Part shown: one piece after another, positions 1-33,486 of the stretch
How positions within the stretch are numbered: position 1 is the first letter of the stretch
How the letters are laid out: the number at the start of each line of letters is the position of its first letter
Source: a virus
DNA length: 33,486 nt
Strand: one strand, 5' to 3'
Virus record (IMG/VR): IMGVR_UViG_3300044712_000995
Span: 1-33,486 of that record
Made by a program: the position numbers and the translations under genes
Notes under the pieces: model-generated
Told to the model about the DNA's origin: nothing
The model's input: the letters and a program-made list of their open reading frames with translations, nothing else
Databases searched by the model: none

Positions 1-414
1 CGTCAATTCCTCTTCTTCGTAGCGGCGACGGCCGAGTGTCACGACCGATCGATAGAAGGCGTCGACGATGGCCTGCGGACTCTCTCCCTGTGCGCTAAGG
101 GGCTTGCCGAAGGTGATCTGATTGCTGATGCCTTCGGTCGGGCCGTGGCGCTCCAGCGATTCGCGAACGACGCGCAGCAGGAAGCCGAATTGCTCGCGGG
201 CTTGCGGGCCGTAGAGGCAGGCGAACGGCGCCGGGTTGTCGAGCAGACGGAAGTGGAATTTCCCGGTGCGCGCCTGGATGAAGCCGACGCCGATGTTCAA
301 GCTCTCCCCGGAAACGAGATCCGGCGCGAGCTTGATCGCGAACCACTTGCCGCTGGTTTTGGGCTTGCCGGTACGCTGCTCGTCGGCGGCGAATAGGGCG
401 TCGAGATTCAACAT
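1..414 (-). CDS. DUF3037-like protein, partner of HipA-type kinase (partial)
   Basis: The leftward reading frame starts with ATG at 414 and stays open through base 1, so 138 codons are visible and the C-terminus is outside the window. It overlaps the end of the kinase gene by 7 bases, so the two are translationally coupled. Near residues 23-43 it reads as a beta-strand followed by APDLVSGESLNIGVGFI, which resembles the opening of the DUF3037 family (a P-x-x-x-x-GE-x-x-NIGV pattern). DUF3037 genes are known to neighbour HipA_2-type kinase genes, which supports the assignment. No catalytic motif is visible and the biochemical role of the family is not established. It probably shares the repressor transcript and is therefore expressed in the lysogen. 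The gene is real with good confidence; the family name is a recognition from memory of the pattern. Confidence 0.7.
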   Translation of the reverse strand, partial: MLNLDALFAADEQRTGKPKTSGKWFAIKLAPDLVSGESLNIGVGFIQARTGKFHFRLLDNPAPFACLYGPQAREQFGFLLRVVRESLERHGPTEGISNQITFGKPLSAQGESPQAIVDAFYRSVVTLGRRRYEEEELT

Positions 415-1259
415 AGGCCGTAGCACTTGGCGATCCGTTGGGGAGCCGCCAGTGTACGCGCCTGGAGAAACTTGTGGAAGGCGACCCTATCGCTTTCGTT
501 GTGAAGCAGCGGGCCAAACCAGTGGTCCAGCTCGTGAAACCCGGCGAGCAGGGCGGTGGCGGTGTCGGCTTGCGCGACGACGTTGTTCGAGATGTCGCGC
601 GGGTCGTCGTAGAGCAGGGCCATCAGGCGATTGTGCGGGGTCATGTCGGGGTCAAGGTGTCCGCTCGTCCAGTGCCCGTCGGTGACCACCAGGCGACCGT
701 GATCGATGAGCGCGTAGCGCGCCTCACCGGTACGTAGCAGGTTATTGAAGTGCCGGTCGAGATTGGCCACGATGTCGTCGAAAGCGATGGTGCGGGTTGC
801 CATGTCCCAGCGGCGAACGTCGGCGCGCATGGCGTCGTGGGCATGCTCACCGAAATGATGAAATGGCGTCGGCGCATTGATGGCGCGGGTGCAGAAGGCC
901 GGCCAGTCGGGGCGCTCTTTCGCCATGTGCTTGATCCATGCGTGCTGCTTCGGCAATCCAGCGAGGTCAAGCTTCTTGAGCGGCACGCGATGGATGCATG
1001 CCTGCGGGGGCTGCGGGAGCGCCCAGCGTTCGGCCAGGACATAGCCGGCGATCTCGTTGGCCAGGGCACGCGAGCGGCCGGCGAGGTCGGGGTAGAACTT
1101 GGCGTAGAACGGGACGGCCTCGGGCAAATCGGGATGACGGACGTGGAGGATCGCCGTCGCTTCCCGCCCGGCGGCGTCCTGCGCTTTGCCGTCGCCCTGC
1201 AACCAGTGCAAAAAGCCGCCGAAGCGGTCTTTCGACAGGAAGCGCAGGGTATAGGTCAT
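408..1259 (-). CDS. HipA-type (HipA_2-like) Ser/Thr kinase
   Basis: This 283-residue protein has the landmarks of the HipA/PI4K-like kinase fold. A candidate ATP-binding lysine lies in FYAKFYPDL (K54), followed by a helix with a conserved-type glutamate (E69). The catalytic/metal loop is NLDRHFNNLL (166-175) and the second metal-binding segment is LIDHG (184-188). It is shorter than classical HipA (about 440 residues), as in the compact HipA_2 family. HipA kinases phosphorylate protein Ser/Thr residues, and classical HipA targets glutamyl-tRNA synthetase; the target here is unknown. The start codon overlaps the repressor stop in an ATGA junction, and its stop overlaps the DUF3037-like start. 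The unusual point is that the HTH partner upstream appears to be the phage lysogeny repressor, not a short HipB. A toxin, superinfection-exclusion or repressor-modifying role are all possible. Confidence 0.78.
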   Translation of the reverse strand: MTYTLRFLSKDRFGGFLHWLQGDGKAQDAAGREATAILHVRHPDLPEAVPFYAKFYPDLAGRSRALANEIAGYVLAERWALPQPPQACIHRVPLKKLDLAGLPKQHAWIKHMAKERPDWPAFCTRAINAPTPFHHFGEHAHDAMRADVRRWDMATRTIAFDDIVANLDRHFNNLLRTGEARYALIDHGRLVVTDGHWTSGHLDPDMTPHNRLMALLYDDPRDISNNVVAQADTATALLAGFHELDHWFGPLLHNESDRVAFHKFLQARTLAAPQRIAKCYGLC

Positions 1260-1708
1260 TCCTCAGGCAGGGTGTCCAGGCCGGCGTAGCCGTCTTTCGT
1301 GGCGACCGGGGACCGCGGGGCCACTAGATCGAGCACCTTATCGAGCGCGTCGTAAAGCTCGGGGGACGAACTCCCCGCAGATTCAGCGGCCTCTATACGA
1401 GCAATCAGGCTACTTCCGCGTGCAGATATTCCCTTGGGTGAAGAACTTGCGGAAGCGCCATGTGAAGCCCCCGTCTGGATGCGGCTGACCCCAATCGCTT
1501 CCATTGTCCCTTCGCCTGACTCTACCCATGACGCGGAGACTCCGATAGAGCGCTGAGCCATCAGCATTCCTTGCTTTGAAACCCCGCGGGTTTCCCAGTT
1601 CTTAACGACTTGGGGAGATGTATTCAAGGCGCGGGCTAACTCTGATTGGCCGGAAATTCCAGTCAACTTTTTGGCCGCGGCATACAGGCGCGTCATCGTC
1701 TCATGCAT
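1256..1708 (-). CDS. CI-like HTH repressor lacking a peptidase domain
   Basis: The 150-residue protein has an N-terminal helix-turn-helix at about residues 16-45 (SELARALNTSPQVVKNWETR), typical of phage CI repressors of betaproteobacteria. Such repressors usually run to about 230 residues with a C-terminal S24/LexA-type autocleavage domain. Here the rest is a Ser/Gly/Ala-rich linker (about 78-116) and a short helical tail, with no S24 Ser/Lys dyad. I chose ATG at 1708. TTG at 1715-1717 and ATG at 1694-1696 are alternatives, and none has a clear ribosome binding site, so a nearly leaderless message like lambda cI from PRM is possible. It is transcribed divergently from the Cro-like gene over the operator array and is coupled to the HipA-like gene. 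The role as lysogeny repressor is inferred from position and HTH type. Confidence 0.85.
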   Translation of the reverse strand: MHETMTRLYAAAKKLTGISGQSELARALNTSPQVVKNWETRGVSKQGMLMAQRSIGVSASWVESGEGTMEAIGVSRIQTGASHGASASSSPKGISARGSSLIARIEAAESAGSSSPELYDALDKVLDLVAPRSPVATKDGYAGLDTLPEE

Positions 1709-1727
1709 GGGGAGCAATTTTCAGCGC

Positions 1728-1733
1728 ATTAAA
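1728..1733 (-). promoter_or_regulatory. Candidate -10 of repressor promoter (PRM-like)
   Basis: On the minus strand the hexamer reads TTTAAT (5/6 to consensus). No good -35 lies 16-18 bases upstream, as is usual for a repressor-maintenance promoter that needs activation. A start near 1721 would leave a leader of about 13 bases before ATG at 1708. Confidence 0.4.
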
Positions 1734-1804
1734 CAGGCTGTTGTTAAACGCCGCGTTTGACATTCGTTTAAACATGGCGTTTAATTGCGCCGTGGTCATT
1801 AAAC
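1729..1804. promoter_or_regulatory. Operator array between repressor and cro
   Basis: The hexamer TTAAAC or its complement recurs six times, once in a variant form. A perfect inverted pair with a 5-base gap occupies 1768-1784 (TTAAAC, ATGGC, GTTTAA). A near-perfect one occupies 1744-1760 (right arm GTTTGA), and a weaker one 1729-1745 (right arm GTTGTT). A lone half-site lies at 1799-1804. The strong site sits between the -35 and -10 of the rightward promoter and covers the -10. The second overlaps the -35, and the weak third lies over the repressor-side -10. This is the expected geometry for CI/Cro competition. Confidence 0.75.
1757..1785 (+). promoter_or_regulatory. Rightward early promoter (PR-like)
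   Basis: A consensus -35 TTGACA (1757-1762), a 17-base spacer and a -10 TTTAAT (1780-1785, 5/6) predict transcription starting near 1792. It drives the Cro-like gene and probably the early operon. The two best operators overlap its -35 and -10, so it should be tightly repressible. Confidence 0.75.
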
Positions 1805-1817
1805 AAAGGAAGAAGTG

Positions 1818-2027
1818 ATGTCCGAAGACGCCGTTTTGATTGATGGGCTTGGCGGTCCTGCAAAGGTTGCTGAGCTTCTCGGCTACGACAAGCACGGAGG
1901 AACTCAGCGTGTTCATAACTGGATTGCGCGAGGGATCCCGCCAAAGGTAAAACTGGAGCGCCCTGATCTCTTTCTTTCTTCGGAGTTGGTCACCACCCCC
2001 TCCCCCGAATCGAAGCAGGCGGCGTGA
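1818..2027 (+). CDS. Cro-like HTH repressor
   Basis: This 69-residue protein is the first rightward gene after the operator array. Its only recognisable part is a Cro/YdaS-type HTH: AKVAELLGYDKHGGTQRVHN is helix-turn-helix-like, with the second helix followed by WIARGIPPKVKLERPDLF, a common ending of Cro-type HTHs. ATG at 1818 has AGGA at 1807-1810; the GTG three bases earlier is less well spaced. By position and size it should repress the repressor promoter and modulate early transcription by binding the same TTAAAC operators. It ends 8 bases before the convergent stop of the next, leftward gene. Confidence 0.82.
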   Translation: MSEDAVLIDGLGGPAKVAELLGYDKHGGTQRVHNWIARGIPPKVKLERPDLFLSSELVTTPSPESKQAA

Positions 2028-2035
2028 GATGGCTG

Positions 2036-2554
2036 CTATATCCGATCGTACGGGTCGTAATCCCTTGTTGGGCTGCAGTCGTAGTTCGGATCGATCTCTG
2101 TCTCCCGGTAGGTCGTCTCGCACAGGGGGCAGCGATGACTGATCCCTACCGCGCTGCTCATGCGCAGCAGGATGCCGCGCTCGCCCTTGACATCGAAACA
2201 CGGCTGGCAAACGAAGTGGGCCGGTTCGGACTTCACCTGAGTACTGCCACCGTCCGCCTTGCTTCGATACACATAGACGCCAGGACTGAGTACGAAAAGC
2301 TCGTATCGGCCACGTTGCTCCAGCTTTTGATGGGCTTCGGCGAGTGCGTTTCGCAGGGTCTGGACTTCTTCGTTGATTGCGAAAAGCTTGGTCTGGTGGC
2401 TGAAGAGCGAGTCCTGCGCATTCAGGATTTGCTCGTTCATCTTGGCAACTACCGTTGCCAGTTCGTTGAAGTCTCGCAGCCCGACGGCAGCTTTCCCGAA
2501 TTCCCTGGCAGCGCTGAGCGCGCTGGCCGCCGTTGAGATGAAAGTCAAGTCCAT
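2036..2554 (-). CDS. Coiled-coil protein with C-terminal zinc ribbon
   Basis: The 172-residue protein runs against the surrounding early operon. Residues about 25-85 form an amphipathic helical, probably coiled-coil segment (FNELATVVAKMNEQILNAQD and onward). The C-terminal half has two cysteine pairs (CQPC near 116 and CPLC near 141) that fit a treble-clef or zinc-ribbon fold. Similar coiled-coil/zinc-ribbon proteins are common orphan genes in proteobacterial prophages; function is unknown. AGGGA precedes the ATG at 2554 with good spacing. The opposite strand is also open over most of this stretch (2024-2536), but that product lacks structure and its start has no ribosome binding site. Because the gene is leftward it could be expressed in the lysogen, and rightward early transcription would run antisense to it. 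Confidence 0.72.
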   Translation of the reverse strand: MDLTFISTAASALSAAREFGKAAVGLRDFNELATVVAKMNEQILNAQDSLFSHQTKLFAINEEVQTLRNALAEAHQKLEQRGRYELFVLSPGVYVYRSKADGGSTQVKSEPAHFVCQPCFDVKGERGILLRMSSAVGISHRCPLCETTYRETEIDPNYDCSPTRDYDPYDRI

Positions 2555-2657
2555 GGCCCGTCCCTTTCAGTTCGATGGTGGTGTGAGAACTCCATCGTAT
2601 CAGGCTGGGGCGGGCCGCCCGCTTACCGAGCGTCAGTTGTGCAAAGGAGCCGCCTAG

Positions 2658-2882
2658 ATGGCTGAGCCCCACGAAAAGCTGACCGAGGTCGTCCCTGTGC
2701 GCATGGAGGACACCATGAAGCGCTTTGCCACGCGCCGGGCCGATCACTTGAACCTCGATAGTCCTGCCGCCTACGTGCGCCATTTGATCGCCTCTGACAT
2801 GCGCTCCGCAGAGCATGAGTTCAATGTACTGGCCGAGGCGCTGGGCGTCCAAGTAAGCATCGAAAACAAGGATAACGGCTGA
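2658..2882 (+). CDS. Small ribbon-helix-helix-like protein
   Basis: This 74-residue protein has a short strand (KLTEVVPVRM) followed by two helices (MKRFATRRADHL and SPAAYVRHLIASDM), the pattern of MetJ/Arc-type ribbon-helix-helix DNA-binding proteins. AAGGAG lies 9 bases before the ATG. It is the first gene of the rightward early operon after the leftward gene, so a role in early transcription or copy control is plausible but unproven. No close family is recognised. Confidence 0.65.
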   Translation: MAEPHEKLTEVVPVRMEDTMKRFATRRADHLNLDSPAAYVRHLIASDMRSAEHEFNVLAEALGVQVSIENKDNG

Positions 2883-2915
2883 TATGCGCGCGACCGAACA
2901 GACGGAGGGTGGCGC

Positions 2916-3203
2916 ATGAGAACTGCGGTCTCCGAAACCTCGCGCGAGGCGTTCCACAGCCTGCCGATCCCGCATCTGCAACGCAAAGAGGCGGCCATCT
3001 TGGCGCTGTTCGGGCCGGCCACGCGCCTGTCCCGTCAGCAGATCAGCGAGTTGGCACGCATGCCCATCAATACCGTCTGCGGCAGGGTCGATTCCTTGCT
3101 CGCGAAGAACGCGCTCATGGAACACGGCGAGCGCACCGACCCATCAACCCGGAAGCGACAGAAGCTGCTGCGACTGCCGACCGGACAACTGGAGTTGATC
3201 TGA
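2916..3203 (+). CDS. Small winged-helix DNA-binding protein
   Basis: The 95-residue product has a helix-turn-helix-wing pattern. RKEAAILALFGPATRLSRQQ gives a first helix, ISELARMPINTVCGRVDSLL is the HTH, and the basic strand pair LMEHGERTDPSTRKRQKLLRL is the wing. This is a MarR/ArsR-like winged helix as often found in prophage early operons. GGAGG at 2903-2907 precedes the ATG by 8 bases. Its stop overlaps the next start as TGATG. Likely a transcriptional or replication-control protein; target unknown. Confidence 0.72.
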   Translation: MRTAVSETSREAFHSLPIPHLQRKEAAILALFGPATRLSRQQISELARMPINTVCGRVDSLLAKNALMEHGERTDPSTRKRQKLLRLPTGQLELI

Positions 3204-3820
3204 TGCAAGGACTTCAAACGGGCAACGGCTGCGCAGCCGGCATCGCCTCGCCTATCGGCGGTGCAGCCCGACCCTACAACCCGATAGGCAGGGAGATAGG
3301 CATGGAATGGAAAGACCAATACCGGCATCCGAACTGGCAGAGGAAGCGCCTGGAAGCACTTGAGGCGGCGGATTACACCTGCCAGCGCTGCTACGACACC
3401 GAAACTCAGCTTCACGTACATCACAAGCGCTACGTGAAAGGCCGCTTGGTGTGGGAATACGGGCTCGATGAATTAGATGTGCTTTGCGTTTCATGCCACG
3501 ACGAAACACATCGGAACAAGGGCGACCTGGCGGAAATTCTGACCGCTGTTTCGTCAAGTGATATTCCGAAAGTCAGTGGCCTGTTGGCGGGCTTTCTTGA
3601 CGCCGACAGCAAGGCGTCGTTTTTGAGCGATTACGACGAAATGGTCTACAGCAAATCTCTTGCTATCGGTATCGCTGCTTCGATCATGTTCGATCGTCTG
3701 GAGAACTACGAAACGATTCTTCTGTTCGAAGCGATTAACAAACATTCGTTCTCTGAAGAATCAGATACGACCATTTCGTTCGTGGTTGGTCCTCGCAAGC
3801 GAATCGTTTTCAGGGACTAG
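3203..3820 (+). CDS. HNH endonuclease with long C-terminal extension
   Basis: The core is a zinc-stabilised HNH domain: CQRC, then LHVHHKRY carrying the catalytic histidines, then CVSCHDETH, a CxxC-CxxC HNH of the type often found near phage replication or terminase genes. I chose ATG at 3203, which overlaps the previous stop as TGATG and has GGAG 8 bases upstream (205 residues). ATG at 3302 (172 residues) also has GGGAG upstream and begins right at the conserved domain, so the first 33 residues are uncertain. About 100 residues after the HNH core form an extra helical domain of unknown function. Its DNA is clearly more AT-rich than its neighbours, suggesting a separate origin. It could nick DNA in recombination or packaging, or act as a homing or defence nuclease. 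Confidence 0.8.
   Translation: MQGLQTGNGCAAGIASPIGGAARPYNPIGREIGMEWKDQYRHPNWQRKRLEALEAADYTCQRCYDTETQLHVHHKRYVKGRLVWEYGLDELDVLCVSCHDETHRNKGDLAEILTAVSSSDIPKVSGLLAGFLDADSKASFLSDYDEMVYSKSLAIGIAASIMFDRLENYETILLFEAINKHSFSEESDTTISFVVGPRKRIVFRD
3250..3289. repeat. 9-bp inverted repeat before the HNH core
   Basis: GCCTATCGG at 3250-3258 and its exact complement at 3281-3289 flank a 22-base loop. The repeat lies just upstream of the alternative start at 3302. In RNA it could form a stem that affects which start of the HNH gene is used; in DNA it could be a protein-binding site. Confidence 0.45.
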
Positions 3821-3822
3821 GA

Positions 3823-4710
3823 ATGGTCGATTCTCTTTCCCCAATGGTTCCCGCAGACGTCGACCTGCGCGACTTCGCATTCATGCCGCTGGACGTATTA
3901 CGGCTGCGCGACAGCGAACTATCTGCCACGCCGGACGCAGAGGCATTCCGATGCGCAGTGCTTTCTTGGTGCGTGTCCTGGCATCAGGTGCCGGCCGGAT
4001 CTCTGCCTGACGACGACACCACGCTTGCCCGCTTGTTGGGCTTTGGCCGAGACCTGAAAGGATGGAAAAAGGTTCGCGAGAGCGACGGACTGCGCGGCTG
4101 GGTCAAGTGCTCTGATGGCCGCCTATACCATCCGGTAGTCGCAGAAAAAGCGCTTGAGGCATGGAAGGCAAAGCTCGCTCAACGCGCTCGCACAGAAGCT
4201 GCAAGAAAGGCACGCGAAGAAGCTCGACAGAAACAGCAACAGAGTCAGTCACAAGGTCTGTCACAGACACTTGGGAGTTCTGTTACAGACGATGTAACAG
4301 AATCCAAGGGACAGGGACAGGGACAGGGAGAAGTAAACCCTTCTGTCGCCAGCGATGCTGACGACGAAAAGCAAGCGGCCTTGCCCGATTGCCCTCACGA
4401 CCGAATCCTCGCGCTGTACGCCGAGAAGCTTCCGGAGCTTCCGCAGCCACGCATCTGGGAAGGCAAGCGGCAGGACCATCTGCGAACCCGGTGGCGCTGG
4501 GTCATCGGCGATTTGAAGCGCAAGGGGAAGCCCCACGACCACGCGGCAGGGATCGATTTCTTCGCCCGGCTGTTCGACTACATCCGCCGTTGTCCGCTGC
4601 TGATGGGCGAAAAGGGAGAGTGGTCTGCTGACCTGGGGTGGATCGTCAACGCCGAGAACTTCGCCAAGATTCTTCAAGGAAATTACGAGAAAAAGAAGGA
4701 GGCCGCATGA
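3823..4710 (+). CDS. DUF1376-type phage replication protein
   Basis: This 295-residue protein opens with a winged-helix-like domain (FMPLDVLRLRDSEL, then SWCVSWHQVPAGSLPDDD, then LARLLGF and GWVKCSDGRLYHPVV) characteristic of DUF1376 proteins, which sit beside phage helicases and probably act as origin-binding or helicase-loading factors. A charged helix and a low-complexity Gln/Ser/Gly linker (about 135-170) join it to a helical C-terminal domain (DHLRTRWRWVIGDLKRKG to the end). This is the N-domain, linker, C-domain layout of lambda O. The stop overlaps the helicase ATG. The linker DNA holds the repeat cluster listed separately. M1 has a weak ribosome binding site, and M8 at 3844 is an alternative. 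Confidence 0.82.
   Translation: MVDSLSPMVPADVDLRDFAFMPLDVLRLRDSELSATPDAEAFRCAVLSWCVSWHQVPAGSLPDDDTTLARLLGFGRDLKGWKKVRESDGLRGWVKCSDGRLYHPVVAEKALEAWKAKLAQRARTEAARKAREEARQKQQQSQSQGLSQTLGSSVTDDVTESKGQGQGQGEVNPSVASDADDEKQAALPDCPHDRILALYAEKLPELPQPRIWEGKRQDHLRTRWRWVIGDLKRKGKPHDHAAGIDFFARLFDYIRRCPLLMGEKGEWSADLGWIVNAENFAKILQGNYEKKKEAA
4249..4327. other. Candidate replication origin inside the replication gene
   Basis: Several repeat types cluster in the linker-coding part. GTCACA occurs at 4249 and 4260. CTGTCACAGAC (4258-4268) recurs as CTGTTACAGAC (4280-4290) exactly 22 bases, two helical turns, later. A perfect 10-bp palindrome (TTCTGTTACA at 4278-4287, complement at 4293-4302) has a 5-base centre. 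Three tandem GGGACA units lie at 4308-4325. Lambdoid phages carry iteron origins at the same place in their O genes. Position and repeats support an origin, but function is inferred. Confidence 0.5.
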
Positions 4711-6077
4711 ACGCCCCCGCTGAAAACCACGCCCTGCGTCTTCCCCCGCATTCCATCGAAGCCGAGCAGTCGCTGCTCGGGGGCTTGCTGCTGGATCCGA
4801 AAGCCTGGGACCGGATCGCCGATCTCGTCGCCGAATCTGACTTCTTCCGCGACGACCATCGCCGCATCTTCCGGCATATCGCGATGCTGGCGCATGCCGG
4901 GAAAGAGGCCGACATCGTCACGGTCTTCGAATCGATTGACCGGGCGAACGAGATCCAGCAGACCGGCGGGATGGGATACCTCGGCGAGATCGCCAACGCG
5001 ACGCCGTCGGCGGCGAACATCCGCCGCTATGCCGAGGCCATTCGCGAGCGTGCAGTTCTGCGCCGGCTGGTGGCTGTCGGTGATGAATTCGCCGCGGCGT
5101 GCATGTCGCCGGGCATTCGCAAGGTTGCCGACATCGTCGCCGATGCCGAGCGGCGCATGGCCGCTGAGTTGGACGAACAGGCCGACGAACCGGCGTCCCT
5201 GCTCGACGTGTTGACCGATACCCTGGCCTACATCGACGAGCGCGGCGACACGAGCGGGCTGCGTACCGGCTTCGCCGACTTCGATGCGCTGACCGGTGGC
5301 CTAGAGCCGGGGCAGCTGGTCGTCGTTGCCGCCCGGCCGTCGGTCGGGAAAACGCTGTTCGCCTGCAACGTCGCCGACAACGTCGCGCACTCCGGCGGCG
5401 CGGTCGGGTTCTTCACGCTTGAAATGTCGCGACGCGAGATCGGCATGCGCCTTTTGGCCGCCCGGTCGTCGGTTTCTGTGCATGCGATGCGCGCCGGGAC
5501 CAAGTCGAACGACGCCTGGGATCGGATGGTTGCTGTCCTTCCCAAAGCGCAGGCGCAGCGTCTGTGGATCGACGACAAGCCGGCCGTGACGGTCGCCTAC
5601 ATCCGCGCGCGCGCTCGTCGCATGAAACGCAAGCACGGTCTCGATCTGATCGTTATCGACTACCTGGGCCTGATGAAGGGCAAGGGCGACAACCGGGTGC
5701 AGGAGATAGGCAGCATCAGCCGCGGCCTCAAGGAGCTGGCGAAGGAACTCGGAATTCCGGTGATCGTGCTCGCCCAGCTCAATCGCAGCGTCGAAGGCCG
5801 CACCGACAAGCGCCCGATCTCGTCCGACTTGCGCGACTCCGGCGAGATCGAGCAGGACGCCGACATTGTCGCGATGCTGCACCGCGAGGAAATGTACAGC
5901 GAGGCGCCCGAATGGAAGGGCTTCGCCGAGTTGATCGTGCGCAAGAACCGCAATGGCCCGCTAGGCGACGTGCAACTCGCTTACGACGGTCGGCTGATGA
6001 CGTTCTCGCCCTGGCAGGGCGACAGCCCGCGAACGGCCTACAAGAAACCGGTCGCGCGGGGCTTTCGTGAGGAATGA
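4707..6077 (+). CDS. dnaB: DnaB-type replicative helicase
   Basis: This 456-residue protein is a full-length DnaB family hexameric 5'-3' helicase for phage replication. The N-terminal domain (about 12-125: SIEAEQSLLGGLLLDPKAWD and onward) matches DnaB_N and the RecA-like motor follows. Walker A is ARPSVGKT (209-216) and Walker B LIVIDYLGLM (314-323). A further motif is SDLRDSGEIEQDAD (373-386), with the arginine-finger region near KNRNGP. AAGGAGG lies 4 bases before the ATG at 4707, and the start overlaps the stop of the DUF1376 gene (ATGA), which couples loader and helicase synthesis. Its own stop overlaps the next ATG. No intein or truncation is seen. Confidence 0.96.
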   Translation: MNAPAENHALRLPPHSIEAEQSLLGGLLLDPKAWDRIADLVAESDFFRDDHRRIFRHIAMLAHAGKEADIVTVFESIDRANEIQQTGGMGYLGEIANATPSAANIRRYAEAIRERAVLRRLVAVGDEFAAACMSPGIRKVADIVADAERRMAAELDEQADEPASLLDVLTDTLAYIDERGDTSGLRTGFADFDALTGGLEPGQLVVVAARPSVGKTLFACNVADNVAHSGGAVGFFTLEMSRREIGMRLLAARSSVSVHAMRAGTKSNDAWDRMVAVLPKAQAQRLWIDDKPAVTVAYIRARARRMKRKHGLDLIVIDYLGLMKGKGDNRVQEIGSISRGLKELAKELGIPVIVLAQLNRSVEGRTDKRPISSDLRDSGEIEQDADIVAMLHREEMYSEAPEWKGFAELIVRKNRNGPLGDVQLAYDGRLMTFSPWQGDSPRTAYKKPVARGFREE

Positions 6078-6289
6078 CGGAATGCGATCTGTGCGCGAGG
6101 CAGTCGCCGGTTCTGGAGTTCAGTCGCATCTGCTGCCGCGTGCGCTTCGTCCTGACTCTGCCGAGCAGGGAGCTGCGGGCGGAATGGCTGGAGCGCTGGA
6201 GAGCGAAGGACGGCCGCGCAATGGCCGAGAAAATCGAGAGGGAGGTACGGGAGAAATGGACCAAGCAACGGGATTGTACGAAGCAATGA
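6074..6289 (+). CDS. Small conserved cysteine-containing phage protein (DUF7696-like)
   Basis: The 71-residue product begins TECDLCARQSPVLEFSRICC, a conserved opening that I associate with the DUF7696 family of Burkholderiales/Rhodocyclales prophages. CDLC and ICC could bind a metal ion. The rest is one amphipathic helix rich in Arg, Lys and Glu. It overlaps the helicase stop by ATGA and ends inside the resolvase start region. Its place between helicase and resolvase suggests a replication or recombination accessory role; no activity is known. Confidence 0.75.
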   Translation: MTECDLCARQSPVLEFSRICCRVRFVLTLPSRELRAEWLERWRAKDGRAMAEKIEREVREKWTKQRDCTKQ

Positions 6290-6813
6290 CAACGGGGCCG
6301 ATGTGTGTCCCCGAGCCGCCGCCTTCGCGTGCACACGCGCATTTGCCGGCGTCCCTGCCGGTGATCCTCGCGATTGACCCCGGCACGACGGAAAGCGGCT
6401 GGTGCCTGTTGTATCCGTCCGGCAAGGTCGAGGCCGGCGTGTCGAACAACGAGCATCTGCTGTACTGCCTGCCGACGATGGCCGCCGATCTGCTCGCCGT
6501 CGAAGTGTTCGAAGCGCGCGGCATGCCGATCGGTAACGAGAGCATCGAGACGATCCTCTACACCGGCAAGCTGATGCAGGCGTGGGGCGGTCCGTTGCGG
6601 CGGGTCAAGCGCAGCCAGGTCAAGCGGCATCTGTGCGGCAGCTTGAAGGCGAAGGATGCGAATGTCCGGCAGGTGCTGCTCGACCGCTACGGCGGCGAGA
6701 AGGCCATCGGCAAGAAGGCAGCGCCCGGCCCGCTCTACGGCGTGAAATCGCACGGCTGGGCAGCACTGGCCGTCGCGGTGACGGCGCGCGAGACGGAAGG
6801 CGAGCCGGCATGA
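6256..6813 (+). CDS. RuvC-like Holliday junction resolvase
   Basis: An RNase H-fold nuclease of 185 residues. The first catalytic strand is VILAIDPGTTESGWCLL with D41. The second acidic position lies in LLAVEVFEARG (E83 or E86), followed by a basic helix (VKRSQVKRHL) and SLKAKDANVRQVLLDRYG. The C-terminal helix reads KSHGWAALAVAVT, with a histidine (H166) where RuvC proteins have their last catalytic His/Asp cluster. I chose ATG at 6256, which has GGAGG 10 bases upstream. ATG at 6286 (ATGA with the previous stop) is an alternative that removes 10 residues. Phage resolvases of this type clear branched replication intermediates before packaging. Confidence 0.82.
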   Translation: MDQATGLYEAMTTGPMCVPEPPPSRAHAHLPASLPVILAIDPGTTESGWCLLYPSGKVEAGVSNNEHLLYCLPTMAADLLAVEVFEARGMPIGNESIETILYTGKLMQAWGGPLRRVKRSQVKRHLCGSLKAKDANVRQVLLDRYGGEKAIGKKAAPGPLYGVKSHGWAALAVAVTARETEGEPA

Positions 6814-7040
6814 AGCCCTACAGGAAGCATTCGGGCGGCTGGCCGATCAACCATGCCCCGGCCACCTTCGGCGCCCCGAACGAAACCGAGGCCCTGCGCA
6901 TGTCCCTGCTGACGATGGTCGAAAGCTACGACCGGCTGATGGCCGTCATGCCGAATGGCACGACTGCGCAGCGCCTCGCGGCAGGTTCCTTCGGCAAGGC
7001 GCCCGAGGTCGCACGCCTGATTCTTGGGCTGACGTCATGA
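6810..7040 (+). CDS. Small conserved-type phage protein, unknown function
   Basis: A 76-residue product overlapping the resolvase stop by ATGA, so it is the last gene of the coupled early operon. It has a basic N-terminus (MKPYRKHSGGWPINH) and a helical middle (TEALRMSLLTMVESYDRLM). No motif or family is recognised. The overlap and codon use support it as a real gene. Confidence 0.65.
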   Translation: MKPYRKHSGGWPINHAPATFGAPNETEALRMSLLTMVESYDRLMAVMPNGTTAQRLAAGSFGKAPEVARLILGLTS

Positions 7041-7059
7041 GAACCGACACAAGCGGTAA

Positions 7060-7311
7060 TCAGGCGCTGCGTTGCCTGTTCTGGAATTCAGCAATAGCCC
7101 GCATCGTCAGCAGATACAGCCCCGCCCACGTCCCGAGCAAAGCGACGCTTGGAAAGATCAAAAGCATAACCGCTTCGATTTCTTCAGGAAGTCCGGCGGA
7201 GCGCACGACCCAAATCACGGCCAAGCTCGCCTGCGCCGACACCCAGGTGGCGGCAAAGAGCCAAGAGATGATGGTGAGGAAAGCGGCAACGTGTCGCATG
7301 GTCGGGATCAT
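7060..7311 (-). CDS. Two-helix membrane protein (moron candidate)
   Basis: This leftward 83-residue protein has two hydrophobic stretches, about 8-37 (VAAFLTIISWLFAATWVSAQ and on) and about 47-70 (AVMLLIFPSVALLGTWAGLY), and a charged C-terminus. It looks like a small inner-membrane protein. The rightward frame over the same stretch (7037-7348) begins with an ATGA overlap, but its product is a low-order Ser/Thr/Ala sequence that runs into the next gene, so I prefer the leftward one. A lone reversed gene between early and late regions is the usual place for a lysogenic-conversion gene such as superinfection exclusion. Function is unknown. Confidence 0.62.
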   Translation of the reverse strand: MIPTMRHVAAFLTIISWLFAATWVSAQASLAVIWVVRSAGLPEEIEAVMLLIFPSVALLGTWAGLYLLTMRAIAEFQNRQRSA

Positions 7312-7335
7312 ACCCCTGGAGCAAAGGAGAGGTGA

Positions 7336-7629
7336 ATGGTGGTTTTGACCAACGAGGCATTGATTGAATTCGTCGCATGGAGGTATATCGCCTGGGGCGA
7401 CTTGATTCGCGATCTCGAGAAAGCCGGATGGACTCCGGCAAATGTCGCACGCGCCCTGAACGTAGCTCCCACAACCTTATCCGGCTGGTGCAACGAGGGG
7501 AAGGAGCCGCGCTACTCATGCGGCGAAGCTCTGCTGCGGCTTTATGGCCGTGTGTTTGGTAACGAGCATACCCAAAAGCGTATCAGTGCGTTCCGCGAAT
7601 CGGCGATAAAGCATCCCGCAACCGGGTAG
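7336..7629 (+). CDS. Small HTH protein, possible late regulator
   Basis: The 97-residue product contains a clear helix-turn-helix (TPANVARALNVAPTTLSGWC, about 33-52). It is preceded by the helical segment DLIRDLEKAG and followed by SCGEALLRLYGRVF. AAGGAGAGG lies 3-4 bases from the ATG. It stands alone after the reversed membrane gene and immediately before the terminator that separates early from late genes, where lambdoid phages carry their late regulator. That role is inferred from position only. Confidence 0.72.
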   Translation: MVVLTNEALIEFVAWRYIAWGDLIRDLEKAGWTPANVARALNVAPTTLSGWCNEGKEPRYSCGEALLRLYGRVFGNEHTQKRISAFRESAIKHPATG

Positions 7630-7659
7630 TTCTTTTTCTGAGTAGGTCTCCTCCTTGAT

Positions 7660-7683
7660 GCCCGGCTAGTCCGGGCTTTTTTT
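7660..7683 (+). terminator. Intrinsic terminator between early and late regions
   Basis: GCCCGG (7660-7665), loop CTAGT and CCGGGC (7671-7676) form a perfect 6-bp GC stem followed directly by seven T residues (7677-7683). This is a strong rho-independent terminator 30 bases after the HTH gene and 37 bases before the terminase operon. Confidence 0.9.
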
Positions 7684-7720
7684 CGCATAGCGAATCTGAG
7701 AACAGGAAGGCATCAGGCCA

Positions 7721-8002
7721 ATGGCGAAGTTCGAGAAGGGCAAGAGCGGAAACCCCGGCGGACGGCCGAAGGATTCGCTCGGCCTGCGCGCCTTGGCCCG
7801 AGAACACACCGAGAGCGCGATCAAGACGCTGGCCGAGATCATGCGCAGCAAGGCGTCGCCAGAAGCGGCCAGGGTCAGCGCCGCAGTTGCGCTTCTCGAT
7901 CGCGGCTATGGCAAGCCCGCCCAGGCGATCACTGGAGCCGATGGCGGACCGGTCCAGTTCGAGAAGATCGTGCGCGAGATTGTGAGCACCAAGCGTGGCT
8001 GA
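7721..8002 (+). CDS. DUF5681 protein, terminase small-subunit-like
   Basis: A 93-residue product with the diagnostic opening FEKGKSGNPGGRPKDSLGLR of the DUF5681 family, commonly encoded next to phage large terminases. A helical part follows (REHTESAIKTLAEIMRSKAS and AARVSAAVALLDRGYGKP). The position just before terL suggests it recognises packaging DNA, although the family's role is inferred from context. AGGAAGG precedes the ATG with an 11-base gap. Its stop lies 5 bases inside the terminase gene. Confidence 0.85.
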   Translation: MAKFEKGKSGNPGGRPKDSLGLRALAREHTESAIKTLAEIMRSKASPEAARVSAAVALLDRGYGKPAQAITGADGGPVQFEKIVREIVSTKRG

Positions 8003-9218
8003 ACTGCGCATCCGCACCGCCGAGGTCTTCGTCCCGCTGCTGCAGGCTGCGCGGTACAAGGGCGCGCATGGTGGCCGCGGTTCTGGCAAGTCGCACAACT
8101 TCGCTGATATGTGGCTCGACGAGAATGTCTCGGGCCGCTACGACTTCGCCTGCCTACGAGAAAACCAGAAGTCGCTGCAGTTCTCCGTCAAGAAGCTGCT
8201 CGAGACGAAGATCAGCGAACACAATGCCGGCGCTTACTTCGAGGTTCAGGACAAGCGAATCCTGTCGGTGCATGGCGGCACGACCATCTTCGACGGCATG
8301 CAAAATCACACCGCCGACTCGATCAAGTCGCTGGAAGGCTTCGATCGCGCCTGGTTCGAGGAAGCGCAGCGCGCCAGCCAGCGTAGTCTTGACATGCTGC
8401 GCCCGACCATACGCAAGCCGGGATCACAGCTTTGGTTTTCCTGGAACCCGGACAAGGAGACCGACCCGATAGACATGCTGCTGCGCGGCGAGAGCCCGCC
8501 GCCGGATTCCATCGTCGTCGAGGCCAATTACCGCGATAACCCGTGGTTCCCCGATGTTCTGCTGGCAGAAGTCGCCTATGACCAGAAGCGCGATCCTGAC
8601 AAGTTCGCCCACGTTTGGCTCGGTGGTTACCAGCGCAACAGCGAGGCGCGCGTGTTCAAGAACTGGCGCATCGACGACTTCGAGGCCGGTCCCGGCACGG
8701 TGTTTCGCATGGGCGCCGACTGGGGCTTCGCCGTCGATCCGTCCGTGCTGGTGCGCTGCCACCTCGATGGCCGCAACCTCTACGTCGATTACGAGGCATA
8801 CATGGTCGGCTGCGAGATCGATCAGCTGCCCGACCTGTTCGACCGTGTGCCGGAGTCGCGCAAGTGGTTCATCACCGCCGACAGCGCGCGGCCCGAGACG
8901 ATCAGCTACATGCGCAAGCATGGCTATCCCAAGATCAACGCCGCCATCAAGGGCGCCAAGTCCCTGGAGGAGGGCGTCGAGTTCCTGAAGTCCTTCGACA
9001 TCATCGTTCATCCGCGCTGCACGCACCTGATCGACGAACTGACGCTGTACAGCTACGACGTCGACAAGCTGACCGGCCAGGTGCTGCCGAAGCTCAAGGA
9101 CAAGGACAACCACGTCATCGACGCCCTGCGCTACGCCTGCGAGGGCGTGCGAAAGGCCACGAAGCAGCACGTCCAGCGCCGCGATACCGCCGACGCTGAC
9201 TATGAAATGTTCGAGTAG
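7995..9218 (+). CDS. terL: Terminase large subunit
   Basis: The 407-residue protein is a PBSX/Terminase_3-type DNA-packaging ATPase and nuclease. Walker A is GGRGSGKS (26-33) and Walker B FDRAWFEEAQ (116-125) with the catalytic glutamate. A coupling motif follows near FSWNPDK (148-154). The RNase H-like nuclease starts at RMGADWGFAVDPS (D242) and continues with FITADSARPE (near 295) and KDNHVIDALRYA (near 375), giving three acidic metal ligands. GTG at 7995 is used; it overlaps the DUF5681 stop and no in-frame ATG precedes Walker A. Length fits the family and both activities look intact. Confidence 0.95.
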   Translation: MAELRIRTAEVFVPLLQAARYKGAHGGRGSGKSHNFADMWLDENVSGRYDFACLRENQKSLQFSVKKLLETKISEHNAGAYFEVQDKRILSVHGGTTIFDGMQNHTADSIKSLEGFDRAWFEEAQRASQRSLDMLRPTIRKPGSQLWFSWNPDKETDPIDMLLRGESPPPDSIVVEANYRDNPWFPDVLLAEVAYDQKRDPDKFAHVWLGGYQRNSEARVFKNWRIDDFEAGPGTVFRMGADWGFAVDPSVLVRCHLDGRNLYVDYEAYMVGCEIDQLPDLFDRVPESRKWFITADSARPETISYMRKHGYPKINAAIKGAKSLEEGVEFLKSFDIIVHPRCTHLIDELTLYSYDVDKLTGQVLPKLKDKDNHVIDALRYACEGVRKATKQHVQRRDTADADYEMFE

Positions 9219-9227
9219 GAGACAGAC

Positions 9228-9461
9228 ATGCAGGCAATTTTCGGCGGGAGCAAACCCGCTCCGGCTCCTGTGGCACCTCCCCCGCCGCCGCCCCCGCCGC
9301 CTCCTGCGCCGGGGATGGACGAAGCGGCAAGTCGCGCAGCCTCTGAGCGCGCATCGCAGGATGCCGCCCGCCGCAAGCGTGGCCGCGCTGCTTCTGTGCT
9401 GACCGGCAGCGATGGCGTCAGCAATACGCCCGTCGCCACCAAGACATTGATCGGATCGTGA
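9228..9461 (+). CDS. Small polyproline protein upstream of portal
   Basis: A 77-residue protein with a run of ten prolines (about residues 17-26), then an Ala/Arg/Ser-rich helix and the ending GRAASVLTGSDGVS...KTLIG. Small proteins with a Pro-rich start, a GR-S-T/V-LTG segment and a KTLLG-type end are found just before portal genes in many podo- and siphophages; their role in the virion is unknown. AGGAGA precedes the ATG. The stop overlaps the next start as GTGA. Confidence 0.78.
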   Translation: MQAIFGGSKPAPAPVAPPPPPPPPPPAPGMDEAASRAASERASQDAARRKRGRAASVLTGSDGVSNTPVATKTLIGS

Positions 9462-9658
9462 ACATGGAACGAATGACCACCGCGCAGGCCCGCGAATTGA
9501 ACGCTCAGGGCAAGCTGAACCGCAAAGTGATGACCGAGGAAGGCTGGTATATCCCGACGCCGCGTTCGTCTGTTTCCCCGCCCATCGACCCGCCGGCCCC
9601 GCGCATCCTGCCGCCGACCAGGTCGCGCAAGCCGCGCAAAGCCAAAGGGGCTGAGTGA
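9458..9658 (+). CDS. Small basic phage protein, unknown function
   Basis: A 66-residue product between the polyproline protein and the portal, overlapping both neighbours (GTGA at its start, stop within TGATG). ATG at 9464 is an alternative start. It has a helical N-terminus (TTAQARELNAQGKLNRK), then EEGWYIPTPR and a Pro/Arg/Lys-rich end. A head-associated role is likely only by position. Confidence 0.62.
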   Translation: MNMERMTTAQARELNAQGKLNRKVMTEEGWYIPTPRSSVSPPIDPPAPRILPPTRSRKPRKAKGAE

Positions 9659-11307
9659 TGGCGGAATCCCGCGCCGACGACATTCTTCGCAGACATGACC
9701 AGATGAGGGCGTTGCGCTCGAACTGGGAATCGTTGTGGCAGGAGGTTGCCGATCGCGTCTGGCCGCAAATGTCCGACTTCACCGGCAAGAGGGCCAACGG
9801 CGAGAAGCGCACCGAGAAGATATTCGACTCAACCGCGCCTCTGGCCCTGGAGAAGTTCGCAGCTGCGATTCACTCGTTGCTGACTCCTGACAATCAGCAA
9901 TGGCACAAGCTGACGACGACCGACAAGCATCTGCGCGAGGTTCATTCGGTCAAACAGTACCTCGAGGACGTCACCGAGATTCTGTTCGCGGTGCGTCGCT
10001 CGCCGTTCTCCAACTTCGCCAGCCAGGCGAACGAGTGCTACAAGAGCTTGGGCGCCTTCGGCACCATGGGGATGATGGTCGAGGATGTTCCTGGAAAGGG
10101 CATCCGCTACAAGTCAGTCCACTTGTCCGAGCTGCATGTCACCGAGAACCAGCACGGCAAGATCGATACCGTTCATCGCAAATTCGAGTACAGCGCGCGC
10201 CAGGCGGTTGAGGCGTTCGGGTTGGACAAATTGCCGGCGAAGATCAAGGAAGCTTACGAGAAGAAGGACGAGGCCGCCCGCTTCGAGTTCATCCACGCCG
10301 TCGAGCCGAACCGCAAGATCGACCCGCGCCGCATCGACCGCGCCGGCATGAAGTTCTCTTCGTGCTATGTCTCCGTTGAAGGCCGTCAGGTCGTCGAGGA
10401 GGGGGGCTATCGAACCTTCCCGTATCCGGTCAGCCGCTACTCCACCAACCCGCGTGAAGTGTATGGCCGCGGCCCGGCGATGCTGGTGCTGGCCGACATC
10501 AAGATGCTGAACGAGATGGAAAAGACGACGCTGCGCGCCGGCCATCTCGCCGTCGATCCACCGCTGCTGCTGTTCGAAGATGGCGCGTTGCAGGGCTTCA
10601 AGATGCGCCCGCGCGCGCTGAACTTCGGAGGCGTCGATGAACAGGGTCGCGCCTTGGTACAGCCTCTGCAGACCGGTGCGAACCTGCCGTGGGCGCAGGA
10701 ACTTTCAGACGGCAAGCGCAAGCTCGTCAACGACGCCTTCCTCGTCTCGCTGTTTCAGATCCTCGTCGAGACGCCGCAGATCACCGCGACCGAAGCGATG
10801 CTGCGCGCTCAAGAGAAGGGCCAGTTGCTTGCTCCGACGATGGGGCGACAGCAGGCCGAATTCCTCGGCCCGGTCATCGAACGCGAACTCGACATTTTGT
10901 CGATGGCCGATATTCTTCCCGACATGCCGCAGGAGATGATCGAGGCTGGCGGCGACTACGACATCGAATACACCAGCCCGCTGGCCCGCCTGCTGCGCTC
11001 CGAGGACGGCATTGCCATCTTGCGCACCTTCGAGCAACTGGCGCCGATGGCCCAGCTCGATCCTGGCGTCTATGACGTGTTCGACACCGATGCCCTGCCG
11101 CGCGAACTTGCCGAGATCAACGGTGTGCCGGCAAAGGTGTTGCGCGATCCCGATGCGGTCAAGAAGCTGAAGGAGCAGAAGCAGCAGGCCGCGGCGATGC
11201 AGTCGATGCTGCAAGCAGCCCCGGTTGCCGCCTCGGCTGCCAAGGACATGGCGACGGCCGCCGCTACTGCCGGCCAGGTGCCGCAACTCGGAGGTATTGC
11301 CGCATGA
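9658..11307 (+). CDS. Portal (head-tail connector) protein, T7 gp8-like
   Basis: The 549-residue product matches the podovirus head-tail connector family (T7 gp8). The start ADDILRRHDQMRALRSNWES is typical, followed by TGKRANGEKRTEKIFDSTAP. The central region RYSTNPREVYGRGPAMLVLA with LNEMEKTTLRAGHLAVDPPL and the helix-rich ITATEAMLRAQEKGQLLAP segment are the most conserved parts. An Ala/Gln-rich barrel-type tail follows. Twelve copies would form the dodecameric ring through which DNA enters and leaves. GGGG precedes ATG at 9658; GTG at 9655 would add one residue. The gene follows terminase and small head genes in the T7-type order. Confidence 0.95.
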   Translation: MAESRADDILRRHDQMRALRSNWESLWQEVADRVWPQMSDFTGKRANGEKRTEKIFDSTAPLALEKFAAAIHSLLTPDNQQWHKLTTTDKHLREVHSVKQYLEDVTEILFAVRRSPFSNFASQANECYKSLGAFGTMGMMVEDVPGKGIRYKSVHLSELHVTENQHGKIDTVHRKFEYSARQAVEAFGLDKLPAKIKEAYEKKDEAARFEFIHAVEPNRKIDPRRIDRAGMKFSSCYVSVEGRQVVEEGGYRTFPYPVSRYSTNPREVYGRGPAMLVLADIKMLNEMEKTTLRAGHLAVDPPLLLFEDGALQGFKMRPRALNFGGVDEQGRALVQPLQTGANLPWAQELSDGKRKLVNDAFLVSLFQILVETPQITATEAMLRAQEKGQLLAPTMGRQQAEFLGPVIERELDILSMADILPDMPQEMIEAGGDYDIEYTSPLARLLRSEDGIAILRTFEQLAPMAQLDPGVYDVFDTDALPRELAEINGVPAKVLRDPDAVKKLKEQKQQAAAMQSMLQAAPVAASAAKDMATAAATAGQVPQLGGIAA

Positions 11308-11606
11308 GCGTGCGCGATTACATCCGCCGCATCAGCGGCCAGCGCGATGCCTTCCGCGCCTGTTTCCTCGGTGGCAACGGCAAGCCGACCGACAGCGGCG
11401 CCCGCGTGCTGGCAGAGCTTCGTCGCTTCTGCTACGGCGCCAAGCCGACGATCAAGTCCGGCCCGCAGGGAATCGATCCGCTGGCGTCGATTGCCGCAGC
11501 TGCGCGCCAAGAGGTTTATTTCCGCATCACCACCATGCTGAATCTCGACGATTCAGACCTGGCTCAACTCGACAAGCTCGACGCACAAGGAGATTTTGAT
11601 GGCTGA
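11304..11606 (+). CDS. Bbp19-like phage protein
   Basis: A 100-residue protein overlapping the portal stop (ATGA). The pattern GARVLAELRRFCYGAKPTIK, then ASIAAAARQEVYFRITTMLNL, resembles the Bbp19-type domain first named in Bordetella phage BPP-1, another podovirus with this head module. Its function is not established; the position between portal and scaffold suggests a head-assembly protein. It overlaps the scaffold start by 8 bases. Confidence 0.75.
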   Translation: MSVRDYIRRISGQRDAFRACFLGGNGKPTDSGARVLAELRRFCYGAKPTIKSGPQGIDPLASIAAAARQEVYFRITTMLNLDDSDLAQLDKLDAQGDFDG

Positions 11607-12468
11607 ATCCGCACTAGTCCAAGACGCCCCCGTTATCGACGCAAATACTGCCCCTTCGGCTTCTGCCGCTGCTGCGCAGCCCGCCGGCAACGACCCCGCC
11701 TGGGTGTCGTCCTACGACGGCGACGTCAAGGGCTGGCTCGACGGCATGGGCGTGTCCAAGCTCGGCGAGAAGGACGCGCTGGCGAAGATCATCCCCATGT
11801 ACCGAAATGCCGAACAGAAGCTCGGCTTTCCGTCCGATCAGCTGCTGCGCCTGCCCAAGGACGAGAGCGACGTCGACGGCTTCCGCGCCATCATGACGAA
11901 GCTCGGCAAGCCCGAGACACCCGACGGCTACGGCCTGACGGTTCCCGACGGACATCCCGATGCCTTCCTGAAAACTGCGACCGGTTGGTTTCACGAGCTG
12001 GATATTCCAAAGCGCCAGGCGGCCGGCCTTGCCGCCAAGTGGAACGAGTACGTCGTCGCCCAGCAGGCCGCTGCTGAGGATCAGTTCATCGCGCAGGCCG
12101 ACAAGGACATCGCTGCCATGAAGGCCGAGATGGGCGAGGACTACGACAAGAATGTCGAGCTGTCGCGCCGCGTGCGCCGTGCGGCCGGCCTGAGTGACGA
12201 GGAAGCCATCGCCGTCGAGCGCGCCATCGGCCTCGGTCGTGCCGCCCGCGTGTTCGCTGAACTCGGGAAGGCCATGGGCGAGCATCGCTTCCACGGATCG
12301 GATACGGGCAGCAGCACCTTCGGCCTGAGCGTCGAGGGCGCCAAGGCGCGCATCGCTGATTTGCGCAAGGACACGAAGTGGCAGGAGTCCTACCTTTCCG
12401 GCGATGCCGACAAGAAAGCCGAATGGACGCGCCTGCACAAGATCGCATTCCCGGACAGCGAAGGCTAA
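11599..12468 (+). CDS. Scaffold protein
   Basis: A 289-residue, charged and largely helical protein between the Bbp19-like gene and the capsid, the place and size of T7 gp9-type scaffolds (about 300 residues). An Ala-rich disordered start is followed by WLDGMGVSKLGEKDALAKII and GYGLTVPDGHPDAFL. A long helix follows (AAEDQFIAQADKDIAAMKAE), and the basic/aromatic C-terminus could bind capsid subunits. AAGGAG lies 6 bases before ATG at 11599; TTG at 11596 is less likely. It would organise procapsid assembly and leave before packaging. Confidence 0.82.
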   Translation: MAESALVQDAPVIDANTAPSASAAAAQPAGNDPAWVSSYDGDVKGWLDGMGVSKLGEKDALAKIIPMYRNAEQKLGFPSDQLLRLPKDESDVDGFRAIMTKLGKPETPDGYGLTVPDGHPDAFLKTATGWFHELDIPKRQAAGLAAKWNEYVVAQQAAAEDQFIAQADKDIAAMKAEMGEDYDKNVELSRRVRRAAGLSDEEAIAVERAIGLGRAARVFAELGKAMGEHRFHGSDTGSSTFGLSVEGAKARIADLRKDTKWQESYLSGDADKKAEWTRLHKIAFPDSEG

Positions 12469-12651
12469 CCGGGCGCAACGGGACGGCGTGTTATGAGCGC
12501 GCCGGCATAGCGGGGAGCCTGACCCAATAGGTCCGCGAGACAGCGGGAGAGTACCGCCGGGGTGGCGCAGACGTACTGCGCTAGAAGTGGTTCCGGTTCG
12601 CCGGGGAGGCCCTTCGAAAAGTCACTTTTCAACTTTTTGGAGGACTCAACC
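12469..12651 (+). promoter_or_regulatory. Structured leader upstream of capsid gene
   Basis: This 183-base gap is the only sizeable non-coding stretch in the late operon. It can form six consecutive local hairpins. They are 12484-12504 (7 bp), 12521-12533 (4 bp), 12543-12557 (4 bp), 12563-12583 (8 bp with one G-U), 12593-12604 (CCGG around TTCG) and 12616-12630 (6 bp, AT-rich). The last sits just before the strong site TTGGAGGA. No run of T follows any stem except the AT-rich one, so it is more likely an mRNA processing, stability or translation-control leader than a terminator. No clear sigma70 promoter is seen. The frame from the GTG at 12562 is open into the capsid but has no support. Confidence 0.5.
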
Positions 12652-13491
12652 ATGAGCACCCAAATTACGACGGCATTCGTCGAGCAGTACAAGTCCAACA
12701 TCCTGATGCTCTCTCAGCAACAGGGTTCCAAGCTCCGCGACACCGTTCGCAGTGAGCAGATCACCGGCAAGTCGGCCTATTTCGAGCGCATCGGCGCGGT
12801 GGACATGGTCGATGCGACCAGTCGCCACGACGACACGCCGCAGATCGACACGCCGCACAGCCGCCGCAAGGTCACGCTGGTGACGTCGCGCTTCGCCGAC
12901 CTGATCGACAACCCCGACAAGGTTCGCACCCTGATTGATCCGACCAGCCCCTACGCTATGAACGCGGCGATGGCGGCAGGCCGCAAGATGGATGCGGTCA
13001 TTGTCTCGGCGCTCGGCGGCAATGCCTATTCCGGCGTCGCTGGCGCTACTACTGTGGCCCTACCGTCGGCGCAGAAAGTGGCTGCTGCCTCGGCTGGCCT
13101 GACCGTGACAAAGCTGCGCTCGGCTCGCGAGATTCTGCTGTCTGCCGACGTCGACGTCAGCATGATCACGTGCGCGATCAACCCGGCCGGCCTGACCGAT
13201 CTGCTGTCCGCGACGGAGATTACCTCGTCCGACTACAACAGCATCAAGGCGCTGGTGCAGGGCCAGATCGACACCTTCCTCGGCTTCAAGTTCATTGTCT
13301 CCACGCAGATCACCGCGCTGAAGGCATACGTCTACGCCAAGAATGCTATGGCGTTGGCGGTCGGTGCCGAGCCGGTGGTGCGCATCAGCGAGCGTGCGGA
13401 CAAGAACTACGCCACGCAGGTCTTCGTCGAGATGGACATCGGCGCCACGCGCGTCGAGGACGAAGGCGTCGTCGAGATCAGCTACGTCTGA
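12652..13491 (+). CDS. Major capsid protein
   Basis: The 279-residue protein begins STQITTAFVEQYKSNILMLS and continues with LRDTVRSEQITGKSAYFERI, SRHDDTPQIDTPHSRRKVTL and LIDNPDKVRTLIDPTSPYAM, all typical of the podophage capsid family represented by Bordetella BPP-1 and relatives (Phage_capsid_2-like, HK97 fold). The strong site GGAGGA lies 9 bases before the ATG, as expected for the most abundant virion protein. The only sizeable leader of the late operon precedes it. Length matches a compact HK97-fold subunit without cleaved delta domain. Confidence 0.93.
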   Translation: MSTQITTAFVEQYKSNILMLSQQQGSKLRDTVRSEQITGKSAYFERIGAVDMVDATSRHDDTPQIDTPHSRRKVTLVTSRFADLIDNPDKVRTLIDPTSPYAMNAAMAAGRKMDAVIVSALGGNAYSGVAGATTVALPSAQKVAAASAGLTVTKLRSAREILLSADVDVSMITCAINPAGLTDLLSATEITSSDYNSIKALVQGQIDTFLGFKFIVSTQITALKAYVYAKNAMALAVGAEPVVRISERADKNYATQVFVEMDIGATRVEDEGVVEISYV

Positions 13492-13530
13492 TCGCATCGG
13501 CAAATCTGACCAACCTAAAGGAGAAACCCC

Positions 13531-14157
13531 ATGAAATACCTCCACAACCACACCGCCCAAATGCTGATGTTGGCGGTCTTCGTGCTCGTTGGCGTCGCTT
13601 TTGGCGCTATCGATCCGGCGACTGCTGGCTCGGTGATGCTGATCGGTGCCACCGCAAACACAAAGGCCAACCTGATCACCAACCTCGACGCCAATCCACC
13701 CGTCATGAACCCGCTGTATTTGATGGGCGGTGTCGTGCGTGAGCAGGTTGGCACCGCCGAGATCGCAGCGGCCGACGACGACGCGAGCGTTTATCGCCTG
13801 GCGCGCGTGCATTCGTCCTGGCGTCTCAGCCAGCTGACGCTGTTCAACGATGCCATCACGTCCGGCACTGTGTTCGACCTTGGCCTGTACGCCACCGCGG
13901 CTGACGGCGGCGCAGTGGTCGATGCCAACGCCTTCTCCGACAACATCAGTCTGGCGTCGGCGTCGGTGGCCGGCACCGAGGTGCTGTTCGAAGGCGGCTC
14001 GACGAACGGCGTCGAGGACATCGAGCAGCAGGTTTGGCAGATGGCCGGCCAATCCAGCGACCCTAACGTCTGGTACGACATCGCCCTGACCGGCGACACC
14101 GTCGGCTCGGGCGCGGGCACCGTCTCGCTGCGCACTCGCTACATCGCCAACAACTGA
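13531..14157 (+). CDS. Probable capsid decoration/minor head protein
   Basis: A 208-residue product directly after the capsid, with AAGGAG before its ATG. The body is beta-rich with Asp, Ala, Thr and Gly (VYRLARVHSSWRLSQLTLFN, then repeated short strands to LRTRYIANN), consistent with a jelly-roll-like decoration or cement protein. Genes at this place encode such proteins in related podophages. Unusually, residues about 11-26 (MLMLAVFVLVGVAFG) are strongly hydrophobic, like a signal anchor, which is unexpected for a cytoplasmic head protein. They may be buried at a capsid interface or be removed. Function is inferred from position and composition. Confidence 0.65.
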   Translation: MKYLHNHTAQMLMLAVFVLVGVAFGAIDPATAGSVMLIGATANTKANLITNLDANPPVMNPLYLMGGVVREQVGTAEIAAADDDASVYRLARVHSSWRLSQLTLFNDAITSGTVFDLGLYATAADGGAVVDANAFSDNISLASASVAGTEVLFEGGSTNGVEDIEQQVWQMAGQSSDPNVWYDIALTGDTVGSGAGTVSLRTRYIANN

Positions 14158-14768
14158 TGTCCAACTTGCCAGAACTCTGGCGCGCTCTCGGCGGGCGGGG
14201 AGAAATCCCCTCCCGCTGTGGGCGGTTTTCCGGCCCCCTGCTGGTGTTGGGCGGCGGGCGGACGGTGTGGGATGACTACGCCAAGGTCAGGCCCTGGAAG
14301 GGCGAGATCATGGCCATCAACGACATCGGCGCGCATCTGCACGACCGCATCAGGCATTGGGTCACGCTGCACCCCGAATACATGCCGGGCTGGAAGAAGT
14401 TCCGCCTGGCGCACAACTACGGCGATGCCGTGCCGCCAATGATCCACTCGCACAGAGCGGGCGACGCGATCGACATGGTCTGGCCGATTGACGCCGTCGG
14501 CGGAACGTCAGGCTTGTTTGCCTGCTATGTCGGCCTACTGCTCGGTTATGACGAGATAGTGCTGGCCGGCGTTCCAATGACTGGCGACGGGCACTTCTTC
14601 GATCCTCCCTGGTGCAAGACCGACTTCGCCGACAAGGCGACGGAGAACGAATGGAAGTGCGCGATCCGCCAGATTTTCAAGGGCCGCGTGTCGTCTCTGT
14701 CTGGCAATACGGCGGAATGGATCGATCGCTACAGCTATCCGCGTCTTATCCCCGGGCAGGATTACTAG
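14157..14768 (+). CDS. DUF115/CST-I-like Rossmann protein, putative glycosyltransferase
   Basis: A 203-residue protein that starts within TGATG of the previous gene. After a short N-terminus, PLLVLGGGRTVWDDYAKV gives a strand and glycine-rich loop, EIMAINDIGAHL a second strand, and IDAVGGTSGLFACYVGLLLG with YDEIVLAGVPMTGDGHFF the late Rossmann half. This arrangement is that of DUF115/motility accessory factor proteins and CST-I-type sialyltransferases (GT-A-like nucleotide-sugar folds). No catalytic residues can be assigned with certainty. It is paired with a GT-A glycosyltransferase gene and lies between head and tail genes, suggesting modification of a virion protein or of the host surface. 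Confidence 0.62.
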   Translation: MSNLPELWRALGGRGEIPSRCGRFSGPLLVLGGGRTVWDDYAKVRPWKGEIMAINDIGAHLHDRIRHWVTLHPEYMPGWKKFRLAHNYGDAVPPMIHSHRAGDAIDMVWPIDAVGGTSGLFACYVGLLLGYDEIVLAGVPMTGDGHFFDPPWCKTDFADKATENEWKCAIRQIFKGRVSSLSGNTAEWIDRYSYPRLIPGQDY

Positions 14769-15410
14769 ATGAACGTGATCTGCATTCAGACGGGAAATTA
14801 CTGCGGCCGCGGGGCCGAGTACGTGCATAAGTTGCGCGCGCAAATTCGCCGTCACCTGACTATTCCGCACAAGCTCTATGTCATCACCGATGACCCGGCG
14901 AGCTTCTACCCGGGCATGTCGGTAAAGCCGTCGGCGCTCTCCGGTTGGTGGGAAAAGATTCGCCTGTTCAAGCCGGGAATGTTCGAGGGGCGTTGTCTGT
15001 TCCTTGACCTCGACACCTACATCGTCGGCAACATCGACGAGATCGCGCGCTACGACGGCGAATTCGCCACGCTGCATGATTTCTGGCGCAAGGACGGGCT
15101 CGGGCCGGCCGTGATGTTGTGGCGTGTCGGCGACCTATCGGAGTCGATCTGGCAGGAGTTTGAGGCCCAGGGCAAGCCGATGACGCACCCGCAGGGGGAT
15201 CAGTTCTGGTTAGAGCACTTAAACCAGGGCCGCTTCGCCAAGCGCATCGACATCCTGCAGGCGCTCTACCCGCGCGCCTTTGTTTCCTACAAGACCCACG
15301 CCATCGAGGCGGTGCCGGATGGAGCGCGGGTCGTCTGTTTCCACGGCAAGCCGCGCCCACACGAATCCGCCGGCTGGGCGAAGGAGGTATGGAATGGCAA
15401 GCTCCGTTGA
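14769..15410 (+). CDS. Glycosyltransferase (GT-A fold, GT8-like)
   Basis: The 213-residue protein opens with a strand (MNVICIQTGNYC) and carries RCLFLDLDTYIVGNIDEI, whose DLD is the metal- and nucleotide-sugar-binding DxD motif of GT-A enzymes. SGWWEKIRLFKPGMF precedes it, where family 8-like enzymes contact substrate. The later DQFWLEHL and ARVVCFHGKPRPHE fit the acceptor/base region and the C-terminal metal-binding histidine. It starts immediately after the stop of the Rossmann partner and overlaps tail tubular A by 17 bases, so it belongs to the virion operon. The acceptor is unknown; glycosylation of capsid or tail proteins is one possibility. Confidence 0.8.
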   Translation: MNVICIQTGNYCGRGAEYVHKLRAQIRRHLTIPHKLYVITDDPASFYPGMSVKPSALSGWWEKIRLFKPGMFEGRCLFLDLDTYIVGNIDEIARYDGEFATLHDFWRKDGLGPAVMLWRVGDLSESIWQEFEAQGKPMTHPQGDQFWLEHLNQGRFAKRIDILQALYPRAFVSYKTHAIEAVPDGARVVCFHGKPRPHESAGWAKEVWNGKLR

Positions 15411-15996
15411 AATCGTCAATTCGGCGCTGACCAAGTTGGGCGCCAAGCGCATTACATCCCTGACCGACAACGTCAAGGAAGCGCGCGAGATGAATGCTCT
15501 CTACGAGCTTCGCCGCGATTTTCTGCTGCGGTCCTACAACTGGTCGTTCGCCATGACGCGCACCAGCCTTCCTGCGCTGTCAGATGCGCCGGCCTGGGGC
15601 TACGCGGTGGCCTATCAGCTGCCGACCGACTGCCTGCGTGTCGTTCAGGTCAATGATTTGTGGCAGATCCCCGGGATGTCCGACGCGATGGGGGGGCCTG
15701 ACGCCGAGCCGTACAAGATCGAGGGCCGACAGATCGTCACCGACTTCTCGGCACCGCTCAAGTTGCGCTACGTCAAGCGCGTCACGAATACCGGCGAGTT
15801 CGACGCCGCCTTCGCCGAGTCGCTCGCCTGCGATCTGGCGCTCAATGCTTGCGAGGCGATCACGCAGTCGAACACGAAGAAGGAGTCGGCCCGCGAGGAC
15901 TTCAAGGCGACGATCCGCGCGGCCATCCGCGCCAATGCGATCGAACTGCCGCCCGAGGAAATCCCGGACGACTCCTGGATGGCGTCGAGGCACTGA
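15394..15996 (+). CDS. Tail tubular protein A (T7 gp11-like)
   Basis: A 200-residue protein with the typical opening SSVEIVNSALTKLGAKRITS. The typical body has ALYELRRDFLLRSYNWSFAM, then AYQLPTDCLRVVQVNDL and ACDLALNACEAIT. In T7, gp11 forms the adaptor ring between portal and nozzle. AAGGAGG lies 6 bases before the ATG at 15394, inside the end of the glycosyltransferase gene; an earlier in-frame start has no ribosome binding site. Its stop overlaps the next ATG (TGATG). Confidence 0.93.
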   Translation: MASSVEIVNSALTKLGAKRITSLTDNVKEAREMNALYELRRDFLLRSYNWSFAMTRTSLPALSDAPAWGYAVAYQLPTDCLRVVQVNDLWQIPGMSDAMGGPDAEPYKIEGRQIVTDFSAPLKLRYVKRVTNTGEFDAAFAESLACDLALNACEAITQSNTKKESAREDFKATIRAAIRANAIELPPEEIPDDSWMASRH

Positions 15997-18482
15997 TGGC
16001 TAAAGCCGCGCCGCTGATCAACGCATTTTCCGCCGGGGAGTTGTCCCCGTTGTTCGATGCGCGCTCAGACCTCGAGGAATACGCTCAGGGTTGCAAGCGC
16101 ATCGAAAACTTCCTGCCGCTGGTCGAAGGCCCGGCCGAGCGCCGCGGCGGGACGCGCTTCGTGCGCGAAGCCAAAGACTCGACCGACCGCACCGGCATTC
16201 TGCGCTTCGAGTTCAACGTCGAGCAGGCATACATTATCGAGGTCGGCGATCAGTATCTGCGTTTCTACACCGATCACGGCATCGTCATGAACGGTTCTGC
16301 GCCGCTTGAAGTCTCGACACCATGGATTGCCGCTGACCTGTTCGATGCCGACGGCAACTACCTGCTGCGCTCGGTGCAGTCGGGCGACGTTCTCTACATC
16401 ACACACGTCGACGAGACGTATCCGCCCTACAAGCTGACGCGAAGCGGTGCGCTGTCGTGGGCGCTGGCTGAATTCACGCCCGACGGCGGGCCGTTCGAAG
16501 ACCTTGACCCCGACGAGACAGTGACGGTCTACGCCAGCAGCAACACAGGCACCGTGACGCTGACGGCTTCGGCCGCCGGCACTTTTACGTCAGACGATGT
16601 CGGGACGCTGTTCTACCTCGAGCAGAAGCTTGCCGACACGACGAAGTCATGGGAGGCCGGCAAGTCGATCAATGCGAACGACATCCGGCGTGCTGAAAGC
16701 CGCAGCTACCAGGCCGTCAATACCGCCACGTCTGGCTCTATCCAGCCAGGCCACACCAGCGGCAGCATCTACGACGGCGACAACGGCGTGCAATGGACGT
16801 TCCTTGATCCTGGCTATGGTTGGGCGACCATCACGGCCGTCGCCTCCGGTGGTGGCAGTGCGACCGCCACGGTGCTGTCACGCATTCCGAACGGCGCCGT
16901 CGGGAGTGGGAATGCCTCGACGCGCTGGGCGCGCGGTGCCTGGTCGGATGCCCGCGGCTGGCCGTCGCATGTCACCTTCTTCCGTGAGCGTCTGACTTTC
17001 GCCCGTGCCTCTACGCGGCAACTGTGGGGTAGTCAGTCTGGCGACTTTGAGAACTTCCGTGACCGCGACGATGGCGGCGAGATCGTCAAGGATGCCGCCT
17101 TCACCATCGAGGTCACCAGCGACCAGGTCAATCGCATCGAATGGTTGTCCCCGGCCGATGCCCTACTGGTCGGCACGGCTGGCGGCGAGTTCTCCGTGCG
17201 CGAGATCACAACGACAGAGGCGTTCGGTCCCGGGAACATCAAGTCGAAGCCGGAGTCGTCCTATGGCTCGCGTGCGGTCAACCCTGCGCGCGTCGGTGAC
17301 TCGGTGCTGTACGTGCAGCGTTCTGGGCGAAAGCTTCGCGACATCGCCTACACGCTGGAGACGGAGGGCTATCGCTCGACGAACCTGTCCGTTCTCGCGC
17401 GTCACCTCTTCCCCAAGGGCAAGGCCATCGTTGCCATTGCCTACCAGCAGGAGCCGAACTCGATCATCTGGGTTCTGCGCTCCGATGGCCAACTGTTCGC
17501 GGCGACGCTCAACGTCAACCAGCGCCGCTTTGGCTGGCACCGGCACCCGATCGGCGGCGATGGCATTGTCGAGGCAATCGAGGTCATCCCGAATCCGGAT
17601 ACCGACGCCGACGAACTCTGGATGGTCGTTCGCCGCACAATCGACGGATCTACGGTGCGCTATTTCGAGTACATGGAACCGCCGCTCGACGCCGAGCAAG
17701 ACATCATCGAGGCGTTCTATGTCGATTCCGGCCTGACCTATGACGGCTCGGTCAATGCGACTCTGACGCCTGGGGCTGGTGCCACGGTAGCCGACACTGA
17801 GGGCGTCACCTTCACCGCAGGCTCTGGCGCGTTCGTCGTGGGCGACGTGGGCCGCGAGATTCGCCGCCGCTACCAGGATGCCGACGAGGTCTGGCACACG
17901 GCGCGCGCGCTGATCACTGGCTATACCAGTGCGACGGTTGTCACGGCGACGATCTACTCCGCTTTCCCATCGACGGCGGCTATTGCCGCGAACGGATGGG
18001 CGCTGACGGTGACGACGATCAGCGGACTCGACCATCTCGAAGGCGAGACGCTCGACATCCTCGCCGACGGTGCCCCGCATGCACAGGAGACCGTCGCGTC
18101 GGGGTCCATCACGCTCGACCGGCCGTCGTGGTACGTGCACGCCGGCCTTCCGTGTCCGGCGAAGCTGAAGACCATGCGCCTCGATGCCGGCGCCATGAAC
18201 GGCACGGCGCAGGGGAAGACCAAGCGCGTCGATACCGGCGTCGTGCGGTTGCTGAACACGGTAGGCGGCAAGGTCGGGCCGGACGAAGACAACCTCGACG
18301 AGATTCTGTTCCGCAGCCCCGACGACCTGATGGACGAACCGCTGCCCCCGTTCGATGGTGACAAGGACATATCTTGGCCGGACGGCTATACCACCGACGC
18401 GCACCTGATGTACGTCAACGACCAGCCGCTGCCGGCAACGGTCATCGGCTTTATGCCCATCGTGGAAACGCAACCCAGATGA
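15996..18482 (+). CDS. Tail tubular protein B / nozzle (T7 gp12-like)
   Basis: The 828-residue protein starts AKAAPLINAFSAGELSPLFD and continues with YAQGCKRIENFLPLVEGPAE and RRGGTRFVREAKDS, the hallmark of podophage nozzle/tail tubular B proteins. Later conserved points are WPSHVTFFRERLTFARAS, LWGSQSGDFENF, LVGTAGGEFSVREI and YGSRAVNPARVGDSVLYVQR. The rest is beta-propeller and beta-rich, as in T7 gp12 (about 790 residues). Six copies would form the tail nozzle and the platform for the fibres. GAGG precedes ATG at 15996, and the stop overlaps the next gene (ATGA). Confidence 0.94.
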   Translation: MAKAAPLINAFSAGELSPLFDARSDLEEYAQGCKRIENFLPLVEGPAERRGGTRFVREAKDSTDRTGILRFEFNVEQAYIIEVGDQYLRFYTDHGIVMNGSAPLEVSTPWIAADLFDADGNYLLRSVQSGDVLYITHVDETYPPYKLTRSGALSWALAEFTPDGGPFEDLDPDETVTVYASSNTGTVTLTASAAGTFTSDDVGTLFYLEQKLADTTKSWEAGKSINANDIRRAESRSYQAVNTATSGSIQPGHTSGSIYDGDNGVQWTFLDPGYGWATITAVASGGGSATATVLSRIPNGAVGSGNASTRWARGAWSDARGWPSHVTFFRERLTFARASTRQLWGSQSGDFENFRDRDDGGEIVKDAAFTIEVTSDQVNRIEWLSPADALLVGTAGGEFSVREITTTEAFGPGNIKSKPESSYGSRAVNPARVGDSVLYVQRSGRKLRDIAYTLETEGYRSTNLSVLARHLFPKGKAIVAIAYQQEPNSIIWVLRSDGQLFAATLNVNQRRFGWHRHPIGGDGIVEAIEVIPNPDTDADELWMVVRRTIDGSTVRYFEYMEPPLDAEQDIIEAFYVDSGLTYDGSVNATLTPGAGATVADTEGVTFTAGSGAFVVGDVGREIRRRYQDADEVWHTARALITGYTSATVVTATIYSAFPSTAAIAANGWALTVTTISGLDHLEGETLDILADGAPHAQETVASGSITLDRPSWYVHAGLPCPAKLKTMRLDAGAMNGTAQGKTKRVDTGVVRLLNTVGGKVGPDEDNLDEILFRSPDDLMDEPLPPFDGDKDISWPDGYTTDAHLMYVNDQPLPATVIGFMPIVETQPR

Positions 18483-18907
18483 AGATCGAAGCCTTTCGCC
18501 CCGATCATCTCGAAACGCTGATCCTGCAGCCGCAGCAAGAGCGCGCACGTCGCTTCCTCGGCACTCCTGGCTATGGCAAGGCGCTGGCGAACGGCATGGC
18601 ATACGCTGCCATTGATGACGATGGGACGGTGCTTTGCTGCGCTGGATTGCTGCCGCTGTGGGAGGGCCGGGCCGAAGCTTGGGCGCTAATGGGTACCGAC
18701 CTAAAGCGCAATTTCCTGTGCATCCATCATGCCGTCGTGCGCTTCCTCAACATGGTCGAGTTTCGTCGCATCGAAGCGGCGGTCGATGCCGAGTTCTGCA
18801 CCGGCCGGAAATGGCTTGAGCGGCTTGGCTTTCTGCAGGAGGGATACATGAAGGCATACACCCCGGACGGACGCGACTGCATCCGGTTTGCGAAAGTGAG
18901 GGCGTAA
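18479..18907 (+). CDS. T7 gp13-like, GNAT-fold protein
   Basis: A 142-residue product overlapping the nozzle stop by ATGA. It has a GNAT-like layout: MKIEAFRPDHLETLILQP start, AAIDDDGTVLCCAGLLPLWE strand pair, WALMGTDLKRNFLCIHHAVV, then RRIEAAVDAEFCTGRKWLER and LGFLQEGYMKAYTPDGRDCI, the usual acetyltransferase end. Proteins of the T7 gp13/DUF2833 group share this fold and position between the tail and internal virion genes, and T7 gp13 is needed for virion morphogenesis. Whether this one still binds acetyl-CoA cannot be told. Confidence 0.8.
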   Translation: MKIEAFRPDHLETLILQPQQERARRFLGTPGYGKALANGMAYAAIDDDGTVLCCAGLLPLWEGRAEAWALMGTDLKRNFLCIHHAVVRFLNMVEFRRIEAAVDAEFCTGRKWLERLGFLQEGYMKAYTPDGRDCIRFAKVRA

Positions 18908-19497
18908 TGGAAGCGATTTTAACGAGCGCCGGAATGTCTGCTGCTACGGCGGCAACCGTTTCAACGGTAATACAAGTCGTCAGCACGGCCGCCTCTGTGA
19001 TGGGGGCCATGTCGCAGGCAAATTCAAATTCCGAAAACTATTCTTCCCAGGCAGGGACGAATGACTACAACGCCGCTGTCGCTCGCAACAGCGCCACGGC
19101 AGCGCTTAATGAATCGACTGCCGCCCAGGCGGCGCAACGACGCCGCGCGCGGGAACTCCTCGGCGAACAGCGCGCAGGCATTGCGCAATCCGGGACCGGG
19201 TTTGGCGGAAGTAATGCCGACATCATGGAGAGATCTACAACGCTCTCAGAACTGGACGCCCTGAATCTCGCTTACGAGGGCGACATGAAAGCGAAAAATT
19301 ACTTGGCACAGGCCGGCATGGAGGACTACAACGCCGCGCTGAACAGACGGAATGCGCGCACAGCGAAAACGGCCGGGTACTTAGGCGCAGGGCGATCCCT
19401 GTTGGTTGGAGTCGGAAGCTACGGCAGAGGCGTTGGCGCCGATGCGACTTACCGCCAGAGCCTGCAAACCGCCGCATCGCAATTTGCCTGGGATTGA
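18907..19497 (+). CDS. Internal virion protein (T7 gp14-like)
   Basis: The 196-residue protein has a hydrophobic Ala/Val-rich N-terminus (MSAATAATVSTVIQVVSTAA) followed by a long Gln/Asn/Ala-rich helix (YNAAVARNSATAALNESTAA, then QRRRARELLGEQRAGIAQSG) and a Gly-rich end. This is the pattern of the smallest podophage ejection protein, T7 gp14, which forms an outer-membrane channel during DNA entry. It begins in a TAATG overlap with the gp13-like gene and is followed by two larger ejection proteins, in T7 order. Confidence 0.84.
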   Translation: MEAILTSAGMSAATAATVSTVIQVVSTAASVMGAMSQANSNSENYSSQAGTNDYNAAVARNSATAALNESTAAQAAQRRRARELLGEQRAGIAQSGTGFGGSNADIMERSTTLSELDALNLAYEGDMKAKNYLAQAGMEDYNAALNRRNARTAKTAGYLGAGRSLLVGVGSYGRGVGADATYRQSLQTAASQFAWD

Positions 19498-19500
19498 CGA

Positions 19501-21546
19501 ATGCCGAAAATCGCCCAATACACGCAACAGACGACACCGCAAAGCGCCGGAATGGCGCGCGGATATTCAACGCCGGAGGTGAGCGCCGGGAGCGGATTGT
19601 CTGACTTCGGCAGTGCGGGTATCGCCGTTGCTGACAGGATGCAGCGCCAATCCGAAATCGATGCCGAGAGACAACGAATCGAAGACGAAAAGCGCCAACG
19701 AGCACAGGAAAAAATTCAACTGGATGACGCCAAGGTGGAATCCGCCAAGGTTTTGTCAGATGCCCGCCTGCAATGGACCGAACAACTTCTGAAAGCCAAG
19801 GAAAGCGCTGCGCCTGGCGCCTCCGGATTGACACCGCAGCTGCTTTCTCAGTTTGACGAGTACAGCAAGAAGGTTCTGTCCGAGAGGCCAAACGCGCACA
19901 CGCAAAAGATACTCGCCGAAGGGTTGCAAAACTTGCGGACGCATATCGGGCAGGACGCATTGCAGTTCGAGTCGAATGCCCGTGTCGACAACCGCATCAA
20001 TACGCTGGAAGCCGGGATAAACAAAACAGCCCAGGCGGTGCTGGCAATGCCTGGGCAACGCTCTACCGCGCTGGCAGAGCAACTGTCCATGATCGACGGC
20101 ATGGAAATCCCGCCGAAGCAGAAGGAGGCGTTGAAGGAACGCGCCCTGCAGACCATCGACAGCGCCGGCCTAAATGGCGAGATCGGCGCCGCGCGCAACT
20201 CTACCAAGGCGTTGGACGGCCTTCTGGAGCGCATGAACAAGGGCGAGTTCCCCGGCGTGCCTGCGCAACACCTGGCCGCCGCCGAGGCTCGCATCGGCAA
20301 CTTCAAGAATACGCTGATCGTCAAGGCGGAAGCCGCCGAGCGCCGCAAGCTGGCCGGACTGGAGCAGCAGGAGCGTCGCCTGTCGTGGTACGTCGAGAAC
20401 GGCCGTGACATCCCGCCAGCGGAATTCGACCGCTTCACCAAGGAATCGCGCGGTACGCCGTTCGAGAGCGCGGCTCAGGGGCTTGTGGTTGAACAGAAAG
20501 CGGTATCGGCGCTAACGCTGCTTCCGCCTGATGCGATGCTCGCCAAGGTCAAAGACATTGAGGCCGGCTTCGGCCCGAACCCAACCAAGGAGCAGATTGT
20601 CCATGTCGAGAAGCTCAAGCGCTTCGCCGACCGCAGCATCAAGCTGCTGCGTGAATCGCCGCTCGACTTCGCCACCCAGCGCGAGGGTGCCGTGGTGACG
20701 CCGCTCGACCTCAACAAGCCCGACACATGGGGCGAGACGCTGGGCGCCCGCGTTCCCATCCTGCGCGAAACTTCGCAGCGAACCGGCGTGGCGCCGAAGG
20801 GTCTGCTGCCGCAGGAGGCCGCTGCGCTGTCGAACGCCATCAAGAGCGCGCCGCCTCAGCAGCAGGCCGAGTACCTAGGCAAGCTGCGCGCAGGCTTCGG
20901 CGACGACCGCGTCTTCAAGGCCACCATGCAGCAGATCGCGCCGGACAACCCCGTGATCGCCGCGGCAGGCGTAGCGTCCGCGCGTGGCCTGGAGTCGACG
21001 TTTGGGCGAAGCGTCTCCGAGTTGATGCTGCGCGGGAATGCCTTGTTGCGACAAGATACTCACACAGATGGCAAGCCGTCTGGTGGGAAGTTAATGCCTA
21101 TGCCGAAAGACGATCTGATGGATCGCTTGTTCGCCACCCACGAGAAAGATGCTTTCGCCGGCAAGGAACAGGCACGCAACGGTGCTTTGCAATCCGCCAA
21201 GGCCATCTATGCCGCAATGTCCTCGGACAGTGGAGATTATTCCGGAGTGCTGAATACGTCGCGCTGGGATTCTGCGATGAAATTGGCGACCGGCGGAATC
21301 GAGAAGCATCAGGGCCGCTCCATCGTTTTGCCCTACGGCATGGCCTACGGCGACTTCAAGGACCGCCTCAAGGCCAAGACAGTCGAGATGGTCAAGGCTG
21401 GCACGCTGGCGCCTGGCATCACGCCGGAGAACCTGCGCGGCATGCCACTGGAGAACGTCGGCGACGGCCGCTACGTCTTGCGTGTCGGTGACGGCACGCT
21501 GATCGGCAAGGACGGACGCCCGGCGATTCTGGACCTGAACCCATGA
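19501..21546 (+). CDS. Internal virion/ejection protein (T7 gp15-like position)
   Basis: A 681-residue, almost entirely helical soluble protein. A disordered start (TPQSAGMARGYSTPEVSAGS) leads into a charged coiled-coil (DAERQRIEDEKRQRAQEKIQ). Repeated helices rich in Ala, Glu, Lys and Leu follow, with a small C-terminal domain (RGMPLENVGDGRYVLRVGDG). No enzymatic motif is seen. The position between gp14-like and the next large ejection proteins is that of T7 gp15, which forms the periplasmic part of the ejection channel. It begins 4 bases after the previous stop and overlaps the next ATG (ATGA). Confidence 0.8.
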   Translation: MPKIAQYTQQTTPQSAGMARGYSTPEVSAGSGLSDFGSAGIAVADRMQRQSEIDAERQRIEDEKRQRAQEKIQLDDAKVESAKVLSDARLQWTEQLLKAKESAAPGASGLTPQLLSQFDEYSKKVLSERPNAHTQKILAEGLQNLRTHIGQDALQFESNARVDNRINTLEAGINKTAQAVLAMPGQRSTALAEQLSMIDGMEIPPKQKEALKERALQTIDSAGLNGEIGAARNSTKALDGLLERMNKGEFPGVPAQHLAAAEARIGNFKNTLIVKAEAAERRKLAGLEQQERRLSWYVENGRDIPPAEFDRFTKESRGTPFESAAQGLVVEQKAVSALTLLPPDAMLAKVKDIEAGFGPNPTKEQIVHVEKLKRFADRSIKLLRESPLDFATQREGAVVTPLDLNKPDTWGETLGARVPILRETSQRTGVAPKGLLPQEAAALSNAIKSAPPQQQAEYLGKLRAGFGDDRVFKATMQQIAPDNPVIAAAGVASARGLESTFGRSVSELMLRGNALLRQDTHTDGKPSGGKLMPMPKDDLMDRLFATHEKDAFAGKEQARNGALQSAKAIYAAMSSDSGDYSGVLNTSRWDSAMKLATGGIEKHQGRSIVLPYGMAYGDFKDRLKAKTVEMVKAGTLAPGITPENLRGMPLENVGDGRYVLRVGDGTLIGKDGRPAILDLNP

Positions 21547-23321
21547 CATTCGAGTTATACGCGGACGAGATCAGCAACCGGGTCGCCACGCTGCCCGGCG
21601 TCAGGACGCCCGAGGCCGGCGCCTTCGACAACTTCTTCAGCGGCGCTGGCCGCTATGCGATGCAGGGCCTCGCGAAGACAGGTCGCGCCATCGACATGCT
21701 CGGCGCTGTCGCCCCGATCATTGAGGACAAGATCAGCGGAGGCACCGAGGCGCAGGACCGCTACTTCAAAGAACACGACGAGGTCTTCAACCGCGCTGTC
21801 GATTACTGGACGCCGAAACCCGGTGAGGTCGGGGTGGCTGGCGAGGTGGTCGGCCAACTGCTCGGTACGTTGCCACAGGTCATCGCCTCGCCGGGTCTAA
21901 CCATCGCCTCCACGCAACTTTCGACGGCCGAGGATTTGGTACGCAAGGGCATTGATGCCGACAAGGCGCAGGCTGCTGGTGCGGTGCAGGCCGCCGGGCT
22001 TGGCCTTGGCATTTGGGTGCCGATCCTCGGCAAGACGCTGGCGCAGCGCATGCTGCTTGGCGGCGCCGGCTTCAACGTCGCGCAAGGTGTGGCTACGCGC
22101 GGCGCGACGGCGGCGCTGCTCGACGGCACAGCAGCGGAAGGCGACTTCAAGGCGCTCGACGCCAGCGGGATAGCACTCGACGCGCTGCTCGGCTTGGCCT
22201 TCGGTGGGCTGGCCCATATCCGGCCCGAGATGCGCGCCGAGGGCGAAGCATGGGCAAAGCGGCTGGAGGATTGGTCTGCCAAGCTCAAGCCGACCGACGT
22301 CGACGCGCTGGTGGCGATGCGTCAGGCGCAGCACTTGAGCGCCGACAGCATGCCGGGACGGCCGGTGGATATTGTCGACCAGGACGCCCACGTTCAGCGC
22401 ATCCGTCAAGCGATCGATGATCTGGCCGCCGGCCGTCCGGTGGATGTGGAAGGCATGCCGGCGGCGCGCTTCGAACCAGACCCGGTCAGGAAGGCGCAGG
22501 ACGAACAAATCGCAGCGGCCATCCGCTCGGAGGTCCAAGCGATTGCCACCGCATACGACACGGTGATGGCATCGCCTTTAGGCGCAGCAGGCGATCCGAT
22601 CGTGCACATTCGTCCCGATGACATCGAAGGCGTAATCCTTGCACGGGGCGGCATGAAGGGGCTGAATGACATCGAGGTTAAGGGATCAGGTTACGGGCTG
22701 ATCAAATTCATCTGGCGCCACGGCGAAGCCTCCGGGAAGGCGAAAGAGCACCAGATTACGAAGGCCGATTTGATGGCCTTCCCGATGGTGATTCGTGATT
22801 TCGAACCGACTCGGCCGGCGGCAAAAGACGGCTCGCGAGGGCGTGAGTGGCGCGTTCCGCTCCCTGACGAAAACGGGAAGGTACGGACGGTGGTTTTTGC
22901 CGACAACCTGATCAGCGGCCAGAGCGGTCGCCATCTGGTTACTGTTCATGTTCAGGAGCCGAAAAAGGTCGGATGGGACTTGCCGCTTTCGGAAAAGAGA
23001 AAAGCGGCTGATCAGGCTCCCGGTGCCGAGGTTGGGAGCCTCACACCGGATACCGCTCGCGCCGTTTCGCTTCCCGACACGCGAGGGCCTGAAAAACCGC
23101 TCGATAAAAGTGTAGCACAGAGCCCGCTTGCTGCCGAAGCCGCCCGCTTCGCCGCCGAGACCCCTGATCTCCCAATCGCCATTGGCAAGAACGCCGACGG
23201 CTCCGACATTGTGACGACTCCGGCCAAGTTGCTGGAGGACGCAGACAACGCTATGAAGCGCGCGCAGGACGACGTGAAGCTCCTGGATGTTGCCGCCGCT
23301 TGCTTACTGGGGGCTTCCTGA
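21543..23321 (+). CDS. Ejection protein with PBECR-like nuclease domain
   Basis: The 592-residue protein begins with a helical part (about 1-280) with hydrophobic, possibly membrane-inserting segments (GQLLGTLPQVIASPGLTIAS, AGLGLGIWVPILGKTLAQ, GIALDALLGLAFGGLAHI). Residues about 350-480 form a different, beta-rich domain: IVHIRPDDIEGVILARGG, then GSGYGLIKFIWRHGE (His near 393), HQITKADLMAFPMVIRDFEP, EWRVPLPDENGKVRTVVFAD and HLVTVHVQEP. This resembles the phage Barnase-EndoU-Colicin E5/D-RelE-like (PBECR) nuclease families found in phage polyvalent proteins. A flexible tail follows. Position among ejection genes implies delivery into the host with the DNA. RNA cleavage is inferred from the fold resemblance only. 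Confidence 0.78.
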   Translation: MTFELYADEISNRVATLPGVRTPEAGAFDNFFSGAGRYAMQGLAKTGRAIDMLGAVAPIIEDKISGGTEAQDRYFKEHDEVFNRAVDYWTPKPGEVGVAGEVVGQLLGTLPQVIASPGLTIASTQLSTAEDLVRKGIDADKAQAAGAVQAAGLGLGIWVPILGKTLAQRMLLGGAGFNVAQGVATRGATAALLDGTAAEGDFKALDASGIALDALLGLAFGGLAHIRPEMRAEGEAWAKRLEDWSAKLKPTDVDALVAMRQAQHLSADSMPGRPVDIVDQDAHVQRIRQAIDDLAAGRPVDVEGMPAARFEPDPVRKAQDEQIAAAIRSEVQAIATAYDTVMASPLGAAGDPIVHIRPDDIEGVILARGGMKGLNDIEVKGSGYGLIKFIWRHGEASGKAKEHQITKADLMAFPMVIRDFEPTRPAAKDGSRGREWRVPLPDENGKVRTVVFADNLISGQSGRHLVTVHVQEPKKVGWDLPLSEKRKAADQAPGAEVGSLTPDTARAVSLPDTRGPEKPLDKSVAQSPLAAEAARFAAETPDLPIAIGKNADGSDIVTTPAKLLEDADNAMKRAQDDVKLLDVAAACLLGAS

Positions 23322-25819
23322 TGGCCTACGAACACTGCATCGCCCGATTGAAACAGGCCGCCGGCCGCAATCTATCCGATGATGAACTCGGCAAGCTATT
23401 CGAGCGCATTCACAAGGCGGCGCTCGACATTAAGGCCGGGCGCGTCAAGCCAACCGTCGTTGCGACTGGCACCGTCGATGGCATCGTGCAGCAGGCCGCC
23501 CGGGAAGCCGCGGTGCAGATGGTGCGCGAGGCCGAGCAAACGCAGCGCCAGGCGCAACTGCAGATCACCAAACTATCCGCCCGCATGCGCGACGTGGACG
23601 CCATTACCTCGCAGGGCGTCGCATCGCTTGACGCCGTCGAGAAGACCATCGTCAGGGACTACTCGGGCAAGATCAAGACCGAAAGCTTGGAGCAGCGCGT
23701 CGCCGGCCAGGAGGCATATTTCAAGTCGAAGTTACTGGCGACCTGGGACGCGCTGGGCAATGATTGGATGGGCTTCTTCCAGAGCCGCGACAAATTGCTG
23801 ACGCTGGTGCGTGAGCTGCGCGGCGAGGATACCGGCGACGCCGTGGCGAAGAAAGGCGCGAAAGCCTTCCACGACACTGCCGAGGAAGCGCGCCAGGTAT
23901 TCAACGCGGGTGGCGGCAATGTCGGCAAGCTCGACGACTGGGGCATGCCGCAGCACCACAGCCAGGAGAAGGTCGCGTTGGCCGGTCGGCAAGCATGGGT
24001 CGATGCGATCCTGCCAAAGCTCGACCGTAGTCGCTACGTCGACGACCTCGGCCAGCCGTTCGATGATGCCAGGATGCGCGACTTCCTCGGCAAAGCCTGG
24101 GACGCCATCGCCACCAACGGCCATGCCAAAGACGATCCCGGCAAGTTCAACGGCGCCGGCAAGACGGGCAACCGCCACGCCGAGAGCCGACAGATTCACT
24201 TCAAGGATGCCGAGAGCGTCATCGACTACTGGAATACCTTCGGCGAGAAGACGGCCGTCGAGATTCTGATGGGCCACGTCGAGACGATGGCAAGAGACAT
24301 CGCCTTCATCGAGCATTTTGGGCCGAGCCCGGCCATGACGTACAAGACGCTGCGTGATCGCGCGTTGAAGGCCGCGGCGATGGCCGAGCCGGCGAAGACG
24401 ACCAGCCTGGAAGGCCGCGCGGTCAAGCTCGACAACCTGTTCGAGTACGCCAGCGGGCGCACCAAGCCGAGCGCGAACATGGCCGTGTCTGGGGCCATGG
24501 ATGCGCTGGCGAACCTCAACAGCGCCGGTAAGCTTGGCGGCGCGGCGCTGGCTTCGTTCTTCGGCGACAAGCCGATGATGGAAGTCGTCTCGCATCTGAA
24601 CAACTTGCCGCTGCTGCAACGCTGGCGCACCGAGCTGTCGCTGCTGAACCCGGCGAACAAGGCAGACCGCAAGCTGCTGCAGCAGCAGGGCCTGATGCTC
24701 GAAGGCGTGCGCTCGGGGTTGAACCGCTTCTACGAGGGGCTGGGCCAGACCGGCACGACCGGCAAGTTGGCGAACGCCGTGATGCGCATCACCGGCATGT
24801 CGTCGATCAACGAAATTCGCAAGGGCGCATTCGGTGCTTCGCTGATGTCGGCTATCGGCGAGCAGATAGCCGCCGGCAAGACCTTCGCTGATCTGCCCGA
24901 CACCGACATGCGCACGCTCAAACAGTACGGCATCAGCGCCGACGATTGGGCGATCTGGCAGAAGGCCGCACTGATGGACATTGGCGCTGGCAATACGCGC
25001 GCTTTGACGCCAGAGGCAATCAGCCGTATCCAAGGGATCGATGCCGCGAGCAAGCGTAATGCCATCGTCAAATTGCTTGGAGCCGTCAATACCGAATCCG
25101 ACTTCGCCATCGTTACGCCAGGGTGGAAAGAACGCGCGCAGTTTTATGCGGACTTGCAACGCGGCACAGTCAAAGGCGAGATCGCTCGTTCGGTATTGCA
25201 GTTCAAGTCGTTCCCTTGGACACAGTTTCAACGAATGATGGATGCGGTCGCCAACAAGGACACGCCGGTATCGAAGGCGGCCATGACGGCGGCCCTTGTG
25301 GCTTCAACGACGATAGCGGGCGCGATGCTGTTGCAGACTCGCGAAATGCTCGCCGGCAAGGATCCGCGCGACGCAACGAGGCCAGAGTTTTGGGGTGCTG
25401 CATTTCTACAGGGTGGCGCGCTCGGCATCTACGGCGATTTCCTGTACGGCGCAGGCCATACCCGCTACGGATCAGGAGTTCTCGAGTCTGTCGCTGGGCC
25501 GACCATTGGCCCGCTAATGGAGATGGGCCTTGTTCAGCCGATAAACGCGCTAGCTCGGGCCAAGGATGGCAAGGAATCGCATTTCTTTGCGCAACAAGCG
25601 CAGGACGCAAAAGGGTTCATCCCCGGCGGAAACGTTTGGTACACAAAAGCAGCGATGGATCACCTGATTTTCCAGCAGGTGTTCGAGGCGCTGTCCCCGG
25701 GCTATCTGTCGAGTATTCGGCAGAGAACCTTAAAGGAATACGGGCAGGACTGGTGGTGGACGCCTGGGGATACGACCCCGTCCCGCCCGCCGAATTTGAC
25801 AGCAGTAGCAGGAGGGTAA
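23321..25819 (+). CDS. Large internal virion/ejection protein
   Basis: An 832-residue, mainly helical protein, last of the ejection set (position of T7 gp16). It starts in a TGATG overlap. The N-terminal part is a long charged helix region (MVREAEQTQRQAQLQITKLS). The middle has KLDDWGMPQHHSQEKVALAG and a run of amphipathic helices. Near 655-675 is a hydrophobic stretch (KAAMTAALVASTTIAGAMLL), followed by Gly/Ala-rich FLQGGALGIYGDFLYGAG. It ends YGQDWWWTPGDTTPSRPPNL, a tail seen in other podophage ejection proteins. No lytic transglycosylase signature is visible, unlike T7 gp16, so it is probably the membrane-spanning part of the DNA channel. Confidence 0.82.
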   Translation: MAYEHCIARLKQAAGRNLSDDELGKLFERIHKAALDIKAGRVKPTVVATGTVDGIVQQAAREAAVQMVREAEQTQRQAQLQITKLSARMRDVDAITSQGVASLDAVEKTIVRDYSGKIKTESLEQRVAGQEAYFKSKLLATWDALGNDWMGFFQSRDKLLTLVRELRGEDTGDAVAKKGAKAFHDTAEEARQVFNAGGGNVGKLDDWGMPQHHSQEKVALAGRQAWVDAILPKLDRSRYVDDLGQPFDDARMRDFLGKAWDAIATNGHAKDDPGKFNGAGKTGNRHAESRQIHFKDAESVIDYWNTFGEKTAVEILMGHVETMARDIAFIEHFGPSPAMTYKTLRDRALKAAAMAEPAKTTSLEGRAVKLDNLFEYASGRTKPSANMAVSGAMDALANLNSAGKLGGAALASFFGDKPMMEVVSHLNNLPLLQRWRTELSLLNPANKADRKLLQQQGLMLEGVRSGLNRFYEGLGQTGTTGKLANAVMRITGMSSINEIRKGAFGASLMSAIGEQIAAGKTFADLPDTDMRTLKQYGISADDWAIWQKAALMDIGAGNTRALTPEAISRIQGIDAASKRNAIVKLLGAVNTESDFAIVTPGWKERAQFYADLQRGTVKGEIARSVLQFKSFPWTQFQRMMDAVANKDTPVSKAAMTAALVASTTIAGAMLLQTREMLAGKDPRDATRPEFWGAAFLQGGALGIYGDFLYGAGHTRYGSGVLESVAGPTIGPLMEMGLVQPINALARAKDGKESHFFAQQAQDAKGFIPGGNVWYTKAAMDHLIFQQVFEALSPGYLSSIRQRTLKEYGQDWWWTPGDTTPSRPPNLTAVAGG

Positions 25820-25822
25820 GAC

Positions 25823-27637
25823 ATGCTCGAAACGACAACCGCGCGAGTTAGCTATACCGGCGCTGGAACTACCGGGCCGTTTTCGGTTCCGTTCTACTTC
25901 CTCGAAGACAACGACCTGAGTGTCATCAAGGTGACGATCGCTGACGGCACCGAGACGTCGCTGGTGCTGACGACCGACTACACGGTTAGTGGCGCGGCCG
26001 ACCCAGACGGTGGCAGTGTGACGCTGGTTGCGTCGCTGTCGTCTTCATACAAGTTGGTCATCATCCGCGATCCGGACGCACTTCAAAGCTCGCAGTACCC
26101 GCGGAATGACCCGTTCCCGTCTGCCACGCATGAACGTGTCGCCGACAAGCTGACGATGCTGGTGCAGCGTCTGATCGACCGCGTCAATCGGTCTTTTCGG
26201 CTTTCTGACGGCGACACGTCGGGGGCAACCTGCACGGCGCCAATCGACCGCGCGAACAAGGCGCTGATCTTCGACGCCGACGGCAATGTCACGGTGTCGA
26301 CCGACGACTACGAGGATCAGGCGACCGCCGCGGCGGCCAGTGCTGCCACTGCCACTGCCGCCGCCTCGTCAGCATCCACCAGCGCATCCGGTGCCAGTAC
26401 CTCGGCGGCCACGGCAACGACTCAGGCCGGCAACGCGGCGACCAGCGCAAGCACCGCCAGCACGTCGGCGGGCAATGCCGCGACATCGGAAACCAACGCG
26501 GCAACCTCTGCCACTGCCGCGAGCAATGCCGCTTCCGCGATTGCACCGAAATTCACCTTCGACAGCAGTACCTCGATGGCCGATCCCGGCGCGGGCGACT
26601 TCCGCCTGAACAACGCGACCGTGGCATCGGCGACGGCCCTCGCGCTATCGGCGAATTCTGCGGATTCAGGGAACCCGGACGTGTCGGATTTTGTGGCGAC
26701 CTGGGCCGCTTCGACCAACACAGCGAAGGGCACGCTGACGCTCAAGAAGTCGGGCACCCCGGCGACGTTTGCGACCTTCACGATAACCGGCGTCACCGAC
26801 AACGGAACATGGTTGCAGCTTGCGGTGACTCATGTCGCGAGCAATGGCGCGTGGTCGGCGGCCGATGTCGGTTATCTCGGCTTTGCAAGGGCTGGCGATA
26901 AGGGCGCTGATGGCGCAGGCAGTGGCGACATGCTCGCCGCGAACAACCTCTCCGACGTAGCCAACGCAGCGACCGCCTTCGGCAACATCAAGCAGGCGGC
27001 CTCAGAAACGGCGACCGGCGTGGTCGAACTGGCGACAGTCGCTGAGGCCACGACAGGCACCGATACGAGCCGAGCAGTGACCCCTGCGGGGGTGGCTGCT
27101 GCGCTGGCAACGTTGCCGGCAGCGAGTGTGGGGAACGTCAAGCACGCCAAAATTCAATCCGGTTTCTACACTGGCGGTGAGGCTGAAAGTAATTTCACAG
27201 TAGCTGCGAACCGTCTTTACTTCTGGCCGATCATTGTCCCCGTCACAATGACCATCGCGGCGATCAGTGTGCGGGTTGCCACTGCGTCAGCGGGAAACGT
27301 GCGTGTTGGCTTGTACGCCGATTCAAATGGTCTGCCATCCGGCGCACCTCTTTATGACGCAGGTACAGCATCGACCGGAACAACCGGGATTAAAGATGTT
27401 GCTATTAGCCAATCAATTCCGGCTGGGTTGTATTGGGGTGCGTGTGTGTGCGATGCCACGCCTTCCTTGAATACAGCTTGGATGGCCTCTCTCGGAACCT
27501 TCCTTGGTCCGTTTTCGAATCTGTTGTCAAAGCTGCATGGTTACTACCAATCGCATACCTACGGGGCGTTGCCTACTGTTGGCAGTTTGACAGCTGGATA
27601 TAACGACCAGATTCCATCTGTTTGGCTGAAAGGATAA
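25823..27637 (+). CDS. Tail fibre protein, T7 gp17-type N-terminus
   Basis: The 604-residue fibre has a conserved attachment domain (about 1-150: RVSYTGAGTTGPFSVPFYFL, SYKLVIIRDPDALQSSQYPR, DPFPSATHERVADKLTMLVQ) like the nozzle-binding end of T7 gp17. An Ala/Ser/Thr-rich shaft of short repeats follows (about 165-240). A phage_fiber_2-type repeat (ASETATGVVELATVAEATTG, then TDTSRAVTPAGV, near 392-425) precedes a C-terminal receptor-binding domain (about 440-604). The DNA of that last domain is visibly lower in GC and more mixed in codon use than the shaft, suggesting module exchange. GGAGG precedes the ATG. It would determine host range. Confidence 0.93.
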   Translation: MLETTTARVSYTGAGTTGPFSVPFYFLEDNDLSVIKVTIADGTETSLVLTTDYTVSGAADPDGGSVTLVASLSSSYKLVIIRDPDALQSSQYPRNDPFPSATHERVADKLTMLVQRLIDRVNRSFRLSDGDTSGATCTAPIDRANKALIFDADGNVTVSTDDYEDQATAAAASAATATAAASSASTSASGASTSAATATTQAGNAATSASTASTSAGNAATSETNAATSATAASNAASAIAPKFTFDSSTSMADPGAGDFRLNNATVASATALALSANSADSGNPDVSDFVATWAASTNTAKGTLTLKKSGTPATFATFTITGVTDNGTWLQLAVTHVASNGAWSAADVGYLGFARAGDKGADGAGSGDMLAANNLSDVANAATAFGNIKQAASETATGVVELATVAEATTGTDTSRAVTPAGVAAALATLPAASVGNVKHAKIQSGFYTGGEAESNFTVAANRLYFWPIIVPVTMTIAAISVRVATASAGNVRVGLYADSNGLPSGAPLYDAGTASTGTTGIKDVAISQSIPAGLYWGACVCDATPSLNTAWMASLGTFLGPFSNLLSKLHGYYQSHTYGALPTVGSLTAGYNDQIPSVWLKG

Positions 27638-27641
27638 CGAC

Positions 27642-27965
27642 ATGTCACGCAGAGAGATTTACGAAAACAACCAGCTTGTCTCGGTGGAAGAAACAGCACT
27701 CACCGAGGCTGAAGCGACCAAGGCTGTGCAGCGGCATCTTGACTCAACTGCTCAATCACGCGGCTACGACGACATCAAGAGCGCAGTCGGCTACGTTGGT
27801 GATCCGAATCCAACATTCGATGCCGAAGGTGTTGCCTTCCGTGCATGGCGCTCTGCTGTGTGGGCGAAGTGCTTTGAGCTTCTGGCTGCACAACAGGCTG
27901 GGACGTTCAACCCCATCGAGGCGGATGAGGTCATCGCGCAGCTTCCAGCGTTTGGGGGTGCGTGA
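27642..27965 (+). CDS. Small tail-fibre-associated phage protein
   Basis: A 107-residue protein 4 bases after the fibre. The pattern VQRHLDSTAQSRGYDDIKSA, then VGYVGDPNPTFDAEGVAFRA and WRSAVWAKCFELLAAQQAG, then IAQLPAF, is found in many phages just downstream of fibre genes. Its role is unknown; assembly chaperone or fibre-tip protein are guesses from position. AAGGAT precedes the ATG. Its stop overlaps the start of a 20-codon frame (TGATG). Confidence 0.85.
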   Translation: MSRREIYENNQLVSVEETALTEAEATKAVQRHLDSTAQSRGYDDIKSAVGYVGDPNPTFDAEGVAFRAWRSAVWAKCFELLAAQQAGTFNPIEADEVIAQLPAFGGA

Positions 27966-28027
27966 TGGAACCCTGGATCGCACAAGGCGCACTGAACTTC
28001 AGTCGGAACTGTAAGGGGATGTCATGA
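27965..28027 (+). CDS. Candidate 20-residue mini-gene
   Basis: A frame of 20 codons (MEPWIAQGALNFSRNCKGMS) starts inside the stop of the upstream gene (TGATG) and stops inside the start of the next (ATGA at 28024). It exactly fills the 58-base gap and has the same overlap style as all its neighbours. It has no own strong ribosome binding site, so translation would be by coupling. It might be a real micropeptide or just keep ribosomes moving to the next start. Unproven. Confidence 0.35.
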   Translation: MEPWIAQGALNFSRNCKGMS

Positions 28028-28293
28028 CGCCACACGAAAAATGCACCACGCCGACCGACTGCCCGCACGCTAAAGACGCGGCAGAGCTGGCGGTTAAAAA
28101 GGTCTTCGCCATTCTCGGCGTCGACATCGACAAGCCCGAGTCGGTCGAAGAGTTCCGCGAAGACCTTCGCTTCGGCAAGAAGATGCGCAAGGCCGCAGAC
28201 CATGGCTTTCTCGCCTTGATGGGCGTGATTGCTGCCGCTGCTGCTGCTGCCGTGTGGGCCGGCATCGTCTCCAACATCACGAAAGGCCACTGA
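28024..28293 (+). CDS. Single-span membrane protein of lysis region
   Basis: An 89-residue protein. The soluble start has C7, C13 and H15, then AELAVKKVFAILGVDIDKPE and VEEFREDLRFGKKMRKAADH, followed by one transmembrane helix (FLALMGVIAAAAAAAVWAGI, about 62-81). Small proteins of this layout (N-in charged helix, one C-terminal span) are common in phage lysis cassettes and are sometimes called holins, but the family's role is not settled. AAGGGG precedes the ATG. It is followed 1 base later by the second membrane protein. Confidence 0.8.
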   Translation: MTPHEKCTTPTDCPHAKDAAELAVKKVFAILGVDIDKPESVEEFREDLRFGKKMRKAADHGFLALMGVIAAAAAAAVWAGIVSNITKGH

Positions 28294-28294
28294 C

Positions 28295-28813
28295 ATGGCG
28301 CCATTCATCGCCGCATTACTGAAAGCCGGCCTGCCGCTGCTGGCCAATGCCGCCCTAGCCAAGGGGGCCGAGTTCATCGAAGAGAAAACCGGCGTCAAGG
28401 TCGATACTGCCGTGGCGCCGACCGATGCGCAGCTTGTCGAGTTGCGCCGCGCCGAGATGCAGCACGAGGAAGAACTGCTGCGCATCCGCCAGGATGACGA
28501 CCGGCTGGCGCTCCAGTTCGCCGAGCTGACGGTGCGCGACGTGTCCGATGCCCGGAAGCGCGATACCGAGTTCATCCGCGCCGGGCAGCATAACTGGCGG
28601 GCCGACATCCTCGCCGCCCTGGCGGTAGTCGGTCTGGTGGTCTGCGTCTGGTTCGTGGCGCGCGACTCCAGCCTGCCGGAGCGTGCCGTCAATGCCGTCA
28701 TGTTCGTGGCCGGCGTGCTGGCCGCTGCGGTGCGAGACGTCTACGGCTTCGAGTTCGGCAGCAGCCGCGGCAGCAAGGAGAAAGACGACATCCTGCGCGG
28801 GGTGGTCAAGTGA
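28295..28813 (+). CDS. Probable holin (two-span membrane protein)
   Basis: A 172-residue protein with an Ala/Leu-rich start (FIAALLKAGLPLLANAALAK). A charged helix follows (VELRRAEMQHEEELLRIRQD), then two closely spaced transmembrane helices near the C-terminus (about 111-131, ILAALAVVGLVVCVWFVA; about 140-158, AVNAVMFVAGVLAAAVRD) and a basic/acidic tail. Layout and place just before the endolysin gene suggest a holin, of the class with a long cytoplasmic N-terminal helix. AAAGG precedes ATG at 28295. Its stop overlaps the endolysin start (GTGA). Confidence 0.75.
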   Translation: MAPFIAALLKAGLPLLANAALAKGAEFIEEKTGVKVDTAVAPTDAQLVELRRAEMQHEEELLRIRQDDDRLALQFAELTVRDVSDARKRDTEFIRAGQHNWRADILAALAVVGLVVCVWFVARDSSLPERAVNAVMFVAGVLAAAVRDVYGFEFGSSRGSKEKDDILRGVVK

Positions 28814-29151
28814 GCTTGGTCGCCGAGCAGGACGCTTTCACGCGCGATGTCGTCGCCCTGCTGCAATTCGCGCATGAGCACGGCTATGTCATCACCCTCG
28901 GCGAAGCGTGGCGCACGCCGGAACAGCAGGCGGTCTACGTGAAGACCGGGCGCAGCCTGACGACGAAATCGCAGCACCTTCGCCGGCTGGCGATCGATCT
29001 CAACATCTTCCAGGACGGCCGGTTGCTGGCGACGAAAGACGAGATCATGCCGCTCGGCCAGTATTGGGAGGCGCTGCATCCAGGGAAGAACCGCTGGGGC
29101 GGGAATTTCAACCGCCTCGTCGACTGTCCGCACTTCGAGCGGATGGCATGA
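28810..29151 (+). CDS. Endolysin, M15-family peptidase
   Basis: The 113-residue protein is a compact zinc peptidase of the L-alanyl-D-glutamate/VanY M15 type. The metal-binding pattern SQHLRRLAIDLNIF (H56, D63) and the last ligand in DCPHFE (H108) are present; GEAWRTPEQQAVY at the start and WEALHPGKNRWGGNF before the end are typical. It would cleave the cross-linking peptide of peptidoglycan at lysis. GTG at 28810 overlaps the holin stop. No signal peptide is seen, so export should depend on the holin. No spanin gene follows. Confidence 0.93.
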   Translation: MSLVAEQDAFTRDVVALLQFAHEHGYVITLGEAWRTPEQQAVYVKTGRSLTTKSQHLRRLAIDLNIFQDGRLLATKDEIMPLGQYWEALHPGKNRWGGNFNRLVDCPHFERMA

Positions 29152-29325
29152 GGTCGGGCATCCTGCGGGCCTACTGCGCGACGCTCAGACTTCGTGCGGA
29201 TGCGCCGTTTCCGAGTCAGCTCCGTGAGAGAATACGCAGGTACTTGAGGCTGCGTTTGGTGCCGAATTGCGGAAAAAAAGCCGGTTTGCGGAAAAGCCCT
29301 TGAAGTTCCATCGGCCCGAAAGCCT
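29152..29325. other. Non-coding prophage end
   Basis: This 174-base stretch lies between the endolysin stop and the tRNA. A rightward frame (ATG at 29148 to 29303, 51 codons, ATGA overlap) exists but its product is short, Arg-rich and lacks any signal or lipobox, so I do not call it. The stretch holds the two TTGCGGAAAA repeats listed separately and no clear terminator. Confidence 0.6.
29267..29295. repeat. Direct repeat TTGCGGAAAA near attachment site
   Basis: TTGCGGAAAA occurs at 29267-29276 and again at 29286-29295, 19 bases apart, about 30-60 bases inside the prophage end. Paired short repeats here could be arm-type integrase sites; that is inference from position. Confidence 0.4.
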
Positions 29326-29410
<85 letters not shown>

Positions 29411-29430
29411 GGAACCTCAAAGAGCCGCGG

Positions 29431-29458
29431 ATTCTAACGAAAGCGAAGAAATTGTCAA
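29431..29458 (-). promoter_or_regulatory. tRNA-Leu promoter
   Basis: On the minus strand a consensus -35 TTGACA (29458-29453), a 16-base spacer and TAGAAT (29436-29431) lie 21 bases before the tRNA 5' end. A GC-rich segment (CCGCGGC) follows the -10, the discriminator type of stringently controlled stable-RNA promoters. The -35 coincides with the likely start codon of rnr on the other strand. Confidence 0.75.
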
Positions 29459-31674
29459 ACCGAAAAGCCCAGTCCCACAAGCTCTCCAGCGTGCGTCGTG
29501 CCGATCCGATGCTCGAGCGTGAGTTGGAGAACTACGCCACCCCTCTGCCGAGTCGTGAGTACATTCTTCAACTACTGGGCGACCAGGGTGTGCCGGTTGC
29601 CTTCGAGCAACTTTGTGCGCTGCTGGATATTCAGCCTTTCGAGCAAACCGATTTCGCGCGACGTCTCGGGGCGATGGCTCGGGATGCGCAGTTGCTGCAG
29701 AACCGTCGCGGTGACTGGCTGATTCCCGATCGTGCCGACCTTATTCGTGGTCGCGTTGAAGGACATGCGGATGGCTTCGGTTTTCTGGTGCCAGACGATG
29801 GCGGGGCCGATTTATTTTTGTCCGCCAAGGAAATGGACAAGGTGCTGCACGGCGATCGCGCGATTGCGCGCGTCGTAGGTATCGATCGCAAGGGACGCCC
29901 CGAGGGCAAAGTTGTCGAAGTGACCGAGCGCGCCAATCGCAAGGTGGTTGGGCGCGTATTGCAGGAGCGCGGCGTCTGGTTCGTTGTGCCCGAGAACCGG
30001 CGCATCAGTCAGGACATCTTGCTGGCTCCGCCCGAGAAGGGTGAGCGCAAGGTGTTGCGGCCGCAGGCCGGGCAAGTGGTGGTGGTGGAGATTCTCGAAC
30101 AGCCGAGCCGGAAATCGCAGCCTATCGGACGATTGGTCGAAATTCTCGGCAACTATGCCGATCCTGGCATGGAGATAGAAATTGCACTGCGTAAGCATGA
30201 TCTGCCCTTTGAGTTTTCGAAAGCGGCGCTGGCCGAGGCAAAGAAGCTGCCAGACACGGTGAAGAAATCCGAGTGGAAGGGCCGTACCGACCTGACGACT
30301 AAGCCGCTGGTGACCATAGATGGTGAGACGGCGCGTGATTTCGATGACGCGGTGTTCTGCGAGCGTCAGGGTAAAGGTTTTCGTTTGCTGGTTGCCATTG
30401 CCGACGTATCGCATTACGTGCGCGAGGGCGAGGCGCTTGATGCGGATGCTCGGGAGCGGGGCAATTCGGTGTATTTCCCGCGACGGGTGATTCCGATGTT
30501 GCCGGAAAAGATTTCCAATGGCTTGTGTTCCCTGAATCCCCAAGTTGAGCGCCTGTGCGTGGTCTGCGATATGGCGATCTCCGGCGATGGGGAAATCAAG
30601 CGTTACAGCTTCTATCCGGCAGTGATGTGGTCGCATGCCCGTCTTACTTACACGGAAGTGGCTGCTGCCCTGTATCAGCAAGATGAGGCGGCGCGGGAAC
30701 AGCTGTCCGCATTGCTTCCGCACCTGGAGTGCCTTGATGCCTTATTCCGGGTTCTCGGCAAGGCACGTACCCGGCGTGGCGCCATTGATTTTGAAACGCT
30801 CGAAACGCGCATGCTCTTCGACCCGCACGGGAAAATCGAGCGCATCGAAGCTTACGAACGCAACGATGCCCATCGCCTGATCGAGGAATGCATGCTTGCC
30901 GCGAATGTCTGCGCATCGGATTTTTTGCGTGACCGCGAGCATCCTGCGCTGTATCGCGTGCATGAAGGGCCGACCCCTGAACGGCTGACCAAGCTACGCG
31001 ATTTTCTGTCTACGTTCGGACTATCCCTGGGCGGCGGCGAATCGCCTAGCGCCAAGGATTACGCCCAGCTTCTCGAGAAAATACAGGGGCGACCGGACAA
31101 AATGCTGTTGCAAACGGTGATGTTGCGTTCCCTGCGGCAGGCGATTTACAGCCCGGACAATGTCGGACATTTTGGTCTGGCCTACGAGAGTTATACCCAC
31201 TTCACTTCGCCGATTCGACGTTATCCCGATTTGTTGATTCACCGCGCCATCAAGGCTGCGCTGCTGGGAGAGCGGTATTCCCCAGGGGAATGGAGCACGA
31301 TTGGATTGCATTGCTCGGCCACGGAACGTCGGGCCGACGAAGCAACGCGCGACGTCGAAGCGTGGTTGAAGTGCTTTTACATGCGCGACCGCATTGGCGA
31401 AGAGTTCGAGGGCAGCATTTCTGCCGTGGTGCCCTTCGGAATTTTCGTCGCGCTCGACAGTATTTTTGTCGAGGGATTAGTGCATGTATCCGAACTCGGC
31501 GCCGACTACTTTCACTACGACGATGCCGCCCATGCCATGGTCGGCAGTCGCACTGGCCGGCGCTTCAGGCTTTCTGATCGGGTCAGGATTCAGCTCGTTC
31601 GCGTGGATCTGGATCAGAACAAGATCGATTTCAAACTCGTTGAGCCCCTCTCACGGGTCAAAACGCCTATCTGA
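29452..31674 (+). CDS. rnr: Ribonuclease R
   Basis: The 740-residue protein is a full RNB-family 3'-5' exoribonuclease that degrades structured RNA and takes part in rRNA/tmRNA-linked RNA quality control. An N-terminal HTH-like part (LPSREYILQLLGDQGVPVAF, then FARRLGAMARDAQLLQNRRG) precedes two cold-shock domains (GHADGFGFLVPDDGGADLFL). The RNB domain has the catalytic DGETARDFDDAVF motif and RYPDLLIHRAI. A C-terminal S1 domain (EEFEGSISAVVPFGIFVALD) follows. The start is uncertain: TTG at 29452 gives SNRKAQSHK, a family-like opening before DPMLERELENY, while ATG at 29509 would cut into it. Host gene, diverging from tRNA-Leu. Confidence 0.95.
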   Translation: MSNRKAQSHKLSSVRRADPMLERELENYATPLPSREYILQLLGDQGVPVAFEQLCALLDIQPFEQTDFARRLGAMARDAQLLQNRRGDWLIPDRADLIRGRVEGHADGFGFLVPDDGGADLFLSAKEMDKVLHGDRAIARVVGIDRKGRPEGKVVEVTERANRKVVGRVLQERGVWFVVPENRRISQDILLAPPEKGERKVLRPQAGQVVVVEILEQPSRKSQPIGRLVEILGNYADPGMEIEIALRKHDLPFEFSKAALAEAKKLPDTVKKSEWKGRTDLTTKPLVTIDGETARDFDDAVFCERQGKGFRLLVAIADVSHYVREGEALDADARERGNSVYFPRRVIPMLPEKISNGLCSLNPQVERLCVVCDMAISGDGEIKRYSFYPAVMWSHARLTYTEVAAALYQQDEAAREQLSALLPHLECLDALFRVLGKARTRRGAIDFETLETRMLFDPHGKIERIEAYERNDAHRLIEECMLAANVCASDFLRDREHPALYRVHEGPTPERLTKLRDFLSTFGLSLGGGESPSAKDYAQLLEKIQGRPDKMLLQTVMLRSLRQAIYSPDNVGHFGLAYESYTHFTSPIRRYPDLLIHRAIKAALLGERYSPGEWSTIGLHCSATERRADEATRDVEAWLKCFYMRDRIGEEFEGSISAVVPFGIFVALDSIFVEGLVHVSELGADYFHYDDAAHAMVGSRTGRRFRLSDRVRIQLVRVDLDQNKIDFKLVEPLSRVKTPI

Positions 31675-31738
31675 ACCATGCCGGAGAGTTGGTATCGGGC
31701 TTGCACCTGGTGATGTTGCGGTGCGAAATCCGAAAATC

Positions 31739-32167
31739 ATGCGTACCACACACTGGATCTTGCTCGTGCTTACCTGCCTGCTTTGCGCTAGGCCGGCCTG
31801 CGCCGAGTTGGTCGTGGTTGTCAGTCCGCAGGTTTCCATCGACCATATGAGCCGCGAGGAGGTCGTGAACATATTCCTTGGCCGGTTCCGTCAGATCGGC
31901 GGGGGCGTATCCGCCATGCCGGTCGACTTGCCCCCGCTGCGTCCCGAAAAGACGCTTTTCTACCAAAAGTTGTTGAACAAGAATCTTGCCGAAATCAATG
32001 CCTACAGGGCTCGCCTGGTTTTTTCCGGACGTACACAGCCGCTGCGGCAGGCTCTGAATGATGAAGACATGTTGAGTTTTGTTGCCACCACACAGGGGGC
32101 GATTGGATATATCGAACGGGCGAAGGCGGATGCCCGGGTCAAGATCGTCTACGTTCTTTCGCCGTAA
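31739..32167 (+). CDS. Secreted PstS-like small substrate-binding protein
   Basis: A 142-residue protein with a signal peptide (HWILLVLTCLLCARPACA, cleavage before ELVVVV near residue 22). The mature part is one lobe of a periplasmic binding protein: VVVVSPQVSIDHMSREEVVN, then IFLGRFRQIGGGVSAMPVDL, and FVATTQGAIGYIE near the end, all typical of PstS-like phosphate-binding relatives. It is too short for a complete two-lobe transporter protein, like other single-domain PstS-like proteins of betaproteobacteria. GTG at 31721 is an alternative start. Probably periplasmic; the ligand is unknown. Confidence 0.8.
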   Translation: MRTTHWILLVLTCLLCARPACAELVVVVSPQVSIDHMSREEVVNIFLGRFRQIGGGVSAMPVDLPPLRPEKTLFYQKLLNKNLAEINAYRARLVFSGRTQPLRQALNDEDMLSFVATTQGAIGYIERAKADARVKIVYVLSP

Positions 32168-32179
32168 TGGTCTTGACAG

Positions 32180-32722
32180 ATGCTTGCAACGATGTGGGCT
32201 AGGCGATGGCTAGTGCTGGTGGTTTGCCTGAACTCCCTTGCCTGGGCCGAGCAGTTGCCCTCACGGCGCGAAGTCTGGCGGCAGTGCCTGAGCGACGGTA
32301 CCGCGCTGATCAAACAGTTGCAACCGCACGCCCAGCAAATTCAGGTGAAGCCGCTCAAGATCGTACTGCCCCAGACCATTTCACTGGTTTCACTCGGGAC
32401 GGAAAGTGCCGATCGGCTTGCCCGCTATATCTGGACGACCGGCGAGATCGATCTCTTCAGCGGATTCTGCAAACTCGACATGGCTGGGCGGCGCGCGGTC
32501 ATCGCTCACGAACTAGGGCATGCCGTGGATGCGGCTGTTCTTGACGGTCATGTGATGACGGGTTTGCAGCCCGAGTGGGAGCGTCGGCCGGCAGAGATCG
32601 CCGCGACCACTTACGCTTTGGCGATTTATCGTCGGGCGGGTTTGCCCGAGCGCGAACTCGAAGCGCAACTGCCTGCTTCCCAACTTGCGGTGGCCAGAAA
32701 TCGACTGCAGCCTGTGAAATAA
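32180..32722 (+). CDS. Exported HExxH putative zinc metallopeptidase
   Basis: The 180-residue protein has a signal peptide (RRWLVLVVCLNSLAWA) and the zinc-binding helix RRAVIAHELGHAVDAAV (HELGH at 110-114). Downstream RRPAEIAATTYALAIY (E139) may give the third ligand, a gluzincin-like pattern. Two cysteines (C36, C97) could form a disulfide in the periplasm. It starts 12 bases after the PstS-like gene and may be co-transcribed with it. ATG at 32192 is an alternative start. The family is not recognised beyond the motif, and the substrate is unknown. Confidence 0.78.
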   Translation: MLATMWARRWLVLVVCLNSLAWAEQLPSRREVWRQCLSDGTALIKQLQPHAQQIQVKPLKIVLPQTISLVSLGTESADRLARYIWTTGEIDLFSGFCKLDMAGRRAVIAHELGHAVDAAVLDGHVMTGLQPEWERRPAEIAATTYALAIYRRAGLPERELEAQLPASQLAVARNRLQPVK

Positions 32723-32740
32723 GTGGGGCTTGTCCCCGCT
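32722..32740 (+). other. Hairpin after the metallopeptidase gene
   Basis: AGTGGGG (32722-32728) pairs with CCCCGCT (32734-32740) around a 5-base loop, starting at the last base of the stop codon. No T run follows, so it is an RNA stability or weak-terminator element at best. Confidence 0.35.
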
Positions 32741-32808
32741 CCTGCAAGCTGTTGGAATACGCCCCCGTGGCGAACATTGCGAACGCCAAATTTTTCAGGG
32801 AGAGCTTA

Positions 32809-33417
32809 ATGGTCGGATCCCTTGGGCAGATACTGAAGTTGTCCTGGCGTCTCAGCGGCGCCCTCTGTATTGCCGCCCTGCTGACGCTGCAGATGCCGGC
32901 GTCAGCCCTCGCGGCGGGAGTGCAGAAGGCCAAGCCGTCGAGCAAGGCAGCGCAGAAGGTTGTCCGCAAGCACAACAAACGCAGCGCCGCTAAGCATCTC
33001 AAGTTGCGGGGACAGCCGGTCGCGCAGAAATCCGGACGCCAGGCCCGGGTTGCGCTCGCCAAGCACGGACGCATGAAACCGCACAGCTCGCCGCAGCTAC
33101 GCCCCGCTGCGGCGAGGACCATCTCCAAAACCGCAATGGCGCCAGGCCGCGTGCAGCCCGCAATTGCCAAGTCCGGTTTCGATCCCTACGCGCAGAACAA
33201 ACCGGTGCCTCTCGCGGAGTCCAGATCGACACTGGAGCCCGAGCGCGAGAAGCCGGCAAGTGAACCGCGCTTGCGCATGTCAGGGGTGACGCCGGATCAT
33301 CAGGCCACCCCGGTAACGGAGAGCGCCGCCGCGCCTGCGCCCGTGGCCGAATCCGTCGCCGTCAAGGTATGTCACAAGGATGGCAAGGTTTTTTTGCTTG
33401 CTCGCTGCGAGGATTAG
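32809..33417 (+). CDS. Exported basic Ala-rich protein, unknown function
   Basis: A 202-residue product. A hydrophobic segment (SGALCIAALLTLQMPASALA, about 16-35) looks like a signal peptide. The next 100 residues are rich in Lys, Arg, Ala, Gln and Pro (KAAQKVVRKHNKRSAAKHLK). An Ala/Pro/Glu-rich part follows, ending in VAVKVCHKDGKVFLLARCED with two cysteines. AGGGAGAG precedes the ATG at 32809; longer in-frame starts overlap the previous gene and lack support. The composition suggests a disordered cell-envelope or polyanion-binding protein. No family is recognised. Confidence 0.68.
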   Translation: MVGSLGQILKLSWRLSGALCIAALLTLQMPASALAAGVQKAKPSSKAAQKVVRKHNKRSAAKHLKLRGQPVAQKSGRQARVALAKHGRMKPHSSPQLRPAAARTISKTAMAPGRVQPAIAKSGFDPYAQNKPVPLAESRSTLEPEREKPASEPRLRMSGVTPDHQATPVTESAAAPAPVAESVAVKVCHKDGKVFLLARCED

Positions 33418-33419
33418 TT

Positions 33420-33486
33420 GTGTCCGCATCGCGCTTGATTCATGGTTTTCATCCTGTCGTTGGGCGATTGCGTCTTTCGGCATCCG
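33420..33486 (+). CDS. rlmB: 23S rRNA 2'-O-ribose methyltransferase RlmB (first codons only)
   Basis: From GTG at 33420 the frame reads MSASRLIHGFHPVVGRLRLS to the window end. The pattern RLIHGFHxVxxRLR is the usual start of RlmB, the SPOUT-family enzyme that methylates G2251 of 23S rRNA, and rnr-rlmB neighbourhood is common in proteobacteria. GAGGA lies 6 bases before the GTG. Only about 22 codons are visible, so the call rests on that short match and on gene order. Confidence 0.6.
   Translation, partial: MSASRLIHGFHPVVGRLRLSAS

Follow-up and report, generated by a model that had tools for sequence, protein, structure and literature searches.

The question raised by this locus is whether a protein of a phage ejection cluster carries an RNA-cleaving domain that would enter the host together with the phage DNA. 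It lies in a 33,486 nt stretch of viral DNA (positions 1 to 33,486 of IMG/VR record IMGVR_UViG_3300044712_000995, here called the window), and the virus record spanning the window is linear. Our preferred reading, to which we give a probability of roughly 0.55, is that a carrier protein of the epsilon15 gp16 type holds, in a slot whose contents can be swapped, a PBECR-like RNase cargo that is ejected with the DNA.

The gene for the carrier (592 aa, 21543–23321; all features described here are on the + strand) matches phrog_1145 over aa 26–342 (E 8e-35). It is preceded by genes for a gp13-type protein (18374–18907; phrog_4177, E 1.8e-29, and phrog_308, internal virion protein, E 1e-5; the true start is probably within the ORF), a gp14-type internal virion protein (18907–19497; phrog_418, internal virion protein, E 2.7e-15) and a gp15-type internal virion protein of 681 aa that contains no cysteine (19501–21546; phrog_992, head protein, E 1e-51). 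It is followed by the gene for a gp17-type virion structural protein of 832 aa (23321–25819; phrog_684, E 1.6e-210; alignments to many phage virion proteins cover 98 %). As this is the gp13–gp17 gene order of SPN1S and epsilon15, the window protein was taken to be the counterpart of epsilon15 gp16. Assignments for epsilon15 follow the annotated record NC_004775.2 and not the table in a review (PMC8954989), where gene numbers and ejection protein lengths differ; the ejection proteins listed there in Table 1 as gp11, gp12 and gp13 (229, 499 and 708 aa) do not fit the annotated record.

Both ends of the carrier, which sits between the gp15-type and gp17-type genes, are conserved, and full-length homologues were found at L003 and L075 (comparison loci are designated L with a number). 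The backbone, aa 1–338 (21543–22556), shares 52–60 % identity with L002 and L003, 56 % with L075 and 63 % with L004, and is common to proteins with all of the slot contents described below. The C-terminal tail, aa 529–592 (23127–23318), ends in AAACLLGAS, shares 34–50 % identity with the tails of L003, L075 and L004, and has the same pattern in SPN1S_0018. Hence, membership of the ejection cluster, as originally predicted, is supported by the PHROG matches, synteny and conserved ends, and from this context the carrier is probably a virion component that enters the cell by ejection. It had also been noted that no immunity gene is recognised nearby, and indeed the genes on both sides overlap the carrier gene by 1–4 bases, leaving no room for an adjacent one; an effector that is ejected need not have an immunity gene.

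Alignments place the candidate cargo domain at approximately aa 346–484 (22578–22994), slightly wider than the 22596–22990 of the original prediction, and both GYGLIKFIWRHGE and the HQITKADL segment are where that prediction had put them. Searching viral contigs and bacterial genomes iteratively showed that about 20 distinct viral or prophage loci encode this domain, and the resulting family alignment includes 21 sequences (20 distinct), which are 33–65 % identical to that of the window. Eight residues (G385, K388, H393, G394, D409, P414, R418 and V466) are invariant, and W436 is found in 20 of the 21. The histidine that had been guessed to be catalytic is H393 (22719–22721), in the motif GLIKFIWRHGE (aa 385–395, 22695–22727), and a putative catalytic alcohol, T467 (22941–22943), lies in the last strand, LVTVHV (aa 465–470, 22935–22952); position 467 is T in 15 sequences and S in the remaining six. 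In pairwise comparisons of the domain, dN/dS values are low (about 0.1–0.5). This is a discrete domain that is conserved beyond chance. Nothing convincing was found when the domain and its relatives were searched with tblastn against about 50,700 phage records, or when one relative was searched against 72,556 plasmids. Among 369 genomes of one class, it was present solely in the genome already known to have it and, thus, appears to be rare in the sampled hosts.

Assigning the domain to a known group was less simple. No effector model in Pfam, PHROG or NCBIfam matched the domain in the window protein or its relatives, and a Pfam search of 13 members of the domain family gave no match even at E ≤10. 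A search of ten virus records with PF18812 returned nothing at E ≤10, and none of the curated PBECR or MuF_C models matched the domain. Profiles were also compared; known members for this purpose were gathered from bacterial genomes with the Pfam models, and as the genomes searched yielded no PBECR4 members, the comparison covered PBECR1, PBECR2, PBECR3 and MuF_C. Using hhalign, the domain profile scored 29.4 against PBECR1 (best shuffle 21.4) and 28.3–28.9 against PBECR3 (best shuffle 17.8), and in neither case did any of 40 column shuffles reach the score, though the reported probabilities were just 25–39 %. PBECR2 and MuF_C scored no better than shuffles and were rejected as nearest relatives. 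Against 400 real-protein decoys drawn from the same pool of phage and bacterial loci, an empirical null of modest size with a maximum of 19.9, the PBECR1 member L032 scored 27.5 and the PBECR3 member L056 scored 21.4; all three PBECR1 members were within the top 2 %, but half of the single PBECR3 members scored at decoy background. As a yardstick, the score between MuF_C and PBECR3 is 29.0, and no similarity is detected between PBECR1 and PBECR3, so the domain lies about as near to PBECR1 and PBECR3 as known families lie to one another. A MuF_C match at L021 was discarded, as it is an ordinary Mu-like MuF protein elsewhere in the same MAG. The Burkholderiales MAG that bears L017 has a separate PBECR3 domain on another contig (L054, G001:C112).

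In the paper that defines the PBECR group (Iyer et al. 2017, PMC5512222), the defining residues are a His in helix 1 and an S/T in strand 4, MuF and portal fusions are described, and RNase activity is a prediction. The predicted catalytic pair is kept in the family studied here (H393 in 21/21 and S/T467 in 21/21), and a portal fusion (L078–L081) and a ddrB-ParB neighbour (L009) fit the arrangement of PBECR domains in portal/MuF or multidomain virion-locus proteins. Together with the profile comparisons, these features suggest that the domain is probably a member of the PBECR clade, and it looks like a previously uncatalogued branch related to PBECR1 and PBECR3. The resemblance that had been proposed from the sequence was recovered by comparing profiles, though for two of the four groups only, and was seen neither by the curated models nor, with confidence, in predicted structures.

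AlphaFold models were built from thin alignments of 13 and 21 sequences (pLDDT 78 and 76, respectively). In these models, helices precede a C-terminal sheet of three strands and the His follows a strand, whereas a BECR domain has an N-terminal helix and then four or five strands; GLIKFIW itself is modelled as part of a strand, although PBECR requires a helix at this point. Foldseek searches with the domain models found no significant match. In both PDB runs, the listed match of highest probability (0.51 and 0.63, with E-values of 0.4–0.7) was 6CP9 chain C; this entry is a CDI complex of a BECR tRNase toxin with its immunity protein (PMC6851490), and chain C may be either partner. Among the BFVD matches listed, a protein with a MuF C-terminal domain had the highest query TM-score, 0.50. 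The only match in a PDB profile search, to a viral nucleoprotein (E 0.37), was considered spurious. Hence, structure prediction did not bear out the BECR fold, as neither model shows it with confidence and the Foldseek matches are not significant. Such models, and the silence of the curated ones, are what would be expected if the domain were an injected effector with another fold and activity, whose likeness to PBECR is a coincidence of motifs. We consider this unlikely, given that the best PBECR1 and PBECR3 scores exceed those of all 400 decoys and all shuffles, that the catalytic pair is conserved and that the portal fusion exists. A PBECR-like fold is the likely one.

The site occupied by the domain was compared in orthologues sharing the backbone and tail. 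The same domain is found there in the window, L003, L075 and L017, but in L002 (3995–6787) the site holds a zeta toxin domain (PF06414, E 7e-11), a zeta-toxin-like kinase, and in L004 (441 aa) it is empty. In L005 (4001–6592) and L006 (4001–7345) there are long inserts that include HEXXH motifs (HESGH and HESAH) and further unmatched domains; these inserts gave no match in Pfam and, read at the level of the motif, may be metallopeptidases. Identity levels in the domain and backbone also diverge. L011 and L022 share 68 % in the domain and 96 % nucleotide identity in the backbone, and the reverse is seen for L011 and L018, with 87 and 70 %, respectively. The window domain is 61–65 % identical to those of L017 and L009 although the backbones share only 30–36 %, and just 37–41 % identical to those of L075 and L003 although the backbones share 56–60 %. 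The cargo is exchanged independently of the backbone. The domain is also found behind other N-termini, with ddrB-ParB (E 2e-35) in L009 and SLT in L010, and in a single-chain fusion with a gp17-type protein in L020, and it also forms the C-terminal part of a portal protein (PF04860, E 4e-18, L080:2844–5468). We are, thus, in little doubt that the site between backbone and tail is an exchangeable cargo slot, and synteny, the swap with a zeta-toxin-like domain, the portal fusion and the co-occurrence with ddrB-ParB and SLT together give good support for a cargo domain in an ejection-protein locus. That the domain might instead be an ordinary variable structural insert with no role as an effector is a view to which the empty slot of L004, which makes the domain dispensable, and the general mosaicism of ejection proteins (PMC8954989) lend something. 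It is nonetheless very improbable, as the domain is borne by a portal protein as well as by backbones that are unrelated, is replaced by a zeta-toxin-like domain and keeps an invariant set of catalytic-like motifs.

Whether the cargo is an enzyme is a separate question. The domain could have the PBECR fold and act as a module for binding RNA or DNA or for virion packing, which is what has been proposed for phage Mu gp30 (Iyer et al. 2017); this non-catalytic precedent (PMC5512222) and the position of the carrier within a structural cluster speak for such a role. Against it, all 21 sequences retain the putative catalytic His and alcohol, and a zeta-toxin-like enzyme occupies the same slot in L002. 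Degenerate copies of enzymes normally lose their catalytic residues. A non-enzymatic role is, on balance, improbable, and that the domain is an active RNase we put at about even odds. Under the RNase cargo reading, the backbone and tail would do the virion and channel work and the slot between them would hold the PBECR-like domain, most likely a metal-independent RNase using H393 and T467. The carrier would be a late product that is packaged into virions and ejected along with the DNA, and the cargo would then cleave host RNA or defence RNA ahead of any phage gene expression, with host mRNA, tRNA or defence RNA as candidate targets.

A further feature concerns the ends at which the carrier and its gp17-type partner abut. 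The sole cysteine of the carrier, C587 (23301–23303), is the sixth residue from its end, and a single cysteine, always among the last 10 residues, is found in all 36 gp16-type proteins checked, namely 21/21 metagenomic or prophage proteins and 15/15 from named phages (epsilon15, phiV10, SPN1S, Yersinia YeP5, Pseudomonas MPK9, Tr60_Ab31, Burkholderia BcepC6B, Klebsiella BUCT711, Acinetobacter TPWB-05, Vibrio phiVC8, K299, 1.182.O, Pelagibacter Skadi-3, HTVC035P and SI2); extra cysteines in 5′ extensions before the likely start in L009 and L069 were left out of this count. The sole cysteine of the partner is C6 (23336–23338), and a cysteine is found within the first 12 residues in 36/36 partners and is the only one in 34 (the exceptions being L072 and TPWB-05); some starts were set by a conserved motif and L019 is partial. 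The pairs include those of the window, L082 and L088–L101. Among control proteins from the same loci the cysteine frequency is 0.94 %, and only 2/35 have exactly one cysteine and 3/35 have one in the last 10 residues. As gp15 and gp16 of T7 and gp16 and gp20 of P22 contain no cysteine, scarcity of this residue is general in ejection proteins, and the peculiarity of this pair is that each of the two abutting ends has one.

The gp16 plus gp17 pair corresponds by position to the single-chain gp16 of T7, and the one natural fusion found (L020, 5182–9354) has no cysteine in 1391 aa. The simplest reading is that a covalent bond ties the end of one chain to the start of the next, and that a fused chain has no need of the cysteines. 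Cysteine-mediated linkage of the two proteins is, from these patterns, a tentative proposal that we hold somewhat short of even odds. The same caution applies to its extended form, in which the unique pair, probably as a disulfide formed in the virion or periplasm, would join the chains so that together they do the job of T7 gp16 and the cargo, a new PBECR-like RNase, would be towed in on a channel protein. We found nothing in the open-access literature searched on a disulfide or a single cysteine in podophage ejection proteins.

Should the cargo reading hold, one defined slot would serve many short-tailed phages for the delivery of interchangeable enzyme cargo at entry, and the long-predicted PBECR RNases could be assayed directly in a clear carrier. 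It would also be worth searching the slot systematically for unknown early effectors and anti-defence enzymes, and its exchangeable nuclease-like cargo suggests a ready-made weapon that acts as infection begins. For ejection-channel assembly, the cysteine pair would be a simple and testable feature, provided that it does link the two proteins.

In comparison with known systems, the carrier resembles epsilon15 gp16 and SPN1S_0018 in gene position, conserved tail and sole C-terminal cysteine, but the slot of SPN1S_0018 does not contain the PBECR-like domain. The domain shares with PBECR1 (PF18809) and PBECR3 (PF18812) a putative catalytic His after a GxGL/GI motif, an S/T near the end, residence in multidomain virion-locus proteins and profile similarity above decoys; unlike them, it matches no Pfam model and has an additional conserved N-terminal DPxVxIxPEDI...RGG and the conserved W436. 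The active site of CdiA-CT from K. pneumoniae 342, the BECR tRNase of the 6CP9 complex, also includes a His and a Thr, though the Foldseek E-values are not significant, the matched chain may be toxin or immunity protein, and this toxin is delivered by contact-dependent inhibition and has an immunity protein. The logic of injection is shared with the polyvalent proteins (Iyer et al. 2017, PMC5512222; epsilon15 is absent from the text), which carry mosaics of effector domains, with two or more distinct ones in a polypeptide, and the relatives described here have ddrB-ParB and portal fusions. Though relatives add ddrB-ParB or SLT, the window protein differs from the polyvalent proteins in having one recognisable cargo, which this epsilon15 gp16-type protein holds in a defined slot.
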